The translations under genes and the position numbers were made by a program. From assembly GCA_030431975.1 (NCBI GenBank), contig JAUIHP010000001.1, forward strand, positions 186,001 to 250,000: a stretch of 64,000 nt of DNA, in the 5' to 3' direction. The notes below the pieces were generated by a model. It was not told the DNA's origin, ran no database searches, and saw only the letters and a list, made by a program, of their open reading frames with translations. Source of the DNA: a bacterium (lineage in GTDB: Bacteria; Eisenbacteria; RBG-16-71-46; CAIMUX01). Every line of letters starts with the position of its first letter. Within the stretch, counting starts at the first letter, position 1. Below are positions 1 through 64,000 of this stretch, piece after piece.

Positions 1-239
1 GCTTGTCGGCCCCACAGGTTCAGACGGCGGTCGGGAGCGCGTCCTTCCGGAGCATTCGGCGAAATCAGATCGAAGTCTTCCCGGACCGCGGAGACATGGG
101 AGTCGCGACCAACACTCCCGGCTATCGCGCCGGACTTGCCGGATCACTGGACCGGCTTCTTGCGGCCACGACGCTCACCCCGGAAGAGCAAGCCGAGCGC
201 CGGGCAAAGATCCTGGAAGGATCCGCGGGACCTCGCTGA
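1..239 (+). CDS. C-terminal end of an unknown protein (5' end outside window)
   Basis: The reading frame is open to the left edge and stops at TGA 237-239, giving about 78 residues. Codon use is GC-rich at third positions, as in the neighbouring genes. The end is charged and helical, with a TPEEQAERRAKILEG stretch. I recognise no family and no catalytic motif, so no function is assigned. It converges on dinB, and a short degenerate repeat array separates the two genes. It could be a regulatory or structural protein tail; only the upstream sequence would settle this. Confidence 0.5.
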   Translation, partial: LSAPQVQTAVGSASFRSIRRNQIEVFPDRGDMGVATNTPGYRAGLAGSLDRLLAATTLTPEEQAERRAKILEGSAGPR

Positions 240-250
240 CCTCTACTTCC

Positions 251-372
251 CTGCTCAGGGTCGGAATGCCCGCCCCTACTCGAGGTCGGAAGATCGGAGT
301 TCCCGTGCCTACCCAGGATCGGCGGACCCTTCCCCACTCCGGGTCGGCCTCCTGTGCACTACTCAGGATCGG
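251..372. repeat. Degenerate ~25-bp periodic repeat between converging genes
   Basis: Five related 14-bp cores (consensus close to CTACTCAGGATCGG) start at 251, 276, 309, 334 and 359, so four of the five intervals' spacings are 25 bp except one of 33 bp. The last copy covers the dinB stop codon and its final residues. No terminator-like T-run is visible here. Confidence 0.6.
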
Positions 373-1588
373 TCGGTTTGTCGTTCATCGTCCCGGTGTC
401 GCGGACCGATCGTTTACGCAACGCTCCGGCCCGCGTGATCTTTCCCCGCCCGAAGCGATCCTCCAGGTCGTGCACGGTATCGGTCAGTGCGTCGCGCCTC
501 TGTCGCAACGGTTCGGGATCGAAGAGATCGAGGGTTCCGCCGTATTCCTCCCCGATGCCGCTCACGCCGACCCCGAGGAGCCGTACCGGTTTCCCGTTCC
601 ATTCCGCATGAAAGAGCTTTCGCACGACGTCGAAGATTCGGTCGGCGTCGTTGGTTCGCTCGTCGATCGTCGTACGACGGGTCAAGGTGACGAACGGCGG
701 ATAGCGTAGCTTCAGATTGATGACGCGACCGGCCACGTCGTCCCGGCGCAGCCTTCGCGCCACCCGAAGAGCCTGATCGAGCAACACGCTCTCCAGCGTC
801 TCGACATCACCCTGGTCTTTCGCAAACGTCTCCTCATGACTGTAGGATTTGGCGTCCCAGTGCGAGACGACTCCGCGCGCGTCCTCACCCCTTGCGAGAC
901 GTAGCAGGTGTTGGCCGTGTTGCCCGAACTTCTGTGCCATGAACTCCGGCGATCTTCGGGCAATATCTCCTACCGTGCGGATACCGAACTGCTGCAACGC
1001 CTCCTGCATCCGCGGACCGACTCCCCAAAGCTTGTCGATGGTCAGAGGCTCGAGAAAGTCCTGCACCCCACCGGGCGGAACGATCGTGAGTCCGTCCGGC
1101 TTGTCATAGTCGGAGGCGATCTTCGCCACGAACTTGACGGGAGCGATTCCCACCGAAGCGGTGAGCCGAGTCTGTTCTTTGATCTCCGCTCGGATGGCCG
1201 GTCCGATCTCTTCGGGAGTCCCAAGCGCCAACTCCATTCCGGTCAGATCGAGAAAGGCTTCGTCGAGGGAGAGCGGTTGAACAGACGGAGAGTAGCGGCC
1301 CAGGATCTCCATGATCTCCTTCGAGACGGCGGAGTACTTGCGCAGACTTCCGGGCAGCGCGACGAGGTCCGGGCAAAGTCTGAGAGCACGGGACATCGGC
1401 ATGGCGGAACGGACTCCAAAGACCCGAGCCTCGTAGGACGCGGCGGAAACGACTCCGCGACCGTCCGCGCTTCCTCCAACGACCACGGGTTTCCCGGCCA
1501 GGCTGGGATCGTCCCGAATCTCGATCGAGGCGTAGAACGCATCCATGTCGACATGGGCGATGACTTTGTCCCACTGCATACCGAACAT
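359..1588 (-). CDS. dinB: DNA polymerase IV (Y-family translesion polymerase)
   Basis: This 409-residue protein is a Y-family polymerase that inserts nucleotides opposite damaged template bases. The N-terminus has the metal-binding DMDAFYASIE motif, and the palm carries the second catalytic motif SLDEAFLD. A helix-hairpin-helix region (DKLWGVGPRM) and a little-finger domain follow, so length and order match the family. Two starts are possible: ATG at 1588 or the in-frame ATG three codons later. Neither has a good Shine-Dalgarno site, and a TATAAT hexamer overlaps the first ATG, so the mRNA may be leaderless or the second ATG used. No LexA-type box was recognised upstream. Confidence 0.93.
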   Translation of the reverse strand: MFGMQWDKVIAHVDMDAFYASIEIRDDPSLAGKPVVVGGSADGRGVVSAASYEARVFGVRSAMPMSRALRLCPDLVALPGSLRKYSAVSKEIMEILGRYSPSVQPLSLDEAFLDLTGMELALGTPEEIGPAIRAEIKEQTRLTASVGIAPVKFVAKIASDYDKPDGLTIVPPGGVQDFLEPLTIDKLWGVGPRMQEALQQFGIRTVGDIARRSPEFMAQKFGQHGQHLLRLARGEDARGVVSHWDAKSYSHEETFAKDQGDVETLESVLLDQALRVARRLRRDDVAGRVINLKLRYPPFVTLTRRTTIDERTNDADRIFDVVRKLFHAEWNGKPVRLLGVGVSGIGEEYGGTLDLFDPEPLRQRRDALTDTVHDLEDRFGRGKITRAGALRKRSVRDTGTMNDKPTDPE

Positions 1589-1609
1589 TATAGTGGTATC
1601 GGGGAGCCC

Positions 1610-1638
1610 TTGGCGACATCGTCCTTTGCCGCTATTCT
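1610..1638 (+). promoter_or_regulatory. Candidate sigma-70 promoter for the TonB-receptor-like gene
   Basis: TTGGCG (1610-1615) and TATTCT (1633-1638) are separated by 17 bp and lie about 50 bp before the GTG start at 1690. Each hexamer matches consensus at four of six positions, so this is only a moderate candidate. Confidence 0.35.
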
Positions 1639-1689
1639 GGGATTACATCGACGACGGGCCGGGGTGGATCGTGTTGTGGAGGAAGGCCT

Positions 1690-4542
1690 GTGTCTCCGAT
1701 CGCAAGAAGTACCGCCGTGACATCTCGTATCGCCCGATTCTCTGCCTCTCCGAGGATCCCTATTCGTCTTCTCATTACAATTCTGACCATCGTTTCCGCA
1801 GCTACGGCCTTCGTCACGACTTGCCGGGCCGGGAGCGTGGATGGCACCCTGCTCCTTCGCTGGCGCGGCGCCGAAGCCATCGAGTCCGGGATCAGTCGTC
1901 TCGTTTCGGTTCCGATTCCAAAGAACGAGCTCGTCATACACGTGATCGAACCGGACCGGGAAGAGCCGATCTTCCTCGCCATGGGAACTCCGGCGGAACT
2001 CCGGCACGTGCAACCGGGTCAGGTGCAGCTGGAACTCCGGCACGGCGCCGGCCTGCTCCATCGCTGGCAGATCTTCGTCCGGAGTCAGTACACGACTTCG
2101 GTCGAAGTCGACCTCAACCTTGGGACGATCGAGATCGATCCGTTTGCGCCGGAGCCGTTCGGTTTTCTGGAGGAGTGGTCGCCAGAGGAAATGACCTCCC
2201 TGCCGGGTCTCTCCGGCGAGGCGGCGATAAGCTCGGACACGCGACACGCAGCGCAGGCCAACATCGCGCTCGACGGCCGGTCGTTTCAGCGTCTGGACCG
2301 TCTGCGTCCGCAGGAAACGGCCCTGGTCGGCGTGTACCAGGCAGCGGTTCGACCGCTCAGTGTGGCGCCCGCGCATTCGTCCCAGGCCGATCAGCTTCAT
2401 CTCTACGGCCGGCAGATCGCCGACGGTGACGTCCGCGTCGGAGGAACGATCGGCAACGGCAACCGCACGGTCGGCTACGCACAGCTCGGTTACCGTCGCC
2501 CGTCCGTGAACCACGGTCTGCTGAACGTTGGCGGACACCTGCAGTGGAGCAACTTCGATCTGGCCGGTCCGCTCGAGATCGTCGGCAGCAGTCGTGATCA
2601 CGACGACAAGGAAGCGCTCGAACTCTACGCGCACGCGGCGGCCTATCCCTGGCAGGTCGGGCGCCTTCGCCTCGACCTTTATGCCCGGGGTGACAGCCGG
2701 CAGTACTTCCTTCAGGAGTTTGCGCAGAACCTCCCCCATGCTCCGAAAGAGGATCGCGCTTCTCTGCTCTCGACGCTGACCTTTGACCGCTCCCTCTACG
2801 GTGGCGATCTCAATACCTCGCTCGCCTTCGACCGGGAGTTCTCCGAGGTCGGCGATGGGCGGGCTTTCAACAACTTCCTCGCCTACAACCGGACGCTCAT
2901 CGACATCGATACCACCGAGGATGATCTCTACTGGTTGGGCGACGACGGAGAAACGCCGATCGACGAGGGGCGTCTCTTCGACTACTACGAAAAGTCGGTG
3001 ACCGAGGATCTGGCAACCCACCTCGAGTGGAGCCGCAATTCAAGACGAGGCCGCTTCCTCGCCGGAGCCGATGTCCACTGGACGACCTGGCGCCTGTTCG
3101 AGCACCTGCGGCCCAGCGACGTCGTCGATTCCGGAGACTCCGGCTACCAGCTGTCGCGCAACTTCGGCTACAACCTGGACGGTTCGGAGCGCGATTCGCG
3201 GGACGGGCACGGAGCCAAGCGGGCCCGACGTGTCGGACTCTTCGCCAGCCACGAGCTTTCTGTCGGCGCGGCCACCGCTTCCATCGGAATGCGCTTCGAT
3301 CGTTTCTCTCCGAACCAAAACCCGTTTCGGAACATCAGCGATCCGCTGGGAATGGACGACGGCGCACCGGGAAACCCGGAGACGCTGGATCCCGAAGACC
3401 TGAAGGCGCGCCCGAATCACGATCAGGTCAGCCCACGCCTGGGTCTTTACCTGCCGATGGGACGCAACCACCATCTTTGGCTGGACGCCGGACGCCGTCA
3501 GATCCTGCCGCCGTTCGAAGCGATCTACTACGATCCGGAATTCCTGGCGCGGCAAGTGTCCCTGGCGGACATTCGATCCAATCGTGCCGCCCGCAACTTC
3601 ATTCACGGCAATCCCGACCTGGCGCCCGCCGTCGAGCAAAGCCTGCAGCTTGGTCTGTATCGCCGCCAGTCGGCCAACCTCGGCATCCACCTGTCCGGCT
3701 ATGCCGCCAATCGCACGGACACCTGGGTCGCCCGTCGCTACGAACGCGCCTTCGACTGGATCGACATCTACGAGAACGGCGGCGAAGAGAGGGAGTACGG
3801 AGTTCACCTCGGATTGAACCTGCAACCGTCGCCGAGTTCCACGTTCCGTGTTCAGTACGACCTCTCCCGTCGGGAAACCGACGTCATCGAGCCCTTTCCA
3901 CTACTCATGCACCAGCGTCTGGAAGGACTCCCCGTCGACGACGTGGCCTCACCCCAAACCCGGTTGCGAAACGAGTTCTGGATCGACGACGGTATTGATC
4001 GGGGGTTCTTCCCGTCTCTGCTCGACCGAACGCACCGGATCTCCGTGGCCTGGAGTGGATCCATTTCCATACTCGGAGTTGCCGATGGTCCGGCCACGCC
4101 CCGGCTCGGTTTTCTCTTTCATGCCGCCTCGGGTCTCCCCTACACACCGACGTTCCTTCGCAAAGAGGGCGACCTCACGATGTCGGCCGATGTCGATGCC
4201 GCGAACGACTTGTCCCGCGCCGCCGGGGACATCAACTCCGAGCGGATGCCGTGGTCCTGGCAACTGGATGCCGCCTACAGTCAACCTCTCGTCGTTCTCG
4301 GCAAGCCCCTCGCGCTCCGGGTTGAAGTACGAAACCTGACGAACAACGCCAACCCGCAGCATGTCTACGGAGCGACGGGTGAGGCGGACGACGATGGCTG
4401 GCTGGGCAGTAGCAGCGGTCAGAGCGAGGCCGATCAGAAGGGTTCGGACTACGAATCCGAGTACCGAAACGCCATCGAAGCCCCGCTCAACTACACGGAC
4501 GGCATGGAAGCGCGCATCGGACTGATGCTGGAACTCTGGTAG
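1690..4542 (+). CDS. TonB-dependent-receptor-like outer-membrane beta-barrel protein
   Basis: This 950-residue exported protein starts at GTG 1690 behind a strong GGAGGAAGG site. A basic N-terminus and hydrophobic stretch (residues about 26-46) act as signal peptide. A short N-terminal domain follows. From about residue 200 to the end there are many alternating aromatic/polar strands rich in Y, R and D, typical of a large barrel. The C-terminal part (TLQ-like strands, RVEVRNLTNNANPQHVYG and terminal LELW) resembles the last strands of TonB-dependent receptors. I do not see a clear TonB box or a standard plug, so the transported ligand and energy coupling are unknown. The next gene begins 27 bp downstream. 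Confidence 0.7.
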   Translation: MSPIARSTAVTSRIARFSASPRIPIRLLITILTIVSAATAFVTTCRAGSVDGTLLLRWRGAEAIESGISRLVSVPIPKNELVIHVIEPDREEPIFLAMGTPAELRHVQPGQVQLELRHGAGLLHRWQIFVRSQYTTSVEVDLNLGTIEIDPFAPEPFGFLEEWSPEEMTSLPGLSGEAAISSDTRHAAQANIALDGRSFQRLDRLRPQETALVGVYQAAVRPLSVAPAHSSQADQLHLYGRQIADGDVRVGGTIGNGNRTVGYAQLGYRRPSVNHGLLNVGGHLQWSNFDLAGPLEIVGSSRDHDDKEALELYAHAAAYPWQVGRLRLDLYARGDSRQYFLQEFAQNLPHAPKEDRASLLSTLTFDRSLYGGDLNTSLAFDREFSEVGDGRAFNNFLAYNRTLIDIDTTEDDLYWLGDDGETPIDEGRLFDYYEKSVTEDLATHLEWSRNSRRGRFLAGADVHWTTWRLFEHLRPSDVVDSGDSGYQLSRNFGYNLDGSERDSRDGHGAKRARRVGLFASHELSVGAATASIGMRFDRFSPNQNPFRNISDPLGMDDGAPGNPETLDPEDLKARPNHDQVSPRLGLYLPMGRNHHLWLDAGRRQILPPFEAIYYDPEFLARQVSLADIRSNRAARNFIHGNPDLAPAVEQSLQLGLYRRQSANLGIHLSGYAANRTDTWVARRYERAFDWIDIYENGGEEREYGVHLGLNLQPSPSSTFRVQYDLSRRETDVIEPFPLLMHQRLEGLPVDDVASPQTRLRNEFWIDDGIDRGFFPSLLDRTHRISVAWSGSISILGVADGPATPRLGFLFHAASGLPYTPTFLRKEGDLTMSADVDAANDLSRAAGDINSERMPWSWQLDAAYSQPLVVLGKPLALRVEVRNLTNNANPQHVYGATGEADDDGWLGSSSGQSEADQKGSDYESEYRNAIEAPLNYTDGMEARIGLMLELW

Positions 4543-4569
4543 TCCCGGGGGAGGAAACGTAGCGAAAAC

Positions 4570-5739
4570 ATGAAGGCGCTTCGATTCCTTCTCCTTCAAC
4601 TGGTGCTGCTTCTGGTCGTCGGGCTTGCGGCCATCTTTGCCGCCGAGTACGTGGCGCGGCGCAAGTTCCCCGAGCTTCGCTATTCGGCGGAACGTCAGCA
4701 ACGACCGCAGGATCTCTTCATGGGATTCGATGCCACGTACGGATGGGCCAACCTGCCCGGCGCGGACGTTCGCTTCCAGCGGCGTGATTTCGATACGCAA
4801 GTTCGCATCAACGAAGATGGCTTTCGCGGCCCGCGGGCGAGCGAGTCAGCCGGGTCGGAACCGGCGTCGGGCTCGGGATTGATCTCGGGATCAGGATCGG
4901 ACTCGGGATTGAACTCGGGATCGGGCTCGAGCTCGGGCTCGGACTCGGACTCGGACTTGGGCTCGAACTCCACCTCCGCCGCTCTCCACCGACCTCGTAT
5001 CGCCGTCCTGGGCGACTCCTACGTGTTCGGTCACGGTGTCGAGGAGGACGAAACCTTCGCTGCGCGCATGCGGGAACTCCGACCGGACTGGGAGGTCCTG
5101 AACTTCGGCGTCACGGGCTACTCGACGGATCAGGAGTTGCTGCTTCTGGAGAACGTCGTTCTGCCGCTAGAACCCAACCTCGTCCTGGTCTGCCTCTATC
5201 GCAATGACATCCTCGACAATGGACAGGCCACGGCCTGGGGGCTCTACAGAAAGCCGCGTTTCGAGTTGGATGATTCGGGAGAGCTTCAGCCCGTGGCCGC
5301 TCGATTGGACGAAGCCCTGCCGATTTCGATGAGGGCGCGACGTTGGTTACGTCGGAACTTCGTGCTCTACGACGTGGTGGCCTTTCGACTGGCCGGACAA
5401 AGAGCGGAGGGCGAGTCCGGGCCGAGTGATGCGCAAGCCTTGACACGTGCTCTTCTGTTGCGAATGGCGGACCGCTGCCACGACCGCGGTGTCGACTTTG
5501 GACTGGTGATGTTGCCGGGTATCGATAAGACGGAGTTTCTCGCGGACGTCCCGCCGGCTTCCAAAGGCGCGCGAGTCGACCTCGGACCGGCGTTCGAGCG
5601 ACACGAGAAGGAGAAACCGGATGTTCCTCTCGGATTCACCTACGATTCCCACTGGAACCCAACCGGACATGAACTCGTCGCACAGGAACTGATCCGCTTC
5701 ATCGAGAACGAAGGTTGGTTGGGGAAGGAAAGTTTTTGA
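4570..5739 (+). CDS. Membrane-anchored SGNH/GDSL-type hydrolase with a Ser/Gly linker
   Basis: The 389-residue protein has an N-terminal membrane anchor (residues about 5-27). A Ser/Gly/Asp low-complexity linker (about 91-137) and an SGNH hydrolase domain follow. The nucleophile is Ser150 in GDSYVFG; a GVTGYS loop, an Asn in RNDILDN and a C-terminal DSHWNPTGH segment supply the other family positions. Such enzymes act on acyl or acetyl esters, often on cell-envelope glycans; the substrate here is not evident. The linker DNA is a run of hexamer-like tcggga/tcggac units. The stop overlaps the start of the S66 peptidase gene, so the two are probably co-translated. Confidence 0.75.
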   Translation: MKALRFLLLQLVLLLVVGLAAIFAAEYVARRKFPELRYSAERQQRPQDLFMGFDATYGWANLPGADVRFQRRDFDTQVRINEDGFRGPRASESAGSEPASGSGLISGSGSDSGLNSGSGSSSGSDSDSDLGSNSTSAALHRPRIAVLGDSYVFGHGVEEDETFAARMRELRPDWEVLNFGVTGYSTDQELLLLENVVLPLEPNLVLVCLYRNDILDNGQATAWGLYRKPRFELDDSGELQPVAARLDEALPISMRARRWLRRNFVLYDVVAFRLAGQRAEGESGPSDAQALTRALLLRMADRCHDRGVDFGLVMLPGIDKTEFLADVPPASKGARVDLGPAFERHEKEKPDVPLGFTYDSHWNPTGHELVAQELIRFIENEGWLGKESF

Positions 5740-6698
5740 TCGAACCTCTCTATCCACGGCTGTGTCCCCGCAACGCGCGGCTGGGTCTCATGAATCCGAG
5801 CAGCCCCGCCGACGAGTTCCGATTCGAGCGAGGCTTGTCCTGGCTTCGGGATCAGGGCTTCGAACTGACAACGAAGCCGAGCACGAAGGTGCGTTCCGGT
5901 CTCCACGCAGGGTCGATCGAAGAGCGAACGGAAGAACTGAACAGCTTCCTTCGGGATCCGGACATCGACGGCGTTCTTTTCGTCCGTGGAGGGAGTGGGA
6001 GCACGCGGCTACTTCCCCATCTCGACTACGACGCGATCCGTAGCGATCCAAAACTACTCGTCGGACTCAGCGATCCGACGGCGATTCTGCTGGGAGTCCA
6101 CGCCCGCACCGGGCTCGTCTCCGTCTCGGGCCAGATGGTCGTGCAGCTTCATGAGGAGGCTGAGCCCTACACCGTGGAGAGCTGGCGCCACCTCGTTCAC
6201 GGTCCCTGGCCCCAGGGCCACTGGCCGCTTCCGGATGAAACAACGTTGCAGACTCGGGTTTCCGGTGAAGCCCAGGGCCGTTTGTTTCCGTTCAACTTCT
6301 CCCTGTTCACGACCCTGATCGGAACTCCGTACCTGCCTGACCTGAGTGACGCCATTCTCGTTATCGAAGAAATCGACGAAAGGCCGGAGGGACTCGATCG
6401 CATGGTTGCGCAGTTCGAAGCGTCCGGTTTGGATCGTCAGATCGGTGGAATCGTTCTCGCCCAATTCACCCACTGCCTCCCTCGCAACGAGAAACTGACC
6501 GAGGAGGACGGGCTCCGCGTCGTTTGGGAATGGGCGGCGGGACTCGGCGTACCCGTCGTTTCTGGGTTCCCATATGGGCACGAGAAACTGGCCAGCTCGC
6601 TTCCGTGTGGAGCTCCCGCCCGTTTGATCGCGCCCGAACCGGGAGCCGGCAACCCGACGCTCGAAGTCTTGGCGTCACCGTCCGGGCCGATCGCCTAG
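5736..6698 (+). CDS. LD-carboxypeptidase family protein (peptidase S66)
   Basis: About 320 residues. S66 serine peptidases cleave the L,D bond of murein tetrapeptides or related amides in the cytoplasm. The VRGGSGSTRLLPHLDY segment and the nucleophile elbow GLSDPT are present. The acidic residue lies in IEEIDERPEGLDRM, and a catalytic His candidate is in GFPYGHEKLA. I prefer TTG 5736, which overlaps the upstream TGA and has GGGGAAGGAAAG just before it; a TTG at 5715 is in frame but lacks a properly spaced site. The overlap suggests joint expression with the SGNH hydrolase, consistent with an envelope-remodelling role, though that link is inference. Confidence 0.87.
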   Translation: MIEPLYPRLCPRNARLGLMNPSSPADEFRFERGLSWLRDQGFELTTKPSTKVRSGLHAGSIEERTEELNSFLRDPDIDGVLFVRGGSGSTRLLPHLDYDAIRSDPKLLVGLSDPTAILLGVHARTGLVSVSGQMVVQLHEEAEPYTVESWRHLVHGPWPQGHWPLPDETTLQTRVSGEAQGRLFPFNFSLFTTLIGTPYLPDLSDAILVIEEIDERPEGLDRMVAQFEASGLDRQIGGIVLAQFTHCLPRNEKLTEEDGLRVVWEWAAGLGVPVVSGFPYGHEKLASSLPCGAPARLIAPEPGAGNPTLEVLASPSGPIA

Positions 6699-6754
6699 CG
6701 TTGGACGAGGCCCTGACAGCGCGCTAGGAGCGAATTCACATCGAGGAGCGCAGG

Positions 6755-8815
6755 TTGAAGACTCGTCCGTCGAACGGTTCAAGTCCGCCCGAGGAGAGTA
6801 CCGGTCGGAAGGGTCTTGCAGGCTGGATCCAAGTCCTGGGTCCGGTCGTCTTTCTCGTCGTCATGCACTTTCGGTTCGGGATGGCGTCACCGGCCGACGG
6901 CTGGCTCGGCTTTCGGTATTGGAGCGGGTCCGGGCTACGCTTTCTCCCGGTTCCCATCGTTGCTTCGATCGGGGCCCTCGCCATCGCCGCAGCCGTTCTC
7001 GTTCTTCTTCGGTCTCGACGCACCTTCCCAACGGAAGCCGGAGCACGAAAGAACCGGATTTTCATGGTGTCGACGTTGCTTACCGCGGTCGGGCTCGCAC
7101 TGACATTCCAGGTTCGGTACGGCTATCTGGGTGACAACTGGTTGCGCGTTCGCGAGGCCGCTGAGGGTTTGGGCAACGACAACGAACGCGGCGCGATCGC
7201 CTTCTTCCATGAACTTGCGGCCCGAACCGGGGATCTCAGTCTGGAGCATGTCGCCGAAACGTTTCGCGTCGTCGGCCTCGTCGCAGGCATGGTCTATGTC
7301 CTTCTCTTCATAGTCGCTGGATCCGTCCTAAGACTGAGTCTTGATGAGAAGAAGGCGATGACATTTCTCGCCCTGCTCTCCGGCGTCTTTCTCTTCTTCT
7401 GCGGATATCTCGAACTCTACGGCCTGGTCCTTCCGCTGATCGTCGCTGTCGTCACGCTTTCGTTCTACGGAGTGAGGGAACCTCGCTGGGCATGGGCGGG
7501 TCTTGTCCTCGCGCTTGCAGCATCCTTCGTTCACAAGTTGACGTTGCTGTGGATCCCGGCGGCGATCGTTCCGATCCTGTTGACGATCCCGCGACCGGGT
7601 ACATGGAGTTCGCAGTCGGTGGCGCGACCCGGATCAGAATCGAAACCACAACTGCAACAAGCGGAGCCACAGCGGGAACCAGAACGGGAGTCACAATCGG
7701 AAGCGGCACAGGGGCCACGACTCGGCGAGGGCTTCGCGAACATCTCCGGACGCACCCTGCTCGCCGTGACCGGTGGACTTCTCGCTCTCGGATTCGGTGC
7801 AGCTGCCTGGCTCAGCCGATCGACGACTCTACTGTTACGTTGGGCACCGCACGAAAACCGCCCCTATGCCGTCTTCGGCCCGCAACACCTCAGCGATTTT
7901 TGGAACGCGCAGTGGGTCGGTTCCGCCGGCGGTTTGGTTCTGGGTATCGCCGGGCTCTTCTGGCTTGTAGGGCGGCGACGGGCCGGAGCCATGACCTGGG
8001 TCGGGCTTTGGTCCTGGATCCTGCCCGCCGGGGCGCTCTTCGTTTTCAACCCGGTCCTGGGCGGCGCAGACTGGGACGTTCTCGCGCTGGCCTCGCCGTT
8101 CGCGCTGCTCTTTGCCTACTCGATTGGGTTTGAGGAAAGATCCGGCGGTCACTCCGCCAACCCGCTCGTTGATCAGCACGGCGATCCACCCGAGAACCGG
8201 TCCGATCTGTCAGCCGACGGGCGGCGTGAAGCAGCCGTGTTCGCACCACGACGCACCCTTTGGCCTGTCGCATTGGGCGTCAGCCTGGCCGTGACACTGC
8301 CCTGGTTTCTGCTTCATCGTTCCGAGGCTTCAACCGACTGGTTCGGTGAACTCATCCGCCACGACATCGCCGACTACTACCAGACTCATCCGCCGAACCT
8401 GCACCTGGCCTTCGTCTACGCGGCCAACGGTCGAACCGAAGCGCGGCGTGAAGCCCTCGAACGAGGCCTGCAGGAGAGTCCGGATGACCCTCGGATTCCG
8501 CTCGCCCTGGCCCGGATCGCCATCGAGAACGACGACTGGGATCGGGCGGAGGCACGAGCCATGGAAGCGTATGGAATCGTGCGAGGGTACCTTCCCGCGA
8601 TGGATGTCCTGTACGAAGTGTTTCGGCGGAAAGGAAGAACGGAGGATCAAGTCGGCGCCGGCACGGTGATCCTGAAAGCGCACGAAGAAGAGCCCGACCA
8701 GGTCGAGCGGTTTCTCCCCCCGGAACGAATTGAGGAAATCCGACGCGATCTCGAAGCCGCAGGGAAAGATGACGAGGCGACGCGCAGCGACGCTCCGTCA
8801 TCCGGACCAGACTAA
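6755..8815 (+). CDS. Polytopic membrane protein with C-terminal TPR-like domain
   Basis: This 686-residue protein starts at TTG 6755 with GAGGAG six bases upstream. About ten hydrophobic segments fill residues 25-540. They are broken by a Gln/Glu/Pro-rich low-complexity loop (about residues 290-325) and a second hydrophilic loop near 460-490. The C-terminal 150 residues are helical repeats of TPR type (for example LALARIAIENDDWDRAEARAMEAYG). The layout resembles large glycosyltransferase-C-like or O-antigen-ligase-like proteins with TPR tails, but I cannot identify a catalytic motif. It follows the S66 gene by 56 bp. Confidence 0.6.
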   Translation: MKTRPSNGSSPPEESTGRKGLAGWIQVLGPVVFLVVMHFRFGMASPADGWLGFRYWSGSGLRFLPVPIVASIGALAIAAAVLVLLRSRRTFPTEAGARKNRIFMVSTLLTAVGLALTFQVRYGYLGDNWLRVREAAEGLGNDNERGAIAFFHELAARTGDLSLEHVAETFRVVGLVAGMVYVLLFIVAGSVLRLSLDEKKAMTFLALLSGVFLFFCGYLELYGLVLPLIVAVVTLSFYGVREPRWAWAGLVLALAASFVHKLTLLWIPAAIVPILLTIPRPGTWSSQSVARPGSESKPQLQQAEPQREPERESQSEAAQGPRLGEGFANISGRTLLAVTGGLLALGFGAAAWLSRSTTLLLRWAPHENRPYAVFGPQHLSDFWNAQWVGSAGGLVLGIAGLFWLVGRRRAGAMTWVGLWSWILPAGALFVFNPVLGGADWDVLALASPFALLFAYSIGFEERSGGHSANPLVDQHGDPPENRSDLSADGRREAAVFAPRRTLWPVALGVSLAVTLPWFLLHRSEASTDWFGELIRHDIADYYQTHPPNLHLAFVYAANGRTEARREALERGLQESPDDPRIPLALARIAIENDDWDRAEARAMEAYGIVRGYLPAMDVLYEVFRRKGRTEDQVGAGTVILKAHEEEPDQVERFLPPERIEEIRRDLEAAGKDDEATRSDAPSSGPD

Positions 8816-8918
8816 CGGCGCGAGCTAGCTGACCGGACCAGCGGCGCGGACTAGCGGACCGGACCCGCGGACTGTAGCGGGGTGCGGAACGAGACCGAAG
8901 GGACTCTTCCGCGACCTG

Positions 8919-10256
8919 CTAGAAAAGATAGCGGACCCTCAGGTAGACGTTGTCGTTCTTGTCCTGCACACCAAACAACGTTCCCGGAGAGTCTCCCTCG
9001 AAGACATTCGCGCCCAACACGACACGAACCTCGTTGGTCAGCTCGTACGTAGCGGAAAGCCTTGCATAGAGATCTTCCGCGGACGGTGAGCCGAAGACGA
9101 ATGCGGAGAGTCGCAGGGTTTCGTAGAGTAGGGTCCGCTCGACCTTTCCGGTAAGGATGGTATGAGTGTCATCGCCGGGATCCAGATCTCCCTGCATCTG
9201 AGCGATCTTCTCCTCCCAGCGATCCGGATCTTCACGCATCTCTGCGTAGAACTGCGCACCCAGGGTCCAGCCGCTGTTCGTCCGCTCGAAACCGGCAAGA
9301 CCGCGAAACTCCGGTTCGCGTCCGACATAACCGTAACCCTCAGGACGCAACTCGTCGCGACCGGCCCGAGAGTCGAGCCAGCCTCCTTCCAGCGAGGCTA
9401 CGCCGCCCATCCACGGGCCGCGGAGACTGGCCCCCCACGCATTCAGTCGAGTGTAGGCGCCGGGTCCCAACGGCAGACTTACGGAGTAGAGTCCTTCCGA
9501 GTTGGGAGCGCCGTAACGGAATCCATTCGGGGTATTCCAGTAGCCGCGATGACCGTAGGCGGTCACGACCCAAGCCCCGAAAGACTTGGAGAGAGCCACG
9601 GAAACCTCGGAGTTCGAAAGATCCGCTCCGCCCGGCGTTTCGGGGTAGGAGCTGAATCCCGGCCCCGGCATGACGAAGCGAAGTCCGGACGGCTGGAAGG
9701 GCAGGTTGTCCTGGTCGTACTCAGGAGAGACAACGATGTCCACATTGAAGGGGAGCCCGAAGACGCCGAGACGAATGACGTCTGACGGAACCTTCAGGTA
9801 TTCGAGGTCCCGCCCGGAGAAGAAACTCTCCCAGTCTTTGGCGAACTGATCGTTGATGAAGAGAAGGTCGCCCGTTCCCCAAGTCGTCGGCTGACGACCG
9901 ATGCGAACGTCGAGGTGGTCGCCGAAGGTCGTGAACTTGATGAAGGCTTCGCGGAGTTCGGCCGACTCCGTCCCTTCGACCTGATCTCCGGTCACATCGA
10001 CACGGAAATGCATCTCGGCGAAGTCGCCGTAGGAATCGCCCCGCAACTGAAGACGCGTTTCCTTGAGCGTGTAGTCACCGCGCCCCCGCTCGACCGAACT
10101 CGTGCTCTGATACGGATCCGGGATGACCGAGGTCCGAACCCCGATCGCACCCTCGGCGAAGCCGGAGATGTCGACCTCTGCCCCGGAAACACCGGCCGAG
10201 GCGCCCACGACTGCAACGGTGGTCATCGCGACCGCAAGTCGACGCTGCAAACCCAT
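8919..10256 (-). CDS. DUF1302-like outer-membrane barrel protein of the RND operon
   Basis: The 445-residue protein has a signal peptide ending near GASAGVSGAEV. Beta-strands rich in G, Y, F and R follow, ending in the terminal-strand pattern VYLRVRYLF. The motif RIGRQPTTWGTGDLLFINDQF is typical of DUF1302/alginate-export-like barrels. The ATG at 10256 is chosen because GGGAGGAAC sits just before it; the in-frame ATG at 10271 contains that site within its own codons. It is the last gene of an apparent RND / LolA-like / barrel operon. A barrel of this type could be the outer-membrane end of a lipid or hydrophobic-compound pathway; the substrate is unknown. Confidence 0.75.
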   Translation of the reverse strand: MGLQRRLAVAMTTVAVVGASAGVSGAEVDISGFAEGAIGVRTSVIPDPYQSTSSVERGRGDYTLKETRLQLRGDSYGDFAEMHFRVDVTGDQVEGTESAELREAFIKFTTFGDHLDVRIGRQPTTWGTGDLLFINDQFAKDWESFFSGRDLEYLKVPSDVIRLGVFGLPFNVDIVVSPEYDQDNLPFQPSGLRFVMPGPGFSSYPETPGGADLSNSEVSVALSKSFGAWVVTAYGHRGYWNTPNGFRYGAPNSEGLYSVSLPLGPGAYTRLNAWGASLRGPWMGGVASLEGGWLDSRAGRDELRPEGYGYVGREPEFRGLAGFERTNSGWTLGAQFYAEMREDPDRWEEKIAQMQGDLDPGDDTHTILTGKVERTLLYETLRLSAFVFGSPSAEDLYARLSATYELTNEVRVVLGANVFEGDSPGTLFGVQDKNDNVYLRVRYLF

Positions 10257-10283
10257 CTCAGTTCCTCCCATTGGCTGCGAGCC

Positions 10284-11159
10284 CTACTTGATGTACTCGC
10301 GCGGCGGGCTCTTGAGGAAACGCTCGGAGAAGACCTCTTCGCCGATTCCCAGGTCATACTCGACGTTGCTCATCGTCACGACGGTGTGGTTGCCCTTGTC
10401 ATGATTGGTCATCTGCCGGTGGACAATCGTCCGGTGGCCGTCGACGACCTCGGTGTTCAGGGCTTCGAACGTGCGCTGCGGAGAGTCCTTACCTTCCTCA
10501 TAGAACTCCTCCTTCATCGGAAGCATCCACTCCTTGTCGATCCAGGTGAGCTTCCGAGCGAAGTAGTCCTCGCTCTTGGGAGTGCTCTCGATGAGATAGC
10601 TCGCACGGTCGTTGAGCATCTCCTCCCGCAGGAACTTGTGATTGTCCTCGGACCAGTGGCGTCCGGACACGTCTTCGTAGCTGAAGTCACTACCGACAAA
10701 AGACGACTTCTTGTCGTTGGCTGAGATCGGCTTGACCAGATCGACGGCGGGGACATAGATCCAACGGGCGTCGTCGTCCTTCGGGTTCTTCCAGGCCATG
10801 AACGTGGTTCGCTTGACGTCGGTCGGCTCGAAGAAGTACGCGAAGTAGCGCTGATCTCCACCTTCTTCCAGGTCCTTCCGCAGCAGAACCAGCTTGCGGG
10901 TACGGCTACGGCCCCGTTTGTTCGTGATCTCCATCGTCACTTCGGCACGGCCGTCGTCAGCCACGTAGAAGTAGTTGAGATGTGACTGCTTCATCAGTTC
11001 GTCGGCATCCGGAGCGCCAGCCCCGTCGGCCGCCTCGGAGGAATGAAAGCCCCATAGCAAGAGTGGCAGGGCCGCCGCCAGCGAACGAATCGGGCTGAAG
11101 ACTCGCGGCCGCTTCGTGCCGCTGAAGAGGGTCTTTGCTTTGTCCAATCCCATTTTCAT
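10284..11159 (-). CDS. LolA-like outer-membrane lipoprotein-sorting protein
   Basis: This 291-residue exported protein has a signal peptide ending near HSSEAADGA. A LolA-like fold follows, with the family-typical core RKLVLLRKDLEEGGDQRYFAYF, a WIYVPAVDLVKPI segment and a Phe-Val-Gly-Ser-Asp-Phe-Ser-Tyr-Glu-Asp stretch. Members are usually found beside MMPL/RND permeases, as here, and are thought to carry lipid through the periplasm. The start at 11159 (MKMGLDK) has GGAGAGACGGAA upstream. The gene lies 27 bp before the DUF1302-like barrel gene. The gap on its upstream side contains two minisatellites. Confidence 0.82.
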   Translation of the reverse strand: MKMGLDKAKTLFSGTKRPRVFSPIRSLAAALPLLLWGFHSSEAADGAGAPDADELMKQSHLNYFYVADDGRAEVTMEITNKRGRSRTRKLVLLRKDLEEGGDQRYFAYFFEPTDVKRTTFMAWKNPKDDDARWIYVPAVDLVKPISANDKKSSFVGSDFSYEDVSGRHWSEDNHKFLREEMLNDRASYLIESTPKSEDYFARKLTWIDKEWMLPMKEEFYEEGKDSPQRTFEALNTEVVDGHRTIVHRQMTNHDKGNHTVVTMSNVEYDLGIGEEVFSERFLKSPPREYIK

Positions 11160-11217
11160 TTCCGTCTCTCCTCTCTGAACTGCCACCGACTCGCTGGGTC
11201 CGTGGTTCTGCTTCGTG

Positions 11218-11388
11218 CCTCTACCGTGTCGGGCTTCTATCGTGTCGGGCCTCTGCCGTGTCAGGCCCCGGCGCCTCTTCCATCTCTTGGATGTCTGTGA
11301 AACCGTTCTGTCTCATTCATGCTTGCCTCACGCAGCTTGCGCACCTCGACTCATTCGTGCTTGCCTCACGCCGCTTGCGCACCTCGAC
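11218..11388. repeat. Two minisatellites between the RND and LolA-like genes
   Basis: First, about three copies of a 16-bp unit (core ccgtgtcgggc) lie near 11218-11265. Second, a 38-bp unit occurs twice in tandem, at 11313-11350 and 11351-11388, with two mismatches. The second 38-bp copy overlaps the RND gene stop at 11366 and encodes its last residues. Confidence 0.75.
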
Positions 11389-13672
11389 TCACCCAGGACT
11401 GCGGCAACAGCGAAAGCAGCGCAGGCAGGAGAACGAATGTGGACAAACCGCTGAGAATCATGATCGCGAAGAAGAAGGCTCCCACCGTGACATACGGCAT
11501 GAGGTTCGAAAAGAACATGGGCACGAATCCCAACGCGATGACCACGACGTTTCTCGCCAAAGCCACGGATGGCAGGCCGAAGACGGCGTCCATGGCCGCG
11601 TTGACGTCTCCTCCGTAGTCCCGGTGCGCTTCCCTGAATCTCTGGATGAAGTGGATGGAGAAGTCGACGGAAAGGCCCAGGGCCAGGCTCGAAAGCACCG
11701 CAATCGGCATGTCGTAATCCCGCCCGGACCACCCGATATAGCCGTAGGTCGAGGCAATGGTAATCGTCAGTGGAACCATTGATATCAAACCGAGCGGGAA
11801 CGACCGGAAGAGCAGGGACATCATGATGAGAACGACGACAAAGGATGAACCCAATGCCTTGCCCATACCGGCAACCATCTTCTCCTGCCAAACGACGTTG
11901 ATGTAGCTCAACCCTCCCCATTCCGCCTTCATGGCGTGGGGACCCGGATTCTTCTCCATCCATTCATTGGCGGATTCGACGACAGCCTGAACCTTGCGGT
12001 TCTCGCCTTCCGGCATCTGCACCCAGAGAACGACCTCGTCCTGTTCGGGAGTAATCAGTTTGTAGAGGTCCTCGGGATCACCACCGCTCATTTCATAGAG
12101 GAGCAGGTACTGCGCGATCGACTGCCGGTCGTCGGGAACCTCCGACTTCGAGAGTTCGATCCCAAGCAACTCAGCCTGAACCTTCTTCACAACGTCGGTG
12201 ATCGTCGTGACGGCGCCGACATTGTCGAGGCTCATGAGATGGGTCTGGAGTTGTTCGACGTACTTCATGGCGTCGGCTTCGACAAAGGCGGACTCTTCTT
12301 CCGAGGCCAGCCGAAGGTAGGCCAGGTAGGTCCCGGGAAGATGCTCGTTCATGACCCGGTCGGCGACGCGCAACGGATGCGAGGGCTTGAACCAGTAGAC
12401 CGGGTTGTCGTTGACGTTGATCTTCGTGATCCCGATCCCAGCAATGACCATGGTCACGGCGGCCAAGGTCAGGATCGGCGCACGCCGCGCGAGGGCCAGC
12501 TTGCCGAAACGATGCAAGGCGCTGGTCGGTGAATCCTTCTGCTCTCCACCAAACCCGCGCAGAGATTCCGGCGAGAGCAAGATCACGTAGGACGGGATGA
12601 AGAGCATCGTCAGGATCCACGCTGTGAAGACGCCGAACGCCACGAAGCCACCGAATACCTGGACCGGAGGGATCGGCGTCAGGACCAGGGACCCGAATCC
12701 GACGATCGTCGTGACGGTCGTGAACAGCATCGGCGTGTAGAGCTCGTCCATGGCCGCGCGAACCGATTCGCGAATGTCCCCGGTCTTCTTGAAGTGGCCT
12801 TCGATCTCGCTGAGCAGATGAATCGCGTCGAGAACGGCGATCGGGATGAGAAAGACCGGGATCATCGAGCTCATGATGTGAACCGTGAATCCCGCGCCGA
12901 CGAGAAGTCCCATCGTCCAAGTCACCGACAACATGGCCACGACCATGGGGGCGGCCACGATCTTCGGCTTGCGGAAGAAGAAGACCATGAGAAGGAAGAT
13001 CGCAAAGAAGGCGATGGGAGCCGCGATTCCCATCTGCACGAACATCTCGATTCCAAAACTGTCTTCAGCGACGGGGAGCCCGGCATAGTGGTAGCGCTCG
13101 TCACCGTGATCTTCGGCAACCAGTGCTCGAACTTCGTCGGTGACGGCCTTGGCCTCGTCCTTTGATTTCAACGGAACGAAAATCGAAAGTGCCTTGCCAT
13201 CGTCGCTGGCCAGCTTGCCCCGGAGTACTGGGTTCTCCTTGATGCGACTCAGGATGTATTCCGCTTCGTCACGACTTTGCGGGGGTTCTTCCATCAAGGT
13301 CTGAACGCGGAGGCCCCCGTCGTCCATTCGGGAGACGTCGTCCACCTCGGAAGGCGCCATGACGTCGTAGGCGATGACGCCTTCGTGTTGTTTGACCAGC
13401 TCGGTGATCTTCTGGACGCGGGCCAGGATCTCGGGGGTGAAGACGGACTCATCATGCTCGATGCCGATGACGAGGAAGTCATTGAGCCCAAACGTGTCCT
13501 TGATTTCGTGATGGACCACGCGCACATGCTCGCCCTCCGGCAGCATGTTCTCGGGATCGGTATCGACATTGACCCTGATGAGCTGCAATCCGAGGCCGAC
13601 GGTGAGAAGCAGGATCACTGCGATGACCGCCTTCGGTCGATTCAGAGCCAGCTCCACCAGTAGTTTCTTCAT
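11366..13672 (-). CDS. RND/MMPL-family transporter
   Basis: The 768-residue integral membrane protein has the RND layout. After TM1 (residues about 13-33) comes a large periplasmic loop beginning DPENMLPEGEHVRVV, then a sterol-sensing-like helix bundle with GFGSLVLTPIPPVQVFG. TM7 (RRAPILTLAAVTMVIAGIGI), a second periplasmic loop and a final bundle (VLSSLALGLSVDFSIHFIQRF) complete it. The ATG at 13672 is preferred: MKKLLVEL is preceded by GGGGAGACGAGGGAG, while the longer frame adds an Arg-rich, non-membrane leader. It is the first gene of the operon and divergent from an ArsR gene, so that regulator probably controls it. Substrate unknown; hydrophobic compounds or lipids are usual. Confidence 0.88.
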   Translation of the reverse strand: MKKLLVELALNRPKAVIAVILLLTVGLGLQLIRVNVDTDPENMLPEGEHVRVVHHEIKDTFGLNDFLVIGIEHDESVFTPEILARVQKITELVKQHEGVIAYDVMAPSEVDDVSRMDDGGLRVQTLMEEPPQSRDEAEYILSRIKENPVLRGKLASDDGKALSIFVPLKSKDEAKAVTDEVRALVAEDHGDERYHYAGLPVAEDSFGIEMFVQMGIAAPIAFFAIFLLMVFFFRKPKIVAAPMVVAMLSVTWTMGLLVGAGFTVHIMSSMIPVFLIPIAVLDAIHLLSEIEGHFKKTGDIRESVRAAMDELYTPMLFTTVTTIVGFGSLVLTPIPPVQVFGGFVAFGVFTAWILTMLFIPSYVILLSPESLRGFGGEQKDSPTSALHRFGKLALARRAPILTLAAVTMVIAGIGITKINVNDNPVYWFKPSHPLRVADRVMNEHLPGTYLAYLRLASEEESAFVEADAMKYVEQLQTHLMSLDNVGAVTTITDVVKKVQAELLGIELSKSEVPDDRQSIAQYLLLYEMSGGDPEDLYKLITPEQDEVVLWVQMPEGENRKVQAVVESANEWMEKNPGPHAMKAEWGGLSYINVVWQEKMVAGMGKALGSSFVVVLIMMSLLFRSFPLGLISMVPLTITIASTYGYIGWSGRDYDMPIAVLSSLALGLSVDFSIHFIQRFREAHRDYGGDVNAAMDAVFGLPSVALARNVVVIALGFVPMFFSNLMPYVTVGAFFFAIMILSGLSTFVLLPALLSLLPQSWVSRGAQAA

Positions 13673-13786
13673 CGTCTCCCTCGTCTCCCCAGCCGGGTGG
13701 CCCGGCTTCGTGCCACCGAATCTCGACTTCTGCACCCGTCTCGCCGGCGGCCTACGGGCGAAGCCCCGACTGCCGAAACTACGAAA

Positions 13787-13828
13787 TATCCTTTCACAAC
13801 TATACACTCATATGCAAATATAAGGATA
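13787..13828. promoter_or_regulatory. AT-rich inverted repeat between RND operon and ArsR gene
   Basis: TATCCTT (13787-13793) and AAGGATA (13822-13828) form a perfect 7-bp inverted repeat with a 28-bp AT-rich spacer. A CATATG palindrome lies inside at 13809-13814. It is the only AT-rich patch in this divergent gap, so it is a likely site for promoters and for the adjacent ArsR protein. Confidence 0.5.
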
Positions 13829-13855
13829 CGGTAATTCAGCAGTAGGTAACGAACT

Positions 13856-14209
13856 TTGACCAACAAAACACCTAAAACATTGGGAAAAGACACTTTGAGC
13901 CTGGTCGCGGAACGGTTCAAGGTCCTTTCCGACCCTCTCAGGCTGCAGATCCTACAGGAGCTAAGGCAGGGGGAGCGCTCGGTGAACGAGATCGTCGAGG
14001 CGACCGGAGCGGCCCAGGCCAATGTCTCCCGTCACCTCCAGATTCTCGCTCGCGCCCGGATCGTCGACCGCAGGAAGCAGGGGCTTCACGTGTTTTACCG
14101 GGTGGCCGACCCCACCGTTCTGGACTTGTGTGCTGTGGTCTGCAACGGCCTTGAAGAGTCCCTCGCACGCGATCTCGATTCTGTACGGGGAAACCCCGAC
14201 ACCCCCTGA
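13856..14209 (+). CDS. ArsR-family winged-helix transcriptional regulator
   Basis: The 117-residue protein is a typical one-domain ArsR/SmtB regulator. It contains LSDPLRLQILQELRQGERSV, recognition helix AAQANVSRHLQILARA and wing KQGLHVFYRV. Start TTG 13856 follows an AGGT-containing sequence. A Cys occurs in the C-terminal helix (DLCAVVCNGL), but the classical metal-binding CxC motif is absent from the DNA-recognition helix, so the inducer could be something other than a metal. It is transcribed away from the RND operon; an inverted repeat lies between them. Confidence 0.88.
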   Translation: MTNKTPKTLGKDTLSLVAERFKVLSDPLRLQILQELRQGERSVNEIVEATGAAQANVSRHLQILARARIVDRRKQGLHVFYRVADPTVLDLCAVVCNGLEESLARDLDSVRGNPDTP

Positions 14210-14302
14210 CGGGACGTTCGCGGATGACGTGACCGGGAGCGGCGGCGAGACATTGACATCCCGACCTCGGCCTCTCTACTCTGGCTACTTCGACAAGGCA
14301 GT

Positions 14303-14386
14303 TCGCGTCGTTGGGGGTGTCCTTCGGGACTGAGAGAGACCCTTAAGAACCTGATCTGGGTGATGCCAGCGTAGGGAAACGACCGA
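14303..14386 (+). promoter_or_regulatory. TPP riboswitch (THI element)
   Basis: The conserved thiamine-pyrophosphate aptamer is clear. GGGGTG comes first, then CTGAGAGA at 14330-14337, then ACCTGATCTGGGTGATGCC and the GTAGGGAA closing segment. The P1 stem can form between GTCGTT (14307-14312) and AACGAC (14378-14383). It stands about 100 bp before thiO and is therefore expected to lower expression of thiO-thiS-thiG-tenI/smr when TPP is plentiful. The GGAGG site of thiO lies at 14471, within reach of a translational switch. Confidence 0.95.
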
Positions 14387-14482
14387 AGCCCGATCCGCAC
14401 TTCCGCTGCGGCCCCGCTTCGCGTTTCTCATCCAATGGCCGGCCCGACCTCCCACGACCCACGCCTGCTTGGAGGTACGACC

Positions 14483-15637
14483 GTGAACGACATTCCGAGA
14501 AATGCCCCCATGCCCGACGTCCTCATCATCGGCGGCGGTGTTCTCGGTCTGGCTGCCTCCTGCGAGTTGTTGTCACACGGCTACACGGTCACGTTGGTCG
14601 ATCGCGGCTCCGTCGAACGCGGCTCTCGAGACTGCGCCACCCGGGCGGCGGCTGGAATGCTCTCCCCCTATGCCGAACTGACCGAGCTCGACTCCATTCC
14701 GAACTGGGTCGATCTCATGGCGCTGGCACTTCGCTCCTATCCCGACTTCGTCCGGAACGTCATCAACACCTCGGGCCTTCACGTCGAGTGCCGTTTCCCG
14801 GGCTCACTTGTGACGAATGCCTCCGGTGGCAAGGGCTTCGACTGGGAACGCAGCGCCGAGCAGATGCGTGACCTCGGCGCCGATGTCGAGGTTCTCGATG
14901 CCGATCAGATCTACGACCGCGAACCCGGCCTGGAAGCCGAGTCCGGCCTCTTCTTTTCTGACGAAGGCTACGTCGACCCGCGGGCGCTTCACGATGCCCT
15001 TCGGCTCTCCTTTGTTGCATTGGGCGGAACGTGGATCGAAAGCGAGGTCTTTGACCTCATCATGGACGGAGACCAGGTGGTCGGCGTCCGATCTGGACGC
15101 GGGGACTTGCAGGCCGGCTCGGTACTCAACACTTCCGGACACGCCTGCGGCCGGTTCCTGTTACCCGAAGACAAGTTTTCCCTTCGCCCCACCCCGGTGG
15201 CCGGCGAAGTCATCCGGCTTCGTCCGCAGAAGAAAGACGAAGGGGTGCAGTGTGTCGTGCAGGTTCCAGGGCGGGCCTACATCGTACCGCGCGACGACGG
15301 CACCGTTCTCATCGGCGCCACCGTCTACGAAGGCAGTGACGAAGCCCGGGTTCGCGCGTCGGGAGTGGCGTCTCTCATCGAACGTGCCGCACTTTATCTT
15401 CCGGCCTCTGGTGAGTGGGAGTGGGTGGAAACCTGGTGCGGTGTCCGACCCCGGGCCGGCAGCGGCGAGCCCAAGGCCTGGGCCGACTCGCGTCCCGGTC
15501 TGTTTCACGGGATGGGACTGTATCGAAACGGCATCCTCCTCGCGCCGGTCGTGGGAGCGCAACTGGCTCGGCTGGTCGCGGAGTATCTGGGACAAGCCTC
15601 GCGTCGTTCTGTCGGAGGCCCCGGTATCGATCGCTAA
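14483..15637 (+). CDS. thiO: Glycine oxidase ThiO
   Basis: The 384-residue FAD enzyme oxidises glycine to the imine that ThiG uses for thiazole assembly. The dinucleotide-binding VLIIGGGVLGLAASCEL motif is at the N-terminus, followed by RAAAGMLSPYAEL and the C-terminal GMGLYRNGILLAPVVG typical of ThiO/DadA-type oxidases. GTG 14483 has GGAGG seven bases upstream. A GTG/ATG start at 14435 is in frame but lacks such a site and lies nearer the riboswitch. The next gene is thiS, 96 bp downstream. Confidence 0.93.
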   Translation: MNDIPRNAPMPDVLIIGGGVLGLAASCELLSHGYTVTLVDRGSVERGSRDCATRAAAGMLSPYAELTELDSIPNWVDLMALALRSYPDFVRNVINTSGLHVECRFPGSLVTNASGGKGFDWERSAEQMRDLGADVEVLDADQIYDREPGLEAESGLFFSDEGYVDPRALHDALRLSFVALGGTWIESEVFDLIMDGDQVVGVRSGRGDLQAGSVLNTSGHACGRFLLPEDKFSLRPTPVAGEVIRLRPQKKDEGVQCVVQVPGRAYIVPRDDGTVLIGATVYEGSDEARVRASGVASLIERAALYLPASGEWEWVETWCGVRPRAGSGEPKAWADSRPGLFHGMGLYRNGILLAPVVGAQLARLVAEYLGQASRRSVGGPGIDR

Positions 15638-15733
15638 CCGTTTTCGCGGCCGAGCCGTATTCGCGCCGGAACGCCTGGATCCCTTGAGCGGAAGGCGGGT
15701 TCCAGCGCACAGAGCTTCGAATCGAGGATAGGA

Positions 15734-15967
15734 ATGAGTGAGACCACTGAAAAGAAGCCTCTGACTCTCCAGGTGAACGGAGAAACCCGGAGTTTCGAGG
15801 ATGTGACGACGATGAGCGACCTGCTCCAACGTCTGGGCGTCGAAACGGGAAGCGGCGGGCTCGCCGTCGCCCTGAATCTACATGTTGTCCCCAAGAGAGA
15901 GTTCGCGGACACGATACTGAGCGACGGAGACCGGGTCGAACTCGTCCAGGCGGTTCAGGGCGGATAA
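15734..15967 (+). CDS. thiS: Sulfur-carrier protein ThiS
   Basis: The 77-residue beta-grasp protein carries sulfur as a C-terminal thiocarboxylate for thiazole synthesis. It has the family ending VQAVQGG, and the internal N-G-E segment (QVNGETRSF) starts the fold after a short N-terminal extension. The ATG is preceded by GGATAGGA. It lies between thiO and thiG, with a 24-bp gap before thiG. No ThiF adenylating enzyme is in the window. Confidence 0.93.
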   Translation: MSETTEKKPLTLQVNGETRSFEDVTTMSDLLQRLGVETGSGGLAVALNLHVVPKREFADTILSDGDRVELVQAVQGG

Positions 15968-15991
15968 GGAACGAGAAAGGTAAGGACGGAA

Positions 15992-16798
15992 ATGTCGAAG
16001 AAAGTGCGTGGACACCGCGGGCCTGAACTGCGAATCGGCGATCGCACGTATCGAAGCCGGCTCATGGTCGGCACCGGCAAGTACAAGGACTTCAAGGAAA
16101 CGCAGGAAGCGTTGGACGAAAGTGGGGCCGAGATCGTCACCGTCGCCATCCGGCGGATCAATCTCGACAGCAAGGCCGAGGACAGTCTTCTCCGCTACAT
16201 CGACCTCGACCGCTATACGCTGCTGCCGAACACCGCCGGTTGTTTCTCCGTGGACGAAGCGGTTCTCACCGCTCGTCTGGCCCGCGAGGCTCTGGGAACC
16301 GACCTCGTCAAACTCGAAGTCCTCGGCGATCAGCAAACGCTCTTCCCGGACACACGTGGGTTGCTGGAAGCGGCAAAGATTCTCGTCGACGAAGGCTTCT
16401 TCGTCCTTCCCTACTGCATGGACGACCCCATCGTCTGCAAGCAGTTGGTCGAGATCGGATGTCCCGCGGTCATGCCCTTGGGCGCACCGATCGGCTCCGG
16501 TCTCGGCATTCGCAATCCCTACAACATCCGGATCATCCTCGAGACGATCGACGTTCCGGTCATCGTCGACGCTGGCGTCGGAACCGCTTCCGATGTAGCG
16601 GTTGCGATGGAACTCGGATGCGACGGTGTCCTCCTGAACACGGCCATCGCGGGCGCGGACGATCCGATCGCCATGGCCCGCGCGATGAAACTGGGCTGTG
16701 AAGCAGGACGACTGGCGTACGAAGCCGGCCGTATTCCGCGAAAGCTCTATGCGAACGCATCGAGCCCGCTCGAAGGAATGGTCGAAGTCCCGAGCTGA
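15992..16798 (+). CDS. thiG: Thiazole synthase ThiG
   Basis: The 268-residue TIM-barrel enzyme joins DXP, dehydroglycine and ThiS-bound sulfur into the thiazole phosphate. [12 protein letters not shown] near the N-terminus, the Schiff-base Lys107 in [10 protein letters not shown], and [13 protein letters not shown], the phosphate-binding part of the barrel, are all intact. The C-terminus [10 protein letters not shown] is full length. It is the third gene of the riboswitch-controlled thiazole cluster. Confidence 0.96.
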
Positions 16799-16849
16799 AC
16801 CTGACCGGGCATCGGCGCGACGAACCTCACGGAGGGGTGACGGATCCGA

Positions 16850-17950
16850 ATGAAGATTCCCCGCTTCATGCTTATCACTCCTCCCGGTGTCGGACGCCGA
16901 ACAAAACCCATTCGGGAGCTGTTGCTTCACCCGGATCTTGCCTCCGTGCCGCCCGCATCGTGGATGTTGCAGTGGCGGGATCCGGACAGCCGGTCTGACA
17001 AAGAGTCGGCATCGCAGGCAGGCGCCGGCGTCTCCGTAGTCCCAGCGTCGCCTCCACATGCGGGCATCCCCGCTTCTGCCGGATCGCCGGCCAACATGGA
17101 CACCTGCGCTCTCCTGGAGTTGCGTTCCGAACTCGAAACTCGTGGCTGGAACGAGGGTCGCGGCCCTATCTGGCAGATCAACGCCGGTTTGCCCGGAGCC
17201 GTCGACACCGCTCAACGACTGAAGGCCGGACTCCACCTTCCCGAAAGCGCGCCGTTACCGATCGGCATCGACAAGGTCCACGGTCCGGTCGGCCGGTCGA
17301 CTCATAGCCTGGACGCCGCACGGGCAGCCGAACAGGAAGGCGTCGACTACCTCATCTTCGGCCCGATCTTCGCCACGCCTTCCAAGGCGGCCTACGGAAC
17401 GCCGCAGGGGCTGAAACAACTGCAGAAGGTCACCGCAGCCGTGAGCGTTCCTGTCCTCGCGGTCGGCGGAATCGACCTGAAGCGTGTCGCGAAATGCGTG
17501 GACGCCGGGGCCCACGGCGTTGCCGTGATTCGCGAAGTTTGGGACAGTCAGGAACCGAGTGAGATGCTTCTGCGACTCGTCGCGGCGGCCGACCCCGGGG
17601 CATTCTCCGCTCGCGGAACCAGCAGCGCCGCCGACGGAGACGCCGGATCGGGAGACGCTGTTCCCTCCGCGGATCCTGACGCGGTCGAACTCCCGATCGA
17701 GGACTTCATCGACCTGCACTACTTCCGGCCGAAAGAGATCCTGGATGTCGTCGATGCGTATCTCGAGGCCGCGCAGGAGGCGGGATTCACCGAAGTCCGG
17801 CTCATCCACGGTAAGGGAAAAGGGTTCCAGCGGGACCGGATCCAGACGATGCTCGACTCTCACGCCCGCGTCGATTCGTTCCGCGACGCGCCCGCCCATC
17901 GCGGACACTGGGGCGCGACAATCGTGACCTTGGTCAAGAGTTCTCGGTAA
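16850..17950 (+). CDS. TenI/ThiE-like domain fused to an Smr domain
   Basis: This 366-residue protein has two domains. Residues 1-240 form a ThiE/TenI barrel: LQWRDPD at the QxR site, VHGPVGRSTHS, YLIFGPIFATPSK and VLAVGGIDLKR. The Asn-Asp pair that binds magnesium in ThiE reads Ile-Asn-Ala here, so the domain looks more like the thiazole tautomerase TenI. That would suit its place after thiG. An Ala/Gly/Pro insertion occupies about residues 52-80, and an Ala/Asp/Ser linker lies near 240-280. Residues 283-366 form an Smr domain with IDLHYFRPKE and the HGKGKG loop. Smr domains act on nucleic acids, so the pairing is unexpected. ATG follows GGAGGGGTGACGG. Confidence 0.85.
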   Translation: MKIPRFMLITPPGVGRRTKPIRELLLHPDLASVPPASWMLQWRDPDSRSDKESASQAGAGVSVVPASPPHAGIPASAGSPANMDTCALLELRSELETRGWNEGRGPIWQINAGLPGAVDTAQRLKAGLHLPESAPLPIGIDKVHGPVGRSTHSLDAARAAEQEGVDYLIFGPIFATPSKAAYGTPQGLKQLQKVTAAVSVPVLAVGGIDLKRVAKCVDAGAHGVAVIREVWDSQEPSEMLLRLVAAADPGAFSARGTSSAADGDAGSGDAVPSADPDAVELPIEDFIDLHYFRPKEILDVVDAYLEAAQEAGFTEVRLIHGKGKGFQRDRIQTMLDSHARVDSFRDAPAHRGHWGATIVTLVKSSR

Positions 17951-18092
17951 GAATCCTCGGGACCGGTATACTCTCGGGTCAGCCCGGCTCTTGGATTCCA
18001 AGCGACGCGACGAACGGCTTGATAGCTGGTCGAAGCCGGGCTTCCCATATAGCTCTACGAAACATCCGCCAACGTTCGAGGTGAGTTGATCC

Positions 18093-20945
18093 ATGAAGTC
18101 AATGGACCAGACGCTCGACGAGATTCTTCCTCTCGTCTCCAAACCCAGCCGCTATCTCGGCAACGAGTTCCACGTCACGCGAAAGCAACCGGAACCCGGA
18201 ATGGTGCAGTGGTGCCTGGTCCTACCCGAGGTCTACGAAATCGGGATGAGTCACTGGGGTCTCAAAATCCTCTATGACGTTCTCAACCAGCGGAAGGATT
18301 CCCTGGCCGAGCGCGGCTACTCCCCGTGGTTCGACATGGAAGCGCAGCTTCGTCGCACGGGCCTGCCGCTTTATGCACTGGAGTCGAAACGTCCGCTCGG
18401 CGAATTCGACTTCGTCGGGTTTTCGCTGCAGTACGAACTGACCTACACGAACATCCTGCAGTGTCTGGATCTGTCGGGAATCCCGCTGCGTTCGCGAGAT
18501 CGTCGGGATGAGGATCCCCTCATCATCGCGGGTGGCCCCGTCGTCAGCAATCCGGAGCCGGTCTCCGACTTCATCGACATGTTCCTGATCGGTGACGGCG
18601 AGGAGATGATCCACCGGATCACGGATCTCTACAAAGAGACGCGCGACCTTTCCCGTTGGGAGAAGCTGCGCCGGTTCGCATCGCTTCCCGGGATCTACGT
18701 TCCGCAGATGTACGAGCAGAAGTACGACGACGAGGGGCGCCTCGTCGGAACCTTCCCTCTCTACGAAGACGTACCGAAACGAGTGCAGCGGCAGTTCATC
18801 ATCGATCTCGAGAACGCGCCGGTTCCGGAGAAGCCGATCGTCCCCGTTCAGGACATCGTCCAGAACCGGCTCTCCGTCGAAGTTCTTCGCGGATGCACCC
18901 AAGGCTGCCGCTTCTGTCAGGCGGGTTACCTCTATCGCCCGATCCGGGAACGCAGTGTCGAGAAGGTCCTGGACATCGCCGACAAGGCCATCCGCAACTC
19001 CGGTTGGGATGAAGTCGGACTGACGTCGCTTTCGACCGCCGACTACACCCAGCTCTCTCCTTTGGCCGATGTTCTCAACGAGCGTTTCGCCAGTGACCGG
19101 GTCGGCATGGCCCTGCCTTCGTTGCGCGCCGACTCGTTCGGCGTGGAAGTCGCGGACAAGGTCAAGGAAACGAAGAAGACCGGCTTTACCTTCGCACCCG
19201 AGGTCGGCAGCGAACGGCTGCGCCTTGCCGTCAACAAGCTGATTCGCGATCAGGAGTTCTTCGACGCAGCCGAGATCGCCTTCTCCCGTGGTTGGAGGCT
19301 GATCAAGATGTACTTCATGATCGGCCTCCCTACCGAAGAGTGGGAGGATGTCGACGGCATCATCAACTTCGTCAACAACATCAAGGCCATCGGGCAGAAG
19401 CACAGCCGACGAAACTCGGTCAACGCATCGATCGGCTCGTTCGTGCCGAAGAGCCACACTCCGTTTCAGTGGGATGCCTTCGAACCCGTCGGACTTCTGG
19501 AAGAGAAGATTCGTTACATCCGCCGCAAGTGCAACACGACGGCCAGCCGCATCAAGTGGCACGATGTGAAGACTTCACACCTGGAAGCAATCTTCTCGAA
19601 GGGCGATCGTCGTCTGGGCGCATCGATCGAGTGGGCCTACCGCCAGGGCGCCCGCTTCGACGGTTGGACCGAGCACTTCGACTACGACATGTGGATGCGC
19701 GCCTTCGAAGAGACAGGTGTCGACGTCGCCTACCACACCGGTCGCCGCGAGTACACGGATGCGCTCCCTTGGGACCACATCGACATTCGGGTCAGCAAGA
19801 AGTGGCTGCAACGCGAGCGCGTCAAGACGGACGAGGCCATTCTCGAAATCGGCAAGTCTCTCGTCACCGATTGTCGCCACGGGGACTGCACGGCCTGCGG
19901 AATTCCCGGGCTGCCGTTCGACACGCAGCTCACTCCAGCAATTGACGATGAGAAGCTCGAGCAGCTCAAGGCCAAGGCGCGGGCTTCCGCTCCGCGGGCC
20001 GAAGATCACGGAATGGTCTGGCCGATTCGGATCCGTTTCGAGAAGACCGGCCATGCCCGATTCATTTCTCATCTGGAGATGGGAACCGTTCTCGGGCGCG
20101 CCTTCCGCATGGCCCGCATCCCGGTCGCACATTCGCAAGGGCACAAGCCGCGACCCAAGCTCGGCTTTGGTCCCTCTCTGTCTGTTGGGATCGAAACGCG
20201 GGACGAGTACTTCGACGTCGATCTACTTCGCCCGTGGACGCCGGTCTTCATCGACGAGTTGAATGCGGTCCTTCCGGAAGGCATCCGCGTCCTTGGGGGG
20301 AAACCGATCCGACTGATGCCCGGCACCAAGCGACAGAGCCTCGCTTCCCTTGCCCGTCTCGCCCGCTACGAAGTGGATCTCAGCCGCTTGGCTCCAGAGC
20401 AGACCTCGCGGATGGAGTCCGTCGTTCGTGAGTTCTACGACACGGAGTCCTGCGTCGTGGAGCGTGCGCACTGGAATCCCCAGTCGTCACGGGAGGCCAC
20501 GGATTGGGAGAGCCCGTTTGATCCGCTGGCAGCCGCTCCCGCACGCTCGGACCGCGAACCGAAGCCAGGCTCCAACGGTCAAGCCTCTGATGCCGTCAAC
20601 TCGGGATCCGCGCCGGTCAATGGGCACGAGAAGGACAACGGCCGTGGTTCGCATGGTCGTGGCAGCTCGAAGAAGCCGAAGACGGTCGACCTTCACCTGG
20701 CTTTGAGAAACATGACCATCGAGACCGGAAAGCTTCAGCTGGAGCTGTACCTGGCTCGCGACGACGGTCAGGTCTGCAATCCCAAGGTCATCCTCGAGCG
20801 ACTGTTTCGGATGAGTCCGGAAGAGCAGGCGAAGGTTCGAATCTGTCGGACTGCGGTCCTTCGGGAGAATGGGCGCGCGATCGAGGCCGAAGATGCGCTG
20901 GCTGAGGATCGGGTGGAGATCCCGGAGCCCGTGCGGTTGAGATAG
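18093..20945 (+). CDS. B12-binding radical SAM protein fused to DUF2344 domain
   Basis: The 950-residue protein matches the large radical SAM family with an N-terminal cobalamin-binding-like domain (about 30-230). Its radical SAM core has the cluster cysteines Cys268, Cys272 and Cys275 (RGCTQGCRFCQAG). A C-terminal DUF2344 domain begins near residue 645 (MVWPIRIRFEKTGHARFISHLE). A Cys-rich stretch, DCRHGDCTACGIPG, joins the two parts. A Ser/Gly/Asn-rich insertion lies near residues 810-865. Such proteins often sit by ribosomal L21/L27 or RNase G genes, but those are absent here. Their substrate is not settled; RNA modification has been suspected. ATG 18093 follows GAGGTGAG. Confidence 0.88.
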   Translation: MKSMDQTLDEILPLVSKPSRYLGNEFHVTRKQPEPGMVQWCLVLPEVYEIGMSHWGLKILYDVLNQRKDSLAERGYSPWFDMEAQLRRTGLPLYALESKRPLGEFDFVGFSLQYELTYTNILQCLDLSGIPLRSRDRRDEDPLIIAGGPVVSNPEPVSDFIDMFLIGDGEEMIHRITDLYKETRDLSRWEKLRRFASLPGIYVPQMYEQKYDDEGRLVGTFPLYEDVPKRVQRQFIIDLENAPVPEKPIVPVQDIVQNRLSVEVLRGCTQGCRFCQAGYLYRPIRERSVEKVLDIADKAIRNSGWDEVGLTSLSTADYTQLSPLADVLNERFASDRVGMALPSLRADSFGVEVADKVKETKKTGFTFAPEVGSERLRLAVNKLIRDQEFFDAAEIAFSRGWRLIKMYFMIGLPTEEWEDVDGIINFVNNIKAIGQKHSRRNSVNASIGSFVPKSHTPFQWDAFEPVGLLEEKIRYIRRKCNTTASRIKWHDVKTSHLEAIFSKGDRRLGASIEWAYRQGARFDGWTEHFDYDMWMRAFEETGVDVAYHTGRREYTDALPWDHIDIRVSKKWLQRERVKTDEAILEIGKSLVTDCRHGDCTACGIPGLPFDTQLTPAIDDEKLEQLKAKARASAPRAEDHGMVWPIRIRFEKTGHARFISHLEMGTVLGRAFRMARIPVAHSQGHKPRPKLGFGPSLSVGIETRDEYFDVDLLRPWTPVFIDELNAVLPEGIRVLGGKPIRLMPGTKRQSLASLARLARYEVDLSRLAPEQTSRMESVVREFYDTESCVVERAHWNPQSSREATDWESPFDPLAAAPARSDREPKPGSNGQASDAVNSGSAPVNGHEKDNGRGSHGRGSSKKPKTVDLHLALRNMTIETGKLQLELYLARDDGQVCNPKVILERLFRMSPEEQAKVRICRTAVLRENGRAIEAEDALAEDRVEIPEPVRLR

Positions 20946-20960
20946 CGGAGTACGCGTCCG

Positions 20961-22190
20961 TCAGGCGACCGGCTTCCTCGGATCCCGGAACGTGCTTCGC
21001 AACGCCAGAAACGGCAGACAGACGACCAGAAAGACCACCACATAGAGAACGCCCGCCGACTGCAACGCCACGTCGTGCCCCCAGCGGTCGATGGTCCAAC
21101 CGAAAAGTGGGCCGAGCAAAGCGAACCCGGCCCGCACGCCGAGCGTCGAGACGGAGTTGGCCGTCGCCCGATAATCCGTCGGCACGCGTGTATTCAACGC
21201 GTCCTTGAGCACGACTTGAGTCAGTCCGCGTGCGACTTGAAAGCACAGGCCAAAGAAAATCCCGACGACGGCGCCACCCCAGGCCATTCCGAAGTATCCG
21301 ATCACGGGCAGCAACCCGATGATGACGACCACGGGAGCCGACCCGATTCGATCCTCCACGGAGTGAGCGATCCGACCGACCAACGCCACCGTCAGGTTGT
21401 ATCCCGCCCAAAGCCAACCGAACCAGGCCAGGGGTACTCCCTGCGACTGCCACAGGTCCTGGAACGCCCACACCGCCAGCAACGTCGCGAGCCCATAGAA
21501 GACGAGGTTGAGCAGAATGGCCCGGACAAGTTGCGATCGCCGAAAGAGCAGGCTCCAGACTTCTCCCAACTGATCCAGGTGACTCTTCCCCTGGTTTTGT
21601 CTTTGACGCGGCGGCTCCTCCAAAGACAGCGCAAGGAAGAACGGCACCCACGCGGTGATCGCGTTGACGGCCGCAGGTAGTTGCAACGAAACCAGCACGA
21701 GGAGCCCTCCGGCGATGGAAGCTGTCGTCTCTCCGAGCTGCGCATAAAACAACCTGCGACCTAGGGAGGAGATCCCACTTCGCTCCCCTCTTTCTTCCGG
21801 AAGTTCCCGCCGCAACGCTTCGTCGGTGTCGTAGATGAGAGCAACGTCCGCACCGGAATAGAGGCTCGCGCCGATCGCGGCAAGTGTCTCGAAAATGACG
21901 AAGTCAGCGAACGAGTCGGCAACGGCAAACCAGGTAAACGCTGCTCCCGCGCTGAGGCCGGAAAGCATGAGCGTCGACTTACGACCGATGTGATCGGAAA
22001 CGTAACCGGACGGTACCTCGAACAACACGATCAGCGTGGCAAAGACGGTCTGGAGGATATAGACCTGCCGCATGTCGAGCCCGTGCCAACGGAAGTAGGG
22101 CACGGCCACCGGCATGATGACGAGGAACATCCAGAAGAAGTTGATCCACTGGACCTTCCGGAAGTTGGATTGCAGTCGTTCACGATCCAT
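20961..22190 (-). CDS. Major facilitator superfamily transporter
   Basis: The 409-residue membrane protein has about twelve hydrophobic segments. Motif A between TM2 and TM3 reads VPSGYVSDHIGRKSTLMLSG. A YDTDEALRRELPEERGERSG cytoplasmic loop and a DALNTRVPTDYRATANS loop are typical of small drug/metabolite permeases of this superfamily. The substrate cannot be told from sequence alone. The gene converges on the radical SAM gene with only 15 bp between stops, and is divergent from the CHRD gene. Confidence 0.88.
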   Translation of the reverse strand: MDRERLQSNFRKVQWINFFWMFLVIMPVAVPYFRWHGLDMRQVYILQTVFATLIVLFEVPSGYVSDHIGRKSTLMLSGLSAGAAFTWFAVADSFADFVIFETLAAIGASLYSGADVALIYDTDEALRRELPEERGERSGISSLGRRLFYAQLGETTASIAGGLLVLVSLQLPAAVNAITAWVPFFLALSLEEPPRQRQNQGKSHLDQLGEVWSLLFRRSQLVRAILLNLVFYGLATLLAVWAFQDLWQSQGVPLAWFGWLWAGYNLTVALVGRIAHSVEDRIGSAPVVVIIGLLPVIGYFGMAWGGAVVGIFFGLCFQVARGLTQVVLKDALNTRVPTDYRATANSVSTLGVRAGFALLGPLFGWTIDRWGHDVALQSAGVLYVVVFLVVCLPFLALRSTFRDPRKPVA

Positions 22191-22367
22191 GGGCTTCCGC
22201 GAAGTCTAACCCGGAACCCCAATTCCTGCCGGTATCGGCTCAAAGGACCGGCCACGGACGAATCTGAACGCCTGAGCATCGTCGAAACACGTATCAGCAT
22301 TGAACGGCCGGCGACTTCTGAGCGAGGGGACAATTACTCGCAACTCGTTCTCCAGGAGGAACCACAT

Positions 22368-24917
22368 ATGCGTTGGGGGTTCGTCGTACTTGCGTGCGCG
22401 CTCATCATCTCTTCCCTGCCGACCACCGCGGCCGCTCAGGCTCACCTCAAGGCCCATCTCGGCGGCGTCCAGGAAAACCCGCCGGTGGCCGGTGACGGAA
22501 GCGGCACGGCTTCCTTTACTCTGATTGACAACACGATCTACTACACGCTGACCGTCGAGGGACTTTCCGGACCGGTGACGGCGGCTCACCTTCATCGAGG
22601 GCAGCGAGGCGTCAACGGCCCGGTCGTTTTCGACCTGGGTGGTGACTTCAACTTCCACGCTCCGAACACCGCGACCGGCGAGATCGCCGGGCTGACCTCA
22701 GCCGATGTCGCCGATCTCCTCAGCGGTTCGCTCTACCTCAACGTTCACACTTCGGCGAACCCCGGCGGTGAAATCCGGGGGCAGGTCGATCTCGCCTCAG
22801 GAGCGCACCTCGTCGCCGACTTGGACGGGAATCAGGAGAATCCTCCGACCGGGGCTGCGGGGACAGGAACCGGCGCCTTCATCCTTACGGAGGAAGCCCT
22901 CTTCTACGATGTCACGGTGACCGGCCTTACCGGCGGGATCACGGCCTCTCATTTTCACTCCGGCGCGCTCGGCCTGAATGGAGGAGTCGTCCGCGATATC
23001 GGTGGCTCTTTCGCAGGAAACCGCGCCGTCGGCGTTTGGAATCGCGGATCGAGCGCCCCTGACCTGACTCCAGCTCTGGTTCGGGACCTGCTGACCGGCG
23101 AACTCTATCTCAACATCCACACTGCGGCGAATCCGGGCGGCGAAATCCGCGGCCAGCTGCAGCTCGCATCCGGCTTCGGCTTCCGGGCCAACTTCGACGG
23201 CGACCAGCGGGTTCCGCCACTCGATACAGACGCAGAAGGAACCGCGGCGTTGACCCTGACGCCGAACGGGCTCACCTATGACATCACGGTCGAAGGACTG
23301 ACCGGGCCGATCATCGACGCTCACTTTCACCTTGCCGCGGCCGGAAGCAACGGTCCCGTGGTGCGGGGAATCATGGCTGACTTCGTCGGCAACACCGCAC
23401 GGGGAGTCTGGTCGCCGACCGATTCGCAGGCGCTGACGCCACAGATGATCTGCGACCTGCTGGAGGGCAACCTCTACATTAACGTTCACACGACGGCCAA
23501 CCCGGGCGGCGAGATCCGTGGCCAGGTTCTGCTGAACTCGGCAACGTCGTTCACGGCGCGTTTTTCGAGCGAGCAGGAGAATCCTCCGACCGGTGAAGCC
23601 GGGACCGGAACGGGCACCTTCCGTTTGACCGGAGCCGGACTCGAATACGACATCAGCATCGATGGACTGACCGGCGCCATCACAGCCGCGCACATCCATG
23701 ACGGTACGGTCGGCGTCAACGGCGGCGTCGTCTTCAACCTCGGCGGCTCCTTCACCGGCAATCACGCCCACGGCACATGGGCCGCTCCGAGCGGTGCTCA
23801 GATCAAGGAACTCCTCGCCGGCAACTACTACGTCAACATCCACACCGGCGCGCACCCGGGTGGCGAGTTGCGGGGACAGGTTCTTCTCAGCTCAGGATGC
23901 GGCGTTGTCTTCCCGCTCAACTCCGAACAGGAAGAGCCGCCGGTCATGACTCCGGCCGACGGCACCGGCGCGGCCACCCTGACGCGGGACGGTCTTGTCG
24001 TCAACTTCACGGTCGACAACCTGTCGTCCGCGTTCCTGGCCACCCACATCCACGGCGCTCCGACGGGAACGAACGGTGGAGTCCTTTACAACATGACGGG
24101 CGCATACGCGGGCGGTCACGCCGAGGACGTGTTTGCGCCGGCCGACGGACTCACCCCGGCAGCCTTCGACGATGTCCTGCTCGGAAACACCTACGTCAAC
24201 GTCCACACGGGATCTTTCCCATCGGGCGAACTTCGCGGACAGCTCATCTTCTCCGAAGGGTTCTTCGCGGACGCCCTGCTCAATGGAGGCGCGGAAGTTC
24301 CACCCTTCGGCTCTTTGGCGTTGGGAACCGGTGCATTCCAGCTGAGCGACGGGTTCATGGCCTACGACGTTTCCTACGACGGCCTGGAAGGTCCGTTCCT
24401 CGCGTCCCACTTCCATCAGGCGCCGGTCGGATCAAATGGACCGGTCCGGCATGACATCTCCGGTAGTTTCGTAGCCGGTACCGGCCGCGGAATCTGGAGG
24501 GAGGATGACGCCCAACCGTTGACCACGGATGACTTCTGCTCCTTCATCCGTCGGGACATGTACGTCAACATCCACTCGAACGCGTCCCCTGCGGGAGAGA
24601 TTCGGGGAGACCTCGACGAGATGACGCCTGCCAGCACGCCCGACGCGCCTGCTGTTCCGCAGTTCGTCGTGAAGGCGACTCCCAATCCGGCGCTCGACCG
24701 GACAACGGTGTCCTTCCAGCTCGAGCGCGACGGAGAGGTCTCGGCTTCACTGTTTGCGCCCGACGGTTCCCTAGTTCGTCCCGTCTTGCAGGAAGCCAGG
24801 ACGGCTGGAAGGCTGGACATCACGGTCGACCTGGGCGGCCTTCCGGTCGGGATGTACTTCCTGCGGGTTGAGCAGGAAGGACGAAGCGGAGTGGCCAAGC
24901 TGCTGCGCATCGAGTAG
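22368..24917 (+). CDS. Secreted protein with six CHRD domains and a FlgD/Por-type C-terminus
   Basis: The 849-residue protein starts at ATG 22368 behind AGGAGGAACC, with a clean signal peptide (cleavage near TTAAAQA). Six tandem CHRD domains of about 115-120 residues follow. Each has a GxQExPP-like start, a T-x-x-G-L-x-G core, an A-x-H-x-H motif and N-(V/I)-H-T-x-x-x-P-x-G-E-(I/L)-R-G at the end. The last 85 residues (TPNPALDRTTVSFQL to the end) form a FlgD/Por-type sorting-like domain. CHRD domains occur in extracellular and biomineral-associated proteins of unclear role. A 126-codon upstream extension of the frame has no signal peptide and antisense-overlaps the MFS gene, so I reject it. 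Confidence 0.9.
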   Translation: MRWGFVVLACALIISSLPTTAAAQAHLKAHLGGVQENPPVAGDGSGTASFTLIDNTIYYTLTVEGLSGPVTAAHLHRGQRGVNGPVVFDLGGDFNFHAPNTATGEIAGLTSADVADLLSGSLYLNVHTSANPGGEIRGQVDLASGAHLVADLDGNQENPPTGAAGTGTGAFILTEEALFYDVTVTGLTGGITASHFHSGALGLNGGVVRDIGGSFAGNRAVGVWNRGSSAPDLTPALVRDLLTGELYLNIHTAANPGGEIRGQLQLASGFGFRANFDGDQRVPPLDTDAEGTAALTLTPNGLTYDITVEGLTGPIIDAHFHLAAAGSNGPVVRGIMADFVGNTARGVWSPTDSQALTPQMICDLLEGNLYINVHTTANPGGEIRGQVLLNSATSFTARFSSEQENPPTGEAGTGTGTFRLTGAGLEYDISIDGLTGAITAAHIHDGTVGVNGGVVFNLGGSFTGNHAHGTWAAPSGAQIKELLAGNYYVNIHTGAHPGGELRGQVLLSSGCGVVFPLNSEQEEPPVMTPADGTGAATLTRDGLVVNFTVDNLSSAFLATHIHGAPTGTNGGVLYNMTGAYAGGHAEDVFAPADGLTPAAFDDVLLGNTYVNVHTGSFPSGELRGQLIFSEGFFADALLNGGAEVPPFGSLALGTGAFQLSDGFMAYDVSYDGLEGPFLASHFHQAPVGSNGPVRHDISGSFVAGTGRGIWREDDAQPLTTDDFCSFIRRDMYVNIHSNASPAGEIRGDLDEMTPASTPDAPAVPQFVVKATPNPALDRTTVSFQLERDGEVSASLFAPDGSLVRPVLQEARTAGRLDITVDLGGLPVGMYFLRVEQEGRSGVAKLLRIE

Positions 24918-25050
24918 ATCGAGAAAGATGTATCAAAGGAAGCTCCTGGGATGACTGTTCATCAAGCGTCACGCAAGCAACGGCATTGGTTCGTGACCAC
25001 CTAGACCTCCCGGTAGCGCAGCGGACCGTTCTTACCCCGGAGCGGTCCAC

Positions 25051-25081
25051 AAAGGCCGAAAGCTTCACGCTTTCGGCCTTT
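25051..25081 (+). terminator. Strong hairpin terminator after the CHRD gene
   Basis: A perfect 13-bp stem pairs 25051-25063 with 25069-25081 around a 5-nt TTCAC loop. The stem ends in AAA/TTT, so it could act in both directions. A smaller GGACCG/CGGTCC hairpin lies just before it at 25023-25048. Confidence 0.8.
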
Positions 25082-25220
25082 GCGTTTGCCACGATTCCGA
25101 CACTCCTTCTCGGCTGAGACCGCCTTCCTCGCGTCATCTCGAGAACACGAGGCTAGATCATCATTCGGCCCGACGAACGCGCCGCTTCCCGGATGCCCAA
25201 AACCCGATACCCGCACGTCC

Positions 25221-25290
25221 GGCGAAACGGCGCGCCAAGCGCGCGCCGTTTCGCCCTCCGGAGGAACGCGCCGCAACGCGGCGCCGTTCC
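25221..25290. repeat. Two GC-rich hairpins in the CHRD / PEP-CTERM gap
   Basis: A perfect 15-bp inverted repeat pairs 25221-25235 with 25241-25255 around a 5-nt loop. A second, one-bulge hairpin pairs 25263-25274 with 25278-25290. Neither is followed by a T-run on the plus strand. The rest of this roughly 500-bp gap shows no gene. Confidence 0.65.
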
Positions 25291-25302
25291 GCACCAAAAC
25301 AG

Positions 25303-25327
25303 AAAAAAGACGACCGGTCGGCCGTCT
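25303..25327 (-). terminator. Terminator for the PEP-CTERM gene
   Basis: On the minus strand a GC-rich 8-bp stem with one mismatch (about 25309-25326) is followed by a run of six T. It lies about 90 bp beyond the stop of the PEP-CTERM gene, as expected for an intrinsic terminator. Confidence 0.6.
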
Positions 25328-25413
25328 CTCCTCTGCATCCCGTCTTGTCTTGGACGGATGACTTTGCCGGAGCCATGCGGGGAGCTCCGGGCGTTGCCTT
25401 TTGGGCGTATAGC

Positions 25414-26181
25414 TTAGGCTTCGAGAGCCTCTCCGTTGTTCTGACGACGACGACGGACGATACCGGCCAAACCGAGACCGCCACCGAGCAGCAGCATCGT
25501 GGCCGGCTCCGGTACCGGGTCGGCGACGGCGCGCATCTCGAGCTCGTCATTTCCACAACCCATGGTCCAGTGCATGTCGTAGGTCGAGGAGCCACCGTTC
25601 ATGTCGCCGAGATCGATGATGGCCTCGATGGCGTAGCGACCTTGCCAGGAGGCGTAGCTGAACTGCGTCGATGCGCTGTTGTTCCAGCTCGTAACCCGAA
25701 GCGGATCACTGACGCCGTTCCAAGCCTGGCCCCCGCCGATCGCAGGGTTCTCCCAGTTGAGGTTGCCGCTACGAAGCGCGCCGTTGCCGTCGACATCGAC
25801 CGCGTACTCGTAGTTTCCGTCAGAGTTGAGGTCGAGGCCGATGTCACCGGCATGAAAGTAGTCGTTACCGGAAGCCCGTCCACTCAGCGGGAAACCGGTA
25901 ACGACGGCAACGTAAAGGTACTGTCCGTCGATGGCCATGTAGGCCGCTTCCGCATCGTAGGCGTCTCCGCCGTAGCCCGGGTCGAGCCAACCGCTCTGGT
26001 TGTCCCCGACCTTCCAGTCTTCGACGACGTAGTTGATGTTGTTCGGCGCGAAGCTGTTCGGGGCCCAGTTGTCGTAGCTCACCCCGAACGTGTCGAGGAA
26101 GAGCGAGGCCTCGGCTCCGGGGGCCGATGCGAGGAGGAAAGCGGCGGCTGCGGCGCCACCGAGCAAGATCGTTTTCTTCAT
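25414..26181 (-). CDS. Secreted PEP-CTERM protein
   Basis: The 255-residue protein starts with MKKTILLGG and a signal peptide ending near APGAEA. A central domain rich in Asn, Gly, Tyr and Trp, with short acidic runs (DIGLDLNSDGNYEY), looks like a beta-sandwich. The C-terminus is a textbook PEP-CTERM tag: VPEPATML, a hydrophobic helix and RRRR. In other bacteria these tags direct export and processing by exosortase during biofilm or exopolysaccharide assembly; no exosortase is in this window. The hydrophilic part has no function I recognise. Confidence 0.88.
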   Translation of the reverse strand: MKKTILLGGAAAAAFLLASAPGAEASLFLDTFGVSYDNWAPNSFAPNNINYVVEDWKVGDNQSGWLDPGYGGDAYDAEAAYMAIDGQYLYVAVVTGFPLSGRASGNDYFHAGDIGLDLNSDGNYEYAVDVDGNGALRSGNLNWENPAIGGGQAWNGVSDPLRVTSWNNSASTQFSYASWQGRYAIEAIIDLGDMNGGSSTYDMHWTMGCGNDELEMRAVADPVPEPATMLLLGGGLGLAGIVRRRRQNNGEALEA

Positions 26182-26537
26182 CCCTTCAGGTGCTCCCTTG
26201 TTGTTGGCCGGACCTTCGATCCGGTACGCGTTCAGGCGGTGCTGTCACCATTGTACTACACTCATCGTCCTTCATGTCTGATATTTCCCGTATATCGCAC
26301 AAAGAAATGTCTGGGCCGCTCGCCCGATCTAAGCTCATAACTGCCAACCAGATGGGGATACGACAAGTCAACGGTATCGCCAGATGACACCGGGATGGGG
26401 AGCGAAAATCAAGACTTTGAAACCAAAGGCGTCACCGTTAGATGTCACCCGATATGGCGGATCCTGGCCGTTGCGCCACAACCGGTCTCATCACGTTGGG
26501 ACAGCCGCAACGGCCCGGAGGATCTGCTGAGGACCTT
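26182..26537. other. 356-bp gap with no gene recognised
   Basis: This gap lies upstream of the PEP-CTERM gene and downstream of the oxidoreductase gene. Its left part is relatively AT-rich, with a possible minus-strand -10 element (TACAAT at 26250-26255) but no convincing -35. Short open frames here lack family signatures and ribosome sites. Confidence 0.4.
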
Positions 26538-27863
26538 CTATGCGTTCGCCGGTGCGTAGATCTCGCCGTGGAAGCGCTTCACCTCGATACCCGCGGACTC
26601 GAGGAATGCCGTTGGGAGAACCCCACCGGCAAATATGAAGACATAGTCGTTCGCCAGAGCCACCGGCTCACCCCCGACCTCGAGGAGGACCTCTTCGTCG
26701 TGGATCTCCTTCGGACTGGCCTCGAGAAGCAACTGGACCTTGTTCGCGTTGACCGCCTCATCGAGTCGCGCCTGATTCTTCGCCTTGATGCGGTCGAAGA
26801 CGCGGCGTCGATGGGCGAGGTGAGCGGTCGCCCCTGCCTCTCCCAGCGCGATGGCCGCTTCGACCCCGGCGTCCCCTCCGCCGACGACGAGACAGCGGCT
26901 GCCCCGGTAGTCGTCCGCATCGAGCAGGCGGTAGGCGACCTTTTCCTTTTCCTCACCTGGGATGCCAAGCTTTCGGGGCGTGCCTCGGCGTCCGATGGCG
27001 AGAATGACTCGCTGCGTTGCGATCTCCTCGCCCTCGGCCGTTCGAACGCTGAAGAAACCATCTTCCTTGCGGGTCACTGCATCGACTTTGACGCCGGTCC
27101 GAACCTCGAGACCGGTCTTCTCGATGATGTCATGCCAAACCTGCAGCAGAGCCTCCTTGCGCACACTCGTCACCTGGATCTTTCCATAGAGAGGAAGATG
27201 CACCGGCTTCGTCATCACGATCTTGTTCCGGGGGTAATGGAGAACCGTTCCCCCGACCGAGTCCTGATCCAGAGTGACGAAGTCGAGCTTCGCCTCCATC
27301 GCCGAGAGCGACGCAGCCAAACCGGCCGGCCCCGCTCCAACGATGACGAGCTGTCGAACGCCTGCCTGAGGAGCTGGCGGGTTCTCGAGAATCGCCTGAA
27401 CGCATTGCATGCCCTGGGTCATGGCGTTGTAGATCAACCCCATCCCGCCCAGCTCGCCGGCGATATGAATTCCTGGGACGCTGGTTTGAAAATCACTCTG
27501 CAAGAGGGGAATGTCGATGCCCCGCTTCTCGCTGCCCATAACGAGAGAGATCGCGTCGACGGGACAGGCTCGCATGCACTCGCCGTGACCGATGCATGAG
27601 GTGGGATTGACCAGTCGGGCCTGGCCATCGACGAGGCCGATGACGTCCTTCTCCGGACAGGACTGAACGCAAGAGTCCGTTCCGATACAAACGTCGAGAT
27701 TGACGTGCGGTCGTAGACTGGCCGGTTCGGCTCCCAGGGCAGTCGCGCGCGCGAAGTCGACCCTCATTTGCGCCATCCGTCGTCGGGCCGCAAACATGGA
27801 CTTCACGGTCCAGACGAGGATGGCCAGAATCGCGATCGCGCCTGCGACAACGACCTCTACCAT
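26538..27863 (-). CDS. Membrane-anchored FAD/NAD(P) oxidoreductase with ferredoxin-like domain
   Basis: The 441-residue protein has an N-terminal TM helix (residues about 3-22), a two-motif ferredoxin-like domain (about 50-105) and a thioredoxin-reductase-like flavoprotein. The FAD site is VIVGAGPAGLAA, and the NAD(P) site is CLVVGGGDAGVEAA. The two Fe-S motifs read CIGTDSCVQSCP and CIGHGECMRACP; the second Cys of each is replaced by Thr and His. ATG 27863 has GGGGGGAG just upstream. It is divergent from a b-type-like membrane protein and near the multiheme cytochrome, which suggests electron transfer from NAD(P)H; that link is inference. Confidence 0.85.
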   Translation of the reverse strand: MVEVVVAGAIAILAILVWTVKSMFAARRRMAQMRVDFARATALGAEPASLRPHVNLDVCIGTDSCVQSCPEKDVIGLVDGQARLVNPTSCIGHGECMRACPVDAISLVMGSEKRGIDIPLLQSDFQTSVPGIHIAGELGGMGLIYNAMTQGMQCVQAILENPPAPQAGVRQLVIVGAGPAGLAASLSAMEAKLDFVTLDQDSVGGTVLHYPRNKIVMTKPVHLPLYGKIQVTSVRKEALLQVWHDIIEKTGLEVRTGVKVDAVTRKEDGFFSVRTAEGEEIATQRVILAIGRRGTPRKLGIPGEEKEKVAYRLLDADDYRGSRCLVVGGGDAGVEAAIALGEAGATAHLAHRRRVFDRIKAKNQARLDEAVNANKVQLLLEASPKEIHDEEVLLEVGGEPVALANDYVFIFAGGVLPTAFLESAGIEVKRFHGEIYAPANA

Positions 27864-27927
27864 GAACACTCCCCCCTGAGGATGTCGTTGCAAGTCCGTG
27901 GATCCTAGGGGATCCTCGCCGACGAGC

Positions 27928-28716
27928 ATGACGCGCTGGCTTCCACTTGTCTACGCCTCCGTTCTTGTCGTTGAGGCGATCTGGCTGACTTGGCGATTCG
28001 TTACGGATGCGCCTGACTCCGCCGACCCTTTCAGTGTCACTCTCGGATGGCTGGGAGTCATCTCGATGATCGTGATGCTGATCTACTCGTTCGCGCGGCG
28101 CTCCGTTCGACTGAGACGATGGGCTCCGCTTCGAGTCTGGCTTCATTTCCATATTTTCTGTGGTGTGCAGGGCGTGCTCTTCGTCTTCTTTCACTGCTGG
28201 CCGATGCTCTTCACCCGGACCGGCCCAGTTCAGTGGCTGAATCCCGGAGTGATCAACGCGATCGCTGTGCTCGTCGTTTTCCTTTCCGGCATCTTCGGTC
28301 GGTATCTCTACTCCATGCTTCCGCGAGCACGACGTGGCGAACAGATGCAGGCCTTGGAGGTCATCGCCGAGTTGCAACGGCGGGGCATGGACGACCTTCC
28401 ACTCGAAGTGCGGGACTTGTGGCGAACGGATGCGGCTGGAAATCTTGCGTTGGACTTGGAGGGAGGCGGCGTCCTCAGTCTGATCCGCGCGGACTGGGAA
28501 ACTCGAAGGACGTTGCGACGGCTTCGGGAGCTCGACCTCACGGCCGAGATTCGGGAGTTGGCCGAGCGGCGCGTTCGCCTCTCGCGACGACTACGGGCCC
28601 TGGCCGTCGCCCAGCCCTGGTTCGAACTCTGGATCGTGGCCCATCGTCCCGTGGCCGCGATCATGTTCGTCGTGACCGCGGTGCACATCATTCTTTCCTA
28701 CATGTACCGGATCTGA
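27928..28716 (+). CDS. Cytochrome-b-like integral membrane protein
   Basis: About 262 residues. Two hydrophobic helices precede a helix pair with LHFHIFCG and VFFHCWPM. A further helix, a long Arg/Glu-rich soluble region (about 135-225) and a last helix with HRPVAAIMF and VHIILSYMY follow. Paired membrane histidines on several helices fit heme ligation in cytochrome-b or ferric-reductase-like proteins. ATG 27928 starts just before the hydrophobic region; a GTG at 27898 is also in frame and neither has a strong site. Neighbours on both sides are redox proteins. It could instead be a non-heme membrane protein. Confidence 0.6.
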   Translation: MTRWLPLVYASVLVVEAIWLTWRFVTDAPDSADPFSVTLGWLGVISMIVMLIYSFARRSVRLRRWAPLRVWLHFHIFCGVQGVLFVFFHCWPMLFTRTGPVQWLNPGVINAIAVLVVFLSGIFGRYLYSMLPRARRGEQMQALEVIAELQRRGMDDLPLEVRDLWRTDAAGNLALDLEGGGVLSLIRADWETRRTLRRLRELDLTAEIRELAERRVRLSRRLRALAVAQPWFELWIVAHRPVAAIMFVVTAVHIILSYMYRI

Positions 28717-28731
28717 TCGGGATTCAGGTCC

Positions 28732-31092
28732 CTACCGGATTCGCCATCCCCACAGACTGTGGCAGTCGGCGCAGTCGGTTGCGCCGAATGCGTGGTTGGC
28801 GTTCTGCGGCGCACGCGCGGCATCGAGGGCGTGGCAACCGAAGCAGTCCGTCTCGACACCAACCCAGCGTTGATTGAGATGACACCAAGCGCACGGAGTG
28901 ACCTGGTGTCGCCCACGAAGAGGCCATCCGGTCGATGAGTGATCGAACCGGGCCAGTCGCCAACGGTCCGGTTGATGGCAGAGTTCACATTCCGAACTCA
29001 TGCCGCCGGCGTGCGGGTCGAGATGACAATCCGCACAGCGTCCCGTCGGCCGAGCCGTGTTCACGGCATGGCAACTCGAGCACGGAAGATTGCTGTGTCG
29101 GCGCTCCAAAGGGAATCCAGTCGTCTCGTGAGCAAACGCCATGCCCCTAGCGTCGGCAAACGAGACTCCGCGCTTCGGTTCGTGACACGACTCACAGTTG
29201 TCACCCAGGTCTTCGCTGTGCGTTGGAACGTGACACACTCCGCACTCGGTTGCGTCCTCCGCAGCCACCATCGACGGACCGAGACTCGGACCGTGACAGG
29301 AATCGCAGTCGAGACTTTCGTGGGGACCATCGAGCTCGAAACCCGTAACTGCGTGGTCGAAGTCCGGAACCGGAGAGAACGCCACCGCGTTGTGGCAGTC
29401 CGCACAGTCATCTCCCAACTTTCCGGCGTGGCGATCGAGATGACAGCTCGCGCAATCCGATGCCAAAGGTTTGAGTTGCCCTCCGAGGTGACACGCCGCG
29501 CAGTCGGTCTGTGCGTGCGCGCCCTCGAGCGGCAACGCCGTCTCGGAGTGGCGCTGCACGTCGAAGGTGGAAGGGGACCACACGTCGGTCGTGTGGCAGG
29601 ACGCGCAGTCGTTGCCGACGCTTCCTCCATGTACGTCGTCGTGACAGTCGACGCACTCCCGAACCCCGCCGGACGTTTCGTCATGCTGCGCGAACATGAA
29701 CTCGCTCGACGCAGGATGGATCGAAGCGGGATCGTTCGACGCAGGATGGTTCGACGCAACATCGAGAACGACCAGTTCAAAGACCGGTTCCGAAGGCAGG
29801 AACTCCGACCGGCCCGACGCCTCAGCTTCGTGACATGCCTGACACGGCGTATCCACGTGCCTTCCCGTCAACGGGAAGCCGGTCGTGGAGTGATCAAAGG
29901 TCGAGTTCTCGAAACTGTCCGTCCCGTGACATCCCGCGCAGTCTCCAAAGTCTCCGTGCGCAACCCGGCCGGTCTCGGCGTGACATCCCGAGCACTCCTC
30001 AGGCACCGCCCGGAAGTCGGTCAAATCGCCGTGGCACCCGTCGCAACTGACCCCGAGGTGTTCCCCGTCCAGTCGAAACCGGGAGTCCCGACTGTGCTGA
30101 AACTGTCCTTCTTTCTCCCAAGACGTCGCGAAGTGACACTGACTGCATTCGCCGAGGGGGCGATGCGTTTCATCCGCGGCGTGACAGGCACTGCATCGCG
30201 TCGGAGTATCGACAAAATTCCAGCCCGCATGGCAGCTCAGACAGTCGCCGGTTTGATGATCTTCCGGAAGCGCGCACGTGCAGGCGTCGTGATCGAACGA
30301 AGCCGGTTTGAATCCCTCCACCTGATGGCAGGTGTCGCACGCCGAGTCCGTGCCGCCGTGTGCCTGCTGGTGGCAGTCGGCACAGGGAACGACAGGTTCG
30401 AGGTGATCTCCGTTCAGATGGCAGTCGCCGCAGTCCAACCCCTCGTGACCGCCGTGGACGGGCACTTCGTGAACGGACAACGGCTTCAACATCTGCGGCC
30501 AACTCGACGCAATGTGGCAGGAACCGCAGTCCGTCCCGAACGTCCTGGCGTGAGCGTCCTCGTGGCAGTCGGCACACGCTGAGTTCATTTCCCGAATCGA
30601 TCCGGTGTGACAGGCGCTGCATTCCAGACTGGCGTGCAGGAACTGAAGCGGAAACCCGGTTCGGTCGTGATCGAAGTCTTTTCGGGCGGCTTCGCGGGTC
30701 AGCGACTCGTCCTCGCCGCGATGATCGGTGTGACAGTCGACGCAGTCCTGGTCGGAAACGGATGCATGGAATCCGACAGCCATGTCGATGCGCTCTGCAA
30801 TCCCGGTGTGGCAATAGAGACACTTCTCGTCGGGAACGCCGGAGAAGGTCATGTGACACTGCTCGCAATCGCCTGCGATTTCCGAATGCCCGGTGCCGAC
30901 CGGTCCGGGGGACATGAGCGCACGCCAGGACCCCTTTCCCGCGTGTGCCTCGCCGACGAAACCAATCCCAATCGCGAGGAGGATGAAGACCGCCCGGGAA
31001 AGCCAAAGTCCAGACGTGCAAGAGAGCGCTCTCGAGAAGCGGTTCGCGGGGAAGCGGTGCGCGGGGAAGCGGTTCGCGGGGAGGCGTTGCAT
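28732..31092 (-). CDS. 30-heme c-type cytochrome (cytochrome c3-like repeats)
   Basis: The 786-residue exported protein has a signal peptide ending near FVGEAHAGKG, and I count 30 CXXCH heme-binding motifs. Many occur in pairs with a distal FDH or H(A/E)xTGFPL segment (FDHDRTGFPL, FDHSTTGFPL, FDHSSTGWPL), as in cytochrome c3 / c7-like modules repeated along the chain. A linker of short Pro/Ala/Ser repeats near residues 455-490 divides two arms. The extreme N-terminus has three FPA(N/H)R-type repeats from a 15-bp DNA repeat. Its ATG shares one base with the stop of the upstream barrel gene. Such chains carry electrons over long distances in the periplasm or across the outer membrane. Confidence 0.92.
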   Translation of the reverse strand: MQRLPANRFPAHRFPANRFSRALSCTSGLWLSRAVFILLAIGIGFVGEAHAGKGSWRALMSPGPVGTGHSEIAGDCEQCHMTFSGVPDEKCLYCHTGIAERIDMAVGFHASVSDQDCVDCHTDHRGEDESLTREAARKDFDHDRTGFPLQFLHASLECSACHTGSIREMNSACADCHEDAHARTFGTDCGSCHIASSWPQMLKPLSVHEVPVHGGHEGLDCGDCHLNGDHLEPVVPCADCHQQAHGGTDSACDTCHQVEGFKPASFDHDACTCALPEDHQTGDCLSCHAGWNFVDTPTRCSACHAADETHRPLGECSQCHFATSWEKEGQFQHSRDSRFRLDGEHLGVSCDGCHGDLTDFRAVPEECSGCHAETGRVAHGDFGDCAGCHGTDSFENSTFDHSTTGFPLTGRHVDTPCQACHEAEASGRSEFLPSEPVFELVVLDVASNHPASNDPASIHPASSEFMFAQHDETSGGVRECVDCHDDVHGGSVGNDCASCHTTDVWSPSTFDVQRHSETALPLEGAHAQTDCAACHLGGQLKPLASDCASCHLDRHAGKLGDDCADCHNAVAFSPVPDFDHAVTGFELDGPHESLDCDSCHGPSLGPSMVAAEDATECGVCHVPTHSEDLGDNCESCHEPKRGVSFADARGMAFAHETTGFPLERRHSNLPCSSCHAVNTARPTGRCADCHLDPHAGGMSSECELCHQPDRWRLARFDHSSTGWPLRGRHQVTPCAWCHLNQRWVGVETDCFGCHALDAARAPQNANHAFGATDCADCHSLWGWRIR
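31040..31087. repeat. 15-bp repeat coding the cytochrome N-terminus
   Basis: Three near-identical 15-bp units (gcggttcgcggggaa type) lie in frame at the start of the 30-heme cytochrome gene and encode its FPANR-like repeats. The unit is divisible by three, so changes in copy number keep the frame. Confidence 0.7.
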
Positions 31093-32555
31093 CAGTTTCG
31101 GCGCTCCCAGCGGGTACCGAGCTGAAGGTAGAGCCGCAGCTCGTCCCGATCGTCGAGGTTGAGTTCGAAGTCCGCTCCCGCGAACTGGAGCCCGCGAACG
31201 TAGAAGAGACGAAGGAACGCGATCGAGTCCGTTTCCAATGTGAACAGTCCAAGGTCATCCTGACGGGTCGGGGCGTCAGGCTCACTATTGCGAACGGTCC
31301 GGCCCGAGTACGGCGACGCTTCTCGGCGCAGTCGACTCACGCCGATCTCCGTTTCCAGGGACCGGAACGGCATTCCAACGGAACCACTGAAGTAGGTCCG
31401 GTCGACATCGAACCGTGTCTCGTGACCAGACTCCGGATCGATGACGTCGTGATAGACGCGCCCGCGCAGGAAGAGACGTCCCAGGCTCACGTCATGCAGG
31501 TCGAGTGCGGCGCCGAAGCGGGTCTCGTTTCGTTCCGGTCTCGAGCGCAGGCGGACCTCCGCCCGCACCCATCCGCGAGAGAAGGTCTGAACAGTGGCCC
31601 GAAGGCGATGATCTGTGAACTTGGGTTCTTCGTCTTCGAAAGACAGCGCCCCTTCGTCTTGCTTGTCTTCAGTGAGTCCCTGGCGATAGACGCTGGCGCG
31701 TTGAGTGTGGACGTCGTAGCGCCATCGCAGACTCCGGTTGGGGCGATACTCGACGAAGAGGCTCCCGTTGAAGAGATCCAACGCCTGAAGATCCAACTCC
31801 ACGTCTTCCCAATCCGGGCCGAGCACGAACCCGGCACGTTCCGCCATGGACAGGCGCCCGACGATCGTCAGCTCCGCTCGGGGCCGGAACCATCCGTGAA
31901 TGTATCCGTTCCAGCTGCCGTAACGACGGTCCAGCTCCTGATCGTCGCCTCCCCCTTTGAGAAGGATGGCATCTTCTTCCGCGTAGGCCACGACGCCTTG
32001 CAGGCTCTTGTTCGTGCCTTGCCAGTTGAGCGCGCCGCCTGCTGCCGGAAGAAACTCATCGAACGGAACGTTGCGCCGTGAGGTGAGGACGCCGCGGCGG
32101 CCGCCGAAGAGAGAGGCTTTCCAACGAGCACGCTGGTAGTTCAAGCCGACGGCGTCGACCGGCAGCAGGACAGTGGACGGGGCGAGAAAGCGTCCTGCCT
32201 TGAGATGCAGGCGACCGGGAATCGCTTCGTACTCGAGATAACCGGCATAGAGCAGTCGAAGGGTGCTGTTCTCGACATCCCCGCTCAGGGCCTCCCGGCC
32301 GTGATAGTCGAGCACGAAGGAGAAGCGTCCTTCGCGTGCGGAAACGAGGAACCGTGATCCCAGATCCTGGGCCGAGAGTTCGGCGGGCGTCCCCGCGCCG
32401 GGCCCGTCGTTCCGGCTTTGGGAGCGGAAGTAGTCGAGAACGACTTCGCCCTGATAGGAACCGGCCTGCGCCGGAGAGGCGAACCCCACGAGCAGGACGC
32501 AAATGAGTAGGCGGGCTCCGTTGAACCAACTACATGGGAGGCGCCGCTTCGACAT
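31092..32555 (-). CDS. Outer-membrane beta-barrel protein coupled to the cytochrome
   Basis: The 487-residue protein has a signal peptide (cleavage near SPAQAGSYQ). Alternating amphipathic strands with many Arg, Tyr and Phe residues continue to the final strand LRLYLQLGTRWERRN. It lacks a TonB plug, so a porin or conduit-type barrel is likely. The stop codon overlaps the cytochrome start by one base, indicating translational coupling. A porin gene next to a large periplasmic multiheme cytochrome resembles the barrel/cytochrome pairs that carry electrons through the outer membrane, although this barrel has no clear sequence link to MtrB. The start is uncertain: ATG 32555 or GTG 32582, neither with a good site. 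Confidence 0.7.
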   Translation of the reverse strand: MSKRRLPCSWFNGARLLICVLLVGFASPAQAGSYQGEVVLDYFRSQSRNDGPGAGTPAELSAQDLGSRFLVSAREGRFSFVLDYHGREALSGDVENSTLRLLYAGYLEYEAIPGRLHLKAGRFLAPSTVLLPVDAVGLNYQRARWKASLFGGRRGVLTSRRNVPFDEFLPAAGGALNWQGTNKSLQGVVAYAEEDAILLKGGGDDQELDRRYGSWNGYIHGWFRPRAELTIVGRLSMAERAGFVLGPDWEDVELDLQALDLFNGSLFVEYRPNRSLRWRYDVHTQRASVYRQGLTEDKQDEGALSFEDEEPKFTDHRLRATVQTFSRGWVRAEVRLRSRPERNETRFGAALDLHDVSLGRLFLRGRVYHDVIDPESGHETRFDVDRTYFSGSVGMPFRSLETEIGVSRLRREASPYSGRTVRNSEPDAPTRQDDLGLFTLETDSIAFLRLFYVRGLQFAGADFELNLDDRDELRLYLQLGTRWERRN

Positions 32556-32607
32556 GCGGGAGAGTCTAAATGGACCACGCACGAACGTCTACTGCGGTGA
32601 CAAATGG

Positions 32608-32703
32608 TGGAGCGACCGCTGGAGCGACCGCTGGAGCGACCGGCGGAGCGATTGTTGGAGCGACTGTTGGAGCGACCGGCGGAGCGACTGTTGGAGCGAC
32701 CGG
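32608..32703. repeat. 12-bp minisatellite upstream of the barrel/cytochrome operon
   Basis: Eight contiguous 12-bp units (tggagcgaccgc and close variants) fill 32608-32703. They lie between the yqeY stop and the barrel start, that is, in the probable promoter region of the redox operon. Confidence 0.85.
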
Positions 32704-32748
32704 TGGTGCCGAGCGCTCCACGTTGAGATAAGGTCACCCTGGGCGTGC

Positions 32749-33195
32749 TTACTTCAGCAGCTCCTCCGCGATCGTCTTGGCGAGCTTCCCATCCACGTCC
32801 GCCTTGTGGTTCTTCATGATGTAGCCCATCACCTTGCCCACGCCGCCCGGACCTTCGGCTCCGGTTTCGGCGATGGCAGCCTCAACCCAGCCACGGGTCG
32901 TCGCTTCATCGGCGAGCTGGGGCAGGAAGGTCTCGATGATGGCCAGCTCGGCTCTTTCCGCTTCGGCGAGCTCGGGTCGGCCGCCGTTTTCGAAGGCCTC
33001 GATGCTCTCGCCGCGCTGTCGAGCCAGACGCCGAAGGATCCCAACTGCCTTCTCGTCATTCACCGAATCCGAATTGTCCTTCTTCATCTCTTCGATGAAC
33101 GCGGCGCGGAGCCCGCGAAGGGTCGTGGCACGGTCGCGGTCGCGGTTCTTCATGGCGGCAGTCAGCTCGCCGTTCACTTGTTCGTAGATCGACAT
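32749..33195 (-). CDS. yqeY: GatB/YqeY-domain protein
   Basis: The 148-residue protein is a stand-alone YqeY: MSIYEQVNGELTAAMKNRD, an internal LRRLARQRGESIEAFENGGRPEL and a Lys-rich C-terminus (VMGYIMKNHKADVDGKLA). The domain resembles the tRNA-binding tail of GatB, and the free-standing form is widespread but of uncertain role in tRNA-dependent amidation. The ATG at 33195 follows GAGGT; the longer frame upstream has no family sequence. Length is normal for the family. Confidence 0.92.
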   Translation of the reverse strand: MSIYEQVNGELTAAMKNRDRDRATTLRGLRAAFIEEMKKDNSDSVNDEKAVGILRRLARQRGESIEAFENGGRPELAEAERAELAIIETFLPQLADEATTRGWVEAAIAETGAEGPGGVGKVMGYIMKNHKADVDGKLAKTIAEELLK

Positions 33196-33388
33196 CAGAA
33201 CCTCACACGGATGGCGTTGGTTTTCGGTCGCACGGTACGTCGTCCAAAGGCGGTCAAAGTCCGCGGAAACACAGAGCATGCACAAAGTGAGGCTGGGCTT
33301 CAACGCCATGGCTTTGGGCGAGGATCATTGCGCGCTTTCCACGAAGCGGCGTCCGCAACCCGATCCGCCCTGCCTCATCGACTCCGCT

Positions 33389-34741
33389 TCACCGGCTGAG
33401 GAACGTCACCGCCCGCGTGCGAACCTCCCCCGCACTCCGCATTCTGACGAAATAGGTGCCCGAAGCGATCGACTCTGCAGTCGGGTCAAACGTCCAGCGG
33501 TGGCTTCCTGCGCCGAAGCGACCGTCCCCGATTTCCATGACGAGAGCGCCGGAGGCATCGTACAGGTCGATCCGGACATGCCGGGATCTGCCCAGTTCGA
33601 ATACGAGCTCGACGGGGCCGGACGCCGGGTTTGGCTCCGGGGACCGCAATACGAGTCGGTCAAAACTGAGGTTATCCGTTTCCGGCGCCGACGCCGGATC
33701 ACACGGGAATGGCTCGCAGGGAAGCGACTCCAGAAAAACTCCGCCACTGTTATCACACTGCGACCGGCTGGTGAAGGTGCAGGTCAGGCTCAGACAGCAG
33801 GCCCCGAATCCCGGCGGACACTCGCAGGGACTGGGCTCACATGAGGAATCATCCCCGAGGTAGGTTCCGCCAAACTCGAATTCGCACTCCCAGCCCTCCG
33901 TAACCTGACAGATACAGTCGACGAAGCAACAGGCACCCGTGGGCTGGGGACAAGGGTTTGGATCGCAAGTCGTATCGCTTCCCTGGAAGACCCCTTCGAA
34001 ACAGGCACATGAAACCTCGTCCACCGCCCAGCAGGAGCCATCGGGATAGCAGCAGGCACCCGGAGGACAGGACGTGCAGGGAGACGGATCGCAGTTCGTC
34101 CAGTCTCCCTGGTAGTCCCCGAAGCACTCCTCAGGGCTGGTCACCCGGCAATCGCAGGAACCGCAGCAGGCACCGACAATCGCGGGCACATCGCATTGTT
34201 CGTTACCAAGCTCGTTCGACAACCCCGGGCTGCCTAGTGTGTCGAGAATGAAGTCGGCCGCATTGTCATCGGTATCCCCGCCGTCAGGACAGCGAGCCAG
34301 CGACGTGCCTTCGGGTACATCCTCTGCGGGAGGTCCCTCACACGTGAGGCCGGATACGCCGTAGCAAACCGCGTCCACCGTTACGCCCTCGAGTCGGAGC
34401 TCAATGGCACCGGGGCTGTCCAGCCAGTCGCCGTCGTCGACAAAGTCGACCCTCGGGGTTCGGCCCATCCCGACGACGAAATAACCGTCTTCGGGGATCG
34501 TCTGCCCCTGTAGTTCGATGGTTCGATACGTCGCACCATCGGACCCCGCAATACCTACCAACGAGTAGCCGTCGAGCGATGCCCCACCTGGCCCCTTGAG
34601 CTCCACGAACTCCCGGAAATAGCATTCCCAGCCGGAATAGCGCACTTCGTTGATGACCGTTTGTCCAACTGCATCGGAAACAACGCCGAGAAGGACCAGG
34701 AGTGGCAGCGAAAAACAGGTTCGAACGAGGGCCACGGACAT
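33389..34741 (-). CDS. Secreted lamin-tail protein with four GACC repeats and Por/FlgD-like C-terminus
   Basis: The 450-residue protein has a signal peptide ending near SDAVGQ and an N-terminal lamin-tail-type domain (INEVRYSGWECYFREFVEL, about residues 27-165). Four Cys-rich repeats of about 35-40 residues follow, each starting GACC and ending near D/E-P-x-P-C. The C-terminal 85 residues (PEPNPASGPVELVFEL to the end) resemble the sorting-like domains of the CHRD protein and subtilisin in this window. Start ATG has AGGAGTCGAA just upstream. The GACC repeats probably fold through disulfides outside the cell. Ligand and role are unknown. Confidence 0.85.
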   Translation of the reverse strand: MSVALVRTCFSLPLLVLLGVVSDAVGQTVINEVRYSGWECYFREFVELKGPGGASLDGYSLVGIAGSDGATYRTIELQGQTIPEDGYFVVGMGRTPRVDFVDDGDWLDSPGAIELRLEGVTVDAVCYGVSGLTCEGPPAEDVPEGTSLARCPDGGDTDDNAADFILDTLGSPGLSNELGNEQCDVPAIVGACCGSCDCRVTSPEECFGDYQGDWTNCDPSPCTSCPPGACCYPDGSCWAVDEVSCACFEGVFQGSDTTCDPNPCPQPTGACCFVDCICQVTEGWECEFEFGGTYLGDDSSCEPSPCECPPGFGACCLSLTCTFTSRSQCDNSGGVFLESLPCEPFPCDPASAPETDNLSFDRLVLRSPEPNPASGPVELVFELGRSRHVRIDLYDASGALVMEIGDGRFGAGSHRWTFDPTAESIASGTYFVRMRSAGEVRTRAVTFLSR

Positions 34742-34800
34742 TTCGACTCCTTCACTTTCGTGCCTCCAACGAGGTCACTCGCGATGAGAAGAGAAAAGAG

Positions 34801-34835
34801 AGGAGAGGAGAGGAGAGGAGAGGAGAGGAGAGGAG
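34801..34835. repeat. 5-bp microsatellite (AGGAG)7
   Basis: Seven perfect AGGAG units lie 60-95 bp upstream of the minus-strand lamin-tail/GACC gene, with similar imperfect units before them. The remaining ~430-bp gap up to pruA holds a candidate promoter and no gene I can support. Confidence 0.9.
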
Positions 34836-35083
34836 GCCTACAGGGTAGCCGACGCCAAGTCTTCCGGTCCACGATCCCGTCGCCCCGCAACTATCAAAGT
34901 GGGGAACGCGATGCACATGCGGTCCGGGTAGCAAGTGTTCGGCAGTCCGTCACGGACGAGAGGCGCGGGCTCGGAGCAGGCCCTGGCCGACAGACTCAGA
35001 CACGAGCCTAATACAATACGGAACAACGCCTTACCACCCTGCCCGCTTCAGTCCGCGACGAGCCACATCGACCTAGGAGACCG

Positions 35084-35112
35084 TTGCCGTCCGGCAACCT
35101 CCCCACTAGAAT
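35084..35112 (+). promoter_or_regulatory. Candidate sigma-70 promoter of pruA
   Basis: TTGCCG (35084-35089) and TAGAAT (35107-35112) are spaced 17 bp apart, about 60 bp before the pruA ATG. A GTTGCC/GGCAAC inverted repeat (35083-35098) overlaps the -35 box and could be an operator. Confidence 0.45.
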
Positions 35113-35171
35113 CAGGGTCTTGTCCAGAATTCCTTGAACACCTTCCATAGCCTGTAAGGAGCGCTCCAGCC

Positions 35172-36779
35172 ATGACTCTGTCGATTCCCAAACCCGAGAA
35201 TCAGCCTCTCATCGACTACCGTGGAGATGACCAGGAGTGGTCCGCGTTCGAGAAAGCCCTCGCCGGCATCCCCAAAGGTATGGACGTACCCATGATCATC
35301 GACGGAGAAGAAGTCTTCTCCTCGGAGAAGCTGGAGTCGATCGATCCATCGACGGGCGAGGTCTTCTGCACGGGACAGAAGGGAACGCTCGCGGACGCCG
35401 AGAAAGCCATGGCGGCAGCCGAACGGGCCAAGGCCGATTGGGCGGCGCTCCCCATTGACGCGAGGGTCCAGAAGTTCCGCGACCTCGAGTGGCTGCTGCA
35501 TGAGAGGCGGCACGAGATCTGTGCGGTGACCGCGCACGAGTGTGGTTACAACGCGCCGGAGGTCAGCGGCGGTTGGGCGGAGATGATCGACTTCATCCGC
35601 TTCAATCCGTACTTCTACATGGACCTCGCCGACATCAAGTTGGGCGACGGCGACTGGGAAACGAACCAGATGCAGCTGCGCCCGCTCAAGGGATTCACCT
35701 GCGCGATCACTCCGTTCAACTTCCCTATCGCCATCGGCTACAACCTACCGACGGTGATGGCGCTTTGCGGAAACACGGTCGTGTGGAAGCCATCCAGTGA
35801 TGCTCCGATGACTTCATGGATGCTGATGAAGGCGATCGAAGACGCCGGCTTCCCTCCGGGCGTCATCAACATGATCACGGGCGGCGGCCGCACGATGATG
35901 CCTCCGGTTCTGGAGCACCCGGAACTCACGGCGCTCAACTTTACGGGTAGCTACGACACCGCGCGAAACATCGCCGGCGTCCTCTTCGACGAGAAGCACG
36001 CACGTCCGCACTTCCCACGCTTCGTCGCCGAAACGGGTGGCAAGGACTTCCTCGTCATCGACAAGGACTGCGACGTTTGGGATGTGGCCGCCTGCATCAT
36101 CTCAGGCGCATTCGGCCGGACGGGACAGAAGTGTTCTGCGAACAGTCTCGTCCTTCCGCACGAGAGCGTTTGGCCCGACATCAAAGCCGCCATCGTCGAA
36201 CAGATGAAGTCGTTCCAGACGAAGAATCCGCTGGAGCGTGACTCCGATATGGGACCGGTCATCAACCGGGGCGCGTACGACAAGATCACGGGCTTCATCG
36301 AGCGGGGACTTGCCGACTCCAAGGTGGAACGTTTCCATGGAGGCGAGTTCTCTTCCGACAAGGGCACCTGGATCCAGCCGACCTTCTTCGAAGTCGGCAC
36401 CGACGAACATGAACTCCTGAGCGTCGAGATCTTCGGCCCGGTCACCGCCGTTCGACCGGTCAAGGACGCCGACCAGGCCGTTCGCATCATCGAGAACAAC
36501 ACCTACCGCCTGACCGGTTCGGTTTGGTCGAACGACGAAACGTTCCTCGAAAAGTACGTCCCTGTCCTCAGCCAGCTCGCGGGCAACTTCTACGTGAATC
36601 GCAAGACGACGGGCGCCATCGTCGACCAGCAGCCCTTCGGAGGCGACGGGGCCAGCGGCACCAACTACAAGGCGGGCGGCGCATGGTACCTGTTGCAGTT
36701 CCTGAGCCAGGGGACGATTACCCGACGCCACGGACGGACGTTGCAGAACAAGGGACTGTGGGGCTGGAACCAGGGCTAG
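35172..36779 (+). CDS. pruA: L-glutamate gamma-semialdehyde (P5C) dehydrogenase
   Basis: The 535-residue NAD(P)-dependent aldehyde dehydrogenase catalyses the second step of proline breakdown, oxidising glutamate semialdehyde to glutamate. The cofactor-binding ITPFNFPIAIGYNLP, the general base in VAETGGKDF and the nucleophile Cys321 in GRTGQKCSANS are intact. The C-terminus QNKGLWGWNQG is typical of the long P5CDH type. No proline dehydrogenase domain is fused and none is nearby. ATG follows TAAGGAGCG. The gene is probably expressed alone from the promoter at 35084. Confidence 0.95.
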   Translation: MTLSIPKPENQPLIDYRGDDQEWSAFEKALAGIPKGMDVPMIIDGEEVFSSEKLESIDPSTGEVFCTGQKGTLADAEKAMAAAERAKADWAALPIDARVQKFRDLEWLLHERRHEICAVTAHECGYNAPEVSGGWAEMIDFIRFNPYFYMDLADIKLGDGDWETNQMQLRPLKGFTCAITPFNFPIAIGYNLPTVMALCGNTVVWKPSSDAPMTSWMLMKAIEDAGFPPGVINMITGGGRTMMPPVLEHPELTALNFTGSYDTARNIAGVLFDEKHARPHFPRFVAETGGKDFLVIDKDCDVWDVAACIISGAFGRTGQKCSANSLVLPHESVWPDIKAAIVEQMKSFQTKNPLERDSDMGPVINRGAYDKITGFIERGLADSKVERFHGGEFSSDKGTWIQPTFFEVGTDEHELLSVEIFGPVTAVRPVKDADQAVRIIENNTYRLTGSVWSNDETFLEKYVPVLSQLAGNFYVNRKTTGAIVDQQPFGGDGASGTNYKAGGAWYLLQFLSQGTITRRHGRTLQNKGLWGWNQG

Positions 36780-36947
36780 CCGACTATGACCATCCTCGTC
36801 GCCGTCTGCGATGTCGGCGAGGAATGGTTTGCCCGCGTATCTGTTTTCAAAGGTAGCGGGTGCGAACACAAGGCCAGATGGGTGTCCTTCGGCACTGAGC
36901 CTCGATTCGCCCTGAGAAACGGAACGGACACCAGAGGAACCCCTCTT

Positions 36948-38369
36948 ATGAAGCTTACCTTTCACGGAGCCGCACGCACCGTCACCGGATCTCGACACCT
37001 CGTCGAGATCGGGGACAAGAAGATTCTCTTGGACTGCGGCCTCGTGCAGGGAAAGCGATCCGAGGCGGAAGCCCGAAACTCCAAGTTTCCTTTCGATCCG
37101 GCGGAGATCGACGCTGTCGTCCTGAGCCATGCCCACATTGATCACTCCGGAGTCATTCCGGCTCTGGTCAAGCGTGGCTTCAAAGGAAGCATCTATTCCA
37201 CCCTGGCCACCGTCGATCTCGCCAACCACATGCTGCGCGACTCCGGCTTCATCCAGGAAAAGGACACGGCCTGGGTCAACAAGATCGCGCTCCGGCGCGG
37301 CAAGAACAAAGACAAGAATTGGGAGCCGAAGAAGCCGCTCTATACCGTGGCCGATGCCGAGGAAGCCATGGAGCACTTCGTCGGAGTCCGCTACAACGTA
37401 CCCTTCCCCGTGCTGCCCGGAGTCAACTGCACCCTGAGAGACGCCGGCCACATGCTGGGGTCCTCGAGCGTTTCGTTGGAGTTCACCGAAAACGGCCGTG
37501 ACCGGAGTGTCGTCTTCAGCGGAGACATCGGACGCCCCGACATGCCGATCATTCGCGACCCGCAGAGCGTGGCCTCTCCCGACATTCTGATCATGGAGTC
37601 CACGTACGGCGATCGCGACCACACGCCGAACTCATTGGTCGAAGAGAAGCTCGCCGACCTTATGAACAAGATTTGTATGCGTCGCGGCAAGCTCATCATT
37701 CCCGCGTTCTCCGTCGGGCGGACGCAGGAGATCGTCTACAAGATGACGCAGATGCGGCGCTCCGGCCTCATCGGTTCGTGCCCCATCTACGTCGACAGCC
37801 CGCTCGCCGTTCGGGTCACCGACGTCTTCGATCGTCATCCCGAGTGCTACGACAAGGAGATCCGCGAGGTCCTGCGCGAACAAGGGGATCCCTTCGGGAT
37901 GGAAGAGATCCACTACATCAAGAGCGTCGAAGAGTCGAAGGAACTGAACAACCGCCGAGGTCCGTTCACCGTCATCTCCGCCTCGGGCATGATGGAAGGC
38001 GGCCGCGTTCTCCATCATTTGCGCAACAGCATTTCCGATCCCAACAACGCTGTTCTCATCGTCGGGTACCAGGCGCAGAACACTCTCGGCCGCCGCATCC
38101 TCCGTGGCGACGAGAAGGTCCGCATCTTCGGTGAACCCTTCCCCGTCCGAGCCGAGGTCTACGTCATGAACGAGTTCTCGGCTCACGCCGACCGCAACGA
38201 ACTCATGACGTGGTTCGAGGACGGTCAGAAAAAGAGCAAGCGCGGACCCGATCGCGTGTTTTTGGTGCATGGCGATGAAGAGGCGGGAGAGGCGCTGGCC
38301 GGGCGGCTGGAAACGGTGACGACGGCGAAGATCACGATCCCGCACTTGGACGAGTCTTTCGACCTGTAG
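36948..38369 (+). CDS. MBL-fold / beta-CASP metallohydrolase (RNA-processing type)
   Basis: The 473-residue protein combines a metallo-beta-lactamase core, including SHAHIDHSG, with a beta-CASP insertion and an RNA-metabolising C-terminal motif. Other motifs are RDAGHMLGSSSV, GDIGRPDMPI and EFSAHADRNELM. Members act as RNA exo- or endonucleases related to the CPSF73/YsiF group; the substrate is not known here. ATG 36948 has AGAGGAAC upstream. The longer frame from 36786 adds a non-conserved Cys-rich leader. The following 140 bp before the tandem repeat show no gene. Confidence 0.9.
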   Translation: MKLTFHGAARTVTGSRHLVEIGDKKILLDCGLVQGKRSEAEARNSKFPFDPAEIDAVVLSHAHIDHSGVIPALVKRGFKGSIYSTLATVDLANHMLRDSGFIQEKDTAWVNKIALRRGKNKDKNWEPKKPLYTVADAEEAMEHFVGVRYNVPFPVLPGVNCTLRDAGHMLGSSSVSLEFTENGRDRSVVFSGDIGRPDMPIIRDPQSVASPDILIMESTYGDRDHTPNSLVEEKLADLMNKICMRRGKLIIPAFSVGRTQEIVYKMTQMRRSGLIGSCPIYVDSPLAVRVTDVFDRHPECYDKEIREVLREQGDPFGMEEIHYIKSVEESKELNNRRGPFTVISASGMMEGGRVLHHLRNSISDPNNAVLIVGYQAQNTLGRRILRGDEKVRIFGEPFPVRAEVYVMNEFSAHADRNELMTWFEDGQKKSKRGPDRVFLVHGDEEAGEALAGRLETVTTAKITIPHLDESFDL

Positions 38370-38506
38370 TCGCGGTTCTCACCCGGGCGAGTCGACCGCT
38401 GTGTCCCGCACAGGAGTGTGGAAGTCGCACCCTCGCCACCGTCAACCGCCACGTGAACAACGTCCCGTCCCGTGGCGAGGCTCTCGGCGGGCACCCCCCG
38501 CTCTCT

Positions 38507-38900
38507 CCATACCCGCTGCGGGTGCGGGCGCTGAATAAGTACGAGGTTCGTGGAGTTATCGCACTTCCATACCCGCTGCGGGTGCAGTCGCCGCATAAGT
38601 ACGAAATCCGCGGGCTTATCGCACTTCCATACCCGCTGCGGGTGCAGTCGCCGCATAAGTACGAAATCCGTGGGCTTATCGCACTTCCATACCCGCTGCG
38701 GGTGTCGGCGCTGCATAAGTACGAAATCCGTGGCCTTATCGCACTTCCATACCCGCTGCGGGTGTCTGCGCTGCACAAGTACGAGATTCGTGGAGTTATC
38801 GCACTTCCATACCCGCCGCGGGGTGTCGGCGCTGCATAAGTACGAGATTCGTGGAGTTATCGCACTTCCATACCCGCTGCGGGTGTCGGCGCTGCATAAT
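38507..38900. repeat. 60-bp tandem repeat array
   Basis: A unit of exactly 60 bp (61 in one copy) repeats about six and a half times. The core holds a near-palindrome ACCCGCTGCGGGT and the conserved CTTCCATACCCGC and AAGTACGA stretches. Units differ at a few positions. Because 60 is divisible by three, long repeat-derived open frames appear on both strands, but they have no ribosome site. The array fills most of the gap between the converging beta-CASP and CPBP genes. Confidence 0.95.
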
Positions 38901-38912
38901 GACCCAACAGTC

Positions 38913-39917
38913 TCAATCGCCGGGAAGGGGCGGCGGCTCTCCGGCATCCCGCGCGTCCCCGCCCGGGCGCACCGCAGAATCAGTACCCCACTTGTCCAAC
39001 ACCCACCGCCGCTGCACCGCCGGCAGCAGAACGATCAACATGACAACGGCAATGACCGTCGAGACGAGCCCACCCTCTGGCCCGTACTCACCCCCAAAGA
39101 TCCCGTCCGTCCACGGGGCGGCATCGGGCGAGATCCGAACATCGAGGAGACCCTCCAACGGCAACCCGGAAACGGGCATCGACCAAACACAGGCGAGCCC
39201 GAAATTCCATCCGGCATGCAGCCCCATCGCACCCCAAAGGCTGCCCTGCGACAACACGAACGCCCCGAGCGCCGCCCCGAGCAGAAACGTGTTCACAAAC
39301 GAAAGAACTCCGTAGCTCGGATTGAGCAGATGCGCACACGCGAACACAAAAGAAGGAATGGCGAGAATCCAGGGCAGAGCCGAGGGCCGCCGCAACCACT
39401 CCACCAGGTTCCGTTGGGCATACCCCCGAAGGACGATCTCCTCCATAGACCCCTGGACCAAAAACCCGAGCAGGAACAACCCGAGCATCAAAGGAGGCAT
39501 CGCGGTCTCGGAAACGCCAACCCGGTACACACCGGTCAGCACACCCAACGCAAGAGGAAGCCCGGCCAGAAGGAGCCCGACCCACCAACCCCACCCGAGC
39601 CGAGCCACCCACCGAAAGTCGGCAAAGCCGAGCGAGCCGAACGACCGCCGATCGATGTGCCGCCGAAAGAACCAAGTCCAAAGCAGTGTGATCGGCGCGC
39701 CTCCGACGAACATCAAGAGGATCGTCGAGCCGCTCTCGTCATCCATCAACTCCCGAAGCGCTTCACCACCGCCGTCGGGACCGCCCTGCACCAACGCAAT
39801 GACGGCCATGAGCAGCAACGAAAACACATTGAAGAGCAGGAACCACGTCCCGAGGTAGAACAGCACACGGCTGAGCGTCGAACCTCGCGGTGACTTCCGG
39901 GAATCCACCTCGGTCAT
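38913..39917 (-). CDS. CPBP-family intramembrane metalloprotease
   Basis: The 334-residue membrane protein has about eight TM helices and the three CPBP (Abi/CAAX-protease-like) motifs: SMEEIVLRGY, FACAHLLNP and GLHAGWNFG. Glu and His residues in these motifs bind the catalytic metal within the membrane. The family matures or degrades membrane substrates; the target is unknown. Its C-terminal tail is Pro/Gly-rich and hydrophilic. The 3' end lies 13 bp from the 60-bp repeat array. Confidence 0.92.
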   Translation of the reverse strand: MTEVDSRKSPRGSTLSRVLFYLGTWFLLFNVFSLLLMAVIALVQGGPDGGGEALRELMDDESGSTILLMFVGGAPITLLWTWFFRRHIDRRSFGSLGFADFRWVARLGWGWWVGLLLAGLPLALGVLTGVYRVGVSETAMPPLMLGLFLLGFLVQGSMEEIVLRGYAQRNLVEWLRRPSALPWILAIPSFVFACAHLLNPSYGVLSFVNTFLLGAALGAFVLSQGSLWGAMGLHAGWNFGLACVWSMPVSGLPLEGLLDVRISPDAAPWTDGIFGGEYGPEGGLVSTVIAVVMLIVLLPAVQRRWVLDKWGTDSAVRPGGDARDAGEPPPLPGD

Positions 39918-39983
39918 CCGAGATCGTTCATTTCCATGCGACGTAGCTCGACCTTGAGTTCAACTGCGAAAAGCCCGTCGTCA

Positions 39984-41132
39984 CTACGGCAGGAAGTCCT
40001 TGGCCTTGGCCAGCTTGTTCGGCAGGTACTCTTCGAGGACATAGTTCAGTCCCCACTTGGCCAGGGCCTGCTGCTCCGCACGTACTCCCATCTTCAAGAG
40101 CTGGTTCATGGCCTTGGTCCACGTCTTGTGCTCCTGAAAGAACGGATCGTTCTTGATCGCATCCTTGGCCCGCTTGATGTCGACCTCCTTGAGCGGATGG
40201 GTCGGCAGGTCATAGTCGACGATGTCCTGCGGGGTCACTCCCAGAAACTGCGCCTGCGGCACACAGAAGAACTGGTTGATGTGCGCCGCGTTCCCGGACC
40301 CGACCTTGAGCGTGCGGTAGATGTTGGAAATCCCGTACGGGTCGCAATCGACAAACGCATAGACAGGGATCTTCATCTCGTCGGAGAGCCGCCGCACAAA
40401 GCGCCGCGTCGCCCGCGTCGGGACGCCTCCCATCGAAACCAGAATGCAATTGGATGTCCGCCAGAACTTGTGGCTTTGCAGCCGCTGGAACATACCTCCG
40501 GTCTCGATGACGAGCACGAACTCGGCCTTCGTCTCAAAGGAGAGATGCTCCACGGAACTGGGAATAGAGTACGCACCGGACCCGAACCGTGTGCAGTCGA
40601 TCCGCTCCACCCCACCGGTATCGATATCGGGGTCGTAGACGACCAACTCACCGGCCACGGCGCCGCCGTGCTCATCGGGAACGAAACGCAGCTGCTCGCG
40701 ATTGAGATCCTTGATCGAGAACAGTGCCTCGATGTCATCCATGACGGCATCGGACTCGGTCTGCTCGGTGAACATCGCATCGCCCCAGTTCTTGGACTGG
40801 TAGTAGGCGTCTCGCTTCGTCGCGAAGTCCTTCGTCTCGATCAGCTCCTTCGAGAGCGACATCATGCGCAGGGTCTGGGCGAAAGTCTTGACCGTGTTCA
40901 CGGTCAGCGTCCGGACCTTCCGCTGCTTCCCGATTTCGAGATAGCCCCGCTTCTTCGAGTAGCTGACGTTGGACAGGGACCGAACCGGCAGACTGACCTC
41001 AGGCTTGATCCGCTTGTTCACCTTCTTGTAGACGTCGGTGGCCGTAGCTTCGATCTGTCGCAACGCCTCCTGATCGAGCTGCTCGTTGCGCTTCTTGATC
41101 TGCTTGAGCTTGGCCTTGGTCATCTCCGCCAT
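39984..41132 (-). CDS. top6A: DNA topoisomerase VI subunit A
   Basis: The 382-residue protein is a type IIB topoisomerase A subunit related to Spo11. The catalytic Tyr pair lies at 110-111 in KRDAYYQSKNW, with Tyr111 the likely nucleophile. The Toprim acidic residues are Glu210 (VIETGGM) and Asp262/Asp264 (VDCDPYG). The C-terminal part DVDIKRAKDAIKNDPFF matches the family. With subunit B just upstream it should form the A2B2 enzyme that relaxes and decatenates DNA. The genes are on the same strand, B first, with a 142-bp repeat-filled gap between them. Confidence 0.95.
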   Translation of the reverse strand: MAEMTKAKLKQIKKRNEQLDQEALRQIEATATDVYKKVNKRIKPEVSLPVRSLSNVSYSKKRGYLEIGKQRKVRTLTVNTVKTFAQTLRMMSLSKELIETKDFATKRDAYYQSKNWGDAMFTEQTESDAVMDDIEALFSIKDLNREQLRFVPDEHGGAVAGELVVYDPDIDTGGVERIDCTRFGSGAYSIPSSVEHLSFETKAEFVLVIETGGMFQRLQSHKFWRTSNCILVSMGGVPTRATRRFVRRLSDEMKIPVYAFVDCDPYGISNIYRTLKVGSGNAAHINQFFCVPQAQFLGVTPQDIVDYDLPTHPLKEVDIKRAKDAIKNDPFFQEHKTWTKAMNQLLKMGVRAEQQALAKWGLNYVLEEYLPNKLAKAKDFLP

Positions 41133-41147
41133 CGTCTAGTCCTTCCG

Positions 41148-41257
41148 TGGTCCGGCTTCGTGATCCGGCTTCGTGATCCGGCTTTCGTGGTGCCGCTCTC
41201 CTGGTGCCGCTCTCGTGGTGTCGCTCTCGTGGTGTCGCTCTCGTGGTGTCGCTTCCC
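41148..41257. repeat. 13-bp and 14-bp minisatellites between topoisomerase VI genes
   Basis: Three units close to tgatccggcttcg (13-14 bp) lie at 41148-41187, followed by five 14-bp units (tggtgccgctctcg type) at 41188-41257. They fill the gap between the B-subunit stop and the A-subunit start on the minus strand. Confidence 0.85.
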
Positions 41258-41274
41258 TGGTGCCTCGTGGCCAG

Positions 41275-43224
41275 CTACATCTTCCGGCTCTTCTCCAGAA
41301 CGTCCGTCAGAGTGTCGACGGTATTGTCCTTCTCCGTATCCGAGAGACTGAGAATCTCCTGAAGCGCGATCCCGATGTGCGGAATGTACTGCTGAATATA
41401 CGAACGCTTCTTGTGCTCGTCCGCCTCCCGACGGACCCGGCGGATGTGCGTCCCGAGCTTGCGCCCGGCGTCCATGAGCCCAAGCCGGATCTCTTTGATG
41501 ATCTCCGGATAGTGCGCCACGGCCTCCTTCGATTCGGACGTGAAGGGCACCCACACCGAAGCCAGGTGAACCACGAGAATCATGGGGCCGGTCGGCAGAG
41601 CTCCCTTGGACTGCGACATCTGATAGTTCTTCCACGGCACCGACAGAACCGACTTCGTAATCGCGCACGCACCCTGCTGGTACTGCAAAGGAACGCGGTT
41701 GGCAAACCGGTAGAGCGTGACCAATTCGTCACCCGGCATGTTGCCGCCGTAGGCCAACCCGACTTCGACCTGAAACGGATTCCCGCGGTAAACGGCGGGC
41801 GGCCGGGTCACCGTGGCGTGAAAGTCCGCCTCTACCTCCTCCTCGATCGCCTTGAGAAGCAGATCTTCACCGATCGGAGAAATACAGTTGGTCGGCGGGG
41901 CCATGATCTTGGCCTGACTCATCGCCTTGTGCAGGCGCTCCGCCTCAGCCGTACTCAACTTGGACGGACGCGTCCGCAGCTTGAGATCGGCCGCCGAAAT
42001 GATCGTCGCCGCGACCCGCGCACTGACGCGCGAAAAGTCCGACTGCAGAAAGCTCGAAAGCTGATTGGACTTCGTTTCCTGCATCATCTTCATCAGATGC
42101 CCAAGCTCGACCCCGTGCGGATGGGGTTGGATCTCTTTCGGCTCCGGAGGAAGATGATTCGCGACCCGCTCGTGGAGGATGGCGCCGTCCTCGAGCTCGG
42201 CCGACCCGTCGGTGCTGAACTCCATCTGCGGCTCGGCCGCTTCTTCCTCATTCCTGGCAGCCTGATCGGGAGGAAGAAAGATGATTCGGGCGTGGGGGTT
42301 GGCGATGGCGACCTGCTTCAGGTATCCGTCGACCGAGTGCCGCCCTTTCTTATACGTACCGTCGAGCGTGATCTCGACGCGCGTCCCCGTATCCTTGTCC
42401 CACTCCACCTCGTCGTCGCGAAAGACCTGCGGCTGATTCCGCTTCGTGTCCATGGACAACTCGAAGATGTGGGCCGGCTTTCTCTTCCCGGTCTTGGAGA
42501 GGATGCGGATCGGTTGCCCGGTGGTCATGAGGCCGTACATGCCGGCGGCGCTGATCCCGATCCCCTGCTGCCCACGACTCTGTTTCAATGTATGAAACTT
42601 GGAGCCGTAGAGGAGACTTCCAAAGATCTTCGGCACCTGCTTCCGCACGATTCCAGGGCCGTTGTCCTCGATGACGACCCGATAGCGATCCTCTCCCTCC
42701 GGATGAATCTCGACCCGGACCTCAGGGAGAATCCCCGCCTCTTCACACGCATCGAGTGAGTTGTCGACGCCCTCTTTCACGGTCGTGAGAAGTGCCTTGG
42801 ACGGATTGTCGAACCCGAGCAGATGGCGGTTCTTGGCGAAGAACTCCGAAACGGAGATTTCGCGGTGCTTGGTCGCCATTTCCGTGGCGGTTCGGCGCTT
42901 TCTCTCGGGCGGCTCGGACTTGGACTTTGTCCTGGTGTCCGAAGACGCCTTGGAGGTTGCCTTAGACCCGGACTTTGCTTTGGACGCGGCCTTGTTCGCG
43001 GCCTTGGCCTCCGATTCCGACTCCGACTTCGACATCGACTTCTTCGAAGCCTTGGCCTTCTTCCTCGTCGAGTCCCCGACGGCGGAAACGCTCGGACCGG
43101 GAGCGGCCTGAATCATCGGCCCGCCGGTGTCGGCCCCATTCGTGGGCGCTTCTCCCGCAGCCGCGGGGCCGCCCCCGCCGAACATCGAAATCTGATCCTG
43201 CTCTTCGTGTCCCTTGCGGGTCAT
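41275..43224 (-). CDS. top6B: DNA topoisomerase VI subunit B with Lys/Ser-rich N-terminal tail
   Basis: The 649-residue ATPase subunit has a GHKL domain: Glu151/Asn155 in [11 protein letters not shown], Asp187 in IEDNGPGI and the lid [13 protein letters not shown]. An H2TH-like and transducer region follow, with the switch Lys expected in [13 protein letters not shown]. Ahead of the conserved start ([20 protein letters not shown]) lies an extra tail of about 118 residues. Its part 52-113 is almost only Lys, Ser, Ala, Glu and Arg, like a histone-H1 tail. That tail is absent from typical archaeal B subunits I know. The gene is upstream of subunit A. Confidence 0.94.
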
Positions 43225-43408
43225 GGGTCCTCCGATCCGCGCTCCCTGGATGATCGGTCAGTCCAACTTCGCAGTTCCCTCTGCGAATCGGGGTCATTCT
43301 CCCACATCCGGTGTAACTCTCAGCCTCGTTTTGTGTCTGCGCTGTAGAAGACGGTCGCAGACTGTGAACGTAATTCATAAGACAAACCGGCGTGATTTTC
43401 AAAAGACG

Positions 43409-43437
43409 TTGACACGAATTTTCGCACTTCGCATACT
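43409..43437 (+). promoter_or_regulatory. Candidate sigma-70 promoter for the HTH gene
   Basis: A consensus TTGACA (43409-43414) is followed after 17 bp by CATACT (43432-43437). It lies about 160 bp before the HTH gene start. The rest of the 375-bp gap between topoisomerase VI B and this gene shows no coding signal. Confidence 0.5.
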
Positions 43438-43599
43438 GCCGGTTGGGAAAGTCCACTCAATGAACTTTTGCCTATCTATAAACCAACGAGACTGTACCCG
43501 CGACGCGGGGGGCCGCATCTCGTCGGGCGAGCTGCCAAAGGCCGTCCGCAAGCACCCACTGCCATCGCACACGAGATCCGCCGTCGAAAGGAGATCCCC

Positions 43600-44007
43600 A
43601 TGACTGCTGCACGGTCAAAAGCAAGGTCGTCCACACTGACCAAGAAACAGAGAGAGGCCAGAGAGAAGGCCATCGTCGCCGACCTCAAGGCAGGGAAACT
43701 AAGCTATCGCCGGATCGCTGAAAAGCATTCCGTCTCCCTACCTACGGTCAACAACAAGGCGAAGAAGTTCGGCATCAGCCGCGGTCGCCGTAAGAATGCC
43801 CGGATCGTCGTCGCCGCCCCGAGGCGCCAGGCCAACCGCACGGCCGCGACGCGCGGAACGGCCCGCACCGCCGCTGCACGTCACCAGCCCTCCGCCAACG
43901 GTGGTTTCGGAGACGCCCTGCGCAGCCTCGTCCTCGAGCACTATCCGAACATCACTCTGGCGCAGTTCGACCGGCTTTCCCAGGCCGTCCACAACGAACT
44001 GGACTGA
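43600..44007 (+). CDS. Small basic helix-turn-helix DNA-binding protein
   Basis: The 135-residue protein starts at ATG 43600 behind AAAGGAGAT. Residues 15-60 hold a helix-turn-helix (KAGKLSYRRIAEKHSVSLPT) and a basic run. An Ala/Arg/Thr-rich linker follows, and a helical C-terminus (LEHYPNITLAQFDRLSQAV) may dimerise. The layout suggests a sequence-specific or nucleoid-type DNA-binding protein. It is divergent from the topoisomerase VI genes, and the gap between them has a promoter. A regulatory link between the two is only inferred from position. Confidence 0.65.
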   Translation: MTAARSKARSSTLTKKQREAREKAIVADLKAGKLSYRRIAEKHSVSLPTVNNKAKKFGISRGRRKNARIVVAAPRRQANRTAATRGTARTAAARHQPSANGGFGDALRSLVLEHYPNITLAQFDRLSQAVHNELD

Positions 44008-44155
44008 CCCGCCTTTTCGGGAAAGATCGGAGCATTCACGAGGGGCCGGGGTAAGATCCCCCGAGCCCCGCGTCGAATGACAACGTTCTTTCACCAGCAG
44101 TGTTCTCCACAATATTGCCGTCCGCTGCTATGGTGAATCTGAAAGGAACAGCCAT

Positions 44156-45136
44156 TTGGCGGGACTGCGTCCGATGAGTTACTGCACCCTCAAATCATTT
44201 ATTTTCAGCCACTTCCAGCGCCCCAAGAGACGCCTTGGACCAGCCGTGTTCGCGATTCTCGCGGTCGTCGTTTTCGCCGGTTCCCTGCAAGGACTGATCC
44301 TGCCCGGTCCTGCTCTTGCGGGGCCCAACGAAGACGGAATGCTGGTCTTGCATGCAACCCAGAGCATCAACGCGACCCGAGCTCAGCAGGACGGAGAGGA
44401 CCGCGACCTGCGAGATTGCGCGGGTGCGTTGACGAATCTTGTAGTAGAGGACGCCGAAATCGTCGTCATCTTCCTACTGGCGGCATTTCCAGACTGGGTT
44501 CAGCCCCGATTCACCGGGGTCGTCTTTGGAGTTCTTTACGATGGCGAACTGGCGGACCATGGCCCCAGCCCAAACGTTAGTCTCGAAGTGCCCGATGTCG
44601 ACTGGCCGGAAAGCTACACCGGCACCGCACTTACTTTTGCTGATCCGATCGACGACCGCATGTTCAACCTCTACTGGTTCGCGACGTACGCCTACAACGG
44701 GAGCACCTTCGAGGTCGTTGAGCACCCTTTTCAGGGTGGACCGTCTTTCTCCGATGATACAGTGCCAGCAATTCTGGACGATGTTGACCGGGAAGGATTG
44801 GGGAAGATCGGTTTCGCGACCGAGGGTCACAGCCCTTGCCTTGTCGGAATTCCGACCGGCGCGTGCTGCTACCCCGACGGTCTTTGCTCCATCGCCATCT
44901 CCTCCTCATGCGAGATCGAAGGCGGCGTCTACCGAGGTGATGACTCGATCTGTGATTCCTTTGCCTGCTTCGGCGCCTGCTGCCTCGACAACGAGTGCTT
45001 CGTCGACGACCCGATCGTTTGCGAGAACCAAGGTGGATGGTTCCGAGGGGTGGGTCGGGACTGTAATGGCGCCACTACATGCTTGTCGGAAGACGTGACC
45101 TGGGGTGAGCTGAAGCGCTCCTACAATCAGTGGTAG
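44156..45136 (+). CDS. Secreted protein with two GACC repeats and a W-G-x-L-K C-terminus
   Basis: The 326-residue protein starts at TTG 44156 (AAAGG nine bases upstream); an ATG at 44174 is possible. The signal peptide includes AVFAILAVVVFAGSLQG. A central beta-rich domain of no known family spans about 55-230. Two Cys-rich repeats start with TGACCYPDGLCS and FGACCLDNECF, related to the four repeats in the protein at 33389-34741. The C-terminus ends DVTWGELKRSYNQW, matching the tail of the beta-helix protein at 60701-61852. An extracellular role is likely. Confidence 0.75.
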   Translation: MAGLRPMSYCTLKSFIFSHFQRPKRRLGPAVFAILAVVVFAGSLQGLILPGPALAGPNEDGMLVLHATQSINATRAQQDGEDRDLRDCAGALTNLVVEDAEIVVIFLLAAFPDWVQPRFTGVVFGVLYDGELADHGPSPNVSLEVPDVDWPESYTGTALTFADPIDDRMFNLYWFATYAYNGSTFEVVEHPFQGGPSFSDDTVPAILDDVDREGLGKIGFATEGHSPCLVGIPTGACCYPDGLCSIAISSSCEIEGGVYRGDDSICDSFACFGACCLDNECFVDDPIVCENQGGWFRGVGRDCNGATTCLSEDVTWGELKRSYNQW

Positions 45137-45420
45137 CCTCTATCTGACGACACTGACGCATCCATATGGATGAATGCGATGCAATCAGTTGTGGCTAAGT
45201 GCTTTACTTAACCTCAAGACAGGCACCCCTCGCCCCAGCCTGAAAGGCCATCATCCTTGCCCCTAACACTACACTTGTCGTCGTAACGCGATAGTCGCCG
45301 CCGGAAACTACCGGGTTCGCCTTCCTTCCAGCCTGGCCGATCACAGACCTTGCCTCTAAACTACATATGTAGTTCTAATTCTTGATCACGTCTCTCAGTG
45401 CACCACGCCGCCACGCCGTT
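45137..45420. other. Gap with no gene recognised
   Basis: The stretch between the GACC protein and the 8-bp repeat holds weak AT-richer patches and a small TAAGT/ACTTA inverted repeat near 45195. I see no open frame with coding character and no clear terminator. Confidence 0.35.
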
Positions 45421-45452
45421 GCGTCGTTGCGTCGTTGCGTCGTTGCGTCGTG
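45421..45452. repeat. 8-bp tandem repeat abutting a start codon
   Basis: Four units of gcgtcgtt (last base of the fourth varies) run from 45421 to 45452 and end exactly at the ATG at 45453. Eight is not divisible by three, so changes in copy number would shift any upstream start out of frame. Confidence 0.85.
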
Positions 45453-46196
45453 ATGAAGGAAGACACCTTGTCCCCACCCTCCCCGCAGCAACTCAAGTTG
45501 ACCCGGGACTGCTCCGATCCTTTAGACATGGAGATCCTGGCCCCGGCATTCGTCCACCGCAGCCACTCCTACCGGATGGACCTCCCCAGTCCGTGGGGTC
45601 CGCTCGGCAAGGCGACGGCGGCTGCGGCCTATGCCCTGGCTTTTGCTCTCCTCTGTAGTGTCGGGTGCACCGGTTCCGCACCGTCCTGGCTCGCGGCCAC
45701 CCCGATCCCGACCGCCCTTCGCATCGTCCTGGTCGGCCTCGGTGCGATCCATGCCGCCCACGGGGCCCTGCTCTTCGCGGATCAGGTCCGACGCGGCCTC
45801 TCGCTGACCCGTCAGAAGTCGGGCGCGTTCCCGACCATCGAGAGCGCGGGGACCTGCCGAATCCTCCAGGAAGAGGGGCACTGGACCCTGGAGCTCGCCC
45901 TGATCGGCCCCACACAGTGGACGGAACTCGGTCAGATCTCCGAGTCGACCGGCCTTCTGTTTACATTGGAAGAAGCGGATGTGGCCCGCATCGCACGGCT
46001 CTTCGATCCGGGAGAGGAGGTCGCCATCGAGTGGATCGACTTCCCGGAAAGCGCCGGCGGCCCGACCTTGGTTGGAATCCGTACCTCGGCCCGCGAGGAG
46101 CGAGTACGCCCCGGTGAGGTTGTCTCGATCCTGGGCCCGTCGGATCCGGCCCCGATTCTGGGAGACGACAACTGGAACTCCCGCAAGGCCGCTTGA
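45453..46196 (+). CDS. Membrane protein with two helices and a soluble C-terminal domain
   Basis: About 247 residues. The start may be ATG 45453 or TTG 45468, the latter with AAGGAAG five bases upstream. Two hydrophobic segments lie near residues 55-80 and 90-110 (AAAAYALAFALLCSVGC and ALRIVLVGLGAIHAAHGALL). The remaining 130 residues form a beta-rich soluble domain with no family I recognise. It is the only gene between the repeat at 45421 and fabI, on which it converges. Confidence 0.55.
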   Translation: MKEDTLSPPSPQQLKLTRDCSDPLDMEILAPAFVHRSHSYRMDLPSPWGPLGKATAAAAYALAFALLCSVGCTGSAPSWLAATPIPTALRIVLVGLGAIHAAHGALLFADQVRRGLSLTRQKSGAFPTIESAGTCRILQEEGHWTLELALIGPTQWTELGQISESTGLLFTLEEADVARIARLFDPGEEVAIEWIDFPESAGGPTLVGIRTSAREERVRPGEVVSILGPSDPAPILGDDNWNSRKAA

Positions 46197-46201
46197 CCCT
46201 G

Positions 46202-46222
46202 GGGCTCCCATAGGCGGAGCCC
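46202..46222. terminator. Possible hairpin terminator between converging genes
   Basis: GGGCTCC (46202-46208) pairs with GGAGCCC (46216-46222) across a 7-nt loop, just after a plus-strand stop codon. No T-run follows, so it may be Rho-dependent or only an RNA-stabilising stem. Confidence 0.35.
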
Positions 46223-46317
46223 TCGCCGGCTATCTGTGGGGCCGTGGCCACGAGCCCTCAAACAGAATCCTGATCCCACCCCCGCCCGACGATCTACAGA
46301 TTCTGGACAGACCCGAC

Positions 46318-47088
46318 TTACAAGACGACGCTGTACCCCGCATCCACATAGAGCGTCTGACCGGTGACGCCTCCGGACAGGTCCGTCAGCAGAAAGAGCC
46401 CGCTCGTCCCGACCTCCTTCTGGGTCACGTTGCGCCGCAGCGGCGCCCGCTCCTCGTAGTGCTTGAGGATGCTCGTGAACCCGGAGATCCCACGGGCGGA
46501 CAGCGTATTGACCGGCCCGGCGGAGATGCAGTTGACGCGGATCCCCTCCGGCCCAAGCTCCCAGGCGAGTTGCCGGGTCATCTGCTCGAGCCCGGCCTTC
46601 GCCGTCCCCATGACGTTGTAGGCAGGGACCGCCCGCTGCGCCGCGATGTAGCTCATCGAAACGATGCTCCCGCCCTCGGGCATCATCGGGACGATGTGGC
46701 GCGTCATGGCCAAGAGCGAATAGGCGCTGACATCCAAAGCCAGATGAAATCCGTCACGGCTGGTGTCGAAGAACTTGCCCTCGAGATCTTCCTTCTGGGC
46801 GAACGCGATCGAATGGACGAAGAAATCGAGCCGCTCGGTCTTCTCCTTCACCTGCTGGAAGCATGTCTCCAGGCTCTCGTCGCGGGTCACGTCGCACTCG
46901 TACATCTCCGTGCCCGGGATCTCGGCGGCGAGCTTCTCGACGTTGCCCTTGATCCGCTCCCCGGCATAGCTGAGATGAATCTGGGCCCCGGCCGCGGCCA
47001 GTTCCTGGGCGATGGCCCAGGCCAGACTCCGCTTGTTGGCCACGCCCGATACCAGCGCGTGCTTCCCGGAAAGATCGATCTGATACAT
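46318..47088 (-). CDS. fabI: Enoyl-[acyl-carrier-protein] reductase
   Basis: The 256-residue NAD(P)H-dependent short-chain reductase completes each cycle of fatty-acid elongation. FabI features include SGVANKRSLAWAIAQ at the cofactor site, HSIAFAQKEDLEGKF and the catalytic pair in SMSYIAAQRAVPAYNVMGTAK (split active site Tyr...Tyr...Lys). The C-terminal LYVDAGYSVVL is typical. ATG 47088 has GCGAGGG upstream; the longer frame is repeat-derived and not conserved. It is divergent from a sugar acyltransferase gene. Confidence 0.95.
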   Translation of the reverse strand: MYQIDLSGKHALVSGVANKRSLAWAIAQELAAAGAQIHLSYAGERIKGNVEKLAAEIPGTEMYECDVTRDESLETCFQQVKEKTERLDFFVHSIAFAQKEDLEGKFFDTSRDGFHLALDVSAYSLLAMTRHIVPMMPEGGSIVSMSYIAAQRAVPAYNVMGTAKAGLEQMTRQLAWELGPEGIRVNCISAGPVNTLSARGISGFTSILKHYEERAPLRRNVTQKEVGTSGLFLLTDLSGGVTGQTLYVDAGYSVVL

Positions 47089-47176
47089 GCACCCTCGCTT
47101 TCTTCGATCGCCATAAGTCGGCCCCGGGATTCTATGCGAATCCCTGCCCGCGTGCGGGGTCGGAGTGCCGGATTCC

Positions 47177-47256
47177 TCCAACACTGGAGTATCCGCCCCG
47201 GATCTGTAACCGGACCTCGGCGCCGAACCTTCCAACACTGGAGTACCCGCCCCGGA
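47177..47256. promoter_or_regulatory. Two direct copies of a palindromic element in the fabI/acyltransferase gap
   Basis: A 26-bp sequence containing the palindrome TCCAACACTGGA occurs at 47177-47202 and again at 47231-47256 with one mismatch, 54 bp apart. The palindrome and position suit an operator. It could also be the remains of another minisatellite. Confidence 0.45.
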
Positions 47257-47311
47257 CCTCGTAGACTGCTCGCTTCAGGCGACGCACCGTGACCGCCACA
47301 GCGGAGGATCC

Positions 47312-47875
47312 GTGTCCAAACCTTTTGTCCATGCCCAGGGACTTTGCGAGTCCGAAGAGGTCGGTCCGGAGTCCCGGATCTGGGCCTTCGCCCACGTCAT
47401 GAAGGGAGCCCGGGTCGGAAACCACTGCAACATCGGCGAAGGCGCCTTCATCGAAGGCGGAGCGGTGCTCGGCGACCACGTTACCGTCAAGAATGGGGTC
47501 GCCGTCTGGGACCGGGTCACCGTCGAGGATCACGTCTTCCTGGGCCCGTACTGCGTCTTCACGAATGACCGAACCCCACGCAGCCACCCGGACTACCGGT
47601 CGGGCCCGGAAAACTGGTCACCGACCCTGGTCCGCTCGGGCTGCAGCATCGGAGCGAACGCGACCATTGTCTGCGGAGTGACCCTGGGCCACTGGGCCTT
47701 CATCGCCGCCGGCGCGGTGGTCACGCGGGACGTGCCGGATCACGGCATGGTCGCCGGCAACCCGGCACGGCAGATCGGCTGGGCCTGTCGCTGCGGCCGC
47801 CGTCTTCCCGAGGACCTCAGCTGCTCCTGCGGCCTCCGCTACCGAGACGATTCAGGAGAACTGCTGAGCGCGTGA
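47312..47875 (+). CDS. Hexapeptide-repeat sugar N-acyltransferase with zinc-ribbon-like tail
   Basis: The 187-residue protein has left-handed beta-helix hexapeptide repeats (VGNHCNIGEGAFIEGGAVLG and later IGANATIVCGVTLG), as in WlbB-type sugar N-acetyltransferases of surface polysaccharide pathways. A trimer is expected. The C-terminus CRCGRRLPEDLSCSCGL has two CxC pairs, which may bind zinc. GTG 47312 has GGAGGATCC before it. Its stop overlaps the next start by four bases, linking it to the glycosyltransferase, and this fits work on a surface glycan. Confidence 0.9.
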   Translation: MSKPFVHAQGLCESEEVGPESRIWAFAHVMKGARVGNHCNIGEGAFIEGGAVLGDHVTVKNGVAVWDRVTVEDHVFLGPYCVFTNDRTPRSHPDYRSGPENWSPTLVRSGCSIGANATIVCGVTLGHWAFIAAGAVVTRDVPDHGMVAGNPARQIGWACRCGRRLPEDLSCSCGLRYRDDSGELLSA

Positions 47876-49026
47876 AACCGACCGTCGCCCACTGCGTCTC
47901 TCCATACCTCTTTCTGACCGGGAGCTGGATTCACTCCCAACTGAAGTTTGCACGCCGTCACCGGCCGGTCGTCTTTACCCAGAGCACCGAGAACCTGGAC
48001 GTCTTCCCGTTCGAGCCGGTGCATGTCACAGGGCCGCAGTCTGGCCTCGACCGTCTCACCTATCCGTTCAGCAGGCTCGTCCTGGGACGTTTCCCCGCCG
48101 CGCCCTATGCGCGCGCCGTTCAGGAAACACAGGCGCGTCTGCTTCACGCCCATCTGGGTTGGGAAGGTGCGCGGGTTGCGCCGGTCGCACGCAGGTTGGG
48201 GCTCCCTCTCATCGTTTCGTTCTACGGAAGGGACGCGACACTTCTTCCACGGAAGCTCTATTGGCGACGGCTTTATCGACCTCTGTTCCGAACGGCGACG
48301 CGCATCCTCGCCGAAGGCCATCACATGGCAAAGACGCTGGCCGAGATCGGCGCCCCGGAAGACCGGATTCGCGTCATTCACCTGGGTGTCGATCCCGGCG
48401 GTTTTCACTTCGCCGAGCGGAAGGCGCCGGCCGCAGGCGAGCCGATCATCGGGCTGATCTCGGCGTCGTTCCGGGAGAAGAAGGGCATCGAGTACGCCAT
48501 CGAGGCCACGGCTCAGGTTCGCGAAAAGCACCCGGCGTTTCGGTTGCGAATCGTCGGTGACGGTCCCTTACGGCCGCATCTGGAATCCCGGATCACCGAG
48601 CTTGGACTGTCCGATGTCGTCGAACTGTTGGGCTATCAACCGTATCCGGTCTACCGGGAAGAGCTGGAACGCGCACATCTCTTCCTTGCCCCGAGCGTGG
48701 TTGCGAAAGACGGCGACACCGAAGGCGGGGCCCCGGTCTGTCTGATCGATGCGCAAGCCTGCGGACTGCCGATACTCGCGACGACCCATTGTGACATTCC
48801 CGAGATCACGTCCCCCGACCAGTCCTCCGTGCTCGTCCCAGAGCGCGACGCGAACGCGCTGGCCGAAGCCTTGAACCGACTGCTGTCGCAACCGCAATCG
48901 TGGGCCGATATGGGAAGAAAAGGTCGCGCCCATGTCGAAGCGGAGTTCGACATCAGCCGGCAGGTCGACCGGATGGCGGACCTGTACGATGAAGTTCTGC
49001 AGGAAACAGGCATGACTCGATCATGA
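47872..49026 (+). CDS. Family 4 glycosyltransferase
   Basis: The 384-residue GT-B enzyme starts with GTG overlapping the upstream stop (GTGA). The C-terminal domain has DRIRVIHLGVDPGGF, then RIVGDGPLRPHLES, and DTEGGAPVCLIDAQACGLPI, the E-x7-acidic signature with Asp in the second position. N-terminal VSFYGRDATLLPR fits the acceptor side. Such enzymes build capsule, O-antigen or exopolysaccharide chains. The tail ETGMTRS runs into an 11-bp repeat, so the last residues are probably not functional. Confidence 0.88.
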   Translation: MKPTVAHCVSPYLFLTGSWIHSQLKFARRHRPVVFTQSTENLDVFPFEPVHVTGPQSGLDRLTYPFSRLVLGRFPAAPYARAVQETQARLLHAHLGWEGARVAPVARRLGLPLIVSFYGRDATLLPRKLYWRRLYRPLFRTATRILAEGHHMAKTLAEIGAPEDRIRVIHLGVDPGGFHFAERKAPAAGEPIIGLISASFREKKGIEYAIEATAQVREKHPAFRLRIVGDGPLRPHLESRITELGLSDVVELLGYQPYPVYREELERAHLFLAPSVVAKDGDTEGGAPVCLIDAQACGLPILATTHCDIPEITSPDQSSVLVPERDANALAEALNRLLSQPQSWADMGRKGRAHVEAEFDISRQVDRMADLYDEVLQETGMTRS

Positions 49027-49034
49027 CGCGGGCT

Positions 49035-49100
49035 TGACTGGAGCATGACTGGAGCATGACTGGAGCATGACTGGGGCATGACTGGGGCATGACTCGAGCT
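49035..49100. repeat. 11-bp minisatellite
   Basis: Six contiguous units of tgactggagca (the fourth and fifth with one change, the last more divergent) occupy 49035-49100, between the glycosyltransferase and the next gene. Confidence 0.88.
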
Positions 49101-49152
49101 TGAAGCGGACAGGAACCGAGCAAAGAACCGATCGAGAACTGAGAATGAACCG

Positions 49153-49746
49153 ATGACAGAAACCCGTTCGACAGGGCCCGGATCGACACCACCCAGGTCG
49201 TCAGGAGCGAGTGCCACACCACCCAGCGAGTCGAGGCGACAGCTTTCGCCCCGGGAGATTCTCATCGGGATCGTTCTGCTTGCGTCCCTCGCAGCCATCA
49301 CTATCTACATTCGCGCTCCACAGGAAGCTCCGCCTCTCGAGAAGGAAGAGATCCCCATCGCCGGTCCGCTCGACTTTCAACCCGTCCGCACCGTTGCGGC
49401 GGTTCCGGAATGGCAGGCCGCACTGAACGCAGTGGAGCAACGCAACTGGAACGAGGCCGTTCTCACTTTGGAAGAGCTGGCCAGTCGCGGGAACCAACGC
49501 GATCTCGCCCGACTGATGTTGGGCACGGTTCGCAGCGAACAACTACGTCGGCGCGAGGCTCAACTCGCGTTCCGCATCGCAGCCAAGTCGAACCACGACG
49601 AGATCCGGCAGGAAGCGCTTTGGCGGCTGGCACTCTCTTTGTTGGAAGAAGAAGACTGGATCCCGGCTCGGGTGGAACTGCGCAAGCTCGTCAGCGAAGG
49701 CGGGCTTCACGCCGAGGAAGCCAAGAAATTGGTAGGAAAGCTGTAG
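49153..49746 (+). CDS. Membrane-anchored protein with TPR-like repeat domain
   Basis: The 197-residue protein has a Ser/Thr/Pro-rich cytoplasmic N-terminus, a single TM helix (about 36-54, IGIVLLASLAAITIYI) and a periplasmic helical region. The latter reads as paired helices (WQAALNAVEQRNWNEAVLTL and WRLALSLLEEEDWIPARVEL) of TPR or Sel1-like type. Such proteins often scaffold envelope or glycan machinery. It follows the glycosyltransferase with the minisatellite between. I do not recognise a specific family. Confidence 0.6.
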   Translation: MTETRSTGPGSTPPRSSGASATPPSESRRQLSPREILIGIVLLASLAAITIYIRAPQEAPPLEKEEIPIAGPLDFQPVRTVAAVPEWQAALNAVEQRNWNEAVLTLEELASRGNQRDLARLMLGTVRSEQLRRREAQLAFRIAAKSNHDEIRQEALWRLALSLLEEEDWIPARVELRKLVSEGGLHAEEAKKLVGKL

Positions 49747-49846
49747 GAAGAAGGCTGACCAGAGGCCCCATCAAACACCCCACTGCCCTCGGAACTGCAA
49801 GGAGGCATCGAGGCTCTGCATCAGTCGCGCATCTGGCATCACCTGC

Positions 49847-52006
49847 TCACTTGATATAGCCGAGACTGCGCAACCTCTCGCGCGCGGCGTCGTCGAGAAC
49901 GAGTTTGTCACCCCCCTCTCGCCTCGCAAAGTTGTCCGCGCGCCAGCGAGCAAGCGTGGTTCGCAGTGAATCGATCGCTGCGACGTCGACCGTGGAGCTT
50001 TCCAGTTCTGACCCGCCCGGTCGCGACCTCAGCGCACGTACACTTCCCGCGTGTCCCCCGCGCGAAAAAAGATCGTTGAGCTCTCCGGGATCTTCCGTCA
50101 GGTCGTAAAGCCGCTCACTTCCGGTTCGTCCGTTGACCAGGTACGAGTACCTCTGCGTCTTCACGGCATAAAGCCGATCGACCTCATTGGCCGCGAACGC
50201 AATGTCCCGCCCGACGAACGTCTCGCCCACGTCGTCCGTGTCGCTATCGGTGTGGGTAGCGAAGCCCATGCCGGCCTCTGACGATGTGTTCGTACCGGGC
50301 TCGGCGTCATCTACCAACGATTCGCCCTGAAACCCTCGCGGAATCTGCAACCCGGCAAGGTCCAACAGCGTCGGAGCAATGTCGACGAGCTCGACAACCT
50401 TTGCGTGCTGTCTCGCCGCGACTCGTCCGGGAGCAATCCAGATCAGAGGGACTCGCAGGCACTCTTCATACTCCTGGTCGTGACCGAGAAATCCGTGTTC
50501 GAGGAACTCCTCACCATGATCGGAAGTCACGCAGAGCACGAAGGGACGATCCCGATCCGCCAAGACTTCCCACAAACGCGAGAGTTCCGTATCGACATAG
50601 GCAGCGGAGGAGTTGTACATCGCCCGTAGCAGGTCTCTCTCTTCCGCTGGAACGACCGTCTCCACGGGCGCGCCATCTTCGAACCGTTCGTTCGCCTCAC
50701 GTAGATAACCCGCACCGCTGTATCCGTCGATCTGCAACTGGTCACGCGGCGGTGTGTCGATTCCCTTCTCGCGAAGAAAGGGCTGACGCGGCATGTAGGG
50801 CCAACGGTGCAACGGCCAACGCGCACCCCAACTGGCGTGAACGTCATAGAGATGGAGAAACAGCAGCGCCGGTCGCTCGTCCTCCTGACCCAACCAACGG
50901 ACGGCGTTGCCGACGAGGTCCTCCGAATGACCTCGATCGGTAAAAGCGAGAAGATCGCTGATCCAACGGTACGGGAGGAGAATCTCACCGACGCCCCGGG
51001 AGTCCGGGTAGTGAACGTAGTGGCGGAATCCGCGATCGAATCCACGATCGGCGCCGACGAACCCTTTCCGGTCTCCGTCAATCAAGGCCAGCGAGCGATA
51101 CCCGGCGCTCTGAAAAGACTGGGCAAACGTCTGCGTAGTCGGTGAAAGACGGCTGTCCAGGTCCTCGACGCCATGAACGGGCGGATAGAGGGACGTGAAG
51201 ATGGATGCGTGTGACGGAAGCGTCCAGTTTTCCTGTGCGTAGGCCCGCGAGTAGACGGCGCCATGCGTGGAGAGTTCGGCCAAGCGCTTCATGACCGGAT
51301 CGTTTCCTTCCGTGAGGTCGGCGCGCCCGGTGTCGATGGAAACGAGCACGACATCCGGTGCGTCGGCGCCTCCAATGCCCGCCGCCGCAACACCCACGTC
51401 GCCGCGCAAAGGGTCTGCGATACTCTCGACATCTGCGACATCCGCGGCGTCCGCAACAACCGCGACATCCGCAACATCCGAGACTTCCGAGACTTCCGAG
51501 ACGTCAGGCAACGGAAGAAACGGCAGACTCAAAAGCAAGACCACCCACGCGAAAGCCAAAGGATGCCCCGCCCATCGCTCTTGCATACCGCCGAGCCGCC
51601 GCTGCACCACCTCCGCGATGGCCGCTACCATTGCCCCACCGACGACAATCGCACCGCCCAGAAGAATCGCCCGGGAATGAAACGGCGAACCGATGAGATT
51701 GCGGGCACTGAAGTCGAGCGCAAAGAGCACCAACCACAAAGACAGCGCGACCGAAGTCCCGAACTGCACGACGCGCCGCACCAGAAGATGGAGAAACCCG
51801 ACGACCAATGCCAATCCGAGAACTCCACCAAACGCAAGCGCGACGAGTTCCCAACGATCGGACTGGTCGTGAAGCAGGAAGTGAGGAACGAAGAGAACGC
51901 GCACGAAGGCTTCGGACGCCAGCAGCCAACCGAGAAGTTGAAACGTCGCAAGAAGTGAGGTGGAAAAACGGGCCGGAGTCGGAGGGCTGGGAGTTTGTTG
52001 CGTCAC
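49847..52006 (-). CDS. Sulfatase-fold membrane enzyme with Thr at the nucleophile position
   Basis: The 719-residue protein has five or so N-terminal TM helices (1-165), an acidic low-complexity linker of V/D/A/S triplets (about 170-215), and a periplasmic alkaline-phosphatase/sulfatase domain. VVLVSIDTGRAD supplies the first metal ligands, and CVTSDHGEEFLEHG the His/Asp metal motif. The position of the formylglycine-forming Cys or Ser holds Thr in ENWTLPSHAS, so a classical sulfatase is unlikely. The layout recalls phosphotransferases or phosphodiesterases of the same fold acting on lipids or glycans. It lies downstream of the threonine-synthase-like gene. Confidence 0.8.
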   Translation of the reverse strand: MTQQTPSPPTPARFSTSLLATFQLLGWLLASEAFVRVLFVPHFLLHDQSDRWELVALAFGGVLGLALVVGFLHLLVRRVVQFGTSVALSLWLVLFALDFSARNLIGSPFHSRAILLGGAIVVGGAMVAAIAEVVQRRLGGMQERWAGHPLAFAWVVLLLSLPFLPLPDVSEVSEVSDVADVAVVADAADVADVESIADPLRGDVGVAAAGIGGADAPDVVLVSIDTGRADLTEGNDPVMKRLAELSTHGAVYSRAYAQENWTLPSHASIFTSLYPPVHGVEDLDSRLSPTTQTFAQSFQSAGYRSLALIDGDRKGFVGADRGFDRGFRHYVHYPDSRGVGEILLPYRWISDLLAFTDRGHSEDLVGNAVRWLGQEDERPALLFLHLYDVHASWGARWPLHRWPYMPRQPFLREKGIDTPPRDQLQIDGYSGAGYLREANERFEDGAPVETVVPAEERDLLRAMYNSSAAYVDTELSRLWEVLADRDRPFVLCVTSDHGEEFLEHGFLGHDQEYEECLRVPLIWIAPGRVAARQHAKVVELVDIAPTLLDLAGLQIPRGFQGESLVDDAEPGTNTSSEAGMGFATHTDSDTDDVGETFVGRDIAFAANEVDRLYAVKTQRYSYLVNGRTGSERLYDLTEDPGELNDLFSRGGHAGSVRALRSRPGGSELESSTVDVAAIDSLRTTLARWRADNFARREGGDKLVLDDAARERLRSLGYIK

Positions 52007-52038
52007 CCTGTCATTGTAGGGCGAGCGGCGGTCTCATT

Positions 52039-53289
52039 CTACAAAGCCAGCAGGACCACGGTCTCCTCGCTGCTGATCTGCCCAGCTTCCAGGAGGCTGA
52101 AGTACCCTGCGACCGAGAGGGCTCCATCGCCGGCCTGCGCAGGCGAAGCCGAAAGGAGCTGCCGGGCGCGTTCGCACTCGTCGGGCTCAACGACCACCGG
52201 ATATCCGGCGCTCTCCATCATCGACCGAGCCAATCCGAATCCGTGCGGTGGAAGGGTGTGGTCGGCAGCGACGGCTTGCAGGCCTCGCTGGATAGCGGAC
52301 GGAATGGGCGCCTCCGGACCATTGCGAAGTCCGGCCGCAAGGACGTCGGCAACTTCTTCGCGCACTCCGGGCAGCCGAAGGACGTCACCGAGAGCTCCGT
52401 TCAGCGATGCCTGGATGCCCTGGAGCGCGGGGTAGATTCCCCGCTCATAGGCGTCGCGCCCGCCGGGTGATGCTGCTTCGTCCACGAAGTGGAAACGCGG
52501 AAGCGAGCTCAGGATCCCCAACCGAAATGCCTCCCTCAAACCCATGGCCACGGCGACGTCGATGCCTTCACGTCGCGGCAGCAGGATGCGGTCGGGCTCG
52601 AGGTGTCGTCGCCGCAACTGGTCGGCGATCTCGTAGCCGATCAGGATCTCGGCCTCGTGCATCTCGCCGCGGGGACCGAGGGCCCGCGTGAAGATCAGCC
52701 CCTCCCGGGCATCCCCACCCTCCAGTTCCGCCACGCTCTCCACACCAAGTCGAAAGCCGAGCGATTGGGCCAGGCTTCGAGCCTCCGGCAGATCGGTTGC
52801 GCCATCCACAGACCGCAGGTTCGGCTCCGCTTCCGAAAGCCAGGCCGGAAGAAGCGCCCCCAAAAGGCCGCGACGGTAGCGGCCCCCGCCGGCATACTCC
52901 GCCGCCGAAGCGAGCCAGACAGATCCTGCCGGATCGGTTCGGCTGAGCACCTCGAGCGTCTCCGCCCGCGAGAGGCTGACCGGACGAAAGGGAGCGCCGA
53001 CCTTCTCTTCGAGTTGACGCACACGGTGAGTCCACGTCGCGTCCCTCCCCCCCTCTGCGCGAAATCGCACGTAGGTCGCCATGAGGTGCCGGAATCGAAG
53101 GAAGGAATTGGGCGGACCGAGATCGGGCCAGAAGAGGCCGGCCGCATCGATTTCGCGTAGGAGGATGTGGTCCTTGGCCGTAGCGGCCAGACGCCCACGC
53201 GGACAGTGGAATCCCACGTCCGAGCCGGGCCCGATGAGGGCTCCGCAGGTGCTGCATACGAAAAAGACGGGAAGCATCTTCCTAGCCAT
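52039..53289 (-). CDS. Threonine-synthase-like protein lacking the PLP lysine
   Basis: The 416-residue protein aligns by eye with fold-type II threonine synthases. A Zn-ribbon-like start (Cys12, Cys15, Cys29) is followed by LSRTDPAGSVWLASAAEYAG. The usual G-x-F-K-D-R reads GGRYRRG (135-141), with Arg139 where PLP-binding Lys is expected. The segment after it that normally carries S-x-G-N is shortened. The YEIADQL, LPRFHFVD and LREAFRLGIL segments remain, but the P-V-G-G-G phosphate loop is replaced by LPRREGID. It is therefore probably a pseudoenzyme. Start MARKML is at 53289. It is just upstream of the sulfatase-fold gene, 32 bp away. Confidence 0.75.
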   Translation of the reverse strand: MARKMLPVFFVCSTCGALIGPGSDVGFHCPRGRLAATAKDHILLREIDAAGLFWPDLGPPNSFLRFRHLMATYVRFRAEGGRDATWTHRVRQLEEKVGAPFRPVSLSRAETLEVLSRTDPAGSVWLASAAEYAGGGRYRRGLLGALLPAWLSEAEPNLRSVDGATDLPEARSLAQSLGFRLGVESVAELEGGDAREGLIFTRALGPRGEMHEAEILIGYEIADQLRRRHLEPDRILLPRREGIDVAVAMGLREAFRLGILSSLPRFHFVDEAASPGGRDAYERGIYPALQGIQASLNGALGDVLRLPGVREEVADVLAAGLRNGPEAPIPSAIQRGLQAVAADHTLPPHGFGLARSMMESAGYPVVVEPDECERARQLLSASPAQAGDGALSVAGYFSLLEAGQISSEETVVLLAL

Positions 53290-53421
53290 CGGCCGAATCG
53301 CCTGGATTCTGGAGTGCCGCCGTCGAACGCGAATCGCCCGAGGCTTATGGTGGGACGGGGTATTGTTTCGTCGTGCGCCTCGGTGAGAGAATGGATTTTC
53401 CGCGACTGAAAGGAGCCAATC

Positions 53422-55398
53422 ATGACCCACTCCGCATTGCGCACCGGTTTCGTCGCCACGATCCTCGCCGGACTCAGCGTCCTCGGATCGCCGACCCATT
53501 CCAGCGCGGCGGATCCGATCTCGATCGCGAAGCAGCCGGAACGAACGGCGCGCAATCTCGCAAGATGGCAGGCGGACGCACTGCCGAACCGTGTTTGGGT
53601 CTACTTCACCGACAAGGGCTTCACTGATCACGACCAACTTCCGGATCGTCTTCGCAATGCAGAACTGCAGATGGCTCCGAAGGCAAAGCTTCGTCGAATC
53701 CTGCGCGCGTCCCTTGGGTCAACGCCCTCCGCGTCCAACCCGAGATCGCCTGGTCCAGAGTCGGCTCACGATCGGGATCGTTTCCTCGTCGACTACGACG
53801 ACCTCCCGGTTGCGCCCTCTTATGTCGAGGCCCTTCGCGACCTCGGTTTGACGGTCCACCAACAGAGCCGGTGGCTCAACGCGGTCAGCGTCCAGGCTTT
53901 CGACCGTTCGGCTCTGGCCGCGCTTCGAAGCGCCGCCGACCTGCCTTTTGTCCGTAAGCTCGAACCGGTACGCGGCGGGTACTCGGACCGTCCCTTAGAC
54001 CGAGACTTCGACCTCGAGAGGAGCCCCGAGCCCGGCAACACACACGATCACGAGGCGGGAATCGATCCCAACGACACACACGATCCCGGGACGGCAATCG
54101 ATCCCCCGAGTCCCGACGCCCCATCGAACCGAGACAGCGGCGGAGACTACGGCCTCTCCTATGATCAGCTCGAGCAGATCAACGTCATCGAAGCCCACGA
54201 CAACGGGCTGACCGGCGCCGGAGTTTGGGTCGCCGTCTTCGACACCGGCTTCTACCACCCGCACGCTGCCTTCTCCGACGCAGTGAACGAAGGTCGGCTC
54301 ATTGACCAGTACGACTTCGTCCACAACGACGACGAAACGATGGACGAGCCCAACGACTTTCAAGGCCAGCACAACCACGGGACCTTCACCTGGTCTGCCT
54401 TGGGCGGACGCGAAGCGGGGATGTTCTCGAGCCCGGCCTACGGCGCCTCGTTCATCCTGGCCAAGACGGAAGACCTCGGCTCGGAAACCCAGGTCGAAGA
54501 GGACAACTGGATCGCCGCCGCGGAGTGGGCGGATCAACTGGGCGCGGACATCATCTCGTCCTCGCTGAACTACATCCTCTGGTACGAGTACGAGGACATG
54601 GACGGAGACACAGCGCCCATCACCCAAGCAGCCGACCTTTGCGCAGAGCGCGGCATCGTCGTGGTCATCTCCGCCGGCAACCAGGGCGCGAGCGACTGGT
54701 ACTACATCGGTGCGCCTGCCGATGGGGATTCCGTCATCGCCGTCGGCGCCGTCGACTCGGCAAATGAGTTGGCCGTCTACTCCAGTCACGGCCCGACGTT
54801 CGACGGGCGCACGAAACCGGAAGTGGTCGCCCTGGGAGTGGACACGTACTGCGCCACTCCGCCGAACTTCGGAGCGGACTACTGGTGGATCTCCGGAACG
54901 TCCCTAAGCTGCCCCCTGGTCGCTGGCGGCGCTGCGCTCATCTTGGAAGCCAACCCAACCTGGACTCCCGGTGATGTTCGCGCTGCCCTCTTGCAAACCG
55001 CCGACAACTCCGACAATCCGGACAACGACCGCGGTTGGGGATTGATCGACGTGTGGACCGCCTTGAACGAACCCATTTCCGTCGACGGGATGGACGACAT
55101 CGATGGCCCGGGAGAGTCTGACTTCCAGGCGCGGTCCTACCTTTCGCTTCAGGCGACGCCGAATCCCGGAACCGACCGGGTTCAGTTGCAGTTGAATCGG
55201 TCGGTTGCCGGACCGGTCCGACTCACGATTTATGATCCTGGAGGTCGTGAGGTCTTCCAACGCGATGCAACCGATCGGGAACTTTGGGAGTGGACCGGAC
55301 GGGACGACTCAGGAAGGAAAGTGCCGGCGGGAGTATATCTGGCCCGAGTCGCGACATCGGAGGGCGCTGCGGTCTCTCGGATCACCTTGACGCGTTGA
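53422..55398 (+). CDS. Secreted subtilisin-like serine protease (S8) with Por/FlgD-like C-terminus
   Basis: The 658-residue protease has a signal peptide, a prodomain (about 30-185), a Pro/Asp/Thr-rich linker (about 195-235, repeat-like) and an S8 catalytic domain. The triad is Asp274 (VFDTGFYHPH), His319 (QHNHGTFT) and Ser494 (ISGTSLSCPL), with the oxyanion Asn in SAGNQGAS. The C-terminal 85 residues (TPNPGTDRVQLQLNRS to the end) match the FlgD/Por-like tails seen elsewhere in this window. ATG 53422 follows AAAGGAG. It probably works outside the cell. Confidence 0.94.
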   Translation: MTHSALRTGFVATILAGLSVLGSPTHSSAADPISIAKQPERTARNLARWQADALPNRVWVYFTDKGFTDHDQLPDRLRNAELQMAPKAKLRRILRASLGSTPSASNPRSPGPESAHDRDRFLVDYDDLPVAPSYVEALRDLGLTVHQQSRWLNAVSVQAFDRSALAALRSAADLPFVRKLEPVRGGYSDRPLDRDFDLERSPEPGNTHDHEAGIDPNDTHDPGTAIDPPSPDAPSNRDSGGDYGLSYDQLEQINVIEAHDNGLTGAGVWVAVFDTGFYHPHAAFSDAVNEGRLIDQYDFVHNDDETMDEPNDFQGQHNHGTFTWSALGGREAGMFSSPAYGASFILAKTEDLGSETQVEEDNWIAAAEWADQLGADIISSSLNYILWYEYEDMDGDTAPITQAADLCAERGIVVVISAGNQGASDWYYIGAPADGDSVIAVGAVDSANELAVYSSHGPTFDGRTKPEVVALGVDTYCATPPNFGADYWWISGTSLSCPLVAGGAALILEANPTWTPGDVRAALLQTADNSDNPDNDRGWGLIDVWTALNEPISVDGMDDIDGPGESDFQARSYLSLQATPNPGTDRVQLQLNRSVAGPVRLTIYDPGGREVFQRDATDRELWEWTGRDDSGRKVPAGVYLARVATSEGAAVSRITLTR

Positions 55399-55619
55399 CC
55401 CACCTACCCAACCGGCGACATCGGAGATCCGACCTCCTCCGGCACCGTCGCCGAAGAATCTTTTTGCGAGCCGGGAAACCGAACGGGGCAACCATTCGTC
55501 CTCTGCAAAACACACAAATTCCAAAGACTCAGGAGCGAGGCATCCATACAGAGAAACGTCGAATCCGCCCGCGTCATGCACCGACCGGCGACGTCCCCCG
55601 CACGCGCTCTCGGGCGACG

Positions 55620-56726
55620 TTGCGTTCCTGCCTTTCTTCCGGGATTCGTCCCCGGCCTCATTCCGGGCTTCGTTCCCGCCTTACTTCCGGCCTTACTTCC
55701 GGGTTTACTATCGAGTTTGCTTTCGCGCTCACTCTCAGCCTCATGGTTCTCATCCTCGGCGGAGGCCCTCACCTCGTACCCAACGCCTCGGCCGCGCCGT
55801 CCATGGATCCCAGTGCCTCGAGTTCCCCTTGCCGGATCGACGCCGTCCGGCACCGCCTCGGCGTCCTTCGCGCGCACCTTGCAAAGCCGAAGCCCGACCA
55901 CGGTCACCGAATGCGGCTGGAGATCGAGTCTCTGGCTCGTTTCCTCGGCCTCAACCCATGCCTCCAGGACCCCCGACCGGACCATATCGACCCGGAGGCG
56001 GCCGCGTTCCTGGACGAATTTCGTTCCGTAACTCTCGACTTCTACTCGGAACCTTCGTTTTCACCCTACGAACGTAGGGCGGCTCTCTTCTCGGTGCTTC
56101 TCGTCCCGACCGGATCGGACTACTGGGAAACGGGAGTTCGCGCTCTCGTCGATCGTCCGCTCCAGCTGGCTCCGGGCAACGACTGGCGACGGGAGCATCG
56201 TCGGGCCGGGCTCACGTCGAGTGTGGGGCTGGATCAGTGGCGTCGCTCGTTCCTGCCCGCGGGGCTGTTGCGCACCCTAGTCGACCAGAGAATGGACCCG
56301 GACTTCCGGCTGGATCTGGCCGCCCTCATCGTCGCTTCAGAGCTTCCCTCCTGGGAACGGGGTGACTACTTCAAGGACTACGAGATCGACATTCCCAACT
56401 TCCGCGCGCTGGAGTGGAACTTGGAAGCGGTGGAAAGAACCCTGCACCGCGCCCTCACCGAACGCAGCCGACAAACCGGACGACTTCCCGAGGCCCTGCA
56501 CGACGAGGAAGGTCGGCTCCTCGCCGATCAGGTCCCCAATCTGTTCCAAACGGAGGACGGGAGGACGGCCGCAAGGTGGCTCTATGGATGGCCGGGGATT
56601 CGCCTTGCCGACTACGAGTCCCACGGCAGCATCGGCATCGTCCGGATCGTCGGCCACGGCTTCGATTTCGAAACCTCGTGGTGGCTGACCGTGGAAGACA
56701 AGATGTCGACCGCGTCGCAGAAATAA
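55620..56726 (+). CDS. Exported protein of unknown function
   Basis: About 368 residues if the TTG at 55620 is used; an ATG at 55743 gives a shorter form. The start is uncertain because a 12-bp-like repeat (ttccgggcttcgttcccgcc type, 55640-55735) codes the N-terminus. A hydrophobic stretch with TLSLMVLILGG and a site near PNASAAPS suggest export. The rest is helical and charged, with several Trp residues (WERGDYFKDYEIDIPNFRAL), and shows no family I recognise. It stands alone between the subtilisin and the M17 aminopeptidase and ends at a strong hairpin. Confidence 0.5.
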   Translation: MRSCLSSGIRPRPHSGLRSRLTSGLTSGFTIEFAFALTLSLMVLILGGGPHLVPNASAAPSMDPSASSSPCRIDAVRHRLGVLRAHLAKPKPDHGHRMRLEIESLARFLGLNPCLQDPRPDHIDPEAAAFLDEFRSVTLDFYSEPSFSPYERRAALFSVLLVPTGSDYWETGVRALVDRPLQLAPGNDWRREHRRAGLTSSVGLDQWRRSFLPAGLLRTLVDQRMDPDFRLDLAALIVASELPSWERGDYFKDYEIDIPNFRALEWNLEAVERTLHRALTERSRQTGRLPEALHDEEGRLLADQVPNLFQTEDGRTAARWLYGWPGIRLADYESHGSIGIVRIVGHGFDFETSWWLTVEDKMSTASQK

Positions 56727-56729
56727 GAC

Positions 56730-56777
56730 GACCCCGGATCCGCAGGATTCGAACAAGGTCGAACCGGATCCGGGGTC
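56730..56777 (+). terminator. Hairpin terminator after the unknown exported gene
   Basis: A perfect 13-bp stem pairs 56730-56742 with 56765-56777. The 22-nt loop contains a further small TTCGA/TCGAA pair. No T-run follows. The ~320 bp between it and the aminopeptidase start shows no gene I can support. Confidence 0.65.
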
Positions 56778-57099
56778 TGGCTTCACGAGGCTATGCCGAA
56801 CGATGGACTCGGGGGGGCCGGGCTTCCACCCTACAACACAGCCTCGTAAACGGTTGGAACGAGGGGTCGGTCATGAGCCTCGTCCAAGTCTGTTACCGAT
56901 TCGGTCCGCGGCGTGTGACCTCTTTTTCTCCGCGATCGCCCAAACTCTTCGGCCCACTCTCCTCGATCGGGCCCATCCGCTGTCGAGACAAGTGCCGCAG
57001 CATGTTAGCCTTCGCTCGAGTTCGCCATCCAGGCCCGCTCCGGACTGCCGTGAGTCTCGTCGCACGTCCGAGGCGGAGCCACTTTCCTCAGGAGGGACC

Positions 57100-58479
57100 G
57101 TGCGCCCGACCCAACACCTGACCGACTCCACGAAGGGTTCGGTACCGATCCAACTGCTCGATTCCGCCTCACTCGAAAAGTGGCTGCCGAAGGCGGATGA
57201 ACGGACGGCCCGTTGGGTTCAACTGAATGGATTCAGTGGAAAGCCCGGTCAGTTCTGCCTCCTACCCGATGCCGGTGGTGCACTCGAGTGCGTCCTGGTC
57301 GGAGCGGAGAAAGATGCCGGAATCTGGGACACCGCGGCGCTCGCGGAAAGTCTTCCCTCCGGCCGCTATCACCTGGATCCGGAACCGAAAGAGGCGGTTG
57401 CGACGCGCGTCGCGCTGGCCTGGGCGTTGGCCTCGTACACCTTCGAGAATTATTCGAAGAGCGAGCAGAGTTTCGCGGAGCTGGTCTGGCCGAAGAAGGC
57501 CGATCGCAAGTACGTGGAGCGGGCGGCCGAGGGAACCTACCTGATCCGTGATCTGATCAACACGCCGGCAGAGGATCTCGGACCGCCGGAACTGGCGGAC
57601 GCCGCAAAGACGCTGGCTCGCGCGCACAAAGCAAAGTGCACGGTCATCACCGGCGAACAGCTTCTGAAGAAGAACTACCCAATGATCCACACCGTCGGTC
57701 GCGCCGCCGACAAGGAGCCCTGCCTCATCGATCTACGTTGGGAGGGTTCCGCCCGAGGCAAGCAAATCACTCTCGTCGGCAAAGGCGTCATCTTTGATTC
57801 CGGCGGCCTCGACATCAAGAACGCCGCCGGAATGCGCTTCATGAAGAAGGACATGGGAGGCTCCGCGCATGTCCTGGGACTGGCCGCGATGATCATGGCG
57901 GCCAAGCTCAAGGTGCGGCTTCGCGTTCTCGTTCCGGCCGTGGAAAACGCCATCTCCGGAAACGCCTTCCGACCCGGAGACGTCCTCCGTTCACGCCAGG
58001 GACTGACCGTGGAGATCGGCAACACGGACGCGGAAGGCCGACTGGTACTCGCGGATGCGTTGACCGAGGCCAGCAGCGAAGATCCCGCTCTCATCGTCGA
58101 CTTCGCAACTCTGACCGGCGCCGCGCGGATCGCGCTCGGAACGGAAGTCCCGGCTTTTTATACGCACAGCGACAAGCTGGCGACAAGGTTGATGCACTTC
58201 TCGAAGAAGGACCAGGATCCGGTTTGGCGAATGCCGCTCCACCAACCGTATCGCGAACTCCTGAACCACGGAGTCGCCGATTTGAACCACACTGCCGACG
58301 GCGGCTTTGGCGGATCCATCACCGCCGCTCTCTTTCTCAACGAGTTCGTCGGGAAAGACATTCCGTGGATCCACGTCGACCTCATGGCCTGGAACCTGCG
58401 CGGGCGCCCGGGCCGACCGATCGGCGGAGAAGCGATGGGACTCCGCGCCATGTACCGGTTGATCGAGGAATTCGCGTGA
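57100..58479 (+). CDS. Leucyl aminopeptidase family protein (M17)
   Basis: The 459-residue protein is an M17 metalloaminopeptidase that removes N-terminal residues from peptides using two metals. The core GKGVIFDSGGLDIK, the NTDAEGRL signature and a Lys in the first motif are intact. The C-terminal HVDLMAWNLRGRPGRPIGGEA completes the family pattern. GTG 57100 has AGGAGGGACC upstream; the frame extending to 56803 lacks a site and family sequence. The stop overlaps the start of the next gene, so the two are translated together. Confidence 0.93.
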   Translation: MRPTQHLTDSTKGSVPIQLLDSASLEKWLPKADERTARWVQLNGFSGKPGQFCLLPDAGGALECVLVGAEKDAGIWDTAALAESLPSGRYHLDPEPKEAVATRVALAWALASYTFENYSKSEQSFAELVWPKKADRKYVERAAEGTYLIRDLINTPAEDLGPPELADAAKTLARAHKAKCTVITGEQLLKKNYPMIHTVGRAADKEPCLIDLRWEGSARGKQITLVGKGVIFDSGGLDIKNAAGMRFMKKDMGGSAHVLGLAAMIMAAKLKVRLRVLVPAVENAISGNAFRPGDVLRSRQGLTVEIGNTDAEGRLVLADALTEASSEDPALIVDFATLTGAARIALGTEVPAFYTHSDKLATRLMHFSKKDQDPVWRMPLHQPYRELLNHGVADLNHTADGGFGGSITAALFLNEFVGKDIPWIHVDLMAWNLRGRPGRPIGGEAMGLRAMYRLIEEFA

Positions 58480-59069
58480 GCCGAAAGCGGCAGTCCGTTC
58501 CCCAGTTGGATCTGTTGGAGGCGGCACCCCGCCGCCCCGACCTCGATCCGACTCCTCCGCTGGCACGACACGGCTCGTGCCCGCGTGTCCTCGAAATGAT
58601 CCGGCAGGTCCGTATCTTCTTTCCGGAGTTGGACGGCATCTCCATCCGCGTCGGACTAACTCGCGCCGCCGCCGGCTTCGCCGCCAAGGACGAGTTCATG
58701 GTCTGGATGAATCCGCGCGGGTTGACGCGGCACACCATTGCGCACGAGCTGACGCATTTGTTACAGAACCTGGATCTCGTCCCCAAGGGTGAGAAGAGTG
58801 CCGATCTCTATGCATTGGCCCGTCACCGCACGTTGGTCGATGAGATGCCCTGCTATTTGAAGACTCCGCGGGCCATGACCAACGAATGGCCGGACCGGCG
58901 CGAAGAAATCGAGGCGACACTTCACCGGACGGCGAAAGAGGCCCTGGTCGAGAGGGAAAACGGTCGGCGGCGTTACCTGCGGTGGTTCGAAGACGTGCTG
59001 GCGGAGACGTGGAGACCGGCAACGGTGGTGGCGCCGATTGCGCGAGGTGTGCAGACCGCGCTGCTCTAG
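58476..59069 (+). CDS. HELTH-motif metalloprotein overlapping the aminopeptidase gene
   Basis: The 197-residue protein starts with GTG at 58476, overlapping the aminopeptidase TGA by four bases. It contains HTIAHELTHLLQ, an HExxH zinc-peptidase signature, with a third ligand perhaps in the DLYALARH segment 30-35 residues later. Its length and the rest of the sequence fit no family I know well; SprT-like or M48/M78-like small peptidases are possible. Coupled expression with an aminopeptidase suggests peptide breakdown, but that is inference. Confidence 0.7.
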   Translation: MSRKRQSVPQLDLLEAAPRRPDLDPTPPLARHGSCPRVLEMIRQVRIFFPELDGISIRVGLTRAAAGFAAKDEFMVWMNPRGLTRHTIAHELTHLLQNLDLVPKGEKSADLYALARHRTLVDEMPCYLKTPRAMTNEWPDRREEIEATLHRTAKEALVERENGRRRYLRWFEDVLAETWRPATVVAPIARGVQTALL

Positions 59070-59121
59070 TGGACCTCCGCAGCCCGGGCAGCGTCCAGTA
59101 CCTGGAGTCTTCGATGCCCGC

Positions 59122-59598
59122 TCAAACGGGGACGGATTCGGCCGGTGTTCCTACTGGGCCTCCCGGCGCCGTTGGATCAATTTCAACTCGAGTCATAAGG
59201 CGAACTCCCCCCAATGCCTTGATCACTCGCTCCGCACGCTCCAAAGTGACTCCGTGGTACTCATTACGTTCATCCCGAGAAACTACTGACTCCTGCACGC
59301 CCATTCGCCTCGCGAGTTCTCTTTGAGTCATGCCGTGGAAAATGCGCAAGCCGATGAGCACTCGGCCGAGCCCTTGAAGGTTCTCGAGCTCATCGAACTC
59401 TCCGCGCTTGAGTCGTTCGTAGCTTTGGACTTCTTCGACAAGCTGGAGATGGAACGACTCCAGAGGTTCTCTCAGCTTCGCTATCTGCTCCGGCGAGAAG
59501 CCCTGCTTTTCCCAGGCAACAGCGTGCCGATCGAGCCGGTCACGCTCCGCATCAATCCGATTGACCGCTTGTTGGTACTCGTTCTCATTTCGGATCAC
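59122..59598 (-). CDS. XRE-family helix-turn-helix protein (second gene of a TA-like pair)
   Basis: The 158-residue protein has a coiled-coil-like charged N-terminal half (1-75) and a C-terminal XRE/HTH domain: GLRIFHGMTQRELARRMGVQ, then ESVVSRDERNEYHGVTLERA. GTG at 59598 overlaps the stop of the upstream gene as GTGA. This layout is like HigA-type antitoxins or the HTH partners of nucleotidyltransferase-like proteins, which repress their own operon. No clear palindrome in the promoter region was recognised. Confidence 0.82.
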   Translation of the reverse strand: MIRNENEYQQAVNRIDAERDRLDRHAVAWEKQGFSPEQIAKLREPLESFHLQLVEEVQSYERLKRGEFDELENLQGLGRVLIGLRIFHGMTQRELARRMGVQESVVSRDERNEYHGVTLERAERVIKALGGVRLMTRVEIDPTAPGGPVGTPAESVPV

Positions 59599-60155
59599 GT
59601 CTGGACTCCTGCAGCTGTCTCGACAATGCGAATGATTCCCTTCGGCGCACCGTTGTCGCGCCTCTTGCGGAAGAAAGCCGGAAACTCCAATGGCTGCCCA
59701 TGCTCATCGTTTCCTGCAACCAGCCCAGCGTAGTGTGGATACATCTCTATGCGGTAGGCGTGCCACATCGGCAACTGTAGCTTCGGGTACCCACGGTAGG
59801 CACGTCGCGCACTGTGGCTCCATGTCCAGCTCTTCTTGGGATCGATCCGGTTGAGATCGCGTTCCAAGTCTCCGGAAGCGAAACGCATGGGCTCGCACGC
59901 GAAGTAGCCATCAATGTCGTTGGGATGATCCTTGTCCTCGGCGAACGATCCATCGACAAAGATCTCATCGACCCCGACATCGCGCAGCTGCCCCACGACG
60001 ATGCGTAGGTTCGAGACCAGCTGCCGACGCCACGATTCGTCCCAGTTTGGTGTCCGCGGTTCCGGACCGGCCACAAACGTGGACTCCTCGATCTGGTCCA
60101 ACGTCATTTCGTAATCTCCTGGAGGTAAGACGCCGTCCACGGTGAATCGAGGCAA
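59595..60155 (-). CDS. Nucleotidyltransferase-like protein (DUF6932-type), first gene of a TA-like pair
   Basis: The 186-residue protein has the core VDEIFVDGSFAEDKDHPNDIDGYF, a GS...D-x-D nucleotidyltransferase motif of MNT type, as in DUF6932-like proteins. The rest is compact and without further domains (PRRAYRGYPKLQLPMWHAYR segment near the C-terminus). TTG 60155 has GGAAGGAGCC a few bases upstream. It is the leading gene of a tight two-gene unit with an XRE partner, a common form of toxin-antitoxin or defence module; toxicity is not shown by sequence. Confidence 0.75.
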   Translation of the reverse strand: MPRFTVDGVLPPGDYEMTLDQIEESTFVAGPEPRTPNWDESWRRQLVSNLRIVVGQLRDVGVDEIFVDGSFAEDKDHPNDIDGYFACEPMRFASGDLERDLNRIDPKKSWTWSHSARRAYRGYPKLQLPMWHAYRIEMYPHYAGLVAGNDEHGQPLEFPAFFRKRRDNGAPKGIIRIVETAAGVQT

Positions 60156-60355
60156 CCAAAGGCTCCTTCCCTATCGCCATCATACTAGGCATTTTTGTCA
60201 TGCTGTACACATTCGTAGAACATCAGCGAGCGAGTCCTCGTCGCTCCTTTGACGTCCTTTGCGAGAAATGGGCCGCGTACGGCGACGGCGGGTCGGCTCG
60301 CCTGCCGGACTCCTTGCCACAAGTGGAGTCGAAGGGGGCGTTCGGCCGAAGAGAC

Positions 60356-60700
60356 TCAAGGCTCTGTCGAAGGTAGGACTCCCATCGGGAGATTGGCGTT
60401 CGACATGCACCAGACCTCCGGATCGGGAAAGCGAGAGAGATATCTCCTGGCGCGGAGGAGCGCGTCGTGGAGAAACTGACGCGGCTCCCGTAGCCACAGG
60501 CCCTCGTACTCCTTCGACCTGGCCTCCGACACGAGTACGTCCAGAGGCAACCGAACGAAGTCCGCATCCCAACCGGGCCACCATCGTTGGGCTTTGGAAC
60601 GCGTATGCGCCCAGTATCGCTCCCACTTCGTGTACCCGTGGTAGTCGAAAACAAACTCGTCGCCGATCACAACGATGTGGTTTCCGGGGTGGCCATCTGG
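60356..60700 (-). pseudogene. 3' fragment of an unknown gene
   Basis: An open frame of about 114 codons runs in the same frame right after the beta-helix stop (TAG at 60701-60703) and ends at TGA 60356. It has natural amino-acid composition (GHPGNHIVVIGDEFVFDYHG and many Trp/Tyr residues) but no ribosome site; the first possible start is GTG 60670. It looks like the C-terminal part of a lost gene, with a cysteine-peptidase-like feel to the first strands, but I cannot name a family. Confidence 0.4.
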
Positions 60701-61852
60701 CTACTCTCGGAAATTCCACTTCAGGTTCCCCCAACTGGTCTCCTGAATCGGCGTCGCCCCGCACTCGACTCCGAAGGCGCCAATCTGTCCGCACCCATTG
60801 CTGTATTCCGGCGAACACGGTGAATCGGACCGCAGGGAGTAATCCCCCGCCTCCGCGTCACAAAACAGCGGATCGAGCTGCTGGTTGCCGCTCTCGTCGG
60901 GTCCGCTGTTCCAGCATGGGCTCCAGTCCGCTCCGTTCTCGTACAGGTTGTTGCAGTTCCCACTCGCCGTTGCCTGGGCGTCGCATCGCACGTCGGCCCC
61001 GCTGTTGAACGCGACAACCGAGTTGGAGAGTCGAAGTGTGGAGTTGGCCACGATCAGGAAGACCAGGTCAGACTCGTTGTCGGCAATGGTGGTCTCCAAC
61101 ATCTCGCAACTGGACTCGAAGGCAACGAAAACCGCCGCGCCGTTCTCCGCGGTGTTTGAAGCCACAACACACTCGCGGACCGTTGCACTGGCGGACGACT
61201 GGACTCCAATGGCCGAACCGACAGCATTCGGATTCCCGTAGTCCGAATTGCCGACAAACGTACAGCGTGTGATCTCGGCATTGTCGCCGGTTTCCACGAG
61301 AACTCCTCCAGCGCCGTAACCTCCACGATTGCCTTCGAAGTAGCATTCCGAAATGAGCGCAGAACCGTCGGCGCGAATCGCGCCCGCCCCGAACTCGGCG
61401 GCGTTGTTGTAAAAGTGGCAATTCTCGATCGTGGGACTCGCTCCGTACAGGTAGATCCCACCGACCGGCCCCGCGAGTCCGTTCAGGATCGTGATTCCAC
61501 GGACCGCCGTCCCTCGCCCCTCACTCCGACTCATCACGATCGCATAGCCTTGGCTTTCGCAGTCAATGGAACAGAGCCTCGGATCTCCATCGCGCGACCG
61601 CAGCTCGATCCTCTTCCCGAGGAAGTCGATCTCCCGGTTTCCTTCTCCCCGAAAGACGCCGGGTAGCAACTCGATGACGTCCCCTTGGCGAGCCTGGTTA
61701 ACGGCATCCTGAATCGTAGCGTGATCGCCGCTTCCGTCTGGAGCCACCGTCACAATCGCTGCATGCGCGGAAGAGCCGTAGGAAGACACAAGGAGCGCAA
61801 GAAAGGAGAGGATGAACAGGAGAAATCGGGACGAATCCAGGACCTTAGGCAT
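60701..61852 (-). CDS. Secreted parallel beta-helix repeat protein with W-G-x-L-K C-terminus
   Basis: The 383-residue protein has a signal peptide (LLFILSFLALLVSSYGSSAHA) and then a right-handed parallel beta-helix. Its first rung reads DGSGDHATIQDAVNQA, and repeated N-x-I/V-C-x-F-x-x-N turns follow (ENCHFYNNAA, SECYFEGNR, TRCTFVGNS). Such folds are common in polysaccharide-binding or -degrading surface proteins; I see no catalytic residues of a lyase. The last residues ETSWGNLKWNFRE match the C-terminal motif of the GACC protein at 44156-45136. ATG 61852 is used; the longer frame lacks a signal. Confidence 0.85.
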   Translation of the reverse strand: MPKVLDSSRFLLFILSFLALLVSSYGSSAHAAIVTVAPDGSGDHATIQDAVNQARQGDVIELLPGVFRGEGNREIDFLGKRIELRSRDGDPRLCSIDCESQGYAIVMSRSEGRGTAVRGITILNGLAGPVGGIYLYGASPTIENCHFYNNAAEFGAGAIRADGSALISECYFEGNRGGYGAGGVLVETGDNAEITRCTFVGNSDYGNPNAVGSAIGVQSSASATVRECVVASNTAENGAAVFVAFESSCEMLETTIADNESDLVFLIVANSTLRLSNSVVAFNSGADVRCDAQATASGNCNNLYENGADWSPCWNSGPDESGNQQLDPLFCDAEAGDYSLRSDSPCSPEYSNGCGQIGAFGVECGATPIQETSWGNLKWNFRE

Positions 61853-62111
61853 TGGCACTTGCCCCCATCTGGCGAAGACCCGGCAACCTCGCCACGAACA
61901 ACAGTGGCGGGTCGACCTACCTGAAGTCAATAGAACGCTCGCATCGTGCGATGATCAAACACTCGGCGACCGCTGAGCAGCCCCAAACCGGCGGACTCGC
62001 AGGCCGTGTTCGGTTGCACTATGATCTCCGGAGCCGAGTGTCCAACCCTCTCTATCGGCCGCCTGAGACTAGTGGAGCGTTGGCGCTTTGTCCAAGAAAG
62101 GGGCTCACGCG

Positions 62112-62354
62112 ATGACGAACCGGCGTCCGGTCCCAGTGAGCATGCACAACTTCGGCGTTGCAAGAAGCCCGCACATGCCGAGTCTCGTTCTGGGCTACAT
62201 AGCCGTGGCACTCTTGACGTCATCTCTCGGAGCCGCCGTGAGAGTCTTTCATCACGGTGACTTCACCGTATCCAGCTGGCTAGCCCCTACGTTCATCGCA
62301 TCCTACGATCTCGAGTTTTTTGAAGAGAAGTATCGTTGGGACGATGCTGTCCCC
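62112..62354 (+). pseudogene. 5' part of a frameshifted membrane-protein gene
   Basis: ATG 62112 follows AAGAAAGGGG. The frame encodes a plausible start of a membrane protein (helix SLVLGYIAVALLTSSLGA, then FHHGDFTVSSWLAP). It continues in natural-looking sequence up to YRWDDAV, then becomes nonsense. The matching continuation is in the +1 frame from a C5 run at 62350-62354. One extra C in that run would break the gene, or the assembly may contain a homopolymer error. Confidence 0.45.
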
Positions 62355-63297
62355 CTTCGATCTCACGATTCAAGGAATAGACACCGCGGCGCTCGTCAGC
62401 ATGATTCTCAGCTCCGTTCTCTCCGGCTTGTTTCTCGCCGAAATGACAAGGGTCGGCGCGCTCTCGTCGTGGACGGCCCGTGCAGCAATTGTCGCGTTCG
62501 TCTCACCATGCCTTTTCTTACAGCTCGGCTACGACTTTGGCAGGCTGGACCACCTCAACTCCGGGATATTCCTGATCACGCTTGTCTTGCTAAGAAGACA
62601 AGCTCCCCCTGCAATTGCCGCAATCCTGGTTGCGTTTGCCACCCTCAATCATGAAGCGTTCGTGCTCCTTCACCTGCCCACGATCGTCGCCGCGGCACTC
62701 TGGAGTGACACGGTTCCAGCGCGGCTCATGATCCTCACCATCCTGCCCGTCTCCGCCGGCTTGTTCACGGTCATCATGTTGTGGGGTGGTGCTTCCGGGG
62801 CCACCGTTGGATACCTGGAGGCATCGGCGTTGCGGATTGGATATCCGGAGGAGGCTGTCGCCTCGTCTACGGCGGTCTGGCGATACTCTCTCGCCGACAC
62901 CGTGCGCCAAACATTTGACTACTACAAGACTACCCGCGGACTGGGTTACACCATGTTCTATCTAGGTGTTCTTGCGGCTGCTGTCGCGAGCTATGTCTCT
63001 GGCCTCGATCGGTTCGTCACCCCAGGAATCCGAAGATGTCCCGGCCGGGAACGGCTACTTTACCTCGCGCCGCTCTCACCCGCGCTCATGTTCCTGGTTG
63101 GCCTGGATGGCGGGAGATGGTCCTGCGCCTGCCTACTCGACCTCATTGCTATGCTGGTCTATCTCTCATCCTCCCGCAGACCGCCCCCCGGCGGCGGCGT
63201 CCAGTTTCCCGCCTGGGTGTACTTCATTCCACTCATCGGCCCCGTAGGCGTGACGAGCGCGCTCCCACTGATCGGAGAGTTGGTGCGCCGCATGTAG
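62320..63297 (+). CDS. Integral membrane protein (main part after the frameshift)
   Basis: About 325 codons from the TTG at 62320; the real N-terminus is probably the upstream piece at 62112. Around eight hydrophobic segments are present, with conserved-looking motifs LGYDFGRLDHLNSGIF and ATLNHEAFVLLHLPTI between helices. This charge pattern in a polytopic protein recalls GT-C-like or polymer-assembly membrane proteins, but I cannot place it in a family. It lies alone, downstream of the beta-helix gene on the opposite strand. Confidence 0.55.
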   Translation: MKRSIVGTMLSPFDLTIQGIDTAALVSMILSSVLSGLFLAEMTRVGALSSWTARAAIVAFVSPCLFLQLGYDFGRLDHLNSGIFLITLVLLRRQAPPAIAAILVAFATLNHEAFVLLHLPTIVAAALWSDTVPARLMILTILPVSAGLFTVIMLWGGASGATVGYLEASALRIGYPEEAVASSTAVWRYSLADTVRQTFDYYKTTRGLGYTMFYLGVLAAAVASYVSGLDRFVTPGIRRCPGRERLLYLAPLSPALMFLVGLDGGRWSCACLLDLIAMLVYLSSSRRPPPGGGVQFPAWVYFIPLIGPVGVTSALPLIGELVRRM

Positions 63298-63460
63298 GAA
63301 CGGGGTCTACTCGGGATTTCGAGTCGCGATAAACAACTCCCTGCGGCTGCAATCGAGGGACCAACCCCCGAGCGTTTCGGGTCAGATACAGGAATGGCGC
63401 GAACTCTGGAAACCCATCGTTCGCGCCACTCGAGATTCAGACCTCTACAGGACTGGAAGT

Positions 63461-64000
63461 CTAAAAGCCGTGCCGTCCGGGACCCCGCATTCCGTGACCT
63501 CCGGCGACTCCACGCTCCAACACATCCTTGAGCGACTCGGCCGCCTCCGCCTGATCCTCATCGAGCACCGCACGGATCGCAGTACGAGCCTGATCACGAA
63601 TCGCCATCATCTGGAACGCCGCGACCTGCGCATCGGTATCGCCGGATGCAACGGAACGGAGCACGGCGACCCGGTCACCGACGGTCCCGTTGAGAATCGA
63701 ATCGACCTGACGGGCCTGATCGTCACTCAAGTCGAGGGCTGCCGACATGAGCGACGCTCGCTGCGAAAGCTGCTCGGGCAGTCGTTCGATCCGTGAGTCG
63801 ATCCTCCGCTCCATGTGCTCGGCCTTGCGGGACTCGAGCTTTGTGAGCTGCTCTTCACTCAGGACCCCGAGGAGTTCGGCGCGGGCGTTCTGCGCAAGTG
63901 CGGTCGCCTCGCTGACCGCAGCGTCGGCGGACTTTGCCTCGTCCCGGACGGCCTCGTGAAGCGCGCGGAACTCGTCACCGTACTTTTCACGAATGCTGTG
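63461..64000 (-). CDS. C-terminal part of a Spy/CpxP-like (LTXXQ-type) helical protein (5' end outside window)
   Basis: The frame is open from the right edge to the stop at 63461, giving 179 residues of all-helical, Ala/Glu/Arg/Gln-rich sequence. Two LTXXQ-like segments occur (GVLSEEQLTKLESR and LDLSDDQARQVD), as in periplasmic Spy/CpxP/ZraP-type helical-hairpin proteins that buffer envelope stress or metals. The tail GGHGMRGPGRHG is Gly/His-rich. The start and signal peptide lie beyond 64000, and so does any linked two-component system. Confidence 0.65.
   Translation of the reverse strand, partial: HSIREKYGDEFRALHEAVRDEAKSADAAVSEATALAQNARAELLGVLSEEQLTKLESRKAEHMERRIDSRIERLPEQLSQRASLMSAALDLSDDQARQVDSILNGTVGDRVAVLRSVASGDTDAQVAAFQMMAIRDQARTAIRAVLDEDQAEAAESLKDVLERGVAGGHGMRGPGRHGF

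Follow-up and report, generated by a model that had tools for sequence, protein, structure and literature searches.

A TenI-like barrel and an Smr domain in one reading frame, probably a lineage-specific fusion of two resident genes

Does a single reading frame that holds both a thiamine-synthesis barrel and a nucleic-acid-acting Smr domain point to a new functional link that ties nucleic acids to thiamine supply, or is it an ordinary fusion of two genes? An earlier note on the 64-kb stretch of bacterial DNA analyzed here (the window) offered both readings. The evidence favors the fusion, in which two neighbors lost the stop that separated them, and lends the functional link no support. We assign a probability of about 0.75 to a young, lineage-specific fusion between tenI and a small stand-alone smr, both of them resident and vertically inherited, whose products act independently.

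The uninterrupted frame (16850-17950, + strand, as for the window features given below up to position 20945) has 366 codons and encodes a 366-residue protein in which a disordered linker joins a TenI/ThiE-type barrel to an Smr domain, as the earlier note had described; both domains exceed their Pfam gathering scores. The TenI-like (βα)8 barrel (16850-17605, residues 1-252) was delimited from Pfam family PF02581, a predicted model, and an alignment. The Ala/Gly/Ser/Asp-rich linker (17606-17689) is predicted to be disordered and lacks conservation. The Smr domain (17708-17932, residues 287-361) matches PF01713 with an E-value of 4.7e-21 and 75.2 bits against a cut-off of 25.7. It contains a DLH motif (17711-17719, residues 288-290) and the HGKG loop (17807-17818, residues 320-323), which is intact, as previously noted; both motifs are invariant among 10 aligned homologues. 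There is no in-frame stop in the linker, a TGA at 17677 lies in a different reading frame, and codon-position GC is alike on either side of the linker. The Smr part of the predicted model has modest confidence because the alignment supplied no Smr homologues.

The TMP-TENI profile matches residues 117-230 (PF02581; E-value 4.4e-27, 95 bits against a cut-off of 27), but the profile is matched only from its position 64 onward. In its N-terminal half, the barrel is divergent and carries a low-complexity, Ala/Ser/Pro-rich insert of about 35 residues (16991-17089, about residues 48-80). All eight barrel strands are present in the predicted model, in which the insert has low confidence and linker residues 256-286 have pLDDT values below 50. 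Judged from this model, insert residues 48-80 and linker residues 256-286 are probably disordered. The top PDB matches to the model are 3qh2 and 1yad, TenI of Bacillus subtilis, which a sequence search likewise ranks first. The protein misses the cut-off of the NCBIfam TenI equivalog NF005819 (82.1 versus 251 bits) and is therefore classed here as TenI-like and not as an established TenI; it also misses the ThiE cut-off of TIGR00693 (79.1 versus 145.1 bits).

The Mg-binding Asp positions are missing from the barrel, as the earlier note had reported: in the alignment with the genome's own ThiE, INAGLP...HLPESAP stands in place of VNDRVD...HLGADD. That canonical ThiE, with the motifs VNDRVD and HLGADD, is encoded on contig C3 of the same genome. 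Since a separate canonical ThiE is present and the barrel matches TenI, absence of the Asp, a TenI hallmark, is expected of a TenI encoded beside thiO, thiS, and thiG. As in TenI, the barrel keeps the His of GRSxHS and its C-terminal half. His152 of the GRSTHS motif (17303-17305), a candidate acid/base, aligns with the TenI His, which we take to be a candidate catalytic residue of TenI. The B. subtilis TenI row of this alignment was compared with the PDB entry over its C-terminal half, where the two agree. The TenI part is assumed to act as a tautomerase that would isomerize the ThiG product. This activity is only assumed because the N-terminal half has diverged and the window barrel has INAGLPGAVD and QWRDP where two order-mates (G002 and G003) retain NDRVD and QWREK.

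The TPP riboswitch that the earlier note had placed upstream is present at 14303-14394 (RF00059; cmscan 65.9 bits, gathering score 54.3) and is the sole Rfam match in the window. It lies ahead of thiO, about 2.5 kb upstream of the fused gene, and also heads the thi clusters of G002 and G003. The glycine oxidase-like gene thiO (14435-15637; PF01266, E-value 1.5e-55), whose start codon is uncertain, scores 219.6 bits against TIGR02352, under the cut-off of 250.8. The sulfur carrier gene thiS (15734-15967), with a C-terminal GG in its product, is 48% identical to the thiS at the same place in G002, and the thiazole synthase gene thiG (15992-16798; PF05690, E-value 5.3e-113) is 82% identical to its G002 counterpart. 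The genes follow in the order thiO-thiS-thiG-tenI, separated by 97, 25, and 52 nt; the fused gene is the last thi gene. A pattern scan found no terminator-like sites in the stretch that begins with thiS and ends with the fused gene, so control of the thi cluster and the fused gene by one riboswitch is plausible.

The 3' neighbor of the fused gene encodes a radical SAM protein (18093-20945; TIGR03960/TIGR03936). A B12-binding radical SAM gene of this type follows tenI also in G003 and G005 (loci L045 and L048), which forms a conserved neighborhood and suggests that smr is the newcomer between tenI and the radical SAM gene. The C-terminus of the radical SAM protein of the window has a low-complexity stretch that resembles the TenI insert. 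Farther downstream, positions 21990-24917 encode a long secreted-looking protein with repeat units that, by eye only, are like CHRD domain repeats.

Relatives were compared in samples of 11 genomes from the order, 47 from the phylum, and 290 in all, the phylum genomes included. A DLH-type Smr occurs in 10 of the 11 order genomes, one of them the window genome, and has its own frame in the other nine. All order-mates with both a stand-alone smr and a TenI/ThiE match carry the two genes apart. At the cut-offs used, G010 lacks a TenI/ThiE match and G006 a stand-alone Smr; in G001, G004, G008, and G009 the gene with the TenI/ThiE match is ThiE-like, and G007 lacks such a match. The direct comparisons of tenI are therefore those with G002, G003, and G005.

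The nearest relative compared, G002, belongs to the same family and a different genus. Its cluster has the same order as the window, riboswitch-thiO-thiS-thiG-tenI. The tenI product ends in LHDAFVDSL followed by the stop, within a few residues of the position at which the linker of the window protein starts, and smr is a separate 100-codon gene 3.7 kb beyond tenI on the same contig and strand. Between them lie a glycosyltransferase-like gene (other strand, assigned by eye) and then a gene for a 737-residue protein. Separate genes with a stop at the same place, which the earlier note had named as its refuting outcome, are largely what G002 has. The argH-like neighbor of G002 smr is on contig C50 in the window genome, and hence the surroundings of smr differ there. 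Identity to the G002 proteins is 73% for the Smr half and 58% for the TenI core; these are the best matches among those listed for the 290 genomes, which points to inheritance within the family. Both halves were probably inherited in this way and joined in the lineage of the window genome. The DNA of the linker has no similarity above that of shuffled sequences to the 3' flank of tenI or the 5' flank of smr in G002, and the alignment with homologues likewise contains no conserved linker sequence; conservation of the linker, raised by the earlier note as a check, was thus not found.

The earlier note had also proposed a search for the same fusion in related genomes. None was found in the order, in the 47 phylum genomes, or among the matches listed for the 290 genomes, and the fusion is absent from the nine matches in the genome-contig search. 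No further case of tenI and smr in close adjacency occurs in the 47 phylum genomes or among the matches listed for the 290. Elsewhere, smr was not seen beside thi genes; the one exception is G002, where the distance is 3.7 kb and two unrelated genes intervene. Among the papers searched, none pairs "Smr domain" with "TenI" or with "RsmG". The fusion is known from one assembly of one genome; the TenI-Smr architecture was not found in any other genome searched, and its component families are already known. Two candidate parallels were rejected. In G046, from another family of the class, Smr lies in a 431-residue open frame, the upstream part of which has no TenI match and reads as GC-rich non-coding DNA; the contig may be contamination. 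A match of the G001 Smr extending back to query residue 246, which might pass for a shared linker, passes through a TAA that precedes the start of the G001 gene and is therefore chance composition.

These results bear on the possibility that the two domains are coupled, with the barrel sensing or anchoring thiazole phosphate or the thiamine state and thereby governing how Smr cuts nucleic acids. Divergence from its relatives has cost the barrel NDRVD and the REK lysine and given it a large insert, and Smr now stands behind a TPP riboswitch, both of which would suit such coupling. However, the arrangement does not recur among the matches listed for the 290 genomes, the linker is predicted to be disordered and is not conserved, the barrel is still TenI-like in its GRSxHS His and C-terminal half, and smr elsewhere has no association with thi genes. 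We consider the coupling very improbable. A specific form of it, in which the diverged barrel would bind a thiazole or thiamine intermediate and tune Smr while the riboswitch sets the level, is barely credible; if true, ribosome rescue or nucleic-acid cutting would be tied to thiamine status.

Could the frame instead be an artefact, in which a base error, a frameshift, or a misjoin merged two neighboring or distant genes? The sequence comes from a single assembly, in G002 the two genes share a strand and are separated by 3.7 kb, and the TGA at 17677 could end another frame of the linker. Nevertheless, a stop has to be lost, and the sole in-frame start codon shortly ahead of Smr, the ATG at 17564, lies within tenI, so correcting one simple error does not give back two normal genes. 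The assembly has 59 contigs, 97% completeness, and 0.5% contamination, and an artefact is unlikely. The same ATG, 9 nt after an AGGA, is an internal codon that could serve as an additional or even the main start for the Smr part, giving two proteins. It sits in the C-terminal helix of TenI, though, and its product would include about 45 residues that do not resemble the N-termini of stand-alone Smr proteins; one match resembling a Shine-Dalgarno site is weak evidence, and we regard this arrangement as quite improbable.

We hypothesize that the lineage-specific fusion arose when a rearrangement brought smr next to tenI. Once the stop of tenI and the start of smr had been lost, a single frame would have resulted, and the intervening DNA would have become a flexible tether. 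The TenI part may turn the ThiG product into carboxythiazole phosphate for the separate ThiE, and the Smr part may work alone at the end of the tether. The two domains probably keep separate jobs, and production of the Smr domain under TPP-riboswitch control would be a side effect.

The window Smr has the DxH and HGxG motifs of the nuclease type, a group that includes the mRNA-cutting SmrB (PMC10897456). DLH marks the nuclease-active type; DLR types, such as MutS2 of B. subtilis, rescue ribosomes without cutting, and DLR is tied to the loss of cleavage (PMC10897456). Stand-alone Smr domains like YdaL of Escherichia coli also nick DNA (PMC3200294). The fused Smr is the only DLH-type Smr of its genome; the MutS2 encoded on contig C13 carries DLR, and tmRNA is present. 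Because of this combination, our best guess is that the Smr part would be an SmrB-like endonuclease acting at collided ribosomes. MutS2, of DLR type where examined, coexists with a stand-alone DLH-type Smr in G003, G004, G007, G008, and other order-mates; a review describes the coexistence of MutS2 and stand-alone Smr as rare (PMC3200294). In other families of the order, smr lies directly 3' of an OsmC-like gene (loci among L047, L051, L053, L054, and L056), and in one family (f3; same set of loci) it is a few kb from genes for the RNA ligase RtcB and archease.

If real, the fusion places a nuclease-type Smr domain under the control of a TPP riboswitch. Its value is mainly that of a clear case in which one lineage has joined two of its resident genes, and it cautions against reading function from one fused frame.

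Compared with known systems, the barrel is closest to B. subtilis TenI (1yad/3qh2), which is its best match in sequence and fold, lacks the Mg-binding Asp of ThiE, has GRSxHS, and is encoded with thiO, thiS, and thiG. The window protein differs from it in the insert of about 35 residues after the second strand, the divergent N-terminal half, and the C-terminal Smr domain, and it is far under the NCBIfam TenI cut-off (82 versus 251 bits). The Smr part resembles the small stand-alone Smr family (family 3, DLHxFxP type), which is widespread, occurs in many genomes, and is marked by an (E)LPIxD lead-in and an LDLHxFxP motif. They share the domain, DLH, HGKG, and the lead-in, ELPIED in the window protein, and the G002 gene is 73% identical; however, the usual products have about 90-120 residues, whereas the window Smr is tethered to a barrel by a linker. 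E. coli SmrB shares the nuclease-type DxH and HGxG motifs and has an N-terminal ribosome-binding extension where the window protein has the TenI barrel; by eye, no helix like the uS2-binding N-terminal hook of SmrB was recognized in the linker, which is predicted to be disordered. The same small DLH-type Smr family is fused to an enzyme also in three Desulfobacterales/Deltaproteobacteria contigs (L034:5995-6963, L035:5959-6936, and L036:23-1174), the frames of which are 62-72% identical over the whole length. There, in three genomes, Smr is N-terminal and its partner is RsmG (GidB), a 16S rRNA methyltransferase, whereas in the window it is C-terminal on a TenI barrel. From its sequences, the Smr-RsmG fusion looks conserved and would fit a role at the ribosome, and it is more suggestive than TenI-Smr.
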